From Nitrososphaerota archaeon (lineage in GTDB: Archaea; Thermoproteota; Nitrososphaeria; Nitrososphaerales; Nitrosopumilaceae): DNA of 64,000 nucleotides. Both the position numbers and the translations under genes were made by a program. Location of the stretch: the NCBI GenBank assembly GCA_028866655.1, contig JAGWHQ010000001.1, positions 1-64,000 of the forward strand, given 5' to 3'. The notes under the pieces were generated by a model, which had not been told where the DNA came from, did not search any database, and saw only the letters and a program-made list of their open reading frames with translations. This document shows, one piece after another, positions 1-64,000 of the stretch (the stretch's first letter is position 1; each line of letters opens with the position of its first letter).

Positions 1-254
1 ACATCTGCAAGTTTTTTTCTAAGTTCTTCCTCAACCTCAATAGCGCGAAGTTTGGATGAAACTATATCATGCAACAGTTCTGCATCATGTCTAGCCAGTG
101 CACGCTCTTCCAATTTTAACAATTCCCGTTTGACATACCCGATGTGTGAAATTCCCCATCGATATCCATCTTCTTTGCTCAAGGGTTCCAAGTCTTGCAT
201 TCTTGCAGCATTCCAAATACCATCAGAGGAATAGTCGTCTTGGTCATTGTTCAT
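1..254 (-). CDS. Partial hypothetical protein (C-terminus beyond window start)
   Basis: Minus-strand reading from ATG at 254: MNNDQDDYSSDGIWNAARMQDLEPLSKEDGYRWGISHIGYVKRELLKLEERALARHDAELLHDIVSSKLRAIEVEEELRKKLADV..., open to the window edge; not in ORF track because truncated. Confidence 0.6.
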   Translation of the reverse strand, partial: MNNDQDDYSSDGIWNAARMQDLEPLSKEDGYRWGISHIGYVKRELLKLEERALARHDAELLHDIVSSKLRAIEVEEELRKKLAD

Positions 255-383
255 AAACACCAAATCCAACTTGAAGAATTAAAACAATTACGCATGTTTT
301 GGTGGTATTTCAGACCATTTTGGCATCTTATACGATTGATCATGCCCAATATACCATTTCAAGGCTCAGATAATGCCAAAATA

Positions 384-1502
384 CTATGTTTGTAATTTCT
401 GAATAATTACAGAGTGCCATCCAGAAGCATATGTCTCATAGCCAGAGGAGAAAGCATGTGCAATACAGCATTTCTCATTGGCATAGTCAGAGATAGTAAA
501 CCCTTTTTTCTCTTTAAAAAGATCATTTCTACCCAGAAATTCTATCTGGTCCTCAAGTATCAGATCCTTTGAATCTGCAAGAAGAAGGCCATTTTCATCC
601 ACAATACAAATTCTAGTCATATTTTTTTCTTCATCTGTGATATGCACATCTTTTACAATTTTTTGGGCCAACTCTTCCCATCTGAGGATAATACCGAGAA
701 CACCAATCACTTGACCATTTTGTTCACCATGTTCTCGCACAGTACAAGAAAATACAAGACTCAAATCGTTATTTACCAAGGAGCATTTGCTGACAGTTTG
801 AAAACCAAATTCTTTTCCACTACTAGTTTTCATGGCATTTGCAAACCACGCGGTATTTTTTACATTCATGCCAACAGATCTATAGTGTTCCGGTCTACCA
901 TTTGCCACCACATTTCCATCTAGATCACATAACACTAGATCAAAATATACAGTGTAAGAATTCAATATGATCCCAAGTCGTTTTGATACAAGAGCATAAT
1001 TTTCCCGTGTTTTTTTGCACAATGCATTTACGATTCCATCATCTGTAGCCCACCAACACACATCACATGATCGTTCATACAAGTTTCTATCTATCAGATC
1101 AATGTTAGTCAGTGCCAGGTCAGAAAGTCTGGTACCACGTACAATTGTTGCCTGGGTTTTTATCAAATATCCCAATTCATCAATAGAATCACGGCTTTCA
1201 TTTCTCATCTTTTTGCTGACTACACCAATTTTACCAGAGAGATCATTCATTTGTTCAGCCACTACAGAAAATGCTTTTCCTGCCATACCTGCCCTACTTG
1301 CTTCAATTCTTGCATTAATTGCAATCATATGTGTTTGTCCGTTTAGCCGTTCGATTTCATTTATTGCAGACTCTACTTTGCTTGCAAGTATTTCTGATAA
1401 TTCTGCAACTCGTTCAAGTGTAAAATTACCACTTTTTTCTTTTTTATTTTGTTGATCGTGAGATAAAACCGACTCCTTTGATCTCAACACAGTATTAGTC
1501 AT
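384..1502 (-). CDS. Soluble MCP-like signalling segment plus Cache-type sensor domain protein
   Basis: N-terminal MCP-like hairpin (INEIERLNGQTHMIAINARIEASRAGMAGKAFSVVAEQMNDLS) followed by Cache-like region (DLIDRNLYERSCDVCWWATDD...VYFDLVLCDLDGNVVANGRPEHY); no obvious TM segment. Confidence 0.75.
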   Translation of the reverse strand: MTNTVLRSKESVLSHDQQNKKEKSGNFTLERVAELSEILASKVESAINEIERLNGQTHMIAINARIEASRAGMAGKAFSVVAEQMNDLSGKIGVVSKKMRNESRDSIDELGYLIKTQATIVRGTRLSDLALTNIDLIDRNLYERSCDVCWWATDDGIVNALCKKTRENYALVSKRLGIILNSYTVYFDLVLCDLDGNVVANGRPEHYRSVGMNVKNTAWFANAMKTSSGKEFGFQTVSKCSLVNNDLSLVFSCTVREHGEQNGQVIGVLGIILRWEELAQKIVKDVHITDEEKNMTRICIVDENGLLLADSKDLILEDQIEFLGRNDLFKEKKGFTISDYANEKCCIAHAFSSGYETYASGWHSVIIQKLQT

Positions 1503-1732
1503 TTTAATTTACATCCAACATGCGGAAATTAATTAATTCATAATCAATAATACAATCCATTTTTTATCAAATTTACGCCCAATTTCCACCTTATAGGGTA
1601 ACGTATGCTCAGAGTAAACATACAAGATACATCGTACAAGATTATGAAAATAATTCAATTTTCACATAGGAACTTTGTTTGTTCAATTCACACAGACTTG
1701 TTGATAATACCACCTAACACATCCCAAAAACA

Positions 1733-2434
1733 ATGAACATGGCAGTAAGAAGCAGAAAGACTCGTAGAGGAGTCATCGGTATAGAGTCTGCAATAGTTAT
1801 GATAGCATTCGTAATCGTTGCTGCAGCTTTAGCCTTTGTCGTTCTCAACATGGGTTTTTCAACAACACAAAAGGCAAAGACAGCAATTTCATCATCTGTC
1901 ACAGAGTCAAGCAGTGCACTTGAGATATCAGGTAAAGTAACAGGATTTGGAGACATTGCTCATTCTCAGCTCAACGCCACAGTAATACCACTCAAGGTAG
2001 CAGGCGGTGGAGACGCAGTAAGTCTTGATCCTACTTTGACTGACATCAAGTATTACAGCGATACTGTACGATACGACAACATCTTTGGAGTAGGCTGTGC
2101 ATTAGGAAGTAGTGGAGATATCATTAACGCTTCCGGAGCAGTAAAAATTGGTACAATTGGAAAGGCATGCATAGACCATGACCCACTGACCAATCTAGGA
2201 GACAATCAATATCCAAACAGTACCAAGGCAATGGTATACTGGGATGTAAACAAGAACAACAACAACATACTTGATCAGGGTGAACATGCAAACTTGGTAA
2301 TTGTTTACAAGAATGGTGATCAACCAAAGCAGCTAGACAATGTCAAGGCAGAGGTCATAGTACCAACAGGTTCTGCATTAACTGTAGAAAGACAAGTGCC
2401 AGCAATTACAACAACAACAGTGGACCTAGGATAG
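1733..2434 (+). CDS. arlB: Archaellin (archaeal flagellin)
   Basis: Class III signal peptide-like N-terminus RRGVIGIESAIVMIAFVIVAAALAFVVLNMGFSTTQKAK; first gene of archaellum operon. Confidence 0.9.
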   Translation: MNMAVRSRKTRRGVIGIESAIVMIAFVIVAAALAFVVLNMGFSTTQKAKTAISSSVTESSSALEISGKVTGFGDIAHSQLNATVIPLKVAGGGDAVSLDPTLTDIKYYSDTVRYDNIFGVGCALGSSGDIINASGAVKIGTIGKACIDHDPLTNLGDNQYPNSTKAMVYWDVNKNNNNILDQGEHANLVIVYKNGDQPKQLDNVKAEVIVPTGSALTVERQVPAITTTTVDLG

Positions 2435-2446
2435 GTAGAGCTTGAT

Positions 2447-3652
2447 TTGAAGTTCGCCATATCAAATCCACTTTTTTTAATAACAAGACTATCCAGCAAA
2501 ACTAGAATATTTGTCGTAATCAGCGCAATAGCATGCTATGGTTTGTTTCTTTACGAACTTTTACCCGAATACCTATTTAGTTTTCCCACTGCACTATACT
2601 ATTTTGCAATCCCAGTTATCACCATTGCGGTAATGCTTGTAGTCATTCCTAAATTCATGACAAAGAAAATTTCAAATCAATTTGATCAGAATGAAGATCA
2701 TGGAGTGATGCAGTCAGAACCTCCAATTGAGAATGTTTCTTTTGAAGCACCAAAACAAGAAAGTGGCATGATCATGACAAACAACATTCCAGGAGGAGCA
2801 AACTCAGACATGATCATGCCTTCACCGGCATCAAGTGAGGCGATGGTGGCGCCCACCATGGCACAACCAGCAGTTGATGAAAATGTTCTAAATGACATGG
2901 TAATGCGTGCAGTAGATCCATTCCAAAGAGAATTGGCAAGAATGCAAGATACTGTAAGTGATGTTAGAGCAGAAATCAATACACTTCGAAGCACAATTCA
3001 AGATTTGACATTGACATTTGAAACATCATTAACAGACATCAAAGCGTTTCAAACAGAGATAGCAAACCCTCTTAATTTTATGCGTAAATATTTTGATTCT
3101 ATGGACATCAAAGGGTTATCAGATCCAACGCTGCCATTACATGCAGAACAATCACCAATACATCTTGCGAACAATCCAGAAAACTCCATGCCAAACAATT
3201 CTGACCAACAAATAGAAACTAGCCAAAATATAGCAACAAACAGCCTACAGACAACAAAACAAGTAGAGGAGAGTCAATCAAAACAAGAATTGCCAGAATC
3301 AATGCCATTAACTCAATTATTCAACGGTAGTCTTACCCTCGGCAAACTCATGACAACTACAACAATACTAGAAGAGATTCTTCAAACAGTAGACAGAAGC
3401 TCAATTGACATCCTAATAGAGCAATGCAAATTGATGGGCCTTAGACAAGAAGACGAACGTGTCATATACAACATCATCAATTTGATGGACCAATCAGGAC
3501 TATCGGTAAAAGAGATACTCATCATGCTGTACAAATTTGGTAAAGTCATGGGCATAGCAGATAACGAGGCAGACTTGACATATGCAAAACTCATGATGAA
3601 TCAAGGTAAATCACATAGTTCGCTTGTAACAATGGAGTCAAAGGTGAAATAG
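2447..3652 (+). CDS. Archaellum-operon membrane coiled-coil protein (ArlX/ArlCDE-position component)
   Basis: TTG start; two N-terminal TM helices, central coiled coil, conserved-looking C-terminal domain; sits between archaellin and arlG/F. Confidence 0.6.
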   Translation: MKFAISNPLFLITRLSSKTRIFVVISAIACYGLFLYELLPEYLFSFPTALYYFAIPVITIAVMLVVIPKFMTKKISNQFDQNEDHGVMQSEPPIENVSFEAPKQESGMIMTNNIPGGANSDMIMPSPASSEAMVAPTMAQPAVDENVLNDMVMRAVDPFQRELARMQDTVSDVRAEINTLRSTIQDLTLTFETSLTDIKAFQTEIANPLNFMRKYFDSMDIKGLSDPTLPLHAEQSPIHLANNPENSMPNNSDQQIETSQNIATNSLQTTKQVEESQSKQELPESMPLTQLFNGSLTLGKLMTTTTILEEILQTVDRSSIDILIEQCKLMGLRQEDERVIYNIINLMDQSGLSVKEILIMLYKFGKVMGIADNEADLTYAKLMMNQGKSHSSLVTMESKVK

Positions 3653-4120
3653 ATGGGCTCGGCAGTATTTACTGAAGCAATTCTCATTGTAGCGTCAGTC
3701 ATTGTAGCTGCAGGTCTTGCAGGAGTAGTCATGACAAAGGTTGGTACATTCCAGTCAACTTTTACCCAAACAACTGAGAACCAAAAACAGACCATATTAA
3801 CAAGCATCAAGATCATTTACGCCCAAAATCCGACACCTACAACTGTAAATGCATGGGTAAAAAATGTTGGGACGTATTCGATTACAAATACACAAAATAT
3901 TGATGTGTATTTTGGACAAACCGGTGCAATGCAGAGAATCCCATACAACTTAGGATCTCCATCATGGACATTTTCAAGTCCTGTAACTAGTTGGGACAAG
4001 GCAAACACAGTAGAGATCAATCTTTCAAATTTATCCACCATTCAATGCAGTAGCGTATATGAATTACAAGTAACAACACCAAATGGAGTTAGCGATGAAT
4101 ACTTCGCTACATTCTGCTAG
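3653..4120 (+). CDS. arlG: Archaellum stator-type protein ArlG (FlaG)
   Basis: Class III-like N-terminal TM followed by beta-rich domain; operon position before arlF/arlH. Confidence 0.65.
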   Translation: MGSAVFTEAILIVASVIVAAGLAGVVMTKVGTFQSTFTQTTENQKQTILTSIKIIYAQNPTPTTVNAWVKNVGTYSITNTQNIDVYFGQTGAMQRIPYNLGSPSWTFSSPVTSWDKANTVEINLSNLSTIQCSSVYELQVTTPNGVSDEYFATFC

Positions 4121-4130
4121 GTGATGCGCA

Positions 4131-4655
4131 GTGGGATTAAGTATTGCAATATCAGGTGGAATTGTTACATTTTCAATAGTGTATGCAATGATGTCATTTC
4201 CTGCAATACTTGATGATACTACAAAGGTAAGTACATCTTCAGCACAAATGTCTGATACACTTAATTCAATTTTACATACAAACATCAATCTTTTAAATTT
4301 ACAAAATGTAAGTGGTAACAATACTGTTAATTTTTCAATATACAATACCGGGAACACTATACTATGGAATTACAACAAGTTTGATGCCATAGTAACATAC
4401 CAGGCAAACACGACTGGCACACCCACGCTAACAGAGGTCTTGCAATATACAAATAACTGCACATCACTTGCATCAGATCATTGGTGCATTGAGAGCATAA
4501 CAGATGATTTTACACATCCAGGAATATTAGATCCTAAAGAGACATTAAACATCAAAGCAAAATTGCAAAACCCGACAAATTCAGGCAGCATATTGACTGC
4601 AAACATGGGAACTGACAATGGGATACTTTCTACAAGTTCAATGAGGGTAACATGA
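4131..4655 (+). CDS. arlF: Archaellum stator-type protein ArlF (FlaF)
   Basis: GTG start; single N-terminal TM then extracellular domain; operon position directly before arlH. Confidence 0.65.
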   Translation: MGLSIAISGGIVTFSIVYAMMSFPAILDDTTKVSTSSAQMSDTLNSILHTNINLLNLQNVSGNNTVNFSIYNTGNTILWNYNKFDAIVTYQANTTGTPTLTEVLQYTNNCTSLASDHWCIESITDDFTHPGILDPKETLNIKAKLQNPTNSGSILTANMGTDNGILSTSSMRVT

Positions 4656-5353
4656 TAAAGACAATTCCCACAGGCAATGAAGAAGTAGATAGACAACTTG
4701 CAGGTGGAATCCCCACACCCTGTCTGATGATGATTGAAGGAGAACATGGTACAGGAAAGAGTGCACTTGCGGCTCAATTCATCCAAGGAATGCTATTGTC
4801 AAAGATGAAGGTGTTATGTGTCACTGAGAATACAGTCAAAGATTACATAGAAAAAATGAAGACGATTACTTTTAACTTTACAACAGCATTTTTACAAAAT
4901 CGATTCTCCATACTTCCATTACATGTATACGGGGCAGTATGGTCACAGAAACAATCAGCATACCTGCTACCAGTAATTGGTAGATATGTCAGTAGCAATT
5001 CCAAGAACTTTGATTGTGTTGTAATTGATTCAATATCGCTTTTGACAATGTATGCCGATCCAGGACAGATACTTGATTTTCTAACTCGATGCAAGCATCT
5101 TGTTTCAACAGGCATGACTGTAATACTGACAATGCATGAAACATCCACTCCAAAAGATATTTCTCTGAGAATAAAATCGGCATGTGATGTATACTTTTCA
5201 CTAAGTACTGCAAGCATAGGTGGAAAAGCAGTAAAAGTAATGAAAGTTATAAAATTAATTGGTTCAAGTGAAGCCTCCGAGTCATCATTTGCTTTTGAGA
5301 TTGATACCAATTTTGGAATAAAGATTGTACCAATATCCACAGCTAATGCATAA
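4652..5353 (+). CDS. arlH: Archaellum ATPase-like regulator ArlH (FlaH)
   Basis: KaiC/RecA-like fold, GEHGTGKSALAAQF Walker A, CVVIDSISLL Walker B-like; overlaps arlF by 4 nt. Confidence 0.88.
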   Translation: MIKTIPTGNEEVDRQLAGGIPTPCLMMIEGEHGTGKSALAAQFIQGMLLSKMKVLCVTENTVKDYIEKMKTITFNFTTAFLQNRFSILPLHVYGAVWSQKQSAYLLPVIGRYVSSNSKNFDCVVIDSISLLTMYADPGQILDFLTRCKHLVSTGMTVILTMHETSTPKDISLRIKSACDVYFSLSTASIGGKAVKVMKVIKLIGSSEASESSFAFEIDTNFGIKIVPISTANA

Positions 5354-5393
5354 TAGGATGAAATCATGAGAACAAGAAATCAGGTGAAATGAA

Positions 5394-7064
5394 ATGGTTC
5401 TAAGTCTATCTCTAGTAAGTGACAAGAAATTTTCCGAGGCGTTAAAAAAATCTGCCCACTTGTTAAATTACTTGTCAACATATGTTGAGAGAGGAAACCC
5501 AATTCCATTATTTACAGAAAAACTAGAAGGCGAGCATAAAAAACTCAAAGATCCTAATTTGATATATCCAATATCAGACAATACATATATTCACATCAAT
5601 CCGCATTCCAACTCTGCAGACGGTTACGTGGAATATGCAATCATAGAACCTGATGAGCCAGACCGCGCACTAATGGAAAATGCCGACAAGCTATTTGCAT
5701 TACATGCAGGAACAATGAATCCTCCGATTGAGCTTACAGAGAGATTCAACATGATAGACCAATATCTTGACAAGACAATATTGTCTTCAAATGCATCAGT
5801 TGATTATTCCAAGTTTGATGCATTCAAAACAAAAAATTTGTCAGTGTTTGAAAAAGACATACCTAGTCTGAAATATCATTTTTTGCGCAAGCGTGCTGGG
5901 ATGGGATTACTAGACCCATTTTTGACGGACCCGCATTTGGAGGACATTTCTATAGTTGGAGCAGGCAACATGTATGTCATACACAAGATGTTTGGAGCAT
6001 TAAAATGTCCAGTCTTTTTGAGTATTGAAGAAATTGATGATTTAATTGTCAGCATGGCAGAACAATTTGGAAAGACAGTATCTCATGCAAAACCAGTCAT
6101 AGATGCCACACTTCCAGAGGGCTCTAGAATCAACATTGTATTTGGAAAGGATGTAAGTAGAAAAGGTACAAACGCCACAATCAGAAGGTTTGCAAGCACT
6201 CCTTTATCCATTACACAGATCATTCCAAGCAAGTCACTGCTTGCAATTGAAGCTGCCTATCTATGGATGATGCTTGCCGAAGGAATGAGTGTATTTATCA
6301 ACGGAGAAACAGCATCTGGAAAGACCACAACCATGATGGCCTTGACTGCATTTATCCCATCAAACTGGAAGATTGTAAGCATAGAGGATACACCTGAGCT
6401 TACACTGCCACATTCCAACTGGATAAGTGAGGTTACCAGAGATACTGGAAATGCAAATTCAAGTGTAACAATGTTTGATCTTTTAAAGGCAGCATTAAGA
6501 CAGAGGCCAAATTACATATTTGTAGGAGAAATTAGAGGTGCCGAAGCAAATATTGCATTTGGTGCAATGCAGACAGGTCACCCAGTAATTAGTACATTTC
6601 ACGCAGCAAACATGACTGCATTAATTCAAAGAATTACCAACCCTCCAATGAACATACCAAAAACTAACGTTGAGAATCTAAACATTGCAATGTTCCAGGC
6701 AGCAGTTACAGGTCCAGACGGTAAACGAGTAAGACGTGTCTTATCAATAAACGAAGTAATTGGATACAATCCAGAAGGTAATAACGTAATGTTCATTCCA
6801 GTATTCAATTGGGACCCAGGAACTGATACTGTCAAGTTCAGAGGTAAGGGAAGCAGTGCTTTGTTCATTTCCAAAGTTTTAGAGAAAAGAGGAATGTCAC
6901 GAAAAGATGAGGGTTTGCTATACGAAGAGCTTGCACTTCGAACCAAGATTTTAGACAAGATGGTTGAAAAGAAAATTTTCAATTTTTACGATGTCTATGA
7001 TTCCATATCTCGTTGCAGAGAGATTGGTCTTGAACAATTCATGAAGGAGCTTAATTCGTTATGA
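5394..7064 (+). CDS. arlI: Archaellum motor ATPase ArlI (FlaI), type II/IV secretion superfamily
   Basis: INGETASGKTTTMMALTAFIP Walker A, RQRPNYIFVGEIRGAEA, AMQTGHPVISTFHA. Confidence 0.92.
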   Translation: MVLSLSLVSDKKFSEALKKSAHLLNYLSTYVERGNPIPLFTEKLEGEHKKLKDPNLIYPISDNTYIHINPHSNSADGYVEYAIIEPDEPDRALMENADKLFALHAGTMNPPIELTERFNMIDQYLDKTILSSNASVDYSKFDAFKTKNLSVFEKDIPSLKYHFLRKRAGMGLLDPFLTDPHLEDISIVGAGNMYVIHKMFGALKCPVFLSIEEIDDLIVSMAEQFGKTVSHAKPVIDATLPEGSRINIVFGKDVSRKGTNATIRRFASTPLSITQIIPSKSLLAIEAAYLWMMLAEGMSVFINGETASGKTTTMMALTAFIPSNWKIVSIEDTPELTLPHSNWISEVTRDTGNANSSVTMFDLLKAALRQRPNYIFVGEIRGAEANIAFGAMQTGHPVISTFHAANMTALIQRITNPPMNIPKTNVENLNIAMFQAAVTGPDGKRVRRVLSINEVIGYNPEGNNVMFIPVFNWDPGTDTVKFRGKGSSALFISKVLEKRGMSRKDEGLLYEELALRTKILDKMVEKKIFNFYDVYDSISRCREIGLEQFMKELNSL

Positions 7065-8578
7065 TGGAAAAACTTTCTTTCAAGGAAAAACTTGCAGAGC
7101 TTAAAAGATCAGATGAAGATCTCTTGTATTTTATTGCATTTCTTTATGCATTGTCAACAGGAGAAGTTGGCTCGGTTGAGATGATAAAAAGCGGCCAGTC
7201 TTCTGGATATGGTAGATATTCAAATTCATTCAAAGAAGTATTTCGTTTAGGGGTAGGGTGGGGGTATGGACTGGCAAGGTCTTGTGAAATGATTGCAGCA
7301 AAACTAAAAGATAATGCAGATCCGTTAAAGCAGCTCTTAGTAAAATTATCCCAAGTGATAAGACTAGGAGATGAATTAAAAGTATTTTTTACAGATGAAA
7401 TGGCTTTTGCCATTCATACATTTACAATACGATATGAACGAAACTTAGAAACTCAAAAACTATTTCTTGAAATGTTTTACACAATTTCATCAACAGCGTC
7501 TTTTATGATTGCAGCCAACTCAATTATGGCAATGCTCATGGGAAACTCTAATTCAGAATCAGTATTTACAATGTCTTTTGTGGGCGTCATAGTAAGCATG
7601 GGCTCTTTTATTGTAATCATGTACATGATATTTCCAAAAGACAAATTGGCATCAGGCAAACATTCCAAGACACAAAAATTCAGAATGTCATTATTTGCAG
7701 CACTTGGTGCAGGCATTTCTATTGGAATTGTACTTACCATGATCAACGTAATACCTCTCACACTAGTCGTAGTTGTCGCAGCAGCCCCCTTGTTCGTCCC
7801 GGGATTTTTGGCACGAAGATTAGAAACAGAATTGCGTGGCCATGATGAGTGGTATCCGCCATTTATCAGACATTTTGGAGAGATTTACACGATGGTAGGT
7901 TCGATGGGACAATCACTTGATGCTGTACTTAGAAGCAATTTTGGACCCTTACAAACACAGATTGTCGCTTTCAAGAATCGTGTGAAAAACAGAATAGATC
8001 CAGAGATATGTTTTGAAATATTTTCCATGGAGGCTGGAACATCAGTTATTGAATCTGGCAACACCATCATGTCAAGAGCACTCCTCAAAGGATCAGATAT
8101 GAATCAAGTAGGAAACAAAGTTGCCGAGATTTCAGCAAAATTAAATGAGCTTCGGTCAAAGAGAATGCAGACATCAAGAACTTTTGAAACAATTATCATC
8201 GTATTACACGGGTTGACAATGGCAATCTTTGGTTTGATGAGTACACTAATTGAGGTATTCCACACTTTGTTATCAACAGTTCCAGTATCAAACAATGCAT
8301 TTACACTCAGCCCGATAGATCCAAATTTTGTACACATGATGCTACCACTAGTAATACTCATCACTTCAACCATCAATGCATTGGCAGTTAAAGTAGGTCA
8401 AGGAGGACTATTCAAGACAGTGTGGTTTAACATTGCAATGTTTACAGTGCTTGGAGGAATTACAATGTATGGTACAACTGCAGCTCTATCACAATTTCTC
8501 ACACAGCACATACTGGACACATATTCACCTGGCGGTGTTGCAGCAGGTACTCTTCCAGGAATTGGATCAGGAACCTAA
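7061..8578 (+). CDS. arlJ: Archaellum membrane platform protein ArlJ (FlaJ)
   Basis: Polytopic, T2SF-like repeats, overlaps arlI by 4 nt. Confidence 0.88.
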   Translation: MMEKLSFKEKLAELKRSDEDLLYFIAFLYALSTGEVGSVEMIKSGQSSGYGRYSNSFKEVFRLGVGWGYGLARSCEMIAAKLKDNADPLKQLLVKLSQVIRLGDELKVFFTDEMAFAIHTFTIRYERNLETQKLFLEMFYTISSTASFMIAANSIMAMLMGNSNSESVFTMSFVGVIVSMGSFIVIMYMIFPKDKLASGKHSKTQKFRMSLFAALGAGISIGIVLTMINVIPLTLVVVVAAAPLFVPGFLARRLETELRGHDEWYPPFIRHFGEIYTMVGSMGQSLDAVLRSNFGPLQTQIVAFKNRVKNRIDPEICFEIFSMEAGTSVIESGNTIMSRALLKGSDMNQVGNKVAEISAKLNELRSKRMQTSRTFETIIIVLHGLTMAIFGLMSTLIEVFHTLLSTVPVSNNAFTLSPIDPNFVHMMLPLVILITSTINALAVKVGQGGLFKTVWFNIAMFTVLGGITMYGTTAALSQFLTQHILDTYSPGGVAAGTLPGIGSGT

Positions 8579-8626
8579 TTCTTCAAAGAACCAAGTAGTC
8601 AATAAAATTATTATACAGACAAAAAT

Positions 8627-9064
8627 TTAACTGGTACTAGTATTATAGACAGTCTTTACAAGTAAACTAGTCGCCGTCTGCATTACAGATGGCATATCAA
8701 AAGGCTTGTAGATGATAGCATCTGCTCCCAACTGTTCCAATTTAGTTATGGTGTCCCCTCGCACATCACCAGTTATCATTACTACGATTGCTTTTGGATT
8801 TGTCTTTTTAATATTTTCAAGTGCGTAAAAACCATCATAATCAGGCATCATCACATCTGAGAAAACAATATGTGGAGACATGTCATTGTAAATTGTGACT
8901 GCCTGCTTTCCATCAAATGCCTTGCCTATTACTTCAATGTTATAAATTTCTAGAAATTCTGTAAAAAGATTAACAGTATCCTCATCGTCATCTACTACAA
9001 GTGCAGTATAAGCTGGACGTTTAATGTTACCACCATCAGACATATAATCATCGTGGACATTCAT
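8627..9064 (-). CDS. Response regulator receiver (CheY-like)
   Basis: TALVVDDDEDTVNLFTEFL...HIVFSDVMMPDYDGFYALENIKKTNPKAIVVMITGD...GADAIIYKPF; receiver signature with D, T and K residues. Confidence 0.88.
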   Translation of the reverse strand: MNVHDDYMSDGGNIKRPAYTALVVDDDEDTVNLFTEFLEIYNIEVIGKAFDGKQAVTIYNDMSPHIVFSDVMMPDYDGFYALENIKKTNPKAIVVMITGDVRGDTITKLEQLGADAIIYKPFDMPSVMQTATSLLVKTVYNTSTS

Positions 9065-9196
9065 CTTCTAATATTAATCAGTGTGTTAAGATCAGACAAA
9101 CAGTTTGAATGAACAAAGCAGATGCCGACCCGTAATCAAATATCTTTTAAAAATTGGACGAAAACAGGTAACTATTTTTAAAACCATGTTTAAGGC

Positions 9197-10351
9197 ATGC
9201 CGTTGACTAAAAATCTAGGAATAATCGGAGGAGGGCAACTTGGAATGATGTTGACAGAAGCAGCAAAAAATATGACTGAACATATATCAAATGTCATAGT
9301 TTTAGATCCAACAAAAAATTGTCCAGCATCTAGAGTGGGCGCAAAACAAATTGTTGCAGATTTTAAAGACAAAAATGCCATTGTTGAATTATCTCTTCAA
9401 TCTGACATCATCACATACGAGATAGAATCAGGCGACAGTAAGGTACTAGAATCATTACATGGCGAAGTCTCAATCAATCCTTCCCCAAACACTCTAAGAA
9501 TAATACAAGACAAGTATATGCAAAAACAATTCTTGCGTCAAAATAACATTCCTGTTGCAGATTTTGATGCAATAGAATCATTAGATGATTTAAAGAAAAA
9601 AATTGACGATTTTCAATACCCTGCACTGCTAAAGGCAAGACGTGATGCATATGATGGCAGGGGAAATTTCAAGATAGAAAATAGTTCCAAAGTAGAAACA
9701 GCATATGAGAAATTCTCGGGAAGGCAAACCATGATTGAAAAATTTGTTGATTTTAAGATGGAAGTATCAGTCATAGCAGCAAGAAACATTCATGGAGAGA
9801 TTGCAACATATCCCCTGGTAGAAAATATTCACAAAGACAACATACTAGAATTTACAATTGCCCCAGCACGAGTTGAGAACAAAATTTCATCAGAGGCAGA
9901 CAAGATTGCCAAAAAAACAATGGATGTGTTACATGGTGCCGGAGTTTTTGGAATCGAAATGTTTGTAACAAAAGATGACAAGGTACTGATAAACGAAATT
10001 GCCCCAAGAGTGCATAATTCTGGACATCATACATTACAATCAAGTGAAACGTCGCAGTTTGAACAACATCTACGAGCAATACTTGGATTGCCACTTGGCA
10101 GTACAAAATTAAGACATGCTACAGTCATGTGTAACATCCTAGGACCAAAGAATTTTGTTGGCAGATACAAACCAATTACACTTGAACAAAAAGGAGTGTA
10201 TCTCAAGATGTATCATAAGGATGACGCAAAACCACAGAGAAAACTTGGACATTTTAATGTAGTAGATGAATCAGATACAAACAACATGGAATCATTACTT
10301 GAAAGAGCACAGAAAATAAAAAATTCCATCCAGTTTATTCCTCAGAACTAG
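9197..10351 (+). CDS. purK: N5-carboxyaminoimidazole ribonucleotide synthase
   Basis: LGIIGGGQLGMMLTEAA N-terminus, ATP-grasp domain, EIAPRVHNSGHHT motif. Confidence 0.93.
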   Translation: MPLTKNLGIIGGGQLGMMLTEAAKNMTEHISNVIVLDPTKNCPASRVGAKQIVADFKDKNAIVELSLQSDIITYEIESGDSKVLESLHGEVSINPSPNTLRIIQDKYMQKQFLRQNNIPVADFDAIESLDDLKKKIDDFQYPALLKARRDAYDGRGNFKIENSSKVETAYEKFSGRQTMIEKFVDFKMEVSVIAARNIHGEIATYPLVENIHKDNILEFTIAPARVENKISSEADKIAKKTMDVLHGAGVFGIEMFVTKDDKVLINEIAPRVHNSGHHTLQSSETSQFEQHLRAILGLPLGSTKLRHATVMCNILGPKNFVGRYKPITLEQKGVYLKMYHKDDAKPQRKLGHFNVVDESDTNNMESLLERAQKIKNSIQFIPQN

Positions 10352-10352
10352 A

Positions 10353-10913
10353 TTATTTTTTAACCAGTGCAAATATGCCGCCTGCGCCATAAGCCACTGC
10401 AATCATTATTCGCGATGTAATCACTGCAGTTGTTTGATTTGATATCAGCGATGTATCAAGCATTATTGCAATGGGTATTGCAGCAAGAGATATGGCACCT
10501 ACAATTATCTGTTCTAGATTTACAAGGTTACTGAATTTTTTCATAAAGAAAAATGTAGACGTATTTCCAAGACCAATTCCAAACAATATTAAATACTGGT
10601 AGAGGTGCGGGGTAATTCCTATGGTTGCAAACGGTGCAGCCCAACATAATCCATTAACAGCTTTAACAGCAGGAGGCCATGAGACACTATTTTTCATCCT
10701 GCCCTTGATTGAAGACAACAAAGTTCTGAACCTGGCTAAAATTATTCCAAATGTAATTGCAAAACTTCCAAACCAAATGATTCCATAGTAAAAAATTGGT
10801 TCCTTGTGTTCAAATGAGATCTCACTTAGAATTGAAGCAGAACCGACTGCTATTGCCACACCTACAAACAAAACTCCAAATGCGCGTCTTACTTCTAGCG
10901 GAGACTTTTGCAC
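10353..10913 (-). CDS. Polytopic membrane protein, unknown function
   Basis: 186 aa with several hydrophobic helices; between purK and purE on opposite strand. Confidence 0.6.
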   Translation of the reverse strand: MQKSPLEVRRAFGVLFVGVAIAVGSASILSEISFEHKEPIFYYGIIWFGSFAITFGIILARFRTLLSSIKGRMKNSVSWPPAVKAVNGLCWAAPFATIGITPHLYQYLILFGIGLGNTSTFFFMKKFSNLVNLEQIIVGAISLAAIPIAIMLDTSLISNQTTAVITSRIMIAVAYGAGGIFALVKK

Positions 10914-11020
10914 AATTTAAAGTCAGATTTATCTCAGATATAATTTAAGAGATTGAATTGCATTTGAAGCACATGCAAAAACGTTGAGTTTAATTATTTA
11001 ATTCGACGCTGTCTTATTCT

Positions 11021-11593
11021 GTGTCTTATTCAAAAAAGCCTCTTGTTGGCATCATAATGGGATCTAGTTCAGATAGCAAAGTAATGCATTCTGCTGCAAT
11101 AGCGCTAGATGAGTTTGGAGTAAAACATGAAGATCAGATTGTCTCTGCTCATAGGACTCCTACAAGATTACCAGATTATGCAAAACATGCAGAAAAACAA
11201 GGATTCAAGGTAATCATAGCAGGAGCTGGAGGCTCGGCCCATTTACCTGGCATGATTGCATCACACACTACAATTCCTGTGATTGGTGTTCCAATAATGG
11301 TTTACAACGACAAGACAAGTTCTGACAAGTTCAAGTTTTCAGCATTTGGTGGATTAGACGCACTGTTATCAATATCTGAAATGCCAACAGGCTCTCCTGT
11401 TGTTACAGTTGGTGTAAACAAGGCTGCAAATGCAGGATTGTATGCAGTAAAGATTCTTGCAAATGAATTTCCAGAATTGAAAACCAAGATAAGAAAACAC
11501 AAAGAAGTGCAACATCAATCAGTTCTAAGAGAATCTGGCGAAATGAAAAAACTCGGTCTTGCTAGATTTGCAAACAAGAAATTCAAAAAATAA
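11021..11593 (+). CDS. purE: N5-carboxyaminoimidazole ribonucleotide mutase
   Basis: [17 protein letters not shown]...[14 protein letters not shown]...[27 protein letters not shown]. Confidence 0.95.
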
Positions 11594-11594
11594 G

Positions 11595-12872
11595 CTAATT
11601 TCCTCTATTTGATATCTGCATGACAGGACTTGAAAAGTATATTGGATATATTTTCCCAGTAGTTGGATGGTTATAGTTCCACCTCTTGTCCTGAGGATCA
11701 ATTTTCATAAATTGTGCAGCCATTGTAGGTGATAGCATTTTGTATGTCTCTTCGCCTATTGTCATCTGATTTGGTTGTGCAAGAGGCAAAATTTTCGAAG
11801 CTATTGTGATACTGTGTCCTATCAAATCAGGTTCAGAGCCAAGAACAACAATTCTATTTTTCCCGACATCTATCCCAATTCTTACATTAATTTTTGGCAG
11901 ACCAAAGCTTGCAAACATCGGGTTTAGTGAATGTGTAACTAACATGTTCATGGAGCGTGCACAACGTACTGCATTTTCTGCCATATTTCCAAAGTCTTTT
12001 AATTCTGGGAAAAATGCAATTACTGCATCGCCAGTATATTTTAGAACAAAACCTGCGTGTTTTGATACCACTACAGACATTTCCTCAGAAAATACTTTGA
12101 TCAAACCAGAGAGATCATCTGAGCTAAGCGATGTTGCAATTTTAGTAGAACCAACAATATCAACATAAAGAATAGCTGTATTGATCTCATTTTCAGGCCA
12201 CAGACTCAGGAACCTGTTTGAAATATACTTGAGAAATGCTTGAGAGTATGAATCACTTTGTTTTCTTTTGTATAATGAAAAATTTCTTTGTATTCGAGTC
12301 AAACTTTGAATCACAAACGCATCATCAGGTGTCATGATTTGAAAACTTTCAACGGGTTTTACTTGGGAGATTACAGATTCTAAATTTTCAAGGGGTACGA
12401 ATTTTTTTTCTATCACATCATAATACCCTTTTTCTCCCTCTACTGCTTGTGGCTCAAGTTTTACTTTGCTAGTTGTAAGGCCAAAAGGAAAAGATGTTTT
12501 TTGTTTATTTGCAGCAATTAGTATGACACTATCATATTCACTTAGTGCCAATCCTTGTTCATTTTCTACCCCGGAACTGATATCAATTATGCGAGAGATT
12601 GGAAATATGGAAATTTTTCCAGTGTTAGAGTTTGCCCTTATTACTTCAATCACATCATGCTCAGAGTTGTCAGATACCGTTGTCTGGAGTATGAATTTGT
12701 CCCTAAATTCAGATCTATACATGCCAGTACCTTTTGCAGCATGGACCTCAGAGCCAACCGTAGTTCCTCTACTCTTTGCTTTGACTATATTTACAGTAAT
12801 TCCCATCATATCAAGGGCATCAGTTACAGCAGTTAGGTCATTTCGTGGTAACTCTGCCTCTATTCGTATCAT
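11595..12872 (-). CDS. PII-like domain fused to class III adenylate/guanylate cyclase catalytic domain
   Basis: N-terminal ~105 aa aligns by eye with GlnB/GlnK (MIRIEAELPRNDLTAVTDALDMMGITVNIVKAKSRG...MYRSEFRDKFILQTTVSDN...ANSNTGKISIFPISRIIDISSG); C-terminal CHD motifs LYVDIVGSTKIATSL, LKYTGDAVIAFFPE, RIGIDVGKNRIVVLGSEPDLIGHSITIASKI. Confidence 0.8.
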   Translation of the reverse strand: MIRIEAELPRNDLTAVTDALDMMGITVNIVKAKSRGTTVGSEVHAAKGTGMYRSEFRDKFILQTTVSDNSEHDVIEVIRANSNTGKISIFPISRIIDISSGVENEQGLALSEYDSVILIAANKQKTSFPFGLTTSKVKLEPQAVEGEKGYYDVIEKKFVPLENLESVISQVKPVESFQIMTPDDAFVIQSLTRIQRNFSLYKRKQSDSYSQAFLKYISNRFLSLWPENEINTAILYVDIVGSTKIATSLSSDDLSGLIKVFSEEMSVVVSKHAGFVLKYTGDAVIAFFPELKDFGNMAENAVRCARSMNMLVTHSLNPMFASFGLPKINVRIGIDVGKNRIVVLGSEPDLIGHSITIASKILPLAQPNQMTIGEETYKMLSPTMAAQFMKIDPQDKRWNYNHPTTGKIYPIYFSSPVMQISNRGN

Positions 12873-12929
12873 CCTAGTCTTAGGTCATTTATTACAAATA
12901 GTAATTTAAACTAGTTTTTTGATTTCCGC

Positions 12930-14229
<1,300 letters not shown>

Positions 14230-14261
14230 TTAATAACCCACCCTATGATTATTAATCCGAT

Positions 14262-15587
14262 TTGTTGGAAAAATTCATGCATAGTTTTGTCTGGCATCCC
14301 TATACCCAGATGGGCGACTGGAAAAAATTTGATGTAATTTCAAAAGGCAAAGGAATGTGGCTTTATGATTTGAATGGCAATGCCATGATGGATAGTGTTG
14401 CAAGCATGTGGTGCAATGTATGGGGTCACTCTAACAAAGAGTTGACAGGGGCCATCACAAGACAGGCAAAAATGCTGCAACATTCTTCATTGTTTAATTT
14501 AACAAATGACAAAGCAGAAGATCTTGCAGAAAAACTAGTAAAACTAGCCCCTGAGATGTATCGAGTATTCTACTCTGATGATGGTTCTACCGCAATGGAG
14601 ATCTCTGCAAAAATGGCTTTGCAATACTGGAACAACATTGGTGAGAAAAAAACAAAATTTGTTTCACTTGAGAATGGATATCATGGGGATACAATAGGTG
14701 CCATGTCGCTTGGATATGTACCTCTCTTCTTTTCAAAATTCAAGTCTGTCTTGTTTCCAGTTTTAAGAACTCCTTCACCGAATAGATATAGAATTCCAAA
14801 AGGTTACTCATTTGAAGACTATCAAGAGTTTTGTTTGGAAAAAATAGAACAGACATTTTCAAAAAATAATGACATTGCCGCATTTGTAATGGAAAGCGGG
14901 GCACAATTAGCTGGAGGTGTCATCATTTATCCAGACGGATTTCAAAAAAAGATAAGCAAACTATGTAAGAAATACAATGTATTATTCATACTTGATGAAA
15001 TTGCAACAGGGTTTGGAAGACTGGGTTCAATGATTGAATACAAAAACCAGGAAAGTGTTCCAGACATTGTATCGTTTGGCAAAATGTTATCCGGAGGTTA
15101 TCTCCCACTTGCTGCCACGCTTGCCAATAAAAAAGTCTATGATTCTTTTCTTGGAGAATACAAAGACATGAAACATTTTTTCCATGGACACACATTTACT
15201 GGAAATCCCCTGGCATGTGCCACCGCTCTTGCAAATATTTCACTATACAAAAAATATAATTTAATATCCAAGATCAAAAAACGTGAAGCCCAGATAAAAT
15301 CACGCATAAAAGAGATCATGGATTTGGATCTAGTCGGAGATGTAAGACACAAGGGAATGATGATGGGAATTGAGATAGTGTCAAATAAAAAAACAAAGGC
15401 CTCAATATCCCCACAAAAACGATTACCACAAAAAATATTCAACGAGGCAAAAAAACATGGGATATACCAACGAACTTTGGGGCCAATAGTAATGATAGTC
15501 CCCCCACTTGCCATATCAGGGTCAGAATTGGACTTTCTTTTAGATGGAACCATAAAGACAATCAAAAATGTCTCATCTCAAGTGTAA
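14262..15587 (+). CDS. bioA: Adenosylmethionine-8-amino-7-oxononanoate aminotransferase
   Basis: VWHPYTQMGDW N-terminus, LDEIATGFGRLGS and SFGKMLSGGYLPLAATL motifs (PLP lysine). Confidence 0.94.
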   Translation: MLEKFMHSFVWHPYTQMGDWKKFDVISKGKGMWLYDLNGNAMMDSVASMWCNVWGHSNKELTGAITRQAKMLQHSSLFNLTNDKAEDLAEKLVKLAPEMYRVFYSDDGSTAMEISAKMALQYWNNIGEKKTKFVSLENGYHGDTIGAMSLGYVPLFFSKFKSVLFPVLRTPSPNRYRIPKGYSFEDYQEFCLEKIEQTFSKNNDIAAFVMESGAQLAGGVIIYPDGFQKKISKLCKKYNVLFILDEIATGFGRLGSMIEYKNQESVPDIVSFGKMLSGGYLPLAATLANKKVYDSFLGEYKDMKHFFHGHTFTGNPLACATALANISLYKKYNLISKIKKREAQIKSRIKEIMDLDLVGDVRHKGMMMGIEIVSNKKTKASISPQKRLPQKIFNEAKKHGIYQRTLGPIVMIVPPLAISGSELDFLLDGTIKTIKNVSSQV

Positions 15588-15700
15588 AAACATCATTGAT
15601 GATTGTTTCAGAAACACTAGTCACATTTATTGAAAATAAAAGATATGAATTTGCACAAGTCAGAATATATTCAACTAGAACTTGGCAGACGTGTAAATTC

Positions 15701-15734
15701 ATTGTAAACCATCATACCAGAACAGGTTTACAAT
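15701..15734. promoter_or_regulatory. BirA-type biotin operator
   Basis: Perfect inverted repeat ATTGTAAACC-N14-GGTTTACAAT, 41 nt upstream of bioB; matches recalled BirA operator consensus TTGTAAACC-N(14-16)-GGTTTACAA. Confidence 0.8.
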
Positions 15735-15775
15735 TAAAATAATCTTAATTAATAGACTAGAAAACAAGGTAGATA

Positions 15776-16756
15776 ATGACCACAGAGACTGATTTTATAA
15801 TTTCTTGTAGAGACAAGGTGTTAGCAGGACATGGAATTTCAAAAGAAGAATCTGAAAAACTCATCAACATATCCGATGATTCTCTACATACACTATCTGA
15901 GGCTGCCAATGAAATCACCCGAAAATTGTGTGGAGATGTAGTAGATGTGGAAGCTTTGATAAATGCAAAAAAAGGCAAGTGTCAAGAAGATTGCTCATTT
16001 TGTTCCCAATCTGCTTTTTTCAAGACAGGTATTGACACATACAAGTTGTTACCTCCAGAAACAATAGTGCAAAATGCAATGCTTGCAAAAGAAGACGGCG
16101 TGAAAAGTTTTTGTCTAGTATGCGCATGGCGTGGCCCTACAGAGAAAGACTTCGAACAGATCTCTTCCATCATAGAAAAAATAAATCACGAAGTTGGAAT
16201 AGAAGTCAACTGCTCACTTGGTTTTATCAATCAAGAGATGGCATTAAAATTAAAAAAACTTGGAGTGAAACGCTATAACCACAACCTAGAAGCACCAAGA
16301 AGCTTTTTTGAAAAAATATGCACAACTCACACTTATGAGGACAGGATGACAACAAATCTAATTGTAAAAAATGTAGGCCTTGAATTATGCTGTGGTGGAA
16401 TAATTGGCATGGGAGAAACAAGAATGCAGCGATTAGAGTTAGGACTTGATCTTGCAGGACTAAGTCCGGAGGAATGTCCAATCAATATGCTTGTACCACA
16501 AAAAGGGACACCGCTTGAACTTCAGACAAGACTTTCGATATCCGAGATATTGCGAACAATAGCAGTCTTCAGATTTTTGATGCCAAAAACAATACTCAAG
16601 ATTGCAGGAGGAAGAGAAGTATATCTCTCAAATGACCAAGAAAAAGTGCTTCTAGGAGGAGCAAATGGAATCATCACTGGCGGATACCTCACAATTGGCG
16701 GAAACAAACCAACAGATGACTTTCAAATGATATCAAAAATAGGCCTTGAAGCATAG
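15776..16756 (+). CDS. bioB: Biotin synthase
   Basis: Radical SAM CQEDCSFCSQSAFF motif, biotin pathway context. Confidence 0.95.
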   Translation: MTTETDFIISCRDKVLAGHGISKEESEKLINISDDSLHTLSEAANEITRKLCGDVVDVEALINAKKGKCQEDCSFCSQSAFFKTGIDTYKLLPPETIVQNAMLAKEDGVKSFCLVCAWRGPTEKDFEQISSIIEKINHEVGIEVNCSLGFINQEMALKLKKLGVKRYNHNLEAPRSFFEKICTTHTYEDRMTTNLIVKNVGLELCCGGIIGMGETRMQRLELGLDLAGLSPEECPINMLVPQKGTPLELQTRLSISEILRTIAVFRFLMPKTILKIAGGREVYLSNDQEKVLLGGANGIITGGYLTIGGNKPTDDFQMISKIGLEA

Positions 16757-17873
16757 GACCCATTTTATCAATGAAAGACTAGGACAGATAAAAAAAGCAA
16801 ATCTATACAGAACTCTTGTTTACAACAAAGTTTCAGGACCATATATTACAATTCAAGGAAAGAGACTTGTCAACTTATCATCAAATGACTACCTTGGACT
16901 GAATACAACATACAAACCATCACAAATACAATCAAGCTCACGGTTAATTGCAGGAAATGACATGTCGTTTAAAAAACTTGAAAGCAACCTTGCATGTCAC
17001 AAATCAAAAAACTCGTCGTTGGTATTTCCTACAGGATACATGGCAAACCTTGGGGCAATCTCAATTTTAACACAAAAAAATGATTTGATCCTAAGTGATG
17101 AATTCAATCATGCAAGCATAATAGATGCATGTAGATTATCACATGCAAAAAAGATAATCTACAAACATAATGACATTTCAGATCTGGAAAAAAAATTACG
17201 CAAAAAAGCACAACGCAAGTTTGTGATAACAGAAGGAATATTTTCAATGAATGGGGATTTTGCAAAACTTGATGAGATAACCAAACTGTGTCAAGAAAAC
17301 AATGCATTTCTCTTGTTAGATGATGCACATGGAGACTTTGTAGTAGGAAAAGACGGCAGAGGTTCTGCAGATCATTTCAGAGTTGCAGAAAATGTCGATG
17401 TATACATAAGCAGCCTAAGCAAGGCACTTGGTGCATTTGGTGGATATATTGCTGCAAGCAAGGAGATAATCGATCTGGCAGTGAACACATCGCGACCGTT
17501 TATCTACACATCTGCATTACCAGGTTTTTTAGCAGATTTTGCTTTAAAGAGGTTCTTGTCAAACAGGGAAAAAAAACGGTTAGAATTAGAAAAAAAGACA
17601 AGACAGTTCAGCAAAGGTTTACAGTCAATTGGATACAAAATAGAGTCTCCAAGCCAGATAATACCAATAATCATAGGAGATGAGAAAAAGACACTTGATT
17701 TTGGCAAGTATTTAAGAGATAATGGAATATTTGCCCAGCCAATACGCTATCCCACAGTAAACATGGGAGAGGCCAGAATAAGAATATCTGTCACAGACTG
17801 GCTTTCAGAAGACATCATATCAGAATCGCTTGGCACCTTTGAAAAAGCAGGTAAAAAATTTGGCATTTTATGA
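16746..17873 (+). CDS. bioF: 8-amino-7-oxononanoate synthase
   Basis: LVNLSSNDYLGLN, LLDDAHGDFVVG, SSLSKALGAFGGYIA; overlaps bioB. Confidence 0.92.
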   Translation: MKHRTHFINERLGQIKKANLYRTLVYNKVSGPYITIQGKRLVNLSSNDYLGLNTTYKPSQIQSSSRLIAGNDMSFKKLESNLACHKSKNSSLVFPTGYMANLGAISILTQKNDLILSDEFNHASIIDACRLSHAKKIIYKHNDISDLEKKLRKKAQRKFVITEGIFSMNGDFAKLDEITKLCQENNAFLLLDDAHGDFVVGKDGRGSADHFRVAENVDVYISSLSKALGAFGGYIAASKEIIDLAVNTSRPFIYTSALPGFLADFALKRFLSNREKKRLELEKKTRQFSKGLQSIGYKIESPSQIIPIIIGDEKKTLDFGKYLRDNGIFAQPIRYPTVNMGEARIRISVTDWLSEDIISESLGTFEKAGKKFGIL

Positions 17874-17932
17874 ATAGAATTTGGAATAGATTTGGAACAA
17901 GGTATTAATAAAAAAACAGCATCAATTGATTC

Positions 17933-18667
17933 ATGGTGGAATTAACCATAGGAATTGCAGCAATAGCAGGACTTGGTTCATTTCTTGCACCGTGTATACT
18001 ACCAATGATTCCGGCATTTCTTGCATACATTTCTGGTACCACACTAACAGATCTTCAAAGAAACAACGGAACTGTAAACATTGTCACAAGTAGACTAAAT
18101 ATCATACTAAATACATTATTTTTTGTCGCAGGTTTTACTATAGTTTTTTCAATACTAGGTGTAATTTTAAACAGCATACTTTCTACATCAGCTGGATCGT
18201 TACTTTCAGGATTTAATCATGTAGGTGGCGCCATAATAGTTGCATTCGGGGTTTTCATGTTATTATCATCCAAGATTTCAAAACTTAATTTTGAAAAAAA
18301 GATTTTACCAAACAGGACCAAATCAAGTTATCCTCTTTCATTTGTATTTGGCCTTGCATTTGCAACCGGTTGGACTCCATGTATTGGGCCAATTCTTGGA
18401 AGCATTCTAACTCTTGCTGCAACATCGCCAAGCCATGCATTTGTTTTGCTTCTTAGTTATTCACTAGGACTTGGAATTCCATTTATCTTGATGGGAGTAT
18501 TCTTTTCAAGATTTACCGTATTTATCAAATCAATGAGCAAGCACTTGAAATACTATTCAATAATAATGGGATCCCTTATCATTACACTAGGAGTTCTAGT
18601 CTACACAAACCAACTTGCAGCCATAGCAAGTTTTCCGCTGTTAAATAACATACTATTAGGACGATAA
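17933..18667 (+). CDS. CcdA/DsbD-type membrane thiol-disulfide transporter
   Basis: LGSFLAPCILPMIPAFLAYISG and GWTPCIGPILGSILTLA cysteine-containing TM motifs. Confidence 0.88.
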   Translation: MVELTIGIAAIAGLGSFLAPCILPMIPAFLAYISGTTLTDLQRNNGTVNIVTSRLNIILNTLFFVAGFTIVFSILGVILNSILSTSAGSLLSGFNHVGGAIIVAFGVFMLLSSKISKLNFEKKILPNRTKSSYPLSFVFGLAFATGWTPCIGPILGSILTLAATSPSHAFVLLLSYSLGLGIPFILMGVFFSRFTVFIKSMSKHLKYYSIIMGSLIITLGVLVYTNQLAAIASFPLLNNILLGR

Positions 18668-19812
18668 TGATGAGAAAAGAGATTAAAACCGCAATAATTG
18701 GTGCGATAATCATAGTTGCAGCAGTAGGAGGAATTGACGTATTTCTTACATCACTTGACAAGACAGTTGCAAATACTGGAAACCAAACACTTGCTACCAA
18801 TACAATTCAAAATACAAACAATACTGGTACTAAGTCTGTTGCATATCCAGATGAAAGTAATTATCCCCTAGCACCAAACTTGACAGGTATTACAGGCTAC
18901 ATTAATACAACACCACAAGAACTACAAGCACAAATGAAAGACAAGGTGGTATTGTATGATTTTTGGACATATAGTTGCATAAACTGTATCAGAACTTTGC
19001 CGTTTCTAGAATCATGGAATGAAAAATATTCGGACAAGGGTTTACTGATAATTGGAGTACATGCTCCAGAATTTGAATTTGAAAAAGACATAAACAATGT
19101 AAAGATGGCTGCTCAAAAATATAACATAACATATCCAATCGTACTTGACAGTGATCATCAAACATGGGATGCATTTTCAAATAGATACTGGCCAGCAGAA
19201 TACATTACAGACGATTTAGGCCACATACGCCACACTAATTTTGGTGAGGGAGATTACGCCAATACAGAACAAGTAATTCAGCAATTACTTGACCAGAGAG
19301 CAAAACGACTTGGACTAAATGTTACAGCAGATCAAAATCTTGTCAATTTACAAGAGCACCAGTTTGCATTATTTGAGACCCCGGAACTTTATTTTGGATA
19401 CAACTTTGCAGATGGAAGAAATTACTTTGGAAATACTGAAGGATTTGAACCAGAAAAAACAGTCAACTATACAATTCCGTCAGACTTGCAAAAAGATCAT
19501 TTCTATCTTGGAGGACAATGGCAGAATCTTCAGGACAGCATGAAGCTAGTATCAGATAATGGAAAAATAGTTCTGCCATATACAGCACAAGATGTGCACA
19601 TTGTAGCATCAGGAACAGGCACTGCAATACAAGTACTGCTTGACGGCAAGCCAGTTACAAGCGATGATGCAGGTCAAGATATCAAAGACAGCATGGCCAT
19701 GATTTCAGAGAATAGGCTCTACAATATCATCTCGTCAAAGCAGGCAGGCTCTCACACTCTAACCATAATAGGTCAGCCTGGCTTTGAAGTCTACACCTTT
19801 ACCTTTGGGTAA
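18667..19812 (+). CDS. TlpA/DipZ-like thioredoxin-fold protein with C-terminal beta-rich module
   Basis: N-terminal TM, VLYDFWTYSCINCIRTLPFLESWNEKY (CxxC), NRYWPAEYITDDLGHIRHTNFGEG; start overlaps ccdA-like gene. Confidence 0.85.
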   Translation: MMRKEIKTAIIGAIIIVAAVGGIDVFLTSLDKTVANTGNQTLATNTIQNTNNTGTKSVAYPDESNYPLAPNLTGITGYINTTPQELQAQMKDKVVLYDFWTYSCINCIRTLPFLESWNEKYSDKGLLIIGVHAPEFEFEKDINNVKMAAQKYNITYPIVLDSDHQTWDAFSNRYWPAEYITDDLGHIRHTNFGEGDYANTEQVIQQLLDQRAKRLGLNVTADQNLVNLQEHQFALFETPELYFGYNFADGRNYFGNTEGFEPEKTVNYTIPSDLQKDHFYLGGQWQNLQDSMKLVSDNGKIVLPYTAQDVHIVASGTGTAIQVLLDGKPVTSDDAGQDIKDSMAMISENRLYNIISSKQAGSHTLTIIGQPGFEVYTFTFG

Positions 19813-19825
19813 TCAGAATAAAATA

Positions 19826-19847
19826 TTTCTAAATTCGAATTTAGAAA
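19826..19847. repeat. Palindrome TTTCTAAATTCGAATTTAGAAA (copy 1)
   Basis: Perfect 22 bp palindrome 14 nt after the TlpA-like stop codon. Confidence 0.9.
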
Positions 19848-19966
19848 CATATTGAATCAACCCGTGTAAAGACAACTTGTAACCACGGTTAGATGTCACT
19901 ACAGTTACACACCAAGTAAGAACATGATTGTTTAAAACAACATTTCAAATCAAGGCACAGTAAAAA

Positions 19967-20605
19967 ATGAATTTCACAAATAAATGGAATGTACAAAAAG
20001 ATAGCCTATCTCAGAGAGTAATAGATAAGGTAAAGCCAGACGCTCCACTAAAGCCCAAGATTGACGAGGCTCAAAAGAAATTACAGTTACAAATCATAAA
20101 ACTCGATTCCATTTCAAAGAAATTAAAAGAAAAAGACGACTTTATCTTTAAAAAAGTAGTCGAGGCAGTAAGATCACACAACAAATCATACTCTAATGCC
20201 TATGCTACTGAATTAAATGAGATTAGAAAGATGAACCGCATGGTTACAGGCGCAAAATTAGCCATGGAACAGATTCAACTAAGACTAAACACAATATCAG
20301 AACTTGGAGATGTCGTAGTGACACTCAGTCCTTGCATGTCAATAATAAAGGGACTTGGAACAGGCCTGAATGGATTAATGCCAGCAGCAGATTCATCCAT
20401 GGCAGACTTGTCAAACATACTAGGCGAGATAATGTCAGGAGCCTCTGTGAGTGGCGACAATTCATTTGTTACAGACACATCAAACTCGGAAACAAACCAA
20501 ATATTGGAAGAGGCAAATGCAATACTAGAAGGACATGTGAGACAGAATCTCCCAGACCTTCCTCCAACATTAGGTTCCACTACAAAAGCGCCAGAACCTA
20601 TCTAG
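19967..20605 (+). CDS. CdvB family (ESCRT-III/Snf7-like) protein
   Basis: Helical Snf7-like sequence SLSQRVIDKVKPDAPLKPKIDEAQKKLQLQIIKLDSISKKLKEKDDFIFKKVVEA...ELNEIRKMNRMVTGAKLAMEQIQLRL. Confidence 0.85.
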   Translation: MNFTNKWNVQKDSLSQRVIDKVKPDAPLKPKIDEAQKKLQLQIIKLDSISKKLKEKDDFIFKKVVEAVRSHNKSYSNAYATELNEIRKMNRMVTGAKLAMEQIQLRLNTISELGDVVVTLSPCMSIIKGLGTGLNGLMPAADSSMADLSNILGEIMSGASVSGDNSFVTDTSNSETNQILEEANAILEGHVRQNLPDLPPTLGSTTKAPEPI

Positions 20606-20939
20606 AGCGCTTTTTACTCAATTCTATAAAATTTTTCTTGATTCTAGATATTGTTGGATAGCTGTATCCTAGTTTTCTATAATTTGCAATCATCATCTTC
20701 CAGTTTTTCAGCCTCCATTGTGCCTGCTCGGAGGTCACAGAATGGATTTCCTTGTTTATTATGCTCTTTCTGCCCACTTTGAGAACTCCTGCATCTTTTG
20801 CAGTCCATCGACTGTTTGCAAAATTTAGACCTGAAAGAATTTCTTCCACAGGCATATCTGCAAAGTGTTCTTGTAGCTTTAGCATTTGTGCATTTGTTGG
20901 TTTTTTGTTTACAGTGAGGTTAATTTCAAATCTTTCCAT
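20598..20939 (-). CDS. Hypothetical protein
   Basis: 113 aa ORF in an otherwise unoccupied interval, K/R-rich C-terminus. Confidence 0.55.
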   Translation of the reverse strand: MERFEINLTVNKKPTNAQMLKLQEHFADMPVEEILSGLNFANSRWTAKDAGVLKVGRKSIINKEIHSVTSEQAQWRLKNWKMMIANYRKLGYSYPTISRIKKNFIELSKKRSR

Positions 20940-21066
20940 ACTCGAATTTTGAAATATCCTTCCTAATTAGTGTAAAGGTAAAAACATCTCTTCTTTTTGT
21001 TTAAAATTTCACCAGGATAGAATACAGAATGATTTCAAGTGTAATCAAGTTAATGATTCATAAATT

Positions 21067-21387
21067 ATGGTCATTGTGAATTTGTCATACATGGACGAAA
21101 AAGATATTCGAGCAAACAGAATTCCAAAAGGCTTTTTGCACAAGGAAAGAAGATGTGAAAAACCCAAGTGCTTCAAGGAAGGTGTCTATTCTTCAAAAAT
21201 TGGATACTTTTGTCTTGATCACATACTAGATTATGATATGCCATGTCCAAGCCAAGACTGTCCAAGAAATGGGCTTCCAATGGACAAGTTAATTTCAAAG
21301 ATGGAAAAAGACATCAACGGAGACTTGCACCAGATCTTCCAATGCCCATCATGCAACTATAGACATGATCACACGGTTCACGTTTAG
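21067..21387 (+). CDS. Cys-rich (zinc-binding) hypothetical protein
   Basis: CEKPKCFKEG...CLDH...CPSQDC...CPSCNYRHDH motifs. Confidence 0.65.
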   Translation: MVIVNLSYMDEKDIRANRIPKGFLHKERRCEKPKCFKEGVYSSKIGYFCLDHILDYDMPCPSQDCPRNGLPMDKLISKMEKDINGDLHQIFQCPSCNYRHDHTVHV

Positions 21388-21581
21388 CACATCGCCAGAT
21401 ACAAGAAAAAAATCGAGCTAAAATATCCATAAAGTTCTACTTGAGACTTAAGATACCATCAGACCAATTCACTAGATGGCTACCCATAACTGACCAGGCC
21501 TAGAATCGTGAGGGTTTTTGTGCATCTCTCACGATAATTACTTGTTTACCAAAAGATATCAAATAGTTTGAAAATGTAAGA

Positions 21582-21728
21582 CTAGTGTTTCTCGACATAT
21601 TTTACAGAGTCTGGCATGACATTGTTGATTGGTTTTGAATCTTTTTTACAAGGCTGACATTCACAAACAAACAGGCCCTGTTTTCCCATACATACATCAT
21701 GTTTTCCTTCAAAACATTTGTAACACAT
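21582..21728 (-). CDS. Small Cys-rich protein (48 aa), not in ORF track
   Basis: Minus-strand translation MCYKCFEGKHDVCMGKQGLFVCECQPCKKDSKPINNVMPDSVKYVEKH*; patterned cysteines CxxC...C...CxCxxC. Confidence 0.6.
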   Translation of the reverse strand: MCYKCFEGKHDVCMGKQGLFVCECQPCKKDSKPINNVMPDSVKYVEKH

Positions 21729-22217
21729 AACCATAGAAATACAACACTTTATGGATATCTCGGCCTATTTCTACCCCCCCATTGTCACCAAACCCGCCGG
21801 ATCATGTCCAAATTTTTGCCCAAAAAATGGTCTAAAATGGTCGATTTTAGAAAACATCCATTTTTCCAACTTTATGCTCAAAAGTTAAACCCCCAGTTAT
21901 TTTCATCCAGACAGGCATAATGCGATTTTTTCAAAAATGACCAATTTTAGGGGGGGTGTAACACTTGAGCGTACTAATAGCAGCCAAGGGTCAAAACACC
22001 CCCATTGCCTAGTTAGAGTTCGGTTTTCTTTTTTGGTAGCGAATAAAAGCTAAACCCTGGTTTTTTGCCCCAAATTTTTGAGCTTGAAAAAATCGCAAAA
22101 AAATATCACCATAACCAGGCATGGAAAATTCTATACATTGAACAAGTTTAGTCCTAAAACCCAGGGGATTTTCAATCAAAACCAAGTCAAAAAGCGTTCA
22201 AAAATAATGTCAGCAAA

Positions 22218-22538
22218 TCATTCCAAGTCTTGTTGATTGCGCCAAATTGTTGGAAGTCTTTCAATTTGTTCCAATATTTCTAATGCTGTAGAACTATCCC
22301 TTCTTTTTATAGCAGTAGCAAAATCAAATCCCAACTTTACTGCTTCTGGGGTCAAATCTTTTACTTTGTCAAGATCTCGGCCTTCTCTTTTCATACGCTC
22401 TCCTAGTGCACAAGACTTCCAATTATCAGACAGCATATGTTCTGTACTTGTAAGCGGCATTAGGAGACGTTGTCTCCAATCGGTTAACTCGATTTTTCCA
22501 AGAATGTCATCAAGTTTTTGAGTGTAAAAGACTCGCAT
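22218..22538 (-). CDS. Hypothetical protein
   Basis: 106 aa ORF MRVFYTQKLDDILGKIELTDWRQRLLMPLTSTEHMLSDNW... Confidence 0.55.
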   Translation of the reverse strand: MRVFYTQKLDDILGKIELTDWRQRLLMPLTSTEHMLSDNWKSCALGERMKREGRDLDKVKDLTPEAVKLGFDFATAIKRRDSSTALEILEQIERLPTIWRNQQDLE

Positions 22539-22575
22539 AATTTTGAGAATATTCTAGGATATACTTAGCATTTTG

Positions 22576-22839
22576 TTATACAGTAGCTGTCTTGACAAGT
22601 TCTGGGATTTTTTCCCGGGCTTGGACAATTTCTATTTCTACTGTTTCTAATGGCTCATCAACTACATTTCGTTTGATTGAGAACATCTTTGGTTTATCAA
22701 AATCTTTAGTGCAGTCGGGACAAGCATAAACCAGAACCCTGTATTCGTTGGGAGCTTTTGGGTTTGAAAGGCGAGGATAGTAAACTAACCTACCCCCACA
22801 ATCCACGCAATATCTATTTGCGCGTCTTGTTCTGGCCAA
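22576..22839 (-). CDS. Small zinc-ribbon protein
   Basis: YCVDCGGRLVYY...VYACPDCTKDF two CxxC knuckles. Confidence 0.6.
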   Translation of the reverse strand: MARTRRANRYCVDCGGRLVYYPRLSNPKAPNEYRVLVYACPDCTKDFDKPKMFSIKRNVVDEPLETVEIEIVQAREKIPELVKTATV

Positions 22840-23009
22840 TGCGGACCTCCTGCATATACCATCATCATATGATCGGTATTAGATCCATATTGTCTAATAG
22901 AATAAACCAAAGCGTGATCGCATTTACAATATTGCACAACTCGAATTTAGAAACATCATATCTTCAAACCTGTGAATTTACATCCTATGAATTGCCACAA
23001 TCAAAAATA

Positions 23010-23039
23010 AATATTTCTAAATTCGAATTTAGAAATATT
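23010..23039. repeat. 30 bp perfect palindrome AATATTTCTAAATTCGAATTTAGAAATATT (copy 2)
   Basis: Direct reading; 5 nt downstream of the tRNA-Asn 3' end; contains the same 22-mer as 19826-19847. Confidence 0.92.
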
Positions 23040-23044
23040 AAAAG

Positions 23045-23118
23045 CGCCGCCCGCCAGACTTGAACTGGCGACCCGCTGGTTAACAGCCAGCTGCTCTACC
23101 ACGCTGAGCTAGGGCGGC
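23045..23118 (-). tRNA. tRNA-Asn(GTT)
   Basis: Minus-strand GCCGCCCTAGCTCAGCGTGGTAGAGCAGCTGGCTGTTAACCAGCGGGTCGCCAGTTCAAGTCTGGCGGGCGGC; cloverleaf arms pair, anticodon loop CTGTTAA. Confidence 0.95.
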
Positions 23119-23162
23119 AACAAACTTGTTCGTAGGATAAGCGGATTTATTCCTTGCTGAAT

Positions 23163-23720
23163 CTATTTTTCGATCTTGTCGAGTTTCTCAAAAAGATAAA
23201 GACCATCAAGAAAGACTCTATGATCTTTGTTTTTGACTTTGGTATTTTGTTGTAGGCTACCTGCAGTCTGGGATACATCAGTTAGTACTGGTCCTGTGAT
23301 GATGACATCATCACCTTTTGGAACTACTTTGGTATCACCAAATATTTTGGAAACTCTTGCTGCACGTTCACCTTGGAAATTCTCCACGTGAATATGTCCA
23401 TCTTTTACCTTTACGGTGATTGGAAAGTGTGCATATACAATTTTCATTTTAAAAGTATAGCCAGTCTGTACACCCTTGATCAATGTATTGATGATAGATT
23501 CCGCAGTCTTGAATATTGCATAATCTCTTTTACGAATTCCAATTGATTTTAGTAGTACATTTTTTCCTTCGACTTGAACCTCTACTGGTATCTTTTTGAA
23601 TGTCTTTCTTGTTTTACCCAATGGGCCTTGCACGTGAAGTATCTTGTTATTGATTGATATCTTTACTGCGTCAGGAATTGGTATTGTTATCTCGTGTATC
23701 TCAACTGTTTTAGTAGACAA
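23163..23720 (-). CDS. rpl6: Ribosomal protein L6 (uL6)
   Basis: ITIPIPDAVKISINNKILHVQGPLGKTRKTF; ribosomal cluster position. Confidence 0.92.
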   Translation of the reverse strand: MSTKTVEIHEITIPIPDAVKISINNKILHVQGPLGKTRKTFKKIPVEVQVEGKNVLLKSIGIRKRDYAIFKTAESIINTLIKGVQTGYTFKMKIVYAHFPITVKVKDGHIHVENFQGERAARVSKIFGDTKVVPKGDDVIITGPVLTDVSQTAGSLQQNTKVKNKDHRVFLDGLYLFEKLDKIEK

Positions 23721-24102
23721 ATCCTATCAATAGCCCTCCCAAGCCACTCTTAATTGCCTCATGGTGAGACATTACTCCTTTGTTTGTAGTTACAATCAAC
23801 ATTCCACGTGAGTATGATGGAAGATATTGTTGCTCCCATTTTGCATAACCGTCTTTTTTCACCTTGAATCTAGGTGTGATTGCACCACATTTTGTGATTT
23901 TTGCTAATAGTTGAATCTTGAACTTGCCACCTTTCTTGTCATCTACGTGTTCAAATTCTCCAATGTAATTATGAGTTTGAAGTGTCTTTAGTACATCTGT
24001 TGCAAGTTTTGAAGTTGGCAAAACGACACAGTCGCCTTTTCTTCTTGCTTCAGTGTTGTATAGTGTTACAAACATGTTTGCTAGAATATTAGTTGCTGGC
24101 AT
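23710..24102 (-). CDS. rps8: Ribosomal protein S8 (uS8)
   Basis: LPSYSRGMLIVTTNKGVMSHHEAIKSGLGGLLIGFVY C-terminus. Confidence 0.93.
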   Translation of the reverse strand: MPATNILANMFVTLYNTEARRKGDCVVLPTSKLATDVLKTLQTHNYIGEFEHVDDKKGGKFKIQLLAKITKCGAITPRFKVKKDGYAKWEQQYLPSYSRGMLIVTTNKGVMSHHEAIKSGLGGLLIGFVY

Positions 24103-24109
24103 GATTATC

Positions 24110-24286
24110 TCACTTGAACTTCCTAAACCCTAGCGAATCTGCTACTTCTCTGAAACATCGTCTGCAAAGATCTAAATCATATTTTTGAATTACTGCGTTA
24201 TAGTCACCGCATCTTTTACACCATCTTGAACCTTTTCCAAATTTATGGACAGTTCTTCCAGTTACTTTGTAATCACGATTTTTCAT
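24110..24286 (-). CDS. rps14: Ribosomal protein S14 (uS14), zinc-binding form; not in ORF track
   Basis: [58 protein letters not shown]; CxxC-x15-CxxC. Confidence 0.94.
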
Positions 24287-24287
24287 G

Positions 24288-24818
24288 TTATACTACCTGG
24301 ATTCCAAACTCATGGGTTAGAAATGCTTTTGCTTCTTCTGAAGTAATTATGTGGCTGCGTCCGATGCTAGCCTTGTGTTTGCTTCTTACTCTAATACTAA
24401 AACCGGGTCTTGTAAGCGAAATTGCAATATCAAGACCTAAGATTCCATCTTGTGGATCATATTTTACACCAGGAATATCAATATGTTCCTTGATACCAAA
24501 TGAAAGATTTCCAAAGTTGTCAAATGAAGAGCCTTTCATCTGATTACCCTTTGCTGCAAATAATCTTTTTATCAATGCAATAGCTGGTTCATTTCTTACT
24601 GTAACAGCAACACCGATTGGTTCACCCTTGTGTACTCCCCAATCACGCTGAGTAGCTTTTGCATATCTTGGAGATGGTTGTTGACCTGAAATGTGTTTTA
24701 GTGCGCGTTTTGCTTTCTCTACTGGTTCGCCTGATTTACCGACGCCCATGTTCAAAACTACTTTAGCAACTGAAATTTTCTTCATTGGAGATTCTGTTTG
24801 TTGTGCCATATCTATCAC
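24288..24818 (-). CDS. rpl5: Ribosomal protein L5 (uL5)
   Basis: [35 protein letters not shown]...[27 protein letters not shown]. Confidence 0.94.
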
Positions 24819-25531
24819 TGGATTTGAATAACAGGTTTGTCTTTTCCTACTGCCATTACTAATTCTGCTGGAATTTCGATTTCTCTTTCACCAAAGTCAA
24901 CATCTGCTCTTTTTGGCAAGATGAATGTTCCCGGTTTGAGTTCTGTGAGTTTACCCATACGTCCTGCGTTTACTCCGCTTGTAATGATAACCTGAACTCC
25001 TTTTTCAAGTGGTATGATATCAAGTATTTTGGTTCCTGGAACCTCGATTACACATGTATCTCCCACGTTTACTTTTGCATCAGAGATTAGAGTTCTACCA
25101 TCGTGAAATCCAAGCTGGGTCTTTTTGTCTTTTATTGTTACCTTTCTTGTGACTTTGAGTAATTTCTTTGATTTTTCTGAAGAGTTTATTTTGATTGGTT
25201 TTAAGACAGTCAAATCTTTTGGAACAAGTCGGTAGACATCAGAGACGCCATCTAGTTCGACAACATCCATCAAGCCAATTCCATGATGAAGTGAATTTCT
25301 TACAACGCCATCTACTTTGACTTTGCCACCATAGATTACAGATTTTGCTTCCCTTAGTGAAGTAGCAAGTTTTAGAGTATCACGGATGAATACGGCAGTT
25401 GGTATGGATACATGTTTTTTATGACCGCCCGGTTTTACTGTAACAACAAATCTCTTGTCTTTTCTGGTAATTCCCCAGAAGAGTGGAGCCATTTGTCTTT
25501 TTAGTTTTTTACTACCTGCGATGCTAACCAT
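24815..25531 (-). CDS. rps4e: Ribosomal protein S4e
   Basis: GSKKLKRQMAPLFWGITRKDKRFVVTVKPGGHKKHVSIPTAVFIRDTLKLA. Confidence 0.94.
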   Translation of the reverse strand: MVSIAGSKKLKRQMAPLFWGITRKDKRFVVTVKPGGHKKHVSIPTAVFIRDTLKLATSLREAKSVIYGGKVKVDGVVRNSLHHGIGLMDVVELDGVSDVYRLVPKDLTVLKPIKINSSEKSKKLLKVTRKVTIKDKKTQLGFHDGRTLISDAKVNVGDTCVIEVPGTKILDIIPLEKGVQVIITSGVNAGRMGKLTELKPGTFILPKRADVDFGEREIEIPAELVMAVGKDKPVIQIQ

Positions 25532-26025
25532 TACTTAGTCGTCTCCTTTTTTTCAGTTTTAGATTTAGCTTTCTTATCATCAGATTTTGCTTCCTTTGGC
25601 TTTTCCTTGCTAGCCTCTTTTTGTTCTTTTGGTTTTACTTCTTTTGTTTCTGGTGCGGCAACTTTAGCAGTCTTTGGCTTTTGTCCTTCCAATCTGCTTT
25701 GTCTCCACTTGTCTTCAAGGTTCAATGAAGTGATCAGTACGTTTGATGGATGAATGTAAATGTCGACATTTCCGCCTTTGAGTTTTTCACGCTTGATTCC
25801 CTCTATTGCAATGCCTCTTTTTTCAGTAGATATTCTAGTAACTTTTCCTTCAATTCCTTTGAATTCTCCACGCAATACTTTGACACTGTCACCTTCTATG
25901 ACACGCAAGCTCTTGCAATGGTATTTCCCTTTAAGATCCTTTGATAAATGTGAACCTAGTTGTTTGCTTAACAGATGTGCAGTTGCAGTATACATCATTC
26001 TCTTTCGTATCTTAGTTGGCTTCAT
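25531..26025 (-). CDS. rpl24: Ribosomal protein L24 (uL24) with long charged C-terminal tail
   Basis: KOW motif VLRGEFKGIEGKVTRIS; tail KPKEQKEASKEKPKEAKSDDKKAKSKTEKKETTK. Confidence 0.92.
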   Translation of the reverse strand: MKPTKIRKRMMYTATAHLLSKQLGSHLSKDLKGKYHCKSLRVIEGDSVKVLRGEFKGIEGKVTRISTEKRGIAIEGIKREKLKGGNVDIYIHPSNVLITSLNLEDKWRQSRLEGQKPKTAKVAAPETKEVKPKEQKEASKEKPKEAKSDDKKAKSKTEKKETTK

Positions 26026-26026
26026 T

Positions 26027-26464
26027 TTATACCACCATTGATGCCAAGTTTGCGATTCTTGGATACTTTTCAGCTGCTTCTACTGCTACTGGTCCCTTGA
26101 TTTCAGTGCCTTTGATTTCACCTTCAGGGGTTACAAGTACTGCAGCATTATCTTCAAATGTTACTCTAACGCCGCTTAGTCTTCTTACAGCATATTTTTG
26201 TCTAACAATAACTGCGCCAAATATTTGTCCTCTTAATTCACCAGGACCCTTCTTTACTACAACGTTACAAAAGTCACCAACTGCTGCCGATGGGTATCTT
26301 GCAACTCTGGTCTTTGTTTTTTGAACCATAACAATTTCTAAAATCTTTGCGCCAGTGTTATCAGCACATACCACTTGGGCACCAAGTGGAAGAGCTCTTG
26401 TAACATATGGTCTAAATTCCTGAACTCCCTTTGCTGAAACTGCACGACTCTTTGTTGCGGCCAT
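26027..26464 (-). CDS. rpl14: Ribosomal protein L14 (uL14)
   Basis: VVCADNTGAKILEIVMVQ...AAVGDFCNVVVKKGPGELRGQIFGAVIVRQKYAVRRLSGVRVTFEDNAAVL. Confidence 0.94.
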   Translation of the reverse strand: MAATKSRAVSAKGVQEFRPYVTRALPLGAQVVCADNTGAKILEIVMVQKTKTRVARYPSAAVGDFCNVVVKKGPGELRGQIFGAVIVRQKYAVRRLSGVRVTFEDNAAVLVTPEGEIKGTEIKGPVAVEAAEKYPRIANLASMVV

Positions 26465-26787
26465 TAGGATACTACCTCAACTACAACAAAAGAAACACTC
26501 TTTGAAAGCGGTCTGCATTCAGCAGTAAGAACAACATCTCCTTCTTTTACGTCAATGCATTGTGGTCTGTGTGCATGCAATTTGCTTTGGCTACGTGCAT
26601 ATCTCTTGTATTTAATATCAAGTCTTGGAAATTCTTGCTGGACAACAATTGTCTTTGGTGCCTTGGCACTGACAACTTTGCCTTGAACTAGTTTACCCCT
26701 AATACTTAGAGTTCCATGGAATGGACAAAGCTCATCGTGACACTCTGTCTTGGGTGTTTTAACTTGCAGTCCTATGTTTCTAGTCAT
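26464..26787 (-). CDS. rps17: Ribosomal protein S17 (uS17)
   Basis: FHGTLSIRGKLVQGKVVSAKAPKTIVVQQEFPRLDIKYKRYARSQSKLHAHRP. Confidence 0.93.
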   Translation of the reverse strand: MTRNIGLQVKTPKTECHDELCPFHGTLSIRGKLVQGKVVSAKAPKTIVVQQEFPRLDIKYKRYARSQSKLHAHRPQCIDVKEGDVVLTAECRPLSKSVSFVVVEVVS

Positions 26788-27050
26788 ACTTTCACTCCCA
26801 TTCTTTCAAAAGATCTTTTTGCGATAGTATTTCCATCTACAAGAGCAGATGTTCCGTTAAGATTGAATTGCCAAATAGAATTCTGTTTTGGTATTGATTT
26901 TACTCCAGTTGTAGTCTGGATTGCAAACATGGATTTTGTTTCATCAATTATTTTTCCGTGCAATCCAATCATTTGTGAATTGCTTGATTTTACAATAGAG
27001 GCATCTAATCCGATTAATTCATGACGTGCTATATTTTCTGGAGTAATCAT
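26784..27050 (-). CDS. rnp1: RNase P protein component 1 (Rnp1/Pop4)
   Basis: NIARHELIGLDASIVKSSNSQMIGLHGKIIDETKSMFAI; located between S17 and L29 as in other archaea. Confidence 0.88.
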   Translation of the reverse strand: MITPENIARHELIGLDASIVKSSNSQMIGLHGKIIDETKSMFAIQTTTGVKSIPKQNSIWQFNLNGTSALVDGNTIAKRSFERMGVKV

Positions 27051-27250
27051 TTGGATTTCATCTCATTTAGTCTAGTTAATACTCTTGCGATATCTCTTCT
27101 AAGAGGTTTGACCTTACCACTGTCTTTTCGTAGTGTTCCTTTAGATGCTTCAATCTTTAGCTTTGTCAAGTCAGCACGCAATTGTACCAATCTGTCTTTA
27201 AGATCAGTTTCATTGAACTCTCTAACTGTTTTCATCTTTATGCGGGCCAT
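27047..27250 (-). CDS. rpl29: Ribosomal protein L29 (uL29)
   Basis: NETDLKDRLVQLRADLTKLKIEASKGTLRKDSGKVKPLRRDIARVLTRLNE. Confidence 0.92.
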   Translation of the reverse strand: MARIKMKTVREFNETDLKDRLVQLRADLTKLKIEASKGTLRKDSGKVKPLRRDIARVLTRLNEMKSK

Positions 27251-28008
27251 TACTTGAGCTCCTCCTCTACCTCTTCAAATGTTTCCACAGTTTCAATCAA
27301 CTTTTCTTCAAGTTCAATTACTTCACTTTCAGTTCTTGGCTTGGTTGGATCAATCTGTGCTTCTTCGATTATTTCAATTTCTTCTGGAACTTCTTCGACT
27401 TTCTTTGCCTCTTTCTTGATTGCCTTTAACTCAAATTCTGGTATGAATCGCTCTTTTCTTGCAATTCTGATTCGAACTCCGATAAGACCCATTTTTGTTG
27501 GGACGTGAACAATATCTTCTGAAACTATAACTGTAGCTTGGTGTCCTGCTCGTGGAAGTACACCTTTGCTGTGTTTTTCAAAACTTGAACGGTCACCTCT
27601 GAGTTTACCCGAAGTTGTAATTTGTACACCCATTGCGCCTGCTTCCATAATTGTTTGCATGGTCCACATGACTGCACGTCTAAATGCAGTTCCTCTTGCA
27701 AGGTGTTGTGACATTCTGTTGCACATTACACTTGGTTCAAGTTCTGGTTTTGTTATTTCAATTACTGATATCTGGGGATTTTTCAGGCCAAAGTCTGTTT
27801 CCAAAACTTTTGTAAGATCTCTGATTCCACTTCCTTTTCTTCCAATTACAATACCTGGTCTTGTAACATGTAATCCAACTCTGGTTCCTGTTGGAGTTTT
27901 TTGAATATCAACACCTGAAAAACCTGCTTCTTTGATTGCTTCTCTTAAATAATCTTTCAAGAGCATCAACTTGTAACTATCATTGATTACATTTTTCACT
28001 GAAGACAT
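27250..28008 (-). CDS. rps3: Ribosomal protein S3 (uS3) with acidic C-terminal tail
   Basis: KH domain [45 protein letters not shown]; Glu-rich C-terminus. Confidence 0.94.
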
Positions 28009-28010
28009 GT

Positions 28011-28475
28011 CTATAGTTCCTGAGCAACCAGCTCAACGTGAGTAAGAATATCTACCTTAGGAGATGCACGACCCATTGCACGAGGAGTGAAACGTTCAAG
28101 TTTTCTTCCCTTGTGTACAGTTGCATTAATTATTTTTAATCTGTCAAGATCCATTCCACGATATTCTGCATTTGATTCTAAATTATCGAGCAGTCGGATA
28201 AATTCGCCTGCTGCTTTTTCTGGATATCTTCCTGCCATCACACCAGTGTCTGACTTGTGACCTACTTCGTTATTATATCTCTGGAATGGCACAGCGCGCT
28301 CCAAATTAGTTACGGATTGCAAGTAACTTCGTGCAGATTCAATTGACATTCCCTTAATCTTGTGTGCAATTTCTCTTGCATGCTTGTGTGAGATTGTTTT
28401 TTCTCTTAATGCAGCACGAACGTGTCTTGTCTTGTCATAATTTTGGAAAGCGTAGCTAAAATGCATAGATATCAC
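28011..28475 (-). CDS. rpl22: Ribosomal protein L22 (uL22)
   Basis: [38 protein letters not shown]...[15 protein letters not shown]. Confidence 0.93.
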
Positions 28476-28867
28476 TTTAATGGTACATACAAGCTAGACC
28501 TGGATGCTCCTACACCAGGTGCACCGTGTATAACTCTCTTGTTTGTTCGTACAAATTCTCCGAGATAGTGTCCGACCATCTCTTGTCTGATTGTAACTGG
28601 TAAGAATTCTTTTCCTGAATAAACGTGAATTGTAAGACCGACAAAATACGGTAAAACGATTACATCTCTTAGATGAGTCTTGATTTGGCCGTTGCTTTTT
28701 CCTGCCTTGGTAGACTTGATTTCTTCCAAGAGTTTTCGTTTTCCATCTGTAATACCTCTTGTAAGTGATCTTCGTGCTCTCGATGGTAAAAGTTCAAAGA
28801 GTTTCTCTAATGATAATGCTTGAATCTCTTCTAATGCTAGGCCTCTATACTTGTATTCTTTAACCAT
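28472..28867 (-). CDS. rps19: Ribosomal protein S19 (uS19)
   Basis: LKTHLRDVIVLPYFVGLTIHVYSGKEFLPVTIRQEMVGHYLGEFVRTNK region. Confidence 0.94.
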   Translation of the reverse strand: MVKEYKYRGLALEEIQALSLEKLFELLPSRARRSLTRGITDGKRKLLEEIKSTKAGKSNGQIKTHLRDVIVLPYFVGLTIHVYSGKEFLPVTIRQEMVGHYLGEFVRTNKRVIHGAPGVGASRSSLYVPLK

Positions 28868-28908
28868 TTATCTTCACCATTACTTTAGTTGATTCACGAT
28901 TGACCATA

Positions 28909-29175
28909 TTATAGCATTCCTATCTTTGTGGCCAGGTCTCTTGCTTTTTCAATTGTCGAGAATTTTACAAATGCTTTCTTACCATACACGGTTCTGCATA
29001 CGTTTAATCCGATTGGATCTTCCTTGTACAAAAGCTTGATTGCTTCAATTATCTTTGGTTTAGTTGCCTCTTCTCTTACTAGGAAACAGATTCTGCTTTC
29101 ATTTTCAACTAGTGCAAATGTCTTTTCAGTGATATACGGTTTGAGTATGATGTGATTTGCTTCTTCTAGATTCAT
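28909..29175 (-). CDS. rpl23: Ribosomal protein L23 (uL23)
   Basis: ILKPYITEKTFALVENESRICFLVREEATKPKIIEAIKLLY. Confidence 0.92.
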   Translation of the reverse strand: MNLEEANHIILKPYITEKTFALVENESRICFLVREEATKPKIIEAIKLLYKEDPIGLNVCRTVYGKKAFVKFSTIEKARDLATKIGML

Positions 29176-29987
29176 TTGTTCAACACCATGATTTCAAGAT
29201 GAGGAGATTTTATTTTTGAAATCTCTTCAATTGCACCTTTGGAAAATACTGTCAATCTGATTGGTTGTGCACCAGGAGCCAAGTCAAGAACACTAAGATT
29301 TTTTACATCAACTACGTCAACTCCCAAAAGAGAGTGTGATGCTTTTGCAAGTTTTGCAGAATCTTTTACTACAAGCAAGACACTCTTTCCTACTTTGGTT
29401 CTCCTACCTCTAAGCAGTGGTTTTCCTGAACGACCCTTTAGTCTACCTTTGAGTCTGTCTACATCTTGTGACAGGTTTAGTGCGTCCAAGACTTTGACTA
29501 GGTCTTTTGATTTTACTACAGATTCAACTTGATCAGATATTATAACTGGAAATGATTCAATCTTGTCTACCTTGTGACCTCTAAGTTTTACTAACGCTGC
29601 AGATGTTGTTGCGGCCAATGCAGAACACAATGCAAGACGATTTTCTTTCTTGTTTAGCATTTTATGGATAATTCTTTCTGATGTGGGGGGATGTGCCTGT
29701 CTTCCTTTACGTGTCATTGCAACTCCACCTGCTTGGCCTTGTCTGCCACCTCCACCGCCTGCCATTCTTGCAACTCTAGCTTGGTGGTGACCTGTTGGAG
29801 GACTGTTCGATTCTGCAACTACATCCATACCTGCATTTGGATACCTACCCTGTCTTTGGAAAGCGTGTGATTCCAAGTGGATGTATGCTTTGTGAATTAG
29901 TTCATTTCTAACAGGAGTTGAAAATACAAGCGGCAATTCAATGTCACCATCTTTTGAACCAGTTGTTGTAAAGACTGGAACTTTCAT
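29172..29987 (-). CDS. rpl4: Ribosomal protein L4 (uL4)
   Basis: RVARMAGGGGGRQGQAGGVAMTRKGRQAHPPTSERIIHKMLNKKENRLALCSALAAT. Confidence 0.94.
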   Translation of the reverse strand: MKVPVFTTTGSKDGDIELPLVFSTPVRNELIHKAYIHLESHAFQRQGRYPNAGMDVVAESNSPPTGHHQARVARMAGGGGGRQGQAGGVAMTRKGRQAHPPTSERIIHKMLNKKENRLALCSALAATTSAALVKLRGHKVDKIESFPVIISDQVESVVKSKDLVKVLDALNLSQDVDRLKGRLKGRSGKPLLRGRRTKVGKSVLLVVKDSAKLAKASHSLLGVDVVDVKNLSVLDLAPGAQPIRLTVFSKGAIEEISKIKSPHLEIMVLNK

Positions 29988-30976
29988 ATCATAATCTCCA
30001 AGATCTTTGGTTGTGTAACCTTTGTCAATTTTGCTCGAACTGGTGCACGAAGTTTTACCAGTCTGCGATAAGTTCCAGGAATTGAACCGCGGATGATAAC
30101 GTAATCACCTTGGACCAAACCAAAATGTTTGTAGCCACCAGGTGGGTTGATTTTTAATTCTTCATTTGTAGTGTTGCTCACTATCATGATTCTGCTATTG
30201 TATTGTGTTCTTTGATGGAAACCTCTCTGACCTGCTCTTGGAACAGAGTACATGATTGTTGCAGGACTGATTGGACCTAGTGTACCAAGAGCTCTGACAC
30301 TCTTTCTTGATTTGTGTTGCTTCTTCTTGACACCCCATCTTGTAATTGGACCTTCGATACCTTTTCCTTTTGTAATTGCTGCAACATCAACTTCAACTCC
30401 TTTTTGGAAGACTTGATCAATCTTGACTTCTTTTCCTAAAAGATCTTTTAAGAATGCAAACTGTTTTGCAATATCTCCGCCTTTTACTGCAACTTCAAAG
30501 ACATATGGTTTCTTTTGTTCTAGTCCTGCTTTTCTTGGAAGAACTGCTGCAATTGCAAAGAGTTCGTCAACATATGAAAGTGATTTTTCTGCCTTGTCTA
30601 TTGCTTTTTCATCTAATTTTGTTTTGAATAATCTTGAAAGCTCTTTTGGTAAATCTTTTGCATACACATCAAAAGTAGAATCGATTCCGTATCTATCCCT
30701 GGAATAACCTCTTATTCCAATTATCGACATTGGAGGAGTAACTACAACAGTACCCAGTCCGACAAGTTGTTTTCCAAAGTTTGGAGTTTTTTCCCTGTCG
30801 TCTATGCTTGCAATTCTCATGCAAGCTGCCTTGAATCCGGCATATCCTAGAAGTTTTGGTTGGTCGGACTTTACATCAGGCCAAGTTCTAATTCTTGCTT
30901 CCATGCTCTTTGCTCGTGCTCTTGGCAAATATGCAAGACTTCCTCTTCTAGGTTGACTATGTTTCCTATGGCCCAT
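29984..30976 (-). CDS. rpl3: Ribosomal protein L3 (uL3)
   Basis: GHRKHSQPRRGSLAYLPRARAKSMEARIRTWP; KGKGIEGPITRWGVKKKQHKSRKSVRALGTLGP. Confidence 0.95.
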   Translation of the reverse strand: MGHRKHSQPRRGSLAYLPRARAKSMEARIRTWPDVKSDQPKLLGYAGFKAACMRIASIDDREKTPNFGKQLVGLGTVVVTPPMSIIGIRGYSRDRYGIDSTFDVYAKDLPKELSRLFKTKLDEKAIDKAEKSLSYVDELFAIAAVLPRKAGLEQKKPYVFEVAVKGGDIAKQFAFLKDLLGKEVKIDQVFQKGVEVDVAAITKGKGIEGPITRWGVKKKQHKSRKSVRALGTLGPISPATIMYSVPRAGQRGFHQRTQYNSRIMIVSNTTNEELKINPPGGYKHFGLVQGDYVIIRGSIPGTYRRLVKLRAPVRAKLTKVTQPKILEIMI

Positions 30977-31053
30977 TGCTACAGAAAATTGTCGAAAAGC
31001 CCATTATAAGTCTATAATTAGAGAATATCCAGTTTTATTTTGAAAATTTAGAT

Positions 31054-31173
31054 CTAGTGTGAAAAATGCATTATACTGTTTACCACCAATATGCCGCCAA
31101 TTATTATCCCTGCAATACCTGCAATGATGCCAAAAAGCAGAAATTTTTTCTTGTCCAGGGTCTTGTTGTCCAT
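31054..31173 (-). CDS. Small single-TM protein (39 aa), not in ORF track
   Basis: MDNKTLDKKKFLLFGIIAGIAGIIIGGILVVNSIMHFSH*; positively charged N-terminus plus glycine-rich TM. Confidence 0.5.
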   Translation of the reverse strand: MDNKTLDKKKFLLFGIIAGIAGIIIGGILVVNSIMHFSH

Positions 31174-31205
31174 ATTTTTGCCAATCCCTTTGATCTATAT
31201 TAAAA

Positions 31206-32021
31206 CTAGTTACGAGTCAGAGTGTTCAAGACTGCAAGGGTGCCAAGAATTGCTTCTTCAAGTCTTACTGTTTCTGTTGCCTGGTCTGAAAAGAAATTGA
31301 GTACCTGGGACTTTGGAATGTTTCCAATTGTATTTCCTAGTATTTCATGGACTCCTTTTTTTGGAGAGCCAAAGACAAGCAGCAAGTGTTCGCGTGAGAT
31401 CTCATCAAAATATTTTTGTGTCTTGTGGATTGGTTTTCCTTTTCGTGATGTAAATATCACGCTAGACCCCCAAGTGGTAAGAAACGTGCCTAGGTTTGAC
31501 ACTTCTTTGACGTCATACCCCCAATACTGTGAGATCTCTTCTTTTTCTACTTGCTTGACTGTCAATGCAGGATATCCTTCCTTGAATTTGACAATGATTC
31601 TTTTTCCATCATCATCTTTGCTGTAAAATGGAATCAGTTGCTCAAAGCCAACATTTACAAATTTTTTTCCTTTGTATTGTACTACAACACCATCTCGGAC
31701 ATCTCCTGTCTTGATCTTTTTTGGATCAGATGTTTGCACATGTGATGGAATCTTTAACGGACTAAGACTTCCTGCAAACTGGAACTCGTCACTAATTGGA
31801 TAAAGTATTTTGCGCAAGTACTGCGGTGTTTCAAGATAGCGAAGAAGATTTCGAAGTAACGATCTGTCCCTATCAGAGCCGCTTTGCTCTTTGTAGAGAT
31901 AAATTGTATTTACACGAAATATTGAACATGCTCTTGCAATTTGCGAAATCTTCATTGCCTTGTCAAGCGGAGTAGGCTCTTCAGAAAGTGAAGAATCTGG
32001 AATGGCTATTGAAACTTTCAA
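31206..32021 (-). CDS. SPOUT-type putative RNA methyltransferase (C9orf114/SPOUT1-like archaeal family)
   Basis: KVSIAIPDSSLSEEPTPLDKAMKISQIARACSIFRVNTIYLY...LRKILYPISDEFQFAGSLSPLKIPSHV; HLLLVFGSPKKGVHEILG. Confidence 0.75.
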   Translation of the reverse strand: MKVSIAIPDSSLSEEPTPLDKAMKISQIARACSIFRVNTIYLYKEQSGSDRDRSLLRNLLRYLETPQYLRKILYPISDEFQFAGSLSPLKIPSHVQTSDPKKIKTGDVRDGVVVQYKGKKFVNVGFEQLIPFYSKDDDGKRIIVKFKEGYPALTVKQVEKEEISQYWGYDVKEVSNLGTFLTTWGSSVIFTSRKGKPIHKTQKYFDEISREHLLLVFGSPKKGVHEILGNTIGNIPKSQVLNFFSDQATETVRLEEAILGTLAVLNTLTRN

Positions 32022-32060
32022 TGTATGTCCTGATATGGTTGCGCTATAAAATATTAGATG

Positions 32061-32810
32061 CTACTTTGGTCTTTTGGCAATGTTTTCTTTTGCCTTGGCT
32101 GCATAATGCTCTATGTCTTTCTCACTTGTTCTTGTCAATTGCTTTGTTGCAATCGGGATTTGTGACATTTTGATATGTTTTGTACCTTCTTTTTCTTCGC
32201 TTACAAGATAGATTGATTCAATTGCCATTGCTGCTGCATCTTCAACTGACATGTCCTTTTTGTAATTCTTTTCTAGAAATTCTGTAACTTGATCTGCGCC
32301 TGCTCCAATTGCTACTGCGTCATATGAGATGTATGTTCCACTTGGGTCAGTTAGGTAAATCATGCTGCCACTCTTGTCGATTCCTGCAATGATAAGCGCA
32401 ACACCAAATGGTCTTACACCCGCATACTGGGTATATTGTTGAGCCTGGTCTGCCAAGTGTTTTGCTACTGCTTCGACTTCAATTGGTTCGTCGTATATCA
32501 TTCTGTTACTTTGTGAGAAAAATCTTGCATTGTCAACTTGTGAGCGTGCATCTGGAATATAGCCTGCTGCTGCAACTCCAATATGATCATCGACTTGGAA
32601 TATTTTTTGTGTAACATCAGAATTTTGTAATTTTCGTGGTTTTTCTTCTACTGCAAGTATGATGCCATCCTTGCTTTTGATACCAATTGCAAGTGTACCT
32701 CTTCGTACTGTCTCTATAGCATATTCAACTTGGTAAAGTCTACCATCAGGAGAAAAGACTGTAATTGCTCTATCATAACCTGCTGCAGCTGGTAGCATTT
32801 CAAAATTCAT
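32061..32810 (-). CDS. psmA: Proteasome alpha subunit
   Basis: MLPAAAGYDRAITVFSPDGRLYQVEYAIETVRRGTLAIGIK; ORF-track start 32855 likely too long, likely start at 32810. Confidence 0.94.
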   Translation of the reverse strand: MNFEMLPAAAGYDRAITVFSPDGRLYQVEYAIETVRRGTLAIGIKSKDGIILAVEEKPRKLQNSDVTQKIFQVDDHIGVAAAGYIPDARSQVDNARFFSQSNRMIYDEPIEVEAVAKHLADQAQQYTQYAGVRPFGVALIIAGIDKSGSMIYLTDPSGTYISYDAVAIGAGADQVTEFLEKNYKKDMSVEDAAAMAIESIYLVSEEKEGTKHIKMSQIPIATKQLTRTSEKDIEHYAAKAKENIAKRPK

Positions 32811-32849
32811 CCTTTGAAGGTTTAATTTAAGTTTATACAACTTGAAATT

Positions 32850-33266
32850 GTGCATTTTGAGATCTCATTTCGTGGTCATGAAAATGTTAGATCACTTCAT
32901 CCAAAATCAATTGAGATAACAACTGACACAGATCTTACAGTAAATGGAGATTGTATTGTCGGAGTTGGAGCAACATGTGGTTGTCATGGAATTCCAGATG
33001 AAATGAAAAAATTGTTGAAAAAACCTCAAACTGAAGTGACATGTACAATACTTGTAGGAGATCTCTCATTTGTAATCACAGGCAAGGGAAGTGAGAAACT
33101 CACCATGACAAATCCACACGATATTGTAATTAGGAAAAGCAATTTCACGTGTCCAAGGACACTATCAATTGGATGCGATACTGCATCAGATTCCATTCCG
33201 CGCAAAATGATAAAGGCATTGCAAGATCCAAAGACTGTTGGAATTTTTAGAATAGAAGTAAAGTGA
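32850..33266 (+). CDS. DUF371-like conserved protein
   Basis: FEISFRGHENVRSLHPKSIEITTDTDLTVNGDCIVGVGAT...MTNPHDIVIRKSNF. Confidence 0.75.
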   Translation: MHFEISFRGHENVRSLHPKSIEITTDTDLTVNGDCIVGVGATCGCHGIPDEMKKLLKKPQTEVTCTILVGDLSFVITGKGSEKLTMTNPHDIVIRKSNFTCPRTLSIGCDTASDSIPRKMIKALQDPKTVGIFRIEVK

Positions 33267-33271
33267 GGAAT

Positions 33272-33805
33272 TTATTTTTGCACAAGCAACTGGCCATTGT
33301 TTTCAAACACTTTGGCCATTGCCCTGTTGACAATTTCCATCACTATCTGGTCTTCATAATTTGATTCAGTGTTATTCTTTGAGCTTTTTTTCTTTATTTT
33401 CGAACCTGCATTTTCTGCAATGTTTTTTATCACTTTTTCAAGTTTTACTGTAGTGTCTGCAATTGTCTTTGAAAAATCTGTTTCAAAGTTTGCTGGAAGT
33501 TTTGCCCCCATCACTCTAACAGATGTGCCATAATATTTCATTACTGCGCCCCGTACTTCTTCCATTTTTACAATCTCAATTAGTCCTGCATTTTTTAGGA
33601 CATCGAGATGATGACGTATTGTTGTGGTTGCTTTTTTGTATCCAATTTTATTTAGTTCTTCAACAATCTGGTCGGTTGCAAGTTGTTTGTGATACAAAAT
33701 TTGTAGAATCTTTATTCTTGCAGTATCATCAAGGGCTTTGGCTTGGTCTGCGTTTGTACTAAGTATTTTGTTTATTTTTAGTTCTTTTTGTAGCAGTGTA
33801 GACAT
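33272..33805 (-). CDS. Winged-helix (ArsR-like) transcriptional regulator
   Basis: DDTARIKILQILYHKQLATDQIVEELNKIGYKKATTTIRHHLDVLKNAGLIEIV. Confidence 0.8.
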   Translation of the reverse strand: MSTLLQKELKINKILSTNADQAKALDDTARIKILQILYHKQLATDQIVEELNKIGYKKATTTIRHHLDVLKNAGLIEIVKMEEVRGAVMKYYGTSVRVMGAKLPANFETDFSKTIADTTVKLEKVIKNIAENAGSKIKKKSSKNNTESNYEDQIVMEIVNRAMAKVFENNGQLLVQK

Positions 33806-34141
33806 TTTACGACTTTACTTTTGTACTTGTCCTAAAAGATCAAGAGATCATATTTTTTTGTCCATTACGTAACTTTTTTTTATGTTCCAAATTTGGTAAA
33901 TCCACAAGGATGTGTCTAGATACGATACCATACGTTATCAAATATACGGATACAAATCAGAGCGCTAGTATCAAATCAATAATGATGTTATAGATCTAGT
34001 ACCATTACTAGAACAATTGTACCGGTACAAAAAATACCAAAAATTTTAAAAAATAAAAAATTTGGAAAAGATGTCAAGCTTTTGGGGTCAAATGGGCAAG
34101 CAGGGGCAGGAGATACAGATGGTTCCAATTAGAAATTCGAG

Positions 34142-34981
34142 TTAAAACTTGATTCCAGTTATCTTTTCGTACGCAATGATGTATCTTGATGACAGTTCAT
34201 GACAGAGTTCATCAGAGAGACATGGTGCAACCGGTTCTTTTCCTGCAGCCCTAGCATCTTCAAACTTTTTTTGATATCCATTTGATGCAAGCCAGTCACG
34301 CAACAGTTGTTTGTCAAAACTTTCCTGAGTCTTTCCCACTTGGTATGTTTCCTTTGGCCATAGTCGATATTCATCAGGTCCGATGGAATCACCAAGTACG
34401 ATATCATTTCCTATCTTGCCAAACTCTAGCTTCAAATCTGCCAAGACAAATCCTGCAGCATCTGCAGCTTTGAACATCTGCTGATAAATCTCAATTGATG
34501 TATGCTCTAGCCATTCGTATTCACTTTTGCTTACAAGATTTTTGTCAATTGCATCTTGCTTTGATATCGGGACATCATGTGTCTCAGATTTTGTGGTAGG
34601 ATCAAAGATTGGAGTTGGCAGCTTTGCTGCAAGCTGTGGAATCGAGCCTTCTGGCAACTTGACTTGACCTTCTTTCCACCTCTGGACCAGGCTGCCATAA
34701 AAATATCCTCGTACAACACACTCGATTGGAATCATTTGCATTTTTTTTACCACGATCTTATCTTTTCCTTCTGTTCTTACGTAGTGATTTCTCGTGGGCA
34801 ATTTTTTAAACCAAAATTCAGCAAACCTGCACAATACCTCTCCTTTTCGGGGTATAGGGGTTGGAAATTTTACATCAAATGCAGACACTCGGTCTGAGAA
34901 CTGGAACAAGATATTACCGTCTGGTAGCTCGTAGATGTCTTTTACCTTACCAGAGCGTAAAAACTTCAAACAGGCGGTCAT
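34142..34981 (-). CDS. purC: SAICAR synthetase
   Basis: RSGKVKDIYELPDGNILFQFSDRVSAFDVKFPTPIPRKGEVL; VVRGYFYGSLVQRW. Confidence 0.95.
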   Translation of the reverse strand: MTACLKFLRSGKVKDIYELPDGNILFQFSDRVSAFDVKFPTPIPRKGEVLCRFAEFWFKKLPTRNHYVRTEGKDKIVVKKMQMIPIECVVRGYFYGSLVQRWKEGQVKLPEGSIPQLAAKLPTPIFDPTTKSETHDVPISKQDAIDKNLVSKSEYEWLEHTSIEIYQQMFKAADAAGFVLADLKLEFGKIGNDIVLGDSIGPDEYRLWPKETYQVGKTQESFDKQLLRDWLASNGYQKKFEDARAAGKEPVAPCLSDELCHELSSRYIIAYEKITGIKF

Positions 34982-35041
34982 TGAACTGGCTTGGATTTAA
35001 ACTGATATCAATGAGGGGTTCGAGCCAAGCAAATGATTTGC

Positions 35042-35287
35042 TTATTTTGTGTTCTTGCCTGCAAGTGCAGGAAGAGTAGTGGTTGAAAGGACATTGTGTA
35101 CCATGCGAATCTTTTTTGTGATAATTTTATCCAATTCTGGTCTTGTAGGAGCCTGGACCTTGACAAATATGTCATATTGGCCAAATGTTCCTGTTGCTTC
35201 TTTTACTCCTTCAATTTTGAGAATGTCATTCATTACGTCCATTTCGTGTCCCATCTTGCTTTTCACCAAGACAAACGAGAGTTCCAT
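35042..35287 (-). CDS. Stand-alone Lrp/AsnC ligand-binding (RAM) domain protein
   Basis: ILKIEGVKEATGTFGQYDIFVKVQAPTRPELDKIITKKIRMVHNVLSTTTLPAL, no HTH. Confidence 0.85.
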   Translation of the reverse strand: MELSFVLVKSKMGHEMDVMNDILKIEGVKEATGTFGQYDIFVKVQAPTRPELDKIITKKIRMVHNVLSTTTLPALAGKNTK

Positions 35288-35288
35288 G

Positions 35289-36731
35289 TTATTCCCCTTT
35301 GATTTCTGCCCTTGTTTTAAACATAGGCTTTATTCCCAAAGTAGAATAGTCGCCACTTGAACAAGTAAAGCACATGGAATCAGAATCCATGCCAACTGCG
35401 TCTGCAAGATTCTTTGCGTCATTGTAACCAAGAAAGTCAGCGCCGATAAGCTGTCGTACTTTTTCTGTAATCTCATCTTCAGTGTATTTTTTTCCATCTC
35501 CCATGTATGTTACAAGTTCATCTTGTGATGGAAAGTCAATTCCTGCATAACAAGGGTATTGAATTTGTGGAAATGTTATCACCATGCTTATCTTTTTTGC
35601 ACCTGCTCTTCGCAAGGCCTTGATTATTGCCTTTGAACTTGTACCTCGAACAAGACTGTCATCAACAACAACTACGTGTTTTCCAGAGATGACCTGTGTA
35701 ATTGGAATTATCCAGCGGTTGATTTCAACTCTATCTGCTTGATGTGGTTCTATGAAACTGCGCAATGGACCTTTTCTGCTGTATCTGTCTTTTAGTAATC
35801 CTTCTTCAAATGGTACTCCAAGCTCTTGGGCATACCCAAGTGCTGCAGGCCTTGCAGAATCAGGAACTGGAATTACAATATCAGCATCTTTAATTGCAAA
35901 TTTTCTTGCAAGATATTGTCCAATTTTTTTTCTTGCAATGTAAATGTTAGAGCCTTCCATCACACTTGATGGATGTGCAAAATAGGTAAACTCAAATGAA
36001 CAGTGGGCAGGTTTTTTTTCTTCTGAAAACATTTCAGATTCCAATCCAGCGCTGCTAATTTTTAGCAACTCGCCAGGTTTTACATCTCTGACAAGCTGTG
36101 CACCAACTGCAGAAAGTGCTGCAGATTCTGATGCTACAATGTACGTATTGTTATCTTTTCTATAGCCCAAGACCATTGGTCTGAATCCTTTAGGATCGCG
36201 TGCTGCATATACTGCATTGTCATCTGATACAAATGTAAAACAAAACGAGCCGACCATCTCATTTTTTAAAATTGATAATGCGTTTCCTAGCTTTCCATTA
36301 TCAGCCATCAATGTAACAAGCCTCTGGGCTGCAATCAGTGTGTCACTGACATTTTGAGGAGTAAAGGTGCACCCTCCTACCATTCCTGTAAGTTCCTCTA
36401 CGTTAGAAATTGTTCCATTATGGGCAACACACAGGTCTTTTACCTTGAGCGGCTGGGCGTTTTCTAGATTACTTTTACCCATTGTAGAATATCTGACATG
36501 GCCTATTGCTGCAGGAGATTCGTATTCACGTGTAACTTTATCAAATTCAGAGACTGCCGAAGATACCAGTCCTAGTTGCTTGTATGGCTGTTTTTTTGGT
36601 ATGGCCACACCCCATGCTTCCTGGCCCCTATGCTGGAGTGCACGCAATGCATCAATTACCATAGGAATAACATTTGCGCCATCAAGACTAAAGATTCCAA
36701 CTACACCACAGTTTTCCTTGACCTTAACCAT
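35289..36731 (-). CDS. purF: Amidophosphoribosyltransferase
   Basis: ENCGVVGIFSLDGANV...LQHRGQEAWGVA; VVVVDDSLVRGTSSKAIIKALRRAGAKKI. Confidence 0.95.
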   Translation of the reverse strand: MVKVKENCGVVGIFSLDGANVIPMVIDALRALQHRGQEAWGVAIPKKQPYKQLGLVSSAVSEFDKVTREYESPAAIGHVRYSTMGKSNLENAQPLKVKDLCVAHNGTISNVEELTGMVGGCTFTPQNVSDTLIAAQRLVTLMADNGKLGNALSILKNEMVGSFCFTFVSDDNAVYAARDPKGFRPMVLGYRKDNNTYIVASESAALSAVGAQLVRDVKPGELLKISSAGLESEMFSEEKKPAHCSFEFTYFAHPSSVMEGSNIYIARKKIGQYLARKFAIKDADIVIPVPDSARPAALGYAQELGVPFEEGLLKDRYSRKGPLRSFIEPHQADRVEINRWIIPITQVISGKHVVVVDDSLVRGTSSKAIIKALRRAGAKKISMVITFPQIQYPCYAGIDFPSQDELVTYMGDGKKYTEDEITEKVRQLIGADFLGYNDAKNLADAVGMDSDSMCFTCSSGDYSTLGIKPMFKTRAEIKGE

Positions 36732-38889
36732 GCGTTACCAGTCCCCCCAACGAGTTTAACCATTTTTCTTGTGCTTTATCAACCCTTACTCTAGCAAGAA
36801 CACTGGATTTTTCTTTGAATATAATGTCCTTGCCTGAGAATTTACCAATACGTGCATGTGTAATTCCATTTTTCTTGAGAATGGTTAGTGTCTTTTTTTC
36901 ATCTTGATGTTTTATTACAAGCAAAAATCTTGAATGTGATTCTGAAAATAGCAATTCATCAGAACTTAATTTCTCTGAAGGAACTTTTTCAAGAGATACA
37001 ATACAGCCAAGTTTATTCATCATACAAAGTTTTGATACAGCAACTGCAAGGCCACCCTTGGAGCAATCATGTGCAACTTTGACAATGTCATGCTGTATAA
37101 GTTCCAATACAGAATCCTGTGTCGTCTTGGATGATTTCATGTCAACTGCAGGACATTTGCCGCCAACTAGTTCATGAATATATTCATAATATTCAGAACC
37201 TCCAAGCTCATCTTTTGTAACACCAAGCATGACAAGCATGTCACCTTCCTCAATTTTTTGTGGAACCAGTGGTTTTTTGTCAATTAAACCAAGTACACCA
37301 ATTAGAGGAGTTGGTTTGATTGAACCTTCATCCGATTCATTGTACAAGCTAACTTTGCCTCCGACACATGGAATTTCAAAATATTTTGCATAATCAGTGA
37401 TTGCCTGGACTGACTCTTTGAATGTCCAAAATATTTCAGGGTCTTCAGGATTTCCAAACTGGAGGTGGTCAACCATCCCTATCGGTTTTGCTCCCGTACA
37501 AACAACATTTCTGCATGCCTCATCAAAGCATCCGATAACACCGTCTCGTGGATTTACATAGCAATGTTTCGAGTTTCCATCAATTTTTGCAGCCAGAAAC
37601 TTGCCGTTGTCAAGCCTTAGAACTGCACCGTCATTTCCTGGTTTTACAACTGTTCTGATTCCCACCTCATGATCATACTGGGTGTACACCCACTCTTTGC
37701 TTGCAATGTTTGGATTTGAGAGCATCCTCAAGAGTGTCTGGGAGAGATTCTGCGGCACTTTGGGTTTTTTTATTTTTTCAATGGTAATCAGGTATTTTGG
37801 TTTAGATGATGGCCTATCAAGAAGTGGCGCATTTGCAACTACTTGACTAGGAAGTTTTGCCACAGTATTCTTGTCCAATTTTACTTCCATCAGAGTGTCA
37901 CTTTTAACTCGTCCAATGACAGAGTACGGAACTCGGAACTTGTTACATATTTTTTTTAGTGTATCAAGTTTTTTCAGATCAGTGATTACAAGCATTCGCT
38001 CTTGTGATTCAGATATCATTATTTCAGAAGGTGACATACTTTGCTCCCTCTTGTGGACAAGAGAAATGTCAAGCTCAATTCCCACACCCAGTGCATCTGC
38101 AGTCTCTGATATTGCGCAAGACAGTCCTCCACCACCCAGGTCTTTCATTGCCTTGATGCATTTTTGATTTCGTGCCTCCAAGATTACCTCGATTACTAGT
38201 TTTTCAATAAACGGATCAGGAATTTGTACCGCAGAACGGTTTTCTGATTCAAGTTTGTCAGATGCAAACTGTGAGCCGCCAACTCCATCACGTCCTGTTG
38301 AGCCGCCAATTAGAACAACATAATCGCCTTTTTCTGCCTTGTTTCTGATTAGATTTTCTTTTTTTCCAAATCCAATTGACGCTACATCAACTAGAGCATA
38401 ATTTGTAAAACACTTGTCAAATTCAATCTCTCCACCAATTGTAGGAATTCCAAGACAGTTACCATAATCTGCAATTCCTCGTACTGCATTTTTGAAGAGC
38501 CATTGAGCATGATGATCTTTTTCTATATTTCCAAAACGCAATCCATCCAATAGTGCAATAGGTCGTGTCCCTGCAGACAAGATGTCTCGTATCACTCCAC
38601 CAACTCCAGTTGCTGCACCGCCATACGGCTCTACTGCAGACGGGTGGTTGTGGCTTTCAATGTGTACTGTAACAACATAGCCATCGCCGACATCAAGGAC
38701 ACCAGAATCATAACCAGGACCTGATATCACTCGTTTTCCTTCTTTTGGCAATATTCGAAGATGTTTTTTAGATGACTTGTAGGAACAGTGCTCTGACCAT
38801 TCTGCTGCAACAATTTGCAGCTCCAACGGGTTTGGTTTTCTTCCAATTTTTTTTTCTAGATATTCAGACTCTTGAGGAGTAAGGCTCAT
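36724..38889 (-). CDS. purL: Phosphoribosylformylglycinamidine synthase II
   Basis: AAEWSEHCSYKSSKKHL; VHIESHNHPSAVEPYGGAATGVGGVIRDILSAGTRPIALLDGLRFG. Confidence 0.96.
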   Translation of the reverse strand: MSLTPQESEYLEKKIGRKPNPLELQIVAAEWSEHCSYKSSKKHLRILPKEGKRVISGPGYDSGVLDVGDGYVVTVHIESHNHPSAVEPYGGAATGVGGVIRDILSAGTRPIALLDGLRFGNIEKDHHAQWLFKNAVRGIADYGNCLGIPTIGGEIEFDKCFTNYALVDVASIGFGKKENLIRNKAEKGDYVVLIGGSTGRDGVGGSQFASDKLESENRSAVQIPDPFIEKLVIEVILEARNQKCIKAMKDLGGGGLSCAISETADALGVGIELDISLVHKREQSMSPSEIMISESQERMLVITDLKKLDTLKKICNKFRVPYSVIGRVKSDTLMEVKLDKNTVAKLPSQVVANAPLLDRPSSKPKYLITIEKIKKPKVPQNLSQTLLRMLSNPNIASKEWVYTQYDHEVGIRTVVKPGNDGAVLRLDNGKFLAAKIDGNSKHCYVNPRDGVIGCFDEACRNVVCTGAKPIGMVDHLQFGNPEDPEIFWTFKESVQAITDYAKYFEIPCVGGKVSLYNESDEGSIKPTPLIGVLGLIDKKPLVPQKIEEGDMLVMLGVTKDELGGSEYYEYIHELVGGKCPAVDMKSSKTTQDSVLELIQHDIVKVAHDCSKGGLAVAVSKLCMMNKLGCIVSLEKVPSEKLSSDELLFSESHSRFLLVIKHQDEKKTLTILKKNGITHARIGKFSGKDIIFKEKSSVLARVRVDKAQEKWLNSLGGLVTHG

Positions 38890-39566
38890 GCCGTTACGCC
38901 CAGTGTACTTAGGAGCGATTCAAAAATTAGTGATGCAGGTTTTGAATTATTTGGATTTATGATTTGTTCGGCAGACCTTTCTGGGTGTGGCATCATTCCT
39001 ACAACATTTCCTTCCTTGTTGCATATTCCAGCAATATCAAGTGATGCTCCGTTAACCTCACTAGCATATGTAAACACAATTTGATTATTTTTCTTTAGCA
39101 TGGCCAAAGTCTTGGCATCTGCATAGTATCTACCCTCACCATTTGCGATAGCAATTGGAATTCTCTGGTTTAGTTTGAGCTTGTTTGTAAACGGAGTCTT
39201 GTTGTTTTTGACAATTATCTCAGTCCACTTGCACATGAAATTAAGCGATGTATTTCTTAGCAATGCGCCCGGCAAAAGACCAGACTCGACTAGTATTTGA
39301 AAACCATTACACACTCCAAGAACTGGCATGCCTTTTTCAGCCATTTTTTTTACATCTTTTATGACTGGGCTGTGCGCTGCAATCACTCCTGCACGCAACC
39401 TATCACCATACGAGAACCCACCTGGCAACACTATGGCATCTACGTTCTTTGGCAGTTCGTCAGTATGCCACACTAGTTGAGATTCTAAATGAAAGACATC
39501 GGTCAAGACATGATGCATGTCACGATCGCAATTACTGCCAGGAAATACGATTATTGCAACCTTCAC
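38886..39566 (-). CDS. purQ: Phosphoribosylformylglycinamidine synthase I (glutaminase)
   Basis: VIVFPGSNCDRDMHHVL; VLGVCNGFQILVESGLLPGALLRN; MMPHPERSAE. Confidence 0.95.
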   Translation of the reverse strand: MKVAIIVFPGSNCDRDMHHVLTDVFHLESQLVWHTDELPKNVDAIVLPGGFSYGDRLRAGVIAAHSPVIKDVKKMAEKGMPVLGVCNGFQILVESGLLPGALLRNTSLNFMCKWTEIIVKNNKTPFTNKLKLNQRIPIAIANGEGRYYADAKTLAMLKKNNQIVFTYASEVNGASLDIAGICNKEGNVVGMMPHPERSAEQIINPNNSKPASLIFESLLSTLGVTA

Positions 39567-39711
39567 AGGTTACATTACTTTTTCAGATATATTAAATTGA
39601 ATCGGGATTGTCTTGCCAGATGTGTTCTGATCGCATGTTGGGTACGATCAAAATTAAGACCCGTGTTCTTGTCCCATCATTTTATTATGGCAAACTTGGT
39701 TTTCAAGAATA

Positions 39712-40317
39712 ATGCTAAGGCTTGGTTCACTTCCGCCTGTTACTACAGCTCTAGTTGTTGTCAACATCTTGATCTTTGCATATGGCACCCTTGGCAATAC
39801 ACAAAATGAGATGATCTCCCAGTACGGTTTTGTTCCAAACGGCCTGTTCAAGGACGGATATATCGGAGACAGCATTGTGAGAATGTTTACCTCAATGTTT
39901 ATTCATGCAAATATTGCACATATTGGATTTAACATGTTTGCCCTTGCATACATGGGCGGATTTGCAGAGAGGTCAATAGGCAAGCCAAAGTATGTCGCAC
40001 TATATCTTTTGGCAGGACTTGGCGGGGCGCTATTTGATGGAGTCATTTCATCATATGCGCTTGGAAACGGAGATTCAATACTAATTGGAGCGTCAGGGGC
40101 AATCTCTGGAATCATGGGAATCTCGGCAGCAATGGGAGACATACGAGGATACTATTGGTTTGCAATCCAAGTACTCTTTGTATTCATAGGCTCTTTTGCA
40201 TCACTTTCAATAGCATTTGCAGCACATGTTGGCGGATTTATCACAGGACTTGGTGTGACAAAACTTTTGATCGAATCCGAGCGACGCAAGAGAAATCCAT
40301 ACCGAGGATTAACATAA
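39712..40317 (+). CDS. Rhomboid-family intramembrane serine protease
   Basis: ANIAHIGFNMFALAYMG; catalytic GASGAISG; AAHVGGFITGLG histidine. Confidence 0.88.
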   Translation: MLRLGSLPPVTTALVVVNILIFAYGTLGNTQNEMISQYGFVPNGLFKDGYIGDSIVRMFTSMFIHANIAHIGFNMFALAYMGGFAERSIGKPKYVALYLLAGLGGALFDGVISSYALGNGDSILIGASGAISGIMGISAAMGDIRGYYWFAIQVLFVFIGSFASLSIAFAAHVGGFITGLGVTKLLIESERRKRNPYRGLT

Positions 40318-40442
40318 AGTATAGTGTAACATGGTTTTCAAAATAGATCAATTCAGAAAAATGCCCTGATGTATTTTCAAGTTATTTTGTTTGCAAAAAA
40401 GAGTGGAATCGTTTTTATTCTAAATATTTGCAGATAATAGAC

Positions 40443-40880
40443 ATGGGTCTAGTTCGAGACATCATGGTTCGTACCGTGATTACTATCGAGCATGACAAGA
40501 ATGCAAAAGATGTTGCATTGCTTTTTGCAGAAAAAGGAATTAGTTCACTTGTTGTAGTCAAGGACGGCAAGCCAATCGGGCTTGTTACCGAGAGAGATCT
40601 TGCTCGCAAAATCTCGACAACTGATAGAAAAAGTGCCGATGTTCCCTTGTCTGAGATAATGTCAGCCAACTTTAGGTGGGTAGAGCCAATGACCCAAATT
40701 GAAGACGCCGTACAAAAGATGCTAAACAAGAACGTACGAAGACTGCTGGTTTTAGACAATGACAATCTAGTTGGAATCATAACAGAGACAGACTTGGCAA
40801 AATACTTGCGAAGCAAACTGCTCATAGATGGTGCGCTAGATGATGTTACTGCCCTTAACAGAAAAGTTGTAAAAAGTTAG
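40443..40880 (+). CDS. Two-CBS-domain protein
   Basis: MGLVRDIMVRTVITIEHDKNAKDVALLFAEKGISSLVVVKDGKPIGLVTERDLARKI... second CBS repeat; ORF-track start 40428 probably upstream of true ATG. Confidence 0.88.
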   Translation: MGLVRDIMVRTVITIEHDKNAKDVALLFAEKGISSLVVVKDGKPIGLVTERDLARKISTTDRKSADVPLSEIMSANFRWVEPMTQIEDAVQKMLNKNVRRLLVLDNDNLVGIITETDLAKYLRSKLLIDGALDDVTALNRKVVKS

Positions 40881-41137
40881 GCGCCTAGTGTCTCAACTGA
40901 TACCTTACTTACAAGAGGATTGAATATTCTGAATTCATTGCATATTCCAAGTACAGTTTTTTCTGCAGATTCTTTGTTTTTTGCGTCTATTACGAATCTG
41001 AGCATCTTGGCAGAGCGCACCTTTTTGATGCTAGTTTTTTTGTCTTTTAAAATCAAGTCGTTAAGTATTGTGTCCCCTTCAGGATCTACAATTTCGGGTT
41101 TGTTTTCAATTATTACATTAACTCTAAAGGAAGGCAT
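40877..41137 (-). CDS. purS: Phosphoribosylformylglycinamidine synthase subunit PurS
   Basis: FRVNVIIENKPEIVDPEGDTILNDLILKDKKTSIKKVRSAKMLRFVIDAKNKESAEKTVLGICNEFRIFNPLVSKVSVE. Confidence 0.88.
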   Translation of the reverse strand: MPSFRVNVIIENKPEIVDPEGDTILNDLILKDKKTSIKKVRSAKMLRFVIDAKNKESAEKTVLGICNEFRIFNPLVSKVSVETLGA

Positions 41138-41140
41138 AAA

Positions 41141-42034
41141 ATGCGTTTAGTTGCAATCAATTTAAGCTTTGAGAAAGGCCGTAAGAAAATGAAACCAACT
41201 TTTGATCCAATACAATACAAGATAACTGCCAAGGCAAACTGGAATGTTGTTGCTCCAGAATATCATTACAACTGGGCAGACAAGAAGATTGGACCATTCA
41301 AGTCTACTAGAGAGATTGTCAAGTTGGCAAATATTCAACCTAATGACAAGATACTAGATGTTGCCTGCGGTACAGGGGTTGTCTCAAAAGAGATTTCGCA
41401 GCATCTAGGTTCAAAAGGCCTCTTGGTTGGAATTGACCTGTCAAGAACGGCACTAGGCATTGCAAAGGGAACAATATCATTTCAGAATTCAAATTTTGTA
41501 GAGATGGATGCAGAAAATATTGGATTTCATTTCAAGTTTGATAAAGTTACATGTCAGTATGGTCTTATGTTTTTCCCAGATTCAAGTAAAGTGTTAAAAT
41601 CAATTAGAAAGATCTTGAATCAAAATGGAATGCTAGTTGTGGCAGTGCATGGACTGGCAGAAGATGTGCCATATTTTAGTACAATAATGAAACCCATTTT
41701 AGAGCACATTCCAGATATCAGACCAGCCGGCACACCCACGGTACATAGATTTGGCAATCCCAAAGATCTAGAGTCAGAATTGTCAGGAGCAGGTTTTGAG
41801 AAGGTCACCGTTACAAGATATGATTTTGTCTATGAGCCAGGAACCTTTGAGGAATACTGGACAGATTACATGCACTCTACTGCAAATTCCATTCGAAGCA
41901 AAATAGAAAGTTACGGACAGGATATTATGGACAAGATAAAACATGATGCACAGAAAAATGCATTACGATATGAAAAAAATGGCAACCTGGTGTTTCCTTG
42001 GACTATACTAATCGCATCAGGAATTAATCACTAG
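41141..42034 (+). CDS. SAM-dependent class I methyltransferase (UbiE-like)
   Basis: NDKILDVACGTGVVSKEISQHLGSKGLLVGIDLSRTALGIA; probable start at internal Met (41189). Confidence 0.85.
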   Translation: MRLVAINLSFEKGRKKMKPTFDPIQYKITAKANWNVVAPEYHYNWADKKIGPFKSTREIVKLANIQPNDKILDVACGTGVVSKEISQHLGSKGLLVGIDLSRTALGIAKGTISFQNSNFVEMDAENIGFHFKFDKVTCQYGLMFFPDSSKVLKSIRKILNQNGMLVVAVHGLAEDVPYFSTIMKPILEHIPDIRPAGTPTVHRFGNPKDLESELSGAGFEKVTVTRYDFVYEPGTFEEYWTDYMHSTANSIRSKIESYGQDIMDKIKHDAQKNALRYEKNGNLVFPWTILIASGINH

Positions 42035-42035
42035 A

Positions 42036-42497
42036 TTATTTTATTCTGGTTGCGTACGATTTAAAATCAGAATCATACCAGATTGTCTGCGCTTCTTTTC
42101 CTTTCTCTGTAAATATGTTCAGTGCGATATGGGTAAGATTTTTTCCCTTTACAGCACCATGCCAGTGGAAAGTATTTTTTGGAATAAAGACTACGTCTCC
42201 TGTTGTAAGACTTGATTGTGAGAGTTTTGTTATCTTGACTGTATCATTTTTGATGTTTGCTTTTTTGTAAATCACAAGCATTCCAGTGCCTTTTGTGACC
42301 ACAAGAATTTGCCCCCCTTGGTGATAATGGACTTTGGTTCTTGCACCGTTATTGAAATTTGCAAGATATGCCTTTTCTCCTTTTATTGGTAGTTTAACGG
42401 AGATGTCACTTAGCCAAGCATCTCCAACAAAATATCTTTTCTTACTTTTTACAAGTGACTTGTCAGGTTTTAATTTGAAAGTATTGATTTTTTTCAT
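42036..42497 (-). CDS. Cupin-domain protein
   Basis: NNGARTKVHYHQGGQILVVTKGTGMLVI...LTTGDVVFIPKNTFHWHGA. Confidence 0.83.
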   Translation of the reverse strand: MKKINTFKLKPDKSLVKSKKRYFVGDAWLSDISVKLPIKGEKAYLANFNNGARTKVHYHQGGQILVVTKGTGMLVIYKKANIKNDTVKITKLSQSSLTTGDVVFIPKNTFHWHGAVKGKNLTHIALNIFTEKGKEAQTIWYDSDFKSYATRIK

Positions 42498-42510
42498 CTC
42501 AATTTATCTC

Positions 42511-43188
42511 CTACAGTCCACCAAACTCATAAGATGACGGAATAGATGACGGTACGTCTCCTGACACTAGAACAATCTCATCATGTGCAGACAATTGTAT
42601 GGAACCATAGTTGTCATTTACTTCGGTTCCATTTACAAACACCTTGAGGTTCTTGTCACCATGAGTCAGTTCTTCAAATGTTGGTGATATTCCAGGTGTG
42701 TTATCCCAGACTTGGATAAACTGACCCAGAGTAAACGTAGTTTGTGTTGGGGATTCAATATGTATTACACCAGAGGTGTTATGAGTATGAAGCCAGTAGA
42801 GACACTCGTTTGGTTTGATGCCAATTCCTGCAGGAATTGTAACTTGCTTTGAATCAACAATAATGTCAAGGTGTGCATGAACATGAAAGACTGAGCCTTC
42901 CACAGGATCACATTGTACTCCCTGAATGATTCCAGTTGGAGATAGTGAAACAGCAGGAGGCTGGATAGTTGTGGGCGGAGTATCAGAATAGTACACCATC
43001 AAGACAATCACCACTGCAACAGCAGCTGTAATGCCTGTAACCTTGTATCGCGAAGATTGGGAAACCTTTGATTTTTCTTTAGAATTTTTTTCTTTGTGAG
43101 TCTCGATTTTATGCCGGGCCAGTTTATCAGAATTTTCAAATTTACTTCCACAGATGTTACATTTTTTTTCTGTGTCTGCCAATACCAA
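42511..43188 (-). CDS. C2H2 zinc-finger plus TM plus extracytoplasmic His-rich domain protein
   Basis: CNICGSKFENSDKLARHKIETH, TM VTGITAAVAVVIVLMVYYS, then FHVHAHLDIIV...CLYWLHTHNTSGVIHIESP. Confidence 0.7.
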   Translation of the reverse strand: MVLADTEKKCNICGSKFENSDKLARHKIETHKEKNSKEKSKVSQSSRYKVTGITAAVAVVIVLMVYYSDTPPTTIQPPAVSLSPTGIIQGVQCDPVEGSVFHVHAHLDIIVDSKQVTIPAGIGIKPNECLYWLHTHNTSGVIHIESPTQTTFTLGQFIQVWDNTPGISPTFEELTHGDKNLKVFVNGTEVNDNYGSIQLSAHDEIVLVSGDVPSSIPSSYEFGGL

Positions 43189-43305
43189 AACCAGCAGATT
43201 TGGATATAAATTTCGTTTGGATGATACCAGGTAGTAAGAACCAGATCAGATCATTTTGCAAGTTTGATAACATTTTAAACCACCTTCCCAAGTCCATAAC
43301 CTAAT

Positions 43306-43380
43306 GCCAACGTAGCTCAGCCTGGCTAGAGCATCTGACTTGTAATCAGAAGGTCGAGGGTCCAAATCCCTTCGTTGGCT
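43306..43380 (+). tRNA. tRNA-Thr(TGT)
   Basis: GCCAACGTAGCTCAGCCTGGCTAGAGCATCTGACTTGTAATCAGAAGGTCGAGGGTCCAAATCCCTTCGTTGGCT; acceptor GCCAACG/CGTTGGC, anticodon loop CTTGTAA. Confidence 0.94.
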
Positions 43381-43443
43381 TGATTAAATTCATCCAAATC
43401 CCTATTTGATCGTCCAATACCAATTTGAAATGAGATAAAAAGA

Positions 43444-44204
43444 TCAGACAAGCCTTGAAAACATAAACAACGCAACTATGACTAGAACAATGCCAATTAT
43501 CATCTTTAATTTTTCTACGTTTAATTTATTGGTAAATTTTGCACCCATGTAACCACCAATCATTGCAGCAGAGCCCATTACAGTCAAAGTGAGATAATCA
43601 ACTTCGTTGTTAATTATGTGGCCTAACAATGCAAATGCCCCATTACGGTGGCAGATGCAAGATTAGTCCCTACAGCTACCTTTGGATCCATTTTCAATAC
43701 TGAGATCATGACTGACATACGGATACTTCCCAACACTAGACCTACAAGACCTCCAAGAAAGCCTATTGTAAAACCGATTAAAGATTCAATAGGTACAGAA
43801 TTTCTTTTTTTATTTTCTTGACTAGGATTAATTTTCTTTTGTAATCCTGAAAATATTACGTATGCTTCGTATGAAACAATTATTCCAATTGCAAGCAATA
43901 GCAAGTTTACAGGAACATGTTTTGTAATAAGTGAGCCAAGAAAACCACCAACTGCTCCCGTAGAAGCCATAACAAGGAAAGTTCTTCGATGTATGTTGTT
44001 TTGCCTAAAGTGTCTTATTGCAGCTGTAAAGGCACCAAGTATGCTTACTCCAATATTTGTTCCAGCGGCAACGCTTGCAGAGATCTCACTGCCCAAAACA
44101 AGTGGAAATCGAACAACTCCAAGAACTAATCCGACAAGGCCTCCAACAAAACCGATTGCAAGACCAAGAACAGCTAAAAGTACTAGAGAAAAAGAATCTG
44201 TCAT
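43444..44204 (-). pseudogene. TauE/SafE-family membrane protein interrupted by apparent -1 frameshift
   Basis: ORFs 43623..44204 and 43444..43629 are two halves of one protein; ...VGTNLASATVMG|HLHC* would continue as ...VMGAFALLGHIINNEVDYLTLTVMGSAAMIGGYMGAKF if a GGGG run near 43643 had one more G. Confidence 0.75.
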
Positions 44205-44258
44205 TTATTGACCCCGTAATTTTTAGACGAGTATACTATTAATCAATAAAGAATTGGT

Positions 44259-44423
44259 TTAAAATTCAATAAGTTCTCTTTCAAACAGGACGAATTTCTC
44301 TGATTTTGGATTTCCTTTTACGTCAAACCATGAAAGTTCTATAGTTACTTTTCTGCCAGATATTTCATCCACTTTGATGCTCTCTGCTGCCCTCAGTGCC
44401 TTTTGCAATAATTTTTCATCCAT
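44259..44423 (-). CDS. Small hypothetical protein (54 aa), not in ORF track
   Basis: MDEKLLQKALRAAESIKVDEISGRKVTIELSWFDVKGNPKSEKFVLFERELIEF*. Confidence 0.55.
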   Translation of the reverse strand: MDEKLLQKALRAAESIKVDEISGRKVTIELSWFDVKGNPKSEKFVLFERELIEF

Positions 44424-44481
44424 GTTTTTTTCAAACAAGGCCGGTTTAATTTAGAGGTTGATGATATGCCAGACTGCAAGA

Positions 44482-45030
44482 TCAGACGGTACCAGAATGC
44501 GCCACTTTATCCATCATAAATCTCAAGAATGCAGATAATGGTTTTTTCATCCAATGTTTTTTGTTCCATTCCAAGACGAGTCCCTCATAGAACTTCCATT
44601 CAGCCTCATCTTTGTTGAGATGAATTTTCATCATTTCCTCAAATTCTCTTGTATCCCAATCAACAGGGCACATTTTATCAGTCATTTGTACCAGTTTCCC
44701 GTCTTTCATCTGGAATGGGTATGACTTGCATACACCAGGTTTGAAATCATTTACAGTACAGCGAAAAATGTCTTTAGATTCAACAAGAAACATACATGCA
44801 CCATTTTTTTGTTTTAGAGCCAGGTCCACTAGGCCTTCTTTTACCTTTATTCCTAGATCAAAATCCTTTGCTCCATAGATTTCAAGAAAGCTCTCAGGGT
44901 CTAGCCCCAGTCCTACTGAAAGCCTGTAAACATCATGTGCGTTGACAAATATCGTATACTCTTTGCAGCAATTTGTATGGCATGAAATGCATGGGAATTC
45001 TTTGGTGTTACCCTCTGTTGAAACAGTCAA
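44482..45030 (-). CDS. YkgJ-type cysteine-cluster protein
   Basis: CISCHTNCCKEYTIFVNAHDVYRLS...CMFLVESKDIFRCTVNDFKPGVCKSYPF. Confidence 0.82.
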   Translation of the reverse strand: MTVSTEGNTKEFPCISCHTNCCKEYTIFVNAHDVYRLSVGLGLDPESFLEIYGAKDFDLGIKVKEGLVDLALKQKNGACMFLVESKDIFRCTVNDFKPGVCKSYPFQMKDGKLVQMTDKMCPVDWDTREFEEMMKIHLNKDEAEWKFYEGLVLEWNKKHWMKKPLSAFLRFMMDKVAHSGTV

Positions 45031-45111
45031 GCTAGATTTTTCTTTTGCCCGGTTTTATTCTTATAGATGAAATGTTATAGTATAAAATTGACAAAAGTTA
45101 AGTAACGTAAA

Positions 45112-45357
45112 TTGAATCAAAATCTAGTGGAAAAAGGATTCATCCTAATCAACTGCGAACTAGGTGCAGAAGATTACATAATAGAGGAACTCAAGACAAT
45201 ACCACAAGTAAAAAGTGCCCATGTCACATTTGGAGCCTATGACGTCATAGCAGAGATCCAGGCGGCAAACTCGCAAGAGTTTGATACAATACTGTCTCAA
45301 AAGATACGCTCACTGTCACAGGTGATGAGCACCATGACTCTAAAGGCCACTACGTGA
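45112..45357 (+). CDS. Stand-alone Lrp/AsnC ligand-binding (RAM) domain protein
   Basis: EKGFILINCELGAEDYIIEELKTIPQVKSAHVTFGAYDVIAEIQAANSQEFDTILSQKIRSL. Confidence 0.82.
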   Translation: MNQNLVEKGFILINCELGAEDYIIEELKTIPQVKSAHVTFGAYDVIAEIQAANSQEFDTILSQKIRSLSQVMSTMTLKATT

Positions 45358-45500
45358 TTGCAAGAAAACATCTTTTCAGGAAACAAAAAGACGTACTGTA
45401 AACAATAGACCTTCAATTCATAGAAAATCACAGGATAAACTTAGCTTGTTCAAAGTGTCATTCCACATGCTCAAGTGTGTTTTGGTGGTAGTACCATGAA

Positions 45501-45998
45501 ATGTCAGATTCATTCATGACAGTAGTCGATGACATAGACAGGCGAATACTAGAACTGTTGATGGAAAATGCAAGGATTCCAGCTCGCCAGATAGCCATCA
45601 AGCTAAGAAATGAAGGCCATGACATTCAAGATAGAGCAGTTGCCTACAGAGTAGGACGACTAGAGAAAAAAAAGATAATCAAAGGTTATGAGACAATTCT
45701 TAGACAATCACTTGTTGAAGACTTTGAGGCTCTCTATCTAAAATTCAAGGCAAGTAAATCATCAGATACAATCATTGACAAGGTTTGCAATTTTGTAAAG
45801 GATCTGCCAAATTGCTTGATGACTGCAACAGTGAGCGGAAACTGGAATCTTTTGATACTGACTGCAAAAGATGAACATGGCAAAAAGTGTGAAAGACAGA
45901 TAATTGAGAAATTTTGTGAATACATTGAGGATTACAGGGTATGTAATTTGAGATTTGAATCAATTAATACGCTTAACATGCAGTCAGTCATGATATAA
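45501..45998 (+). CDS. Lrp/AsnC family transcriptional regulator
   Basis: DDIDRRILELLMENARIPARQIAIKLRNEGHDIQDRAVAYRVGRLEKKKIIKGYETIL. Confidence 0.85.
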   Translation: MSDSFMTVVDDIDRRILELLMENARIPARQIAIKLRNEGHDIQDRAVAYRVGRLEKKKIIKGYETILRQSLVEDFEALYLKFKASKSSDTIIDKVCNFVKDLPNCLMTATVSGNWNLLILTAKDEHGKKCERQIIEKFCEYIEDYRVCNLRFESINTLNMQSVMI

Positions 45999-46297
45999 CA
46001 AAATAAAATCATATTTGAGATTTAACAAAATAATTTTCCACATACCTCAGAGGTAAGAAAAACCACTACAATGTCAAATTCTTACGAGACAGATGTTCTA
46101 TAAACCTCAAAGACAACAAGCAATCCTAAAAGACGGTCAAAATGATATTCGAGAAGATCTGAAATTGGAGAATATTTTGTGATTCATATGCCTGATGAAA
46201 AAATCCATCTCAAGATTGTTACCATTTATTCCTCTAAAATCACTGATAATGACCTTCAGAGTATGATAATTATACTAGTAAACTAGAGTGTAAACAG

Positions 46298-46585
46298 TTG
46301 GACAAAATCGAATATGAGGGCACAGTATGGGCAATAAACCACGGTTTGCCACAGCCTTTGCTTGATCATTGTATCAAAAAGCTAATAGATCACGGAGTAA
46401 AAAAAGAAGATATTCAGATCACAGATGCACCATCTGATGTTAAAGTTGGAACAATCGTAGTGGACGTTTATCCATATCACATTGAAGTGGGACGAGTGAG
46501 AACCACACGAAACGATTCCTACATAAGCGGTAGCATAATGATAATAGAACTAAAGGCAGACCCAGAAGGAAAATACATCGACTAG
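46298..46585 (+). CDS. Hypothetical protein
   Basis: 95 aa ORF; coding-like composition. Confidence 0.6.
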   Translation: MDKIEYEGTVWAINHGLPQPLLDHCIKKLIDHGVKKEDIQITDAPSDVKVGTIVVDVYPYHIEVGRVRTTRNDSYISGSIMIIELKADPEGKYID

Positions 46586-46627
46586 ATTTTCAAATAGATT
46601 TATCTCGTATCAAATTCTGGCTTTGGT

Positions 46628-47137
46628 GTGAGACGAAAAAAGGCCCCTGGCAAAAGTCATACCATGCCAATAGCAATCGGTTCAGGAATAGCAATCATAG
46701 TAATTGTAATACTAGTCAATTATTATCTTGACCAGACTACTCTATCAGGTCAGAGATTTGGAGACCAACTGGCACAAATTCAAACAGATTTAAAAAATGA
46801 GACCCAGAATTTTGATGCAAACCTTACCCAGTACAAACACGGTCAGATTTCAAGAGACCAGATGCTACAGATAACTGATAATCACCTGCTAGCAATGAAG
46901 AACATACTTCCACGATATGACAATTTGAAAGCACCCGAGTTGTTCAAACCATCATTGCAGTTATTCAGATTGTCCACTGAGACCCAGATTGAAAGTGATG
47001 AGGCATTGCGAGAATGGGTTACAACAGGAGACAATGCCACAAGTGCAAAATCTGACCAGTTGTTACAACAATCATTCCAGTATGAGATGAATGCACTCCA
47101 GTCATATGAGAGTGCAAAAACTGGCGGCTCACAATAG
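46628..47137 (+). CDS. Membrane-anchored helical hypothetical protein
   Basis: N-terminal TM MPIAIGSGIAIIVIVILVNYYLDQ then helical domain. Confidence 0.65.
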   Translation: MRRKKAPGKSHTMPIAIGSGIAIIVIVILVNYYLDQTTLSGQRFGDQLAQIQTDLKNETQNFDANLTQYKHGQISRDQMLQITDNHLLAMKNILPRYDNLKAPELFKPSLQLFRLSTETQIESDEALREWVTTGDNATSAKSDQLLQQSFQYEMNALQSYESAKTGGSQ

Positions 47138-47584
47138 GCCTTTTTGATTGGCAAAGTCTAGCAAACTCCCCAGATTGCCAAGTATCTCTTTTTTCTCAAG
47201 TGGGACAGGAGATGGAAAAATTATTCCAAGTGTGATACTTAGCATGTCATGGTCTGTGTGAGATACCAGAATTTTGTGGTGCTCTATCTCTTTTTCTGTC
47301 ACCAAGTTTTTCCACGCCATTATTCTGGTGTAAACTTCTTGTAGTTGTTGTTCAAGATATGCCAAATTCATTTCCTTGCCATCTTCAAAGATATTAAACT
47401 TGACAAGAGGCAACATCAAATATCCACCTTTTATTGGATCGTGGTTTTTCAGCATTTCCTGTATTACTTGCTCTGCTTTCTCTGCTGGTTGGATATCACC
47501 ATATTCTGGCGCAAAATATCCTACCAGAGTCTTGCGGGTATCATAGATCTTAAAATAAGCATCTTCGGTGTCTATAGTCCACAT
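47129..47584 (-). CDS. Hypothetical protein
   Basis: 151 aa ORF MWTIDTEDAYFKIYDTRKTLVGYFAPEYGDIQPAEKAEQVIQ... Confidence 0.6.
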   Translation of the reverse strand: MWTIDTEDAYFKIYDTRKTLVGYFAPEYGDIQPAEKAEQVIQEMLKNHDPIKGGYLMLPLVKFNIFEDGKEMNLAYLEQQLQEVYTRIMAWKNLVTEKEIEHHKILVSHTDHDMLSITLGIIFPSPVPLEKKEILGNLGSLLDFANQKGLL

Positions 47585-47588
47585 TGTA

Positions 47589-47732
47589 TTATGCTGCTAT
47601 CTTTTCTGCTACCTGATTTATTTTGAGCGTAGCAAGACACTTGCCGCAGAAATACTCTTTTCCAGTGTTAAAGATGGTAGGATTTTTGCATTTTGGACAT
47701 TCCTTGTTTACTCGATTAACTTCAATTGGCAT
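47589..47732 (-). CDS. Small zinc-ribbon protein (47 aa), not in ORF track
   Basis: MPIEVNRVNKECPKCKNPTIFNTGKEYFCGKCLATLKINQVAEKIAA*; CPKC...CGKC; directly upstream of 47129..47584 gene. Confidence 0.65.
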   Translation of the reverse strand: MPIEVNRVNKECPKCKNPTIFNTGKEYFCGKCLATLKINQVAEKIAA

Positions 47733-47866
47733 GATGGAACTCTTGGGTCAACTCTTCAAAAATACAGGTGGTCAAATTTAGTTTGCAAGTTCTCTAATTA
47801 CATCAGATCTTGCACCAAGAATTGTAAAAATCAAACATTATAAACAATGCAAGGAAAATCTAGTTC

Positions 47867-48148
47867 GTGATTCCCCAGTCGACACGAAAGTTCATCGATA
47901 GCCTAATTGATTATTACATCAGTGAAGCCGCATCATACAAGCAACTGGCAAAGACATACTCTGATGAGGTTGAAGATGTGAACGCAAACGCGTTTGGAAT
48001 CATAGTTGGCTGCATTTATTCGGCTTTTCTGCAAGCATATCAGAACCAAAAACTAAAGCCGCTGCTAGAAGATACACAAGAATTTACCCAGATGATCAAA
48101 GTAAGAGCAGCCCAGATAAAACGCGGCATACTTGATGCCAAGGTCTGA
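47867..48148 (+). CDS. Hypothetical helical protein
   Basis: GTG start, 93 aa. Confidence 0.55.
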   Translation: MIPQSTRKFIDSLIDYYISEAASYKQLAKTYSDEVEDVNANAFGIIVGCIYSAFLQAYQNQKLKPLLEDTQEFTQMIKVRAAQIKRGILDAKV

Positions 48149-48156
48149 CAGATTTT

Positions 48157-49533
48157 ATGAAAAAAACAATCCCAGTACTTGTTTTGACTGTTTTATTTTC
48201 TTGGTCTGTTTTTGGAGTAGAGACTCCTGTTTTTGCAGCAGACCAGTTTTTACAAATGCCAATTCGAGTCCATCATGGCCCGACAATTTGTGCCATGGAA
48301 CCACAACCAAATCCAAGTTTTCCAACACTTGGACAGCAATTATTCTCTGAAACAGAGTATGCAGTTCTTGACTGGAAGACAAAATTAAACCAGGGTCTTG
48401 GAAGACATCCAACCTGGAATATCACGTTAGTTGAAGTTCCAGTTTCCAAGCAAAACAGTTTCAACGATACAGAGTGTGATATTACAATCAAATATTTCCC
48501 AGAACCGCAGAAAAGTTCCAGCGGGTTTATTGCAACAGGAGTCACAATACCAAACTTTGAGACTGGCAAGACCAACATTGAGATTTATTATTTAGATATA
48601 CAACCAAACTGGACCAAGGAAGAATGGACGGTAGGCAACCAAATGTATTACGAATACGTGGACAAACCGCAATACACAGGCCTTGTTGCCACAAGTACAC
48701 AGCTTGATTCTACTATAAGGCATGAGATTGGTCACTCGTTTGGACTGGGGCATTACATTGTACCACAGAGTGAATTGAACAACATTATCAACGGGTTGGA
48801 AGACATGCCATCAATCATGATAGATACGGTTACAGTTCTCGGTGTAAAACACTATGATATCACACCACTTGACATTGCACAAGTCAAATCAATATACGGT
48901 GCGGGAGGATTTGACAATCAAGCACAAGAAAAAAATAATTATCAACGAGTTTATCAGCTTGGCACATCTAAACAATCCTACCAACCAGGCGATGAAATAA
49001 CATTAAACGTCAACACCGATTCATTTGATGACAAGTCAACTGCAGAGATTCTTGTGATTGATTCAAACAATACCATGATTGATAATTTTGGAATCACAAA
49101 ATCAAATTCTGCCATATCGCTAGGTAATGCATACAAGAATGGAAGTTATCTTGTCGAGCTGATCAATCCAATTACTGGAGACTGGGATTTTACAAGTTTT
49201 ACTGTGGGAATGCCAAATTCACAGATAGCAAGCGTGAATCAAAATGAGCAGATATCGTCAACATCCATTCCAGCATGGATAAAAAACAATGCAGAATCAT
49301 GGTCTAAAAATTTAATCCCAGATGAAGAATTTGCCAAAGGAATTGTATTTCTATCAAATCAAGGAATGATAAAAACACCACAAAGCAGTTCAGGTCAAAA
49401 CAATACATTTCATGTACCAAATTGGGTCAAGACAAATGCAGGATTGTGGTCAACAGGAAAAATATCAGACCAAGAGTTTGTCAGCGGGCTCCAGTATCTG
49501 ACAGACAATGGGATTATTTCATCCCAGAAATAG
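48157..49533 (+). CDS. Secreted metzincin/matrixin-like metalloprotease with two C-terminal WIK-type repeats
   Basis: Signal peptide; STIRHEIGHSFGLGHYIVP zinc-binding motif (48721-48753); C-terminal repeats IPAWIKNNAESWSKNLIPDEEFAKGIVFLSNQGMI and VPNWVKTNAGLWSTGKISDQEFVSGLQYLTDNGII. Confidence 0.85.
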   Translation: MKKTIPVLVLTVLFSWSVFGVETPVFAADQFLQMPIRVHHGPTICAMEPQPNPSFPTLGQQLFSETEYAVLDWKTKLNQGLGRHPTWNITLVEVPVSKQNSFNDTECDITIKYFPEPQKSSSGFIATGVTIPNFETGKTNIEIYYLDIQPNWTKEEWTVGNQMYYEYVDKPQYTGLVATSTQLDSTIRHEIGHSFGLGHYIVPQSELNNIINGLEDMPSIMIDTVTVLGVKHYDITPLDIAQVKSIYGAGGFDNQAQEKNNYQRVYQLGTSKQSYQPGDEITLNVNTDSFDDKSTAEILVIDSNNTMIDNFGITKSNSAISLGNAYKNGSYLVELINPITGDWDFTSFTVGMPNSQIASVNQNEQISSTSIPAWIKNNAESWSKNLIPDEEFAKGIVFLSNQGMIKTPQSSSGQNNTFHVPNWVKTNAGLWSTGKISDQEFVSGLQYLTDNGIISSQK

Positions 49534-49602
49534 AAAACCCAGACACAAGACAAGATAATAGTTTGTGAAAAGTTAAATTGCAACATTTTCAACGATATCT
49601 CA

Positions 49603-49923
49603 ATGTCAGAGCTAATCCACTATCAGATTCAGCAGCTAGTTGATAACGGCCAGACAGTCCAGCTGACACTTGTTGAAGATGTTCAAACAGAGCCAGTCTC
49701 ACAAAAACAGTTGATGCTTGATGCCATAAACAAAAAGCTAGACCCAGAATTACGAGACCAAATTGCGCCATTTATCGAGGCAATACTCCAAGCCCAGCCG
49801 ACAATTGCAATCAAGAGTTATGCCCAGACATCAATTACCATAGCCATGCCAAAACGAAGATATGAAAAAATGGGCAGTCCGGCGGTAGGCCAAAGGCTTG
49901 AAATTAACATAAGAAAGATCTAG
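49603..49923 (+). CDS. Hypothetical protein
   Basis: 106 aa, coding-like. Confidence 0.6.
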
Positions 49924-51947
49924 ACCAGTTTTTCAATTTCTGATACAGTACCAAGAGGTAGTGAGCATGTAAAGTCTCGACAGACATAGACTTGAGTTTT
50001 AGTATCAACAAATTCCTTGCCTGCAAAAAATTGCAGACTCTGCAGACTCGCAAGGTCTTCTTTTCTTGATATCATGACAAGAATTGCTTCAGGTATGAAT
50101 TTTTTCAAAAGATAATTTCTGACATCAACATTTACGGGATTTATCAGTGTGATCTCCACAGGCTTTTGCAGGTATGTGTATATCGTATTTAGTAACTGTC
50201 CAAATCCAAATGGATTTTCTGCAGCCATTACTGCAAGTGATTCCATGACTTTGATGGACACATCAAGATATTTTTTTTCTTGTGTGAGATGATACAGTCT
50301 TAACATGATTCCTGCCGCTACAGAATTTCCAGAAGGCAGTGACAAGTCATAGATGTTTTTTGTTCTTATGATGAGTTTTTCGTGATTATCAGCAGTAAAG
50401 AAAAAGTTCTTTTGGCGTTCATCCCAGAAATGCTCAATTAAATAATTTGCATAATGTATCGCAAGGTCAAGGTATTTTTTTGATGGTGCAACTTCAAAGT
50501 AATCAAGCAGTGCATTTACAAAATATGCATAATCATCAAGATATGCCTTGAGCTTTGCCTGTCCATCCTTGTATGTATGAAGCAGTTCGCCATTCCTTGT
50601 CAGTTTTGATTCAATAAATCCAATACAGTTTTTGGCAGCATCAACAAAGTCTTGCTCACCCGTAACACGATACCCCTTGACAAATGCAGTAACCATGAGT
50701 GAGTTCCAGCTTGTCATGATTTTGTCATCCCTACCAGGTCGAACTCGCTTTGCCCTTACCGCATAGAGTTTTTCTTGTGATTGTTTTAGAATTTGTTTTA
50801 TTTCTGATTCGCTCTTGCCAAAGTGAAATGCTATCGAGGATAGATTCATGCTATTGTACAGGATGGTGTGACCCTCAAAGTTTCCACCATCTGTTACATC
50901 ATAATACAAACAGAAAATGTCTGCATCTTTTCCCAATATCTCTTGAATCTCTTTTTTCTTCCAGACATAGAATTTTCCCTCTTCCCCTTCAGAGTCTGCA
51001 TCCTCTGCAGAGTAGAAGCCGCCTTCAGGTGAGGTCATCTGTCCTAGTACATATCGTAGTGTATCAGTAATGACCTCAAGATATCTTGGGTCTTTTGAAA
51101 TCTGATATGCCTCCGCATAAACAGGAGGCAAGAGTGCATTGTCATAGAGCATCTTTTCAAAATGCGGTACCAGCCATCTAGAGTCGGTAGAATATCTATG
51201 AAATCCACCCCCGAGCTGATCGTACATTCCACCATTTGCCATCTTGGTTAAAGTCTTGAATGCAAATTCTTGGAACTTGGAAATTCCAGACAGTTTGGAA
51301 TATCGTAGTACAAATGAAAGATTTGATGCATTTGGAAATTTTGGCGCCTGACCAAATCCACCATTTGTGGTATCAGCAATAGACAGCAAGTTCATTGCAG
51401 CCTCGTCAAGAATTGACCGTTCAAGATTAGAATCAAGTGCAATAGATTCTGTTTTTTGTAATGCGTTGACAAAATTTTCAGCAGCCTGCTCTACATTCCC
51501 TGGTTTTTCTTTCCAAGCCTGTGCAAGTTGTAATACGATGCTACCAAATCCTGGTCGTCCATAGTTATCAAGTGGTGGAAAATATGTTCCAACATAAAAT
51601 GGTCTTTGATCAGGTGTCAGAAATACAGAAAGGGGCCAACCACCACTTCCGGTGTTTAGTTGACACACTTTTTGATAAATATCATCAATGTCAGGTCTTT
51701 CTTCCCTGTCTACTTTGATGTTGACAAAATTCTCATTCATTGCTTTAGCAATCTCTTCGTTTTCAAATGATTCATGAGCCATAACGTGACACCAGTGACA
51801 GGCACTATACCCCACACTGAGAAAGATGGGCTTGTTTTCTTTTTTTGCCTTGTCTAGTGCCTCTTCACCCCATGCATACCACTCTACAGGATTGTGAGCA
51901 TGTTGTAAAAGATATGGGCTTGATTCCTTTACCAGATTGTTTGGCAA
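49920..51947 (-). CDS. Thioredoxin-domain protein, YyaL/SPATA20 (DUF255) family
   Basis: [60 protein letters not shown]. Confidence 0.95.
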
Positions 51948-52035
51948 TATACTTGATACAAGAAAATTACAGTATTTGTATTGATCTCTTTAACAGAAAG
52001 AATAATGTTACGTGTTTTGAGGCCGAATTAAAGTA

Positions 52036-52923
52036 ATGAAATTTAGTACAGTTTTCCTTGTTTTGCTAGTTTCTGTGTTTGTCGCTACCACATCTGCTGA
52101 ACAAGCATTTTCACAGCAAACTGGCACATGTAATCCACATACCATTTGTGCCCATCCCGGAGACATGTTAAAGTATGACATTGAAATAACAGGTGCAAAC
52201 AGTTCCCAGACATATAATTTTGGAGCAATGCCTGATGCAAACAGCATCAATCTAATACAGAGTGAACAAGACAACAACAAAAATCAAGATACCACATTAA
52301 TTCTTAATCTAAAGACGGGTTTTGTTCACAGTGCACAAGATGCCAATACAGTTCGTCCATTCCTTGAAGTGCTGGCATCACCAATTGATTACAACAAGTC
52401 AGATACTTCGGTGACACCAATTATAACAGATTTCAATGGATTCAAGAGAACTAGTCTTGTAGCATTTCATTCTACTGAAAACAGCACATCAAAAATCATA
52501 TACGATATCGAGACAGGAATTTTGTTAGAAGAGCATTCCACGTCAATCATTCTAATCAACGGTAATCCCGAAGTTATCAATTTTTCAGACAAGCTGTCTG
52601 ACACCAACATGATAAATTCAGACTCGAATTCCATCAGTGCTCAAAGTAGCATATCAATACCAAAGTGGGTCAAAAACACGGCCCAATCATGGTCACATGG
52701 TGACATACAAGATTCAGAATTTACAAACGCAATCCAGTATTTGATAACAAACGGCATGATGCACATACCACATGGTACATCAGGAGCTAGCTCCACTCAG
52801 CCAATTCCCGCATGGATAAAACAGAGCACTGGAATGTGGGCAGCAGGCCAGATTACAGACAATGAGTTTGTGCAAAGCATCCAGTGGCTAATTACAAAAG
52901 GCATAATCCAGATAGGAAACTAG
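52036..52923 (+). CDS. Secreted protein with two C-terminal WIK-type repeats
   Basis: Signal peptide; repeats IPKWVKNTAQSWSHGDIQDSEFTNAIQYLITNGMM and IPAWIKQSTGMWAAGQITDNEFVQSIQWLITKGII. Confidence 0.8.
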   Translation: MKFSTVFLVLLVSVFVATTSAEQAFSQQTGTCNPHTICAHPGDMLKYDIEITGANSSQTYNFGAMPDANSINLIQSEQDNNKNQDTTLILNLKTGFVHSAQDANTVRPFLEVLASPIDYNKSDTSVTPIITDFNGFKRTSLVAFHSTENSTSKIIYDIETGILLEEHSTSIILINGNPEVINFSDKLSDTNMINSDSNSISAQSSISIPKWVKNTAQSWSHGDIQDSEFTNAIQYLITNGMMHIPHGTSGASSTQPIPAWIKQSTGMWAAGQITDNEFVQSIQWLITKGIIQIGN

Positions 52924-52955
52924 CAAGTTAAATAAAACTAGGAAATGGTTCAGTT

Positions 52956-53108
52956 ATGAATTGCAAGAAATGCCACCACACAAGTGATGCACATGTACCA
53001 TCTGAAGAGAGCAGGTCACTTGTAAAATTTGGCAAGTGCATCATAAGGACTTGTACATGTTCACAATTTGTAGAGCCTATTGAAGAAATTGACGATGAGC
53101 TAGTCTAG
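52956..53108 (+). CDS. Small Cys/His protein (50 aa), not in ORF track
   Basis: MNCKKCHHTSDAHVPSEESRSLVKFGKCIIRTCTCSQFVEPIEEIDDELV*; CxxCxxH...CxC pattern. Confidence 0.6.
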   Translation: MNCKKCHHTSDAHVPSEESRSLVKFGKCIIRTCTCSQFVEPIEEIDDELV

Positions 53109-53111
53109 ATT

Positions 53112-54200
53112 TTATTTAGATGCCGTAGTTACCTGGAGATTTTCGGACAATGAAACGGATTTTGTGCTGTTTGTAGAGGTGTGGTTCGTAGTTGTCATGG
53201 TGTGATTTGACGGACTAGAGACAGTGGCATTTGCAGTCATGGATATTGCACTTGATACAATTCCTGTAGTCATGTTTGATTTTGTACCATTGCCAGTTGT
53301 AACAACACTTGTGTTAACAATCACCTTGCCAGTAGAATTGGTAGCAGTAGCGTTAACCTTCATTTTTCCAGTAGCATTTACTACAGTTGCATTAACTGGA
53401 GTTACAACAGTTGTACTAGATGCGGTTGTTTTAGTTGCATTTGCTGCAGTTGCGTTACTTGGGGCCGCAGTACTTGTAGTATTTTGTACTACAGGAGCTG
53501 GCGGTGGCGGAGGAATTAATTTTGCAGGTGTTGATGTTATCTGATTAATATTATTAGATTCTAGTGTAGGATCATATTTTGCACCCATCACCTGTTTTAG
53601 GTTGTCATCAAATGATGAAGTAAATGTAAGTATCTGGACTTGAGAATCTGCATTTGCAGAAGAATATCTTGAAGAATCATTCATTGCAGCACCAAGTGAA
53701 GAGTCTAATGTTTGAGGCGAAAGTCTTGCGCCAACTGGCATTCCAGTATTAAATGAGACAATATTGTAACCAGAGGTTGGAGTCATTGCATACACTTCAG
53801 CAAGAGAAACTGAATTTGTATTGTTTACAGTTGATGTATCAAATATCAAGACTTGTCCTTTTTGACCATTGTAATTTGGAGTATCTGCAGCTCGTAATTG
53901 TAATGCATCAGTAAAGTTTGCAGCACCACCCAAGAACATGATCTTTGCACCAACTGGTTGTGTATAATCAAATGCAACTACATTGTAACCATGTTTTGGA
54001 GTCATTGCAGTAATCTCTTGTTTTGCCATGATGTCACCTGAAAAATGATAGTTGCCGCCAATTTCCAATATTAGCAATCCAATGAGCACTAGGGATACTG
54101 AAATTACAATCAAAGAATAGCCGACTTTACGATAATTGTGAGGATTCTTGTCTTTTATAACAGGAGGTGAGCTGTTCGATGGCTCTGGCGAATGAGACAT
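53112..54200 (-). CDS. Membrane-anchored protein with tandem AMTP-GYN repeats and sequon-rich Ser/Thr/Asn tail
   Basis: N-terminal TM; repeated unit AMTPxxGYNxVxFxxxxPVGAxL; C-terminal ~125 aa low-complexity T/N/S tail after PPPPPAP. Confidence 0.75.
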   Translation of the reverse strand: MSHSPEPSNSSPPVIKDKNPHNYRKVGYSLIVISVSLVLIGLLILEIGGNYHFSGDIMAKQEITAMTPKHGYNVVAFDYTQPVGAKIMFLGGAANFTDALQLRAADTPNYNGQKGQVLIFDTSTVNNTNSVSLAEVYAMTPTSGYNIVSFNTGMPVGARLSPQTLDSSLGAAMNDSSRYSSANADSQVQILTFTSSFDDNLKQVMGAKYDPTLESNNINQITSTPAKLIPPPPPAPVVQNTTSTAAPSNATAANATKTTASSTTVVTPVNATVVNATGKMKVNATATNSTGKVIVNTSVVTTGNGTKSNMTTGIVSSAISMTANATVSSPSNHTMTTTNHTSTNSTKSVSLSENLQVTTASK

Positions 54201-54273
54201 TTGTTTCCCAACAATTGGGGGCTGAATTTAATCTTTTATTGCAATGGTATAGAATACGATATTGTGACAGCGT

Positions 54274-54507
54274 CTACTTTTTGGCTTGGTCTACTTTGAA
54301 GATCTGTACCATCATCAGATCTAATGCTTTTTTGATGTGTTCAGACTCGTCAACTAGGTGTTTTTGATTTTCTGCAAGCGACCTTATTACACTTAGCAGA
54401 GATTTTTTCTCTCGATCAGTTGATGCTGCCTCTAGTGCGTTTATTTTGGATATCATGATATCAAGTTCTTTTTTGAGCTCTTGGCCGTGGGACTTGGTCT
54501 TATCCAT
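54274..54507 (-). CDS. Small coiled-coil hypothetical protein
   Basis: 77 aa, heptad-like, K/E-rich. Confidence 0.55.
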   Translation of the reverse strand: MDKTKSHGQELKKELDIMISKINALEAASTDREKKSLLSVIRSLAENQKHLVDESEHIKKALDLMMVQIFKVDQAKK

Positions 54508-54573
54508 AGAGTGGGTTTTTCACATCATGATATATCAACATATTAAAATCATGACCATACAAGAGATGATATC

Positions 54574-55029
54574 ATGATTGAGGAAAAACTGACAGCGCTT
54601 GGCATTTTGCTTCCAACGCCACCAAAACCTGCAGGCTCGTACATTCCAGTTGTGAGAACAGGCAACTTGGTCTTTGTATCAGGACAGATACCAATGAAAG
54701 ACGGGCAAGTACAATTCAAAGGACAAGTGCCAACAAGCATTACGGTGGAAGATGCGCAAAAGGCAGCCAAGCTATGCATCACAAATGTCTTGGCACAACT
54801 AAAAGCAGAACTTGGAACGCTAGACAAGATAACAAAAATTGTTCGTGTCTCCGGATTTGTAAACAGTTCTCCAGAATTTTATGAACATCCAAAAATAATT
54901 AATGCAGCATCAGACCTTTTGTTTGAAATCTTTGGAGAAAAAGGAAAACATACAAGAATTGCCCTAGGAGTTGCAAGCCTTCCTCTAAATTCCGCAGTAG
55001 AAATCGATTTGATTGCAGAAACTACTTGA
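54574..55029 (+). CDS. RidA/YjgF-family protein
   Basis: PVVRTGNLVFVSGQIPMKDGQVQFKGQVP...FGEKGKHTRIALGVASLPLNSAVEIDLIAE. Confidence 0.9.
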   Translation: MIEEKLTALGILLPTPPKPAGSYIPVVRTGNLVFVSGQIPMKDGQVQFKGQVPTSITVEDAQKAAKLCITNVLAQLKAELGTLDKITKIVRVSGFVNSSPEFYEHPKIINAASDLLFEIFGEKGKHTRIALGVASLPLNSAVEIDLIAETT

Positions 55030-56002
55030 GTTTTGCATTAAATTTTTTCAAAAATGTAATCATCTTGTCTTTTGGTATGACTGCACCACATGCCTTGTCA
55101 TGTCCTCCACCAGAGCCACCAAGTTCTGTTGCCAACTGGTTTACAATTCTGCCAAGATGTATCTTGCATGATTTGGCACCTCTAACTGATACAGCATAGA
55201 TTCCCTGTTCTTCTCGTAACTTGTATGACACACCAACTTCTTTTCCTGATAATCCTAGAACAAAGTTTACTGCCATGCTTGCACCAGAGTCTGTGACTTC
55301 CATGTAGGAAAGATTTTTCATCTTTTTCATATTGTCCTTGACTTTTTGTATTACACCAGAGATTCTTTCTGCCTGGATTCGTGCAAATTCAAATGTGTTG
55401 TTTATCTGGTGTGGATATTTTGAATCACTTAGTTCATCTACTAGATACAAAAGAAATTCGGGATCCTTTTGATGACTGGTAATTGTAAATGTAAGAACTG
55501 TAGCCTCTAGCAATACAAACTGTCTGTCAAATCTTTGCAATTGTGCTGCACCAATTGGTCTGTCTTCCATATAGTCAGTCACTGCAGCACATGCTGCAAG
55601 AAAAGAGCCATAATCTGACAATTTGGACTTGAATGCGTTGTACACCTGGACTGTGGTGCACTCGTTAATTGTGTGAATCAGTTTTACTTTTAATGCCTTG
55701 ATCTTCTTTTTTATTGATTCTTCGATATCATGATGATCAATGTATGTAATTGCAACCTTGTTTTTTCTCAATGCCTTTAACAGTTCAACGAACTGGTCTT
55801 GGTTTGACTTGCTCAAGCCAAGGTCACATATGTACAGAGTCTTTAGTTTTTCATCACTTTTTAGAGCTTCAAGCTCATTCATCAATCCAGGATAATCAAC
55901 TAGCTTTGTTTCTCCACCAAATGCTTTTCGAATTAGTGATGCAGAGCTTATACCATCAGCATCTTCTTTATGGGAAACACAGACAACTCTAGTTCTTGCC
56001 AT
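55022..56002 (-). CDS. DHH-family phosphoesterase
   Basis: VVCVSHKEDADGISSASLIRKAFG...AITYIDHHDIEES; GGSGGGHDKACGAVI DHHA1-like C-terminus. Confidence 0.88.
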   Translation of the reverse strand: MARTRVVCVSHKEDADGISSASLIRKAFGGETKLVDYPGLMNELEALKSDEKLKTLYICDLGLSKSNQDQFVELLKALRKNKVAITYIDHHDIEESIKKKIKALKVKLIHTINECTTVQVYNAFKSKLSDYGSFLAACAAVTDYMEDRPIGAAQLQRFDRQFVLLEATVLTFTITSHQKDPEFLLYLVDELSDSKYPHQINNTFEFARIQAERISGVIQKVKDNMKKMKNLSYMEVTDSGASMAVNFVLGLSGKEVGVSYKLREEQGIYAVSVRGAKSCKIHLGRIVNQLATELGGSGGGHDKACGAVIPKDKMITFLKKFNAKLK

Positions 56003-56036
56003 GGATTATTCACGGGATAGGAGACCCTCATTTAAA

Positions 56037-56306
56037 CTAAAAAACAGGCTTGGACTTTTTCAAGCTCATGTATGTTTTAAATTCCGCAACAAGTGTCTGG
56101 TGTCCCTTGACATCTTGTAGTACCACACAATACATGTCATAAAACGAGATTCCAAGCAACCTAGACTCGCGGTCAAGATCAGAAATCTCTTGTAGTACTC
56201 TAGGATCTTTTGTCTCTACCACAAAATTGTCCACCATACGGACAAATTCGTCATCCCATTGGCTCATATCTAAGAAAAACATGATAAATTTTGCTATAAT
56301 TACCAA
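56037..56306 (-). CDS. Small hypothetical protein (paralogue of 58294..58509)
   Basis: MSQWDDEFVRMVDNFVVETKDPRVLQEISDLDRESRLLGISFYDMYCVVL. Confidence 0.6.
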   Translation of the reverse strand: MVIIAKFIMFFLDMSQWDDEFVRMVDNFVVETKDPRVLQEISDLDRESRLLGISFYDMYCVVLQDVKGHQTLVAEFKTYMSLKKSKPVF

Positions 56307-56387
56307 AGTTGTTAGATTAGACCAACTGCTTAATTTTTGATTTACAAATTAGTAATAATTTAATACATATTTTTTCCATTATAACCC

Positions 56388-57560
56388 GTGCAGACAAAGA
56401 ATATTGGTCTTAGAAACATCGAGGTAGCAGATACCAAGATTTCTGCAATAGATGGCATAAATGGAAAACTCATCTATAGAGGCTATGATGTTTTAGACTT
56501 GGTAAAAAAATCAAACTTTGAGGAGACATCATGTCTTTTGCTCAATGATGATCTGCCAACTCAGGAAGTATTAACTTCATTTTCAGAAAAACTGGTGGCT
56601 ACTCGTGAAATTCCAGAGGGTTTGGAAAAAACACTGAGAAGTATGCCCAAGACTGCAAACCCGATGGACGTTCTCCAGTCTACCGTATCAATGATGGCAG
56701 TGCATGATACAGAAAAAGTAGATGACAGGGTAACAAATTACAACAGGGCCATCAATCTGATTTCAAAGATTCCAATTATTGTAGCATGCTGGGACAGGAT
56801 TAGAAGCAACAAGGAAATAATCCAGCCATCAAAAAAGCTAAATCATGCAGGCAATTTTCTGTACATGCTCACAGGAAAAGAGCCAGACACAGAGACTGCA
56901 AGAATTTTTGACATTTGCCTAATATTGCATGCAGAACATAGTTTTAACGCATCAACATTTGCAGCACGAGAGGTAGCATCAACGCGAGCAAACATGTATG
57001 CAGCAGTAAGTGCTGCAGTTGGCGCACTGAGCGGTGAATTACACGGAGGTGCAAACTTTCAGGTGATGAAGATGCTATTAGAGATTGGCGCTGAAGATAA
57101 AGTAGAACAATGGATAAAAAACAAATTGGAAAAAAGTCAAAAAATAATGGGTATGGGTCATGCAGTATACAAGACATTTGATCCAAGAGCCGAAGTTCTC
57201 CGTGAATTGTCAAGAAGACTAGCAGAAAAGACAGGACAGCCATGGTATGCCATCACAAAAAGAGTTGAAGAAGTAACAGAAGAAGAGATGAAAAAAATCA
57301 AGAGTTCAGATATTTTTCCAAATGTCGATCTATACAGCGCGTCAGTGTATTACATGCTAGGAATACCAATGGACCTTAACACGCCAATATTTGCAATATC
57401 ACGTGTGTCAGGATGGACTGCTCATATCATAGAAGAGAAATTTGCAGAGGCAGCACCAAAGCCGATGCTTTACAGACCAAAAGCAGTCTATGTTGGAAAA
57501 TATTGTGGACCATCAGGATGCGAATACGTATCAATTGAAAAACGTCTAGCACAAATCTAG
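56388..57560 (+). CDS. Citrate synthase
   Basis: GLRNIEVADTKISAIDGINGKLIYRGYDVLDL; LHAEHSFNASTFAAREVAST; GMGHAVYKTFDPRAEVLRE. Confidence 0.93.
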   Translation: MQTKNIGLRNIEVADTKISAIDGINGKLIYRGYDVLDLVKKSNFEETSCLLLNDDLPTQEVLTSFSEKLVATREIPEGLEKTLRSMPKTANPMDVLQSTVSMMAVHDTEKVDDRVTNYNRAINLISKIPIIVACWDRIRSNKEIIQPSKKLNHAGNFLYMLTGKEPDTETARIFDICLILHAEHSFNASTFAAREVASTRANMYAAVSAAVGALSGELHGGANFQVMKMLLEIGAEDKVEQWIKNKLEKSQKIMGMGHAVYKTFDPRAEVLRELSRRLAEKTGQPWYAITKRVEEVTEEEMKKIKSSDIFPNVDLYSASVYYMLGIPMDLNTPIFAISRVSGWTAHIIEEKFAEAAPKPMLYRPKAVYVGKYCGPSGCEYVSIEKRLAQI

Positions 57561-57666
57561 TTTTTCATTTTAAAAAATACCAGTTTTAAAAATAATGTGA
57601 TTTTATGATGTACCCAAATTATAGAAGAATCTCAGCATGTGCTTACATAGATTAGAAACACTATAG

Positions 57667-58179
57667 ATGATGTTGGAAAACTCAATTAGAACAACAAACA
57701 ACCGTGGCAGAAATTTGTCCACTCTGATGTTTCTAGTAATTTTAGTGGCGTCACTTGGAGTTACAGCAAATCAAGCATATGCAATGGGTCAAGCGCCGTC
57801 AACATGTTCCAATAGATATGACGGTACCATTACAGCAATGAAAATTACAGTTGGGCATAAAACGCTGGACCCAATAGCACAACCAGGAATAACATTTCAC
57901 CTACAGAACAACAAGTCATACACAGTGACATTTACAATTCACACACCAAGCCAAAGTTCACAGAACAATACACAGGATGGTACTACATGGTATGACACAA
58001 GTGCTCCAGGATATCAACTTGGTACATGTGTCAGCAACACAAGTGCCAACCAAAATGTTACAGTCACCATGACTGAAAGTCATCCCGCAAACCTTGCTCC
58101 ACAGACAACACAGAATGTAACATGGAATACCATGATACCCGGAAATATAGCATACAACGTAACATGGGTAAATCCTTAG
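57667..58179 (+). CDS. Secreted hypothetical protein
   Basis: Signal peptide STLMFLVILVASLGVTANQAYA, beta-rich remainder. Confidence 0.65.
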   Translation: MMLENSIRTTNNRGRNLSTLMFLVILVASLGVTANQAYAMGQAPSTCSNRYDGTITAMKITVGHKTLDPIAQPGITFHLQNNKSYTVTFTIHTPSQSSQNNTQDGTTWYDTSAPGYQLGTCVSNTSANQNVTVTMTESHPANLAPQTTQNVTWNTMIPGNIAYNVTWVNP

Positions 58180-58293
58180 CAAATAACGTTAAGGAAAATA
58201 CTTTTTAATTTTTGTAAATTCAGAATCATTTACAAATTTTACACCAGGTCAAACTGTAAGAACATTCAAGAAATTTAAAATCAAAATGTTATA

Positions 58294-58509
58294 CTAGTTT
58301 CTATTTGCAAGCCAGTCTTTTGCTTTAGAATCTACATCATGTCTGTGCAACACGTGAAAGACCATCTCATAAAATGTGATTCCTCGTTTTTGTGCTTCAC
58401 CATCAATCCACTTCAGTCCCTCTGCAAGCTCTGGATCATATTCCGAGAAATCTACAAGCTCGTCGACCATATTTGTAAAGAAGGAATTTGCTTCTAACAC
58501 GATTAGCAA
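58294..58509 (-). CDS. Small hypothetical protein (paralogue of 56037..56306)
   Basis: FFTNMVDELVDFSEYDPELAEGLKWIDGEAQKRGITFYEMVFHVL. Confidence 0.6.
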   Translation of the reverse strand: MLIVLEANSFFTNMVDELVDFSEYDPELAEGLKWIDGEAQKRGITFYEMVFHVLHRHDVDSKAKDWLANRN

Positions 58510-58574
58510 GTTTTCATTTTTCTTATTCAGTAGTATACAGAAAATATATTGACATATTTAGTAAATATGTTGAC

Positions 58575-58961
58575 ATGGAACACATTTACTTTTTTGACGG
58601 TGATCAAAAAAAGATCTCCTGGACAATTGAAAACACTCAATCAAGATCAGAAGAGAGTAGAGTACATGCAGAATATTTTTACAACATTGTCACCCAAGAA
58701 CAATCAAAATACATTGCACTGCATGTTGGAATTTTTTGGAGCATTGGCAGATACATAATTAAAAATGGTGATGTGATCAAAGTCATGCTAGATCAAAAAT
58801 CAATGTTTGATCGTCTTGTAAAAAATCAACCAACTGATGATATTTTCATAGAAAGAAGAATTATTTTCATTGATCAGATAATCAAACAAAGAGATCTTGA
58901 TGTCAGATATCAACTGATAGATCCAAGCGAAAACAAGTCAACCAAGTTGCTACTTTCGTAG
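58575..58961 (+). CDS. Hypothetical protein
   Basis: MEHIYFFDGDQKKISWTIENTQS...; ORF-track start 58488 overlaps divergent gene; ATG at 58575 more plausible. Confidence 0.55.
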   Translation: MEHIYFFDGDQKKISWTIENTQSRSEESRVHAEYFYNIVTQEQSKYIALHVGIFWSIGRYIIKNGDVIKVMLDQKSMFDRLVKNQPTDDIFIERRIIFIDQIIKQRDLDVRYQLIDPSENKSTKLLLS

Positions 58962-60227
58962 CACAAGACCAACATCCATCAGGTTGGTTCCAGTAGGGCC
59001 AGTGAATACTAGTCCACCATATTTTTTGAAAAAGTTGTATGAATTGTTGTTATCAAGATATTGTTTTATTTTGTCTAGGTTCTGGCCAGACTGCCAAATT
59101 GCGCCAGCGCAGTTGGTTGTACCATCAATTCCATCAGTGCCAACTGATCCAATCACGACATCATCATTTTTCTTTGATAGATTAGTTGCACAATGCAAAA
59201 CTAATTCTTGATTTCGTCCACCTTTTCCTTTACCAGTTACAACAACAGTGCTTTCACCACCAAATATCACACAACTCTTTTTATTTCCAGAAAATGTTTT
59301 AGATATCTTTGATCCAAGATCTTTCACATCCCCTGAAACACAATCAAGGATTTTAGTAGAATAACCAAGGGCTTTTGCACGCAGTTTCATGGCATTAAGA
59401 CAATCTTTGTTTGTTGCAATGATGTGATTTTTTATTTTTTGTTTCTTTGGAGTTTCTTTGACTTTTCCTTTGACTCCAAGATCTATGTGATGCCACACAT
59501 TTTTTGGAACAAGTTTCTCAAGACGATATTTTTGTAAGATCTTTTTTGCACCTGCAAATGTTGTGTTGTCATAGTATGTCATTCCAGATGCAATGCTTGA
59601 GAGATCATCACCTACAACATCTGACATGACAAGCGATACAGAGTCTGATCGTATGTGTTCTACCATCTTTCCTCCCTTTATCTTTGAGAGGTGTTTTCGT
59701 ACACAGTTGATCTCATGTATACTTGCACCACATTTTAGCAAAAGACTAGTTGTTGCCTGCTTTTGCCCAAGCGTTATCCCATCAGGCATGCAAACAAGTG
59801 ATGATGAGCCACCAGATATCAAAAATATGACAAGATCTCCAGATGTTGTCGTGTCAAGAAATTCCAAGATCTTTTTTGCTGCAACTAGGCTATTCTTGTT
59901 TGGGATTGGATGACCTGCACGGATTATCTTGAATTTTTTGTCCATTGTCTTGATATCACTAGGAACTACCAGTATTCCGCCATCAATACGAGTTAACAAG
60001 TCCATTGCACTTGCCATAGAATAAGCTGCCTTGCCTACTGCAACTACAAGGACGCGCTCATATCTTTTAAGATCAATTTTCATCCCAGGTAAAATCAATT
60101 TACCATTTCTCACAATTTTCTCAAGATGTTGTTTTGGATTTGCAGCCCCAAGACCTGCGTCAAGTATAGACAAGGCGTCATTTTTTGCAGAATTTGCCGA
60201 TAACGGCTGGAAATTCCTAGTTAGCAT
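58950..60227 (-). CDS. Glycerate 2-kinase (MOFRL family)
   Basis: VVAVGKAAYSMASAMD; IFLISGGSSSLVCMP; GGESTVVVTGKGKGGRNQELVL; GSVGTDGIDGTTNCAGA. Confidence 0.92.
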   Translation of the reverse strand: MLTRNFQPLSANSAKNDALSILDAGLGAANPKQHLEKIVRNGKLILPGMKIDLKRYERVLVVAVGKAAYSMASAMDLLTRIDGGILVVPSDIKTMDKKFKIIRAGHPIPNKNSLVAAKKILEFLDTTTSGDLVIFLISGGSSSLVCMPDGITLGQKQATTSLLLKCGASIHEINCVRKHLSKIKGGKMVEHIRSDSVSLVMSDVVGDDLSSIASGMTYYDNTTFAGAKKILQKYRLEKLVPKNVWHHIDLGVKGKVKETPKKQKIKNHIIATNKDCLNAMKLRAKALGYSTKILDCVSGDVKDLGSKISKTFSGNKKSCVIFGGESTVVVTGKGKGGRNQELVLHCATNLSKKNDDVVIGSVGTDGIDGTTNCAGAIWQSGQNLDKIKQYLDNNNSYNFFKKYGGLVFTGPTGTNLMDVGLVLRK

Positions 60228-60321
60228 TTATTGCAACTCGACAACAAATGAAATTCGGTCAATTTTGAGTCTTTTTGTTATCAGGTTCGGAAAACGTGTC
60301 CATTACCTTTGTTACACTTTT

Positions 60322-60330
60322 TTTATATAT
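60322..60330 (+). promoter_or_regulatory. Candidate TATA box of PEFG-CTERM gene
   Basis: TTTATATAT about 25 nt upstream of the GTG start at 60351, consistent with a leaderless archaeal transcript. Confidence 0.45.
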
Positions 60331-60350
60331 CCCAAGCTACAAGCCTTAGT

Positions 60351-60878
60351 GTGTCAAAGTCTAGAAATGGTGTAAAGGCATCACTATTTGGTGTACTTGG
60401 CGCTTTAGCAGTCATGACAATTCTTATGGTTCCAGCCTACGCAGACCCAATTGTAAAACCAACCAGCGCTGGAACATTAAACATTAGTTTTGAAACTGAT
60501 CCTGCAACTCCAAATCCAGGAGACCAGACAGAGCTTAAGATCAGTTTTCTAAACAAACAAAATGCAGTCCAGCAACACATTGACTACAGGGTTTCCATGA
60601 CGCAAGGAGGTAACGCAATATTTGGAACCCAAGTGACACACACTGCAGAAGGCGCAGTCAGCGTTCCTTTCCAGTTCCAATCAGCAGGAACATATCAAGT
60701 CACAATCACAGTTGTCGGAATATTATTCCAGCCCATCCCTCCAGAGACAGCAACTTTCACAGTTGTAGTAGGCGGCAGTTCAACAGTGCCAGAGTTTGGC
60801 CCAATAGCAGGAATGATTATCGCAATATCAATAACCAGTGTCATAATAATATCAAAAAAAGCCCAGCTTCACATTTAG
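60351..60878 (+). CDS. PEFG-CTERM-anchored secreted protein
   Basis: GTG start, signal peptide ...AVMTILMVPAYA, C-terminal VPEFGPIAGMIIAISITSVIIISKK. Confidence 0.85.
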   Translation: MSKSRNGVKASLFGVLGALAVMTILMVPAYADPIVKPTSAGTLNISFETDPATPNPGDQTELKISFLNKQNAVQQHIDYRVSMTQGGNAIFGTQVTHTAEGAVSVPFQFQSAGTYQVTITVVGILFQPIPPETATFTVVVGGSSTVPEFGPIAGMIIAISITSVIIISKKAQLHI

Positions 60879-60926
60879 ACTGCAAAAAAGGCATAGTATA
60901 ATAATTGTAGTAGGAGTAGTTTTTTC

Positions 60927-61871
60927 ATGAATACAGTTCGAATGCCAAAGACAATTAATTTCGGTAAAGATGCTTTATCGGAAACACAATATCCAAAAAA
61001 TGCTCTCGTTGTAACAACTGCACCACCGGATGTATCAGCCAAGTGGCTTGCAAGAATGAAGATTCAAGATTATATGTTATATGATAAAGTAGAACCAGAA
61101 CCATCAATTGAAACAGTAAACAAGGTAATGGCAGAATTCAAGCCAAAGAATCCATCTGCAATAATTGGTCTTGGCGGAGGAAGCTCCCTTGATGTTGCAA
61201 AATATGCTGGAATGGAAATGAAGATTCCAAAGATACTCATTCCAACAACATTTGGAACAGGTGCAGAGATGACAACATACTGTGTACTAAAATTTGATGG
61301 CAAGAAAAAACTCTTGCAGGACGAGAGATTTCTTGCAGACATGGCAGTAATTGATGCTTATTTCATGGACGGCACTCCAGAAGCAATTGTGAAAAACTCT
61401 GTCTGTGATGCATGTGCACAAGCAACAGAAGGATATGACAGTAAGCGAGGAAATGAATTTACAAAAATGCTATGCAAATCAGCATTTGATGTGCTCTATG
61501 ATGCAATAATGAACAACAAACCAGAAAACTATCCATTTGGATCAATGCTTTCTGGCATTGGATTTGGAAATGCATCAACAACACTAGGACATGCACTCTC
61601 GTATGTGTTTTCAAACGAAGGTGTCCCACACGGATACTCGTTATCATCATGTACTACAGTTGCACACAGATTCAACAAGTCCATTTTCTATGATAGATTC
61701 AAAGAAGTCATTGAAAAACTAAAGTTTGACAAATTGACATTAAAGGCACCATTTGACGAGGCAGCAGACGTTGTCATGACAGACAAGGGTCACTTGGATC
61801 CAAACCCACTTCCAGTGACAAAACAAGATGTTGCCCAATTGTTAAAAGACATCGTAGACGGCAAACTCTAG
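60927..61871 (+). CDS. Iron-containing alcohol dehydrogenase family (candidate succinate-semialdehyde reductase)
   Basis: AIIGLGGGSSLDVAKYAG; ILIPTTFGTGAEMTTY; ASTTLGHALSYVFSNEGVPHGYSLS. Confidence 0.82.
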   Translation: MNTVRMPKTINFGKDALSETQYPKNALVVTTAPPDVSAKWLARMKIQDYMLYDKVEPEPSIETVNKVMAEFKPKNPSAIIGLGGGSSLDVAKYAGMEMKIPKILIPTTFGTGAEMTTYCVLKFDGKKKLLQDERFLADMAVIDAYFMDGTPEAIVKNSVCDACAQATEGYDSKRGNEFTKMLCKSAFDVLYDAIMNNKPENYPFGSMLSGIGFGNASTTLGHALSYVFSNEGVPHGYSLSSCTTVAHRFNKSIFYDRFKEVIEKLKFDKLTLKAPFDEAADVVMTDKGHLDPNPLPVTKQDVAQLLKDIVDGKL

Positions 61872-62017
61872 TCTACTTTTTCTTCCGCTTTTTATAAATT
61901 CAAAACATCATTTCATTTTTAAAAAAAAGATATACTTGTCTCTAATCTACAATTATTATCATAATATTACTAAACTTAAATACACCCAATTTAAGACAAT
62001 TGTGAAGGATTTCGGAA

Positions 62018-63103
62018 ATGCTAAAGTTTGGAATTCAACAAGGACTCAACGTTGCAAGACTCGGGCTAAACGAGGATCAAATAATTACTGCCTGTGTTTT
62101 GGCAGACAAGACAGGTTATGATTCTATATGGTACATGGACCACAGCAATGTTCCACAGTGGGACAAGGCCACAGTAAATGATCCGTGGGTCATGCTTTCT
62201 GCAATTGCAGCAGTTACACAAAGAGTGGAACTTGGAACCTGTGTCACAGATGCAGTAAGACGACATCCATCAAACATTGCACTTGCATCAATTACACTGG
62301 ATAGAGTATCACATGGAAGAGGAACTTTGGGCATTGGTGCAGGTGAAGCGCAAAACCTCAAGGAATTCAAAATCCAGTGGGATAAACCAGTGGGAAGATT
62401 TGAAGAACAATTACAAGTTATCAAACTACTTTACGAATCATCACCTTCTCACAGAGTCAATTTCAAGGGCGAATTTTATCAATTAGAAGAAGCATGTCTG
62501 CAAGCAAAGAGCATTCGCAAACCAGCACCACCAATTTACATGGCAGCAGGCGCACCAAGAACACTTGCACTATGTGGCAAGTATGGTGACGGATGGATTC
62601 CAATTGGCTATACACCAGAATTGTACGCAGAACATGTAAAATCAATCAAGACATCAATGAAAGAAAATGGAAGGACTGATGAGAACTTTAACTATGCAGT
62701 AGATATCGATGTATACTTTTCAGAAGATGCAGAGAGCGCATGGGCAAAGATGAAAAATGCAGTAAAAGTCAGTTTGTTCAAGCCAGAAATTCTCAAGGTT
62801 CACGGAATCCAAGATGTTGCAGGTTTTGATTTTAAGAAATACTTTACAGAATATTCCATGTCAAACCAAGAATGGATTGTAAAGATGAGAGAGGCAGCAC
62901 AAACAATTCCAGACAATGTTGCACGTTCATCAATTGGAATGGGCACACCAGATGATATCATACCAGTCTTTGAAAAATTCATGAAGGCAGGTGTCAACCA
63001 CTTTATTGTAAGATTCTGGGGTTCAGGATACTTTGGCTCAGTGGATAAATTTGCATCAACTGTAATGCCTTACTTTAAAGAACAGAACAACCCAAGAAAG
63101 TAG
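62018..63103 (+). CDS. LLM-class (F420-dependent) oxidoreductase
   Basis: FGIQQGLNVARLGLNEDQIITACVLADKTGYDSIWYMDHSN; GRGTLGIGAGEAQNLKEF; GAPRTLALCGKYGDGWIPIG. Confidence 0.9.
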   Translation: MLKFGIQQGLNVARLGLNEDQIITACVLADKTGYDSIWYMDHSNVPQWDKATVNDPWVMLSAIAAVTQRVELGTCVTDAVRRHPSNIALASITLDRVSHGRGTLGIGAGEAQNLKEFKIQWDKPVGRFEEQLQVIKLLYESSPSHRVNFKGEFYQLEEACLQAKSIRKPAPPIYMAAGAPRTLALCGKYGDGWIPIGYTPELYAEHVKSIKTSMKENGRTDENFNYAVDIDVYFSEDAESAWAKMKNAVKVSLFKPEILKVHGIQDVAGFDFKKYFTEYSMSNQEWIVKMREAAQTIPDNVARSSIGMGTPDDIIPVFEKFMKAGVNHFIVRFWGSGYFGSVDKFASTVMPYFKEQNNPRK

Positions 63104-63114
63104 TTTTTCTTGCT

Positions 63115-63522
63115 CTAAAGATAACGAAATATCGTCATTCTTTCAGAATTTGGCAAGTCAGACACTAGAGCAAAATTAAAGAGCGGATATGATTTCTTGT
63201 ACTCTTTCATAAAGCTCCAGGCAACATCATGTGTTTTAAATTCAAGCCTCATGCCATCTATCGAAGTTTCTACCCCGTAGACATCAAACACCTTGACCAA
63301 GTATTTCTGTGGCCTTCTATTTGGTTTGGCCTTCATTAGCCAAGCTATTGCAAATACAAAGACTGCCATCATAATTATCGCAGCACCAATTTCCCTGAAA
63401 TACACTGCAAAAAATGACGGAATTGTATTACCAAACAGAGTGTAAACATAGTTTGCAAATGCCATTACAGAGCCAACTATCAAACCCGCAAACATACCAG
63501 GATAATGTGATCCTTTTAGCAT
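63115..63522 (-). CDS. Membrane protein with short C-terminal soluble domain, unknown
   Basis: Two or more TM helices; 135 aa. Confidence 0.6.
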   Translation of the reverse strand: MLKGSHYPGMFAGLIVGSVMAFANYVYTLFGNTIPSFFAVYFREIGAAIIMMAVFVFAIAWLMKAKPNRRPQKYLVKVFDVYGVETSIDGMRLEFKTHDVAWSFMKEYKKSYPLFNFALVSDLPNSERMTIFRYL

Positions 63523-63596
63523 ACTCTACGTTGTAGCCACTTGCATTTATCTATTAAAACCATATGCAGAAATATCATCTCTGATAACAAGGATTT

Positions 63597-64000
63597 GTGC
63601 AACTATTAGGAAGGCTAGAGATCAAGTCAAAGGAAAAGATAATCGAGTTTCTAAACCAACAAGAAACAGGTAGAGTAGCAAGCATAGACAAGGATGGATT
63701 TCCTCAGATAATACCAATGAATTTTGTCTATGTAAATGACGTCATCTACATGCATTCTCATCCTAGAGGAGAGAAATTGGAAAACATCTCAAAGAATTCC
63801 AAAGTTGGCTTTGAAGTTGACCACAGTCTTGAATTTTTGCCATCATATTTTACATCACCAAATGATGCATCACAGGCAGACACACTGTACATCAGTGTAG
63901 TAATCAAGGGAAAGGCAAGCCTTGTTTCTGATCCAAAAGAAAAGACCAAGGCACTAAACGAATTGATGAAAAAATACCAGCCAGAGGGAGGATATGAAAA
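63597..64000 (+). CDS. Pyridoxamine 5'-phosphate oxidase-like FMN-binding protein (partial, runs off window)
   Basis: GTG start; VQLLGRLEIKSKEKIIEFLNQQETGRVASIDKDGFPQIIPMNFVYVNDVIYMHSHPRGEKLENISKNSKVGFEVD. Confidence 0.75.
   Translation, partial: MQLLGRLEIKSKEKIIEFLNQQETGRVASIDKDGFPQIIPMNFVYVNDVIYMHSHPRGEKLENISKNSKVGFEVDHSLEFLPSYFTSPNDASQADTLYISVVIKGKASLVSDPKEKTKALNELMKKYQPEGGYE

Follow-up and report, generated by a model that had tools for sequence, protein, structure and literature searches.

An archaeal gene of the acid-loving, ammonia-oxidizing genus Nitrosotalea encodes a genuine PII domain covalently joined to a class III nucleotide cyclase. Our tentative reading, to which we assign a probability of roughly 0.4, is that the product is a PII-gated and most likely adenylyl-type cyclase that arose a single time, in Nitrosotalea, when an Amt-type PII joined an archaeal cyclase. 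As a rule, PII proteins are free-standing trimers that act on many different targets. In the fusion, covalent attachment to the cyclase sets a single target, and a connection of nitrogen status with cyclic nucleotides can be tested on one purified protein.

The architecture is not new to the literature. It was noted in a single sentence in 2020 for the Nitrosotalea protein A0A2H1FDM3, on the basis of Pfam matches, and read as a hint of c-di-GMP (PMC7646526). Passages of the N. devanaterra genome paper deal with PII genes located close to Amt genes and with a pH-homeostasis region containing two cyclase genes, the listed neighbours of which differ from those of the fusion gene; the fusion itself is not mentioned in these passages (PMC4836417). 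Full-text literature searches found no analysis of a PII-cyclase fusion beyond the sentence of 2020. Since c-di-GMP is made by GGDEF enzymes, while the products of class III cyclases are 3',5'-cyclic mononucleotides, the c-di-GMP reading is ruled out by enzyme class.

Architecture of the fusion protein

The gene lies in the 64-kb stretch of DNA analysed here (the window), part of a 1.42-Mb genome in 93 contigs. Its open reading frame starts with ATG and has no internal stop. The nearest named relatives of the protein are from Candidatus Nitrosotalea assemblies, with 95% identity over the whole protein for N. devanaterra. An earlier note on this DNA had proposed a PII domain fused to a class III cyclase in a probable ammonia oxidizer; matches to Pfam P-II and Guanylate_cyc, profile searches and predicted folds bear out the fusion, and the host is indeed an ammonia-oxidizing archaeon.

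The features are listed in Table 1. Structure models were built as monomers, and the full-length model has a pLDDT of 78. Between linker and cyclase, it places a small module with strands at residues 139-144, 147-152 and 157-160 and a helix at 161-171, followed by helices at 185-203 and 209-224. The module, which we call GYYD, matched no Pfam family and is common to the fusion and to PII-less cyclases of the same order.

Table 1 Features of the PII-cyclase fusion gene in the window.
Feature	Position in window	Strand	Basis
PII-cyclase fusion gene, 425 aa	11595..12872	-	uninterrupted ORF; 22 genomes of the genus have full-length orthologues, 70-97% identity
PII domain, residues 1-104	12561..12872	-	Pfam P-II 2-99; GlnB profile; AlphaFold/Foldseek PII fold
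T-loop, residues 36-58; K47-G48 tip; Y52 aligned to GlnB Y51	12699..12767	-	
Shortened C-loop, residues 82-87; G89/K90 equivalents kept	12612..12629	-	
Flexible linker, residues 105-136	12465..12560	-	low confidence (block means 42-51) in full-length model
GYYD beta-hairpin/helix module, residues 137-171	12360..12464	-	conserved in PII-less relatives
Helical segment ahead of cyclase domain, residues 185-224	12201..12320	-	conserved in PII-less relatives
Class III cyclase homology domain, residues 229-414	11631..12188	-	Pfam Guanylate_cyc; CyaB profile; Foldseek CyaC, 8jsf
D238, metal-binding Asp 1	12159..12161	-	every cyclase-domain row examined
K278 (adenine-specifying Lys) to D282 (metal-binding Asp 2)	12027..12041	-	every cyclase-domain row examined
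D349, substrate-specifying Asp	11826..11828	-	D in all fused copies
T356...K360, Asn/Arg transition-state positions	11793..11807	-	alignment

The N-terminal domain is a genuine PII

With the N-terminus alone, the Pfam P-II match was borderline (E = 2.9e-5; 24.8 bits against a cut-off of 25). A profile of the fused domain and its stand-alone PII relatives, searched against PDB sequences, matched Aquifex GlnB with E = 3.7e-19, and all but one of the 41 sequences listed carry PII or GlnK names, the exception being named 'Signaling protein'. Over residues 1-108, identity is 42% (E = 2.5e-23) to a stand-alone PII that the same genome encodes beside an Amt gene on contig C22. The AlphaFold2 model of this part (pLDDT 85, pTM 0.71) has the PII ferredoxin-like fold with a T-loop; the 50 best Foldseek matches shown from the PDB are all PII or GlnK structures (best E = 6e-9, probability 1.00), with TM scores of about 0.7-0.8 for the best of them. 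Despite the borderline Pfam score, the agreement of stand-alone PII identity, PDB profile and predicted fold settles that the domain is a genuine PII, and the GlnB likeness noted earlier for residues 1-105 holds. A generic ACT or ferredoxin-like domain is ruled out by the profile and fold searches. A comparison with viral structures, made alongside, returned weak matches (best E = 8.5e-4, TM 0.5).

Loss of canonical ligand residues from the fused PII

Ligand binding by methanococcal GlnK involves Thr29, Gln39, Gly87, Lys90, Phe92, Arg101, Arg103, Arg9 and Lys58, in sites that lie between subunits, and depends on a free C-terminus, where a tag displaced Mg and blocked proper 2-oxoglutarate binding (PMC8395244). 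The equivalent positions were examined in an alignment of 14 fused and 25 stand-alone Amt-type PIIs. In all 14 fused domains T29 is replaced by Asn and F92 by Ser or Thr; Q39 has become Thr, Gly or Phe, R101 Asp, and R103 Ser or Gly, and the G87/D88 equivalents are deleted. Of the ligand side chains only K90 (14/14) and K58 (13/14, one Arg) are kept. The C-terminus of the domain is not free, running on into the linker. In the stand-alone relatives from ammonia-oxidizing archaea (AOA), the C-loop deletion is likewise present and R101 is Asp, yet T29 (24 of 25, one Ser) and F92 (all 25) are retained. Ligand-residue loss is thus greater in the fused PIIs, and the T29 and F92 changes are confined to them.

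These losses bear on the model of the earlier note, in which the PII half binds MgATP or ADP and 2-oxoglutarate and thereby sets cyclase activity. The genuine PII fold, the retained K58 and K90 and the general logic of PII signalling speak for such a sensor. However, with the equivalents of T29, Q39, G87/D88, F92, R101 and R103 gone from all 14 fused copies examined, and with no free C-terminus where even a tag prevents proper 2-oxoglutarate coordination in GlnK (PMC8395244), canonical MgATP/2-oxoglutarate sensing is unlikely. The proposal that this half reads 2-oxoglutarate, ATP and ADP is therefore not supported; the fusion is probably not a textbook PII sensor, and we regard that model as quite improbable.

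The C-loop is short, as remarked earlier, but this is a trait of the subfamily rather than a peculiarity of the fusion, because the stand-alone AOA relatives carry the same deletion. It removes five residues, taking G87/D88 and leaving G89-K90, a correction to the earlier description; it is common to all sampled AOA Amt-type PIIs and absent from the GlnK of this genome (contig C38). At the T-loop tip, Lys at GlnB R47 and Gly at G48 are invariant in all 14 fused and all 25 stand-alone Amt-type proteins. Position 51 of GlnB is Tyr in 13 of the 14 fused domains and Phe in all 25 stand-alone proteins. Uridylylation of this Tyr by GlnD was ruled out, there being no GlnD_UR_UTase match in this genome.

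Two tandem PII genes (L052:7710-8036 and 8088-8414; C22:115709-116413) lie divergent from the Amt gene. Both products belong to the AOA subfamily with the five-residue C-loop deletion and Asp for Arg101, which makes canonical ATP/2-oxoglutarate binding by them doubtful.

The cyclase domain and its catalytic residues

Pfam Guanylate_cyc matched residues 231-388 above its cut-off (E = 1.6e-11). A profile search of the PDB with the cyclase domain gave CyaB (E = 1.6e-18) and CyaC (about 1e-17), and Foldseek with the full-length model gave CyaC (E = 1.5e-12) and the cytidylate cyclase 8jsf (E = 3.3e-12); PHROGs matches on this half were to unnamed families only. The class III homology domain thus has the expected profile, fold and both metal-binding Asp residues, and the motifs DIVGST, YTGDAV and EPDLIG singled out earlier correspond to D238, D282 and D349, with K278 in KYTGDAV. 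D238, K278 and D282 are present in every cyclase row examined. The D349 equivalent is Asp in all fused copies, and Asp (28) or Thr (4) in a class-wide sample of 32. The adenylyl-type Lys and Asp are thus both in place, and K278/D349 point to cAMP as the predicted product.

The transition-state Asn and Arg are replaced by T356 and K360 (ITIASKI); the pair is Thr-Lys in the fused copies, with Ser-Lys in one. K360 is conserved in 25 of 25 cyclase rows of one alignment and in 25 of 32 class-wide; the seven proteins with Arg there fall on separate tree branches. Random decay of the cyclase is ruled out, K360 being kept in related genera. The same positions are Ser-Lys in 8jsf and Asn-Lys in the PDB structure 7r65, and the Asn is described as dispensable in the cyclase Rv1900c, which has His there (PMC4886424). 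The solved 8jsf means that the Asn/Arg pair is not universal among cyclases, and given the conservation of K360 and the deviations in 8jsf, 7r65 and Rv1900c, Thr-Lys alone does not predict loss of activity. The Thr/Lys substitution noted earlier is real, then, while the worry it raised about activity is weaker than stated, Thr/Ser-Lys being the rule in related archaeal cyclases as well as present, as Ser-Lys, in 8jsf.

The substitutions nevertheless suggest an alternative in which the domain binds nucleotide without cyclizing it and serves as a nucleotide-dependent adaptor for PII partners. Thr for Asn and Lys for Arg fit this idea, as do a class III cyclase-like ATP-binding protein in the PDB (6yii) and the finding of no CRP-type cAMP receptor domain in 100 genomes of the family. 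Against it stand the conservation of all metal and adenine residues under strong purifying selection, and the departures from Asn/Arg in the solved 8jsf and 7r65 and in Rv1900c, which dispenses with the Asn (PMC4886424). We consider an inactive adaptor unlikely, if still worth weighing; the domain probably makes a cyclic nucleotide.

Catalysis of another kind is suggested by PADLOC. Its PycC model PDLC02367 scored 87 bits (E = 2.3e-25) on the cyclase domain, compared with at most 21 bits for two canonical cyclases of the class, which reached at most 32 bits with any PycC model. Together with the Lys in place of Arg, a feature also of 7r65 and 8jsf, this would fit a Pycsar-like defence cyclase producing a cyclic pyrimidine nucleotide for anti-phage signalling. 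The base pocket does not agree: 7r65, which we take to be the Burkholderia PycC, aligns Tyr and Trp where the fusion has the adenine-type K278 and D349. The adenylate cyclases CyaB and CyaC also outrank PycC structures in the PDB profile search. No Pycsar effector gene adjoins the fusion gene, whose neighbours are purE, orf197 and bioD (PADLOC gave orf197 a weak Cas2-type match only), and inheritance is vertical and syntenic. The likeness to PycC appears to be one of catalytic style and not of membership, and a defence role is highly improbable. PADLOC PycC models also match other AOA cyclases (L053:3730-4524, L054:3412-4386 and others) with up to 109 bits and without Pycsar context; in AOA genomes, annotation as Pycsar cyclases may be mistaken.

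Cyclic nucleotide signalling without a known receptor

Of 81 genomes sampled from the class, 72 have cyclase domains (PF00211), whereas the CRP-type cNMP_binding domain (PF00027) was found in 0 of 100 Nitrosopumilaceae genomes by a search that was positive in 10 of 14 control genomes; these archaea thus present cyclic nucleotide signalling without a known receptor. A fourth 'cyclase' of this genome (L055:2428-3180, contig C33) was rejected as a GTP cyclohydrolase III; its gene passes the Pfam Guanylate_cyc cut-off and lies in an apparent riboflavin cluster.

A PII-type cAMP receptor is conceivable, since the PII-like protein SbtB binds ATP, ADP, AMP, cAMP and c-di-AMP (PMC13249358). By analogy, the pocket of the fused or a stand-alone PII might bind cAMP or AMP, giving feedback on the cyclase or supplying the missing receptor. 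The absence of CRP-type domains from the 100 genomes and the divergence of the pocket from the ATP/2-oxoglutarate type are compatible with this, and SbtB is a precedent; on the other side, the fused domain has lost the adenine-flanking F92, and the idea is purely inferential. We think product sensing about as improbable as canonical sensing. A wider scheme, in which the cAMP circuit of Nitrosopumilaceae does without CRP-type receptors and has PIIs as both regulator and receiver, would have the Amt-type PII of Nitrosotalea wired to the cyclase, Amt occupancy setting cAMP through T-loop docking, and diverged PII pockets binding the product; this is a long shot.

Distribution, origin and locus

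In a search of 400 genomes of the class with the whole protein, the survey of the architecture that the earlier note had suggested, the full-length fusion was found in 22 of 32 Nitrosotalea genomes and in none outside the genus. When a PII profile was searched against 300 genomes of the phylum, the listed matches outside the genus were all in frames of at most 187 aa, and are therefore stand-alone PIIs. Two adjacent genes or a sequencing artefact are ruled out by low dN/dS and by intact copies, which occur in 22 genomes and also in named assemblies that were deposited separately. In Nitrosotalea sp. TS the gene is split; because purE, purK and bioD are split as well, we attribute this to an assembly fault, with sequencing errors rather than pseudogenes.

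The PII tree groups the fused domains in a single clade (100/99) and places the second Amt-linked PII nearest to it, the latter with weak support (90/42). In the cyclase tree, the fused clade (99/98) is nested in the PII-less GYYD family and adjoins PII-less copies of the same genus (94/90). The dN/dS of the PII part is 0.004-0.055, with pairs of dS up to about 1, and the other parts are similarly low; across all three parts values are mostly 0.004-0.06, the highest (0.06-0.16) coming from distant pairs with L043 and L017. Trees and substitution rates indicate a single origin and purifying selection on every part.

The gene order purE-fusion-orf197-bioD is kept wherever contigs reach, with local changes beyond these genes. 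In three members of the genus (G117, G097 and G106), purE and orf197 are adjacent, without the fusion gene or a recognizable remnant. One fusion followed by loss, or gain after the lineages of these three had split off, explains the pattern. Some nearly complete genomes of the genus are without the gene, so it is dispensable. It is not near the Amt genes found in the genome (contigs C22 and C4).

Among its neighbours in the window, orf197 (12930-13523, +) is divergent from the fusion gene and encodes a conserved protein of 197 aa that evolves fast and has no convincing match in Pfam; the gene adjoins bioD in fusion-less genomes too. Between purK and purE, on the other strand from these (10353-10913, -), lies a gene for a conserved protein of 186 aa that has long hydrophobic stretches and matches no Pfam family. 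By eye, genes for a secretion-type ATPase and a multi-pass membrane protein of the type IV pilus/archaellum kind occupy 5394-8578 (+), and a response-regulator gene lies near them (8627-9064, -).

Proposed mechanism

We propose that, in the Nitrosotalea lineage, a copy of an Amt-type PII became attached ahead of an archaeal cyclase protein that already existed. Rather than being an independent MgATP/2-oxoglutarate sensor, the PII part would act mainly by its T-loop and trimer surfaces, docking to a partner. The best candidates are an Amt ammonium transporter and, in mixed trimers, the Amt-linked stand-alone PIIs. Such trimers are attractive because the ligand sites of PII are located between subunits (PMC8395244), and a stand-alone PII could then supply some of the side chains missing from the fused copy. 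Docking or release would be relayed through linker, GYYD module and helices, changing the pairing of the cyclase halves and with it cAMP output. The PII half would thus be a docking and oligomerization module, reporting the state of an ammonium-related partner to the cyclase.

A PII-gated cyclase of this kind is consistent with the nearest PII relatives being encoded beside Amt, with a K47-G48 tip that is invariant while ligand residues are gone, and with the conserved metal Asp residues and K278/D349; the single fused clade, fixed locus and low dN/dS likewise argue for it. Several points weigh against it. Amt docking is suggested by conservation only, for a gene located away from the Amt genes, and a sister relation with the second Amt-linked PII is weakly supported. 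An assembly that accommodates both a trimeric PII and a dimeric cyclase is required. The lack of CRP-type receptors in the 100 family genomes and the dispensability of the gene also count against this reading.

Comparison with known systems

The closest known likeness of the PII half is to the stand-alone Amt-linked PIIs of AOA, which share with it 42% identity, the C-loop deletion, the Lys-Gly tip of the T-loop and Asp at R101. The fused copies differ from them in being one residue short in GGIT, in having Asn at T29, Ser or Thr at F92 and, at position 51, Tyr where the stand-alone proteins have Phe, and in the attached cyclase. With E. coli GlnB and the GlnK of Methanococcales, the fused PII shares fold, order of elements, K58, K90 and the position of the T-loop, but it is without most of the MgATP/2-oxoglutarate side chains and the free C-terminus of canonical PII/GlnK proteins.

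The cyclase half most resembles the PII-less GYYD-type cyclases of the same order, with 38-52% identity over about residues 124-415 and the same module and Lys360. These lack the PII, and in the two genomes compared (G117 and G106) they lie on a different contig from purE. CyaB (3r5g) and CyaC (1wc1) share the fold, the two metal-binding Asp residues and the adenine-specifying Lys, with a profile E of about 1e-18, whereas the fusion has Thr/Ser-Lys for Asn-Arg and a different regulatory domain. The PycC cyclases 8jsf and 7r65 both have Lys at the Arg position, and 8jsf has Ser at the Asn position; unlike these, the fusion combines adenine-type K/D base residues with a locus that has no Pycsar effector alongside.
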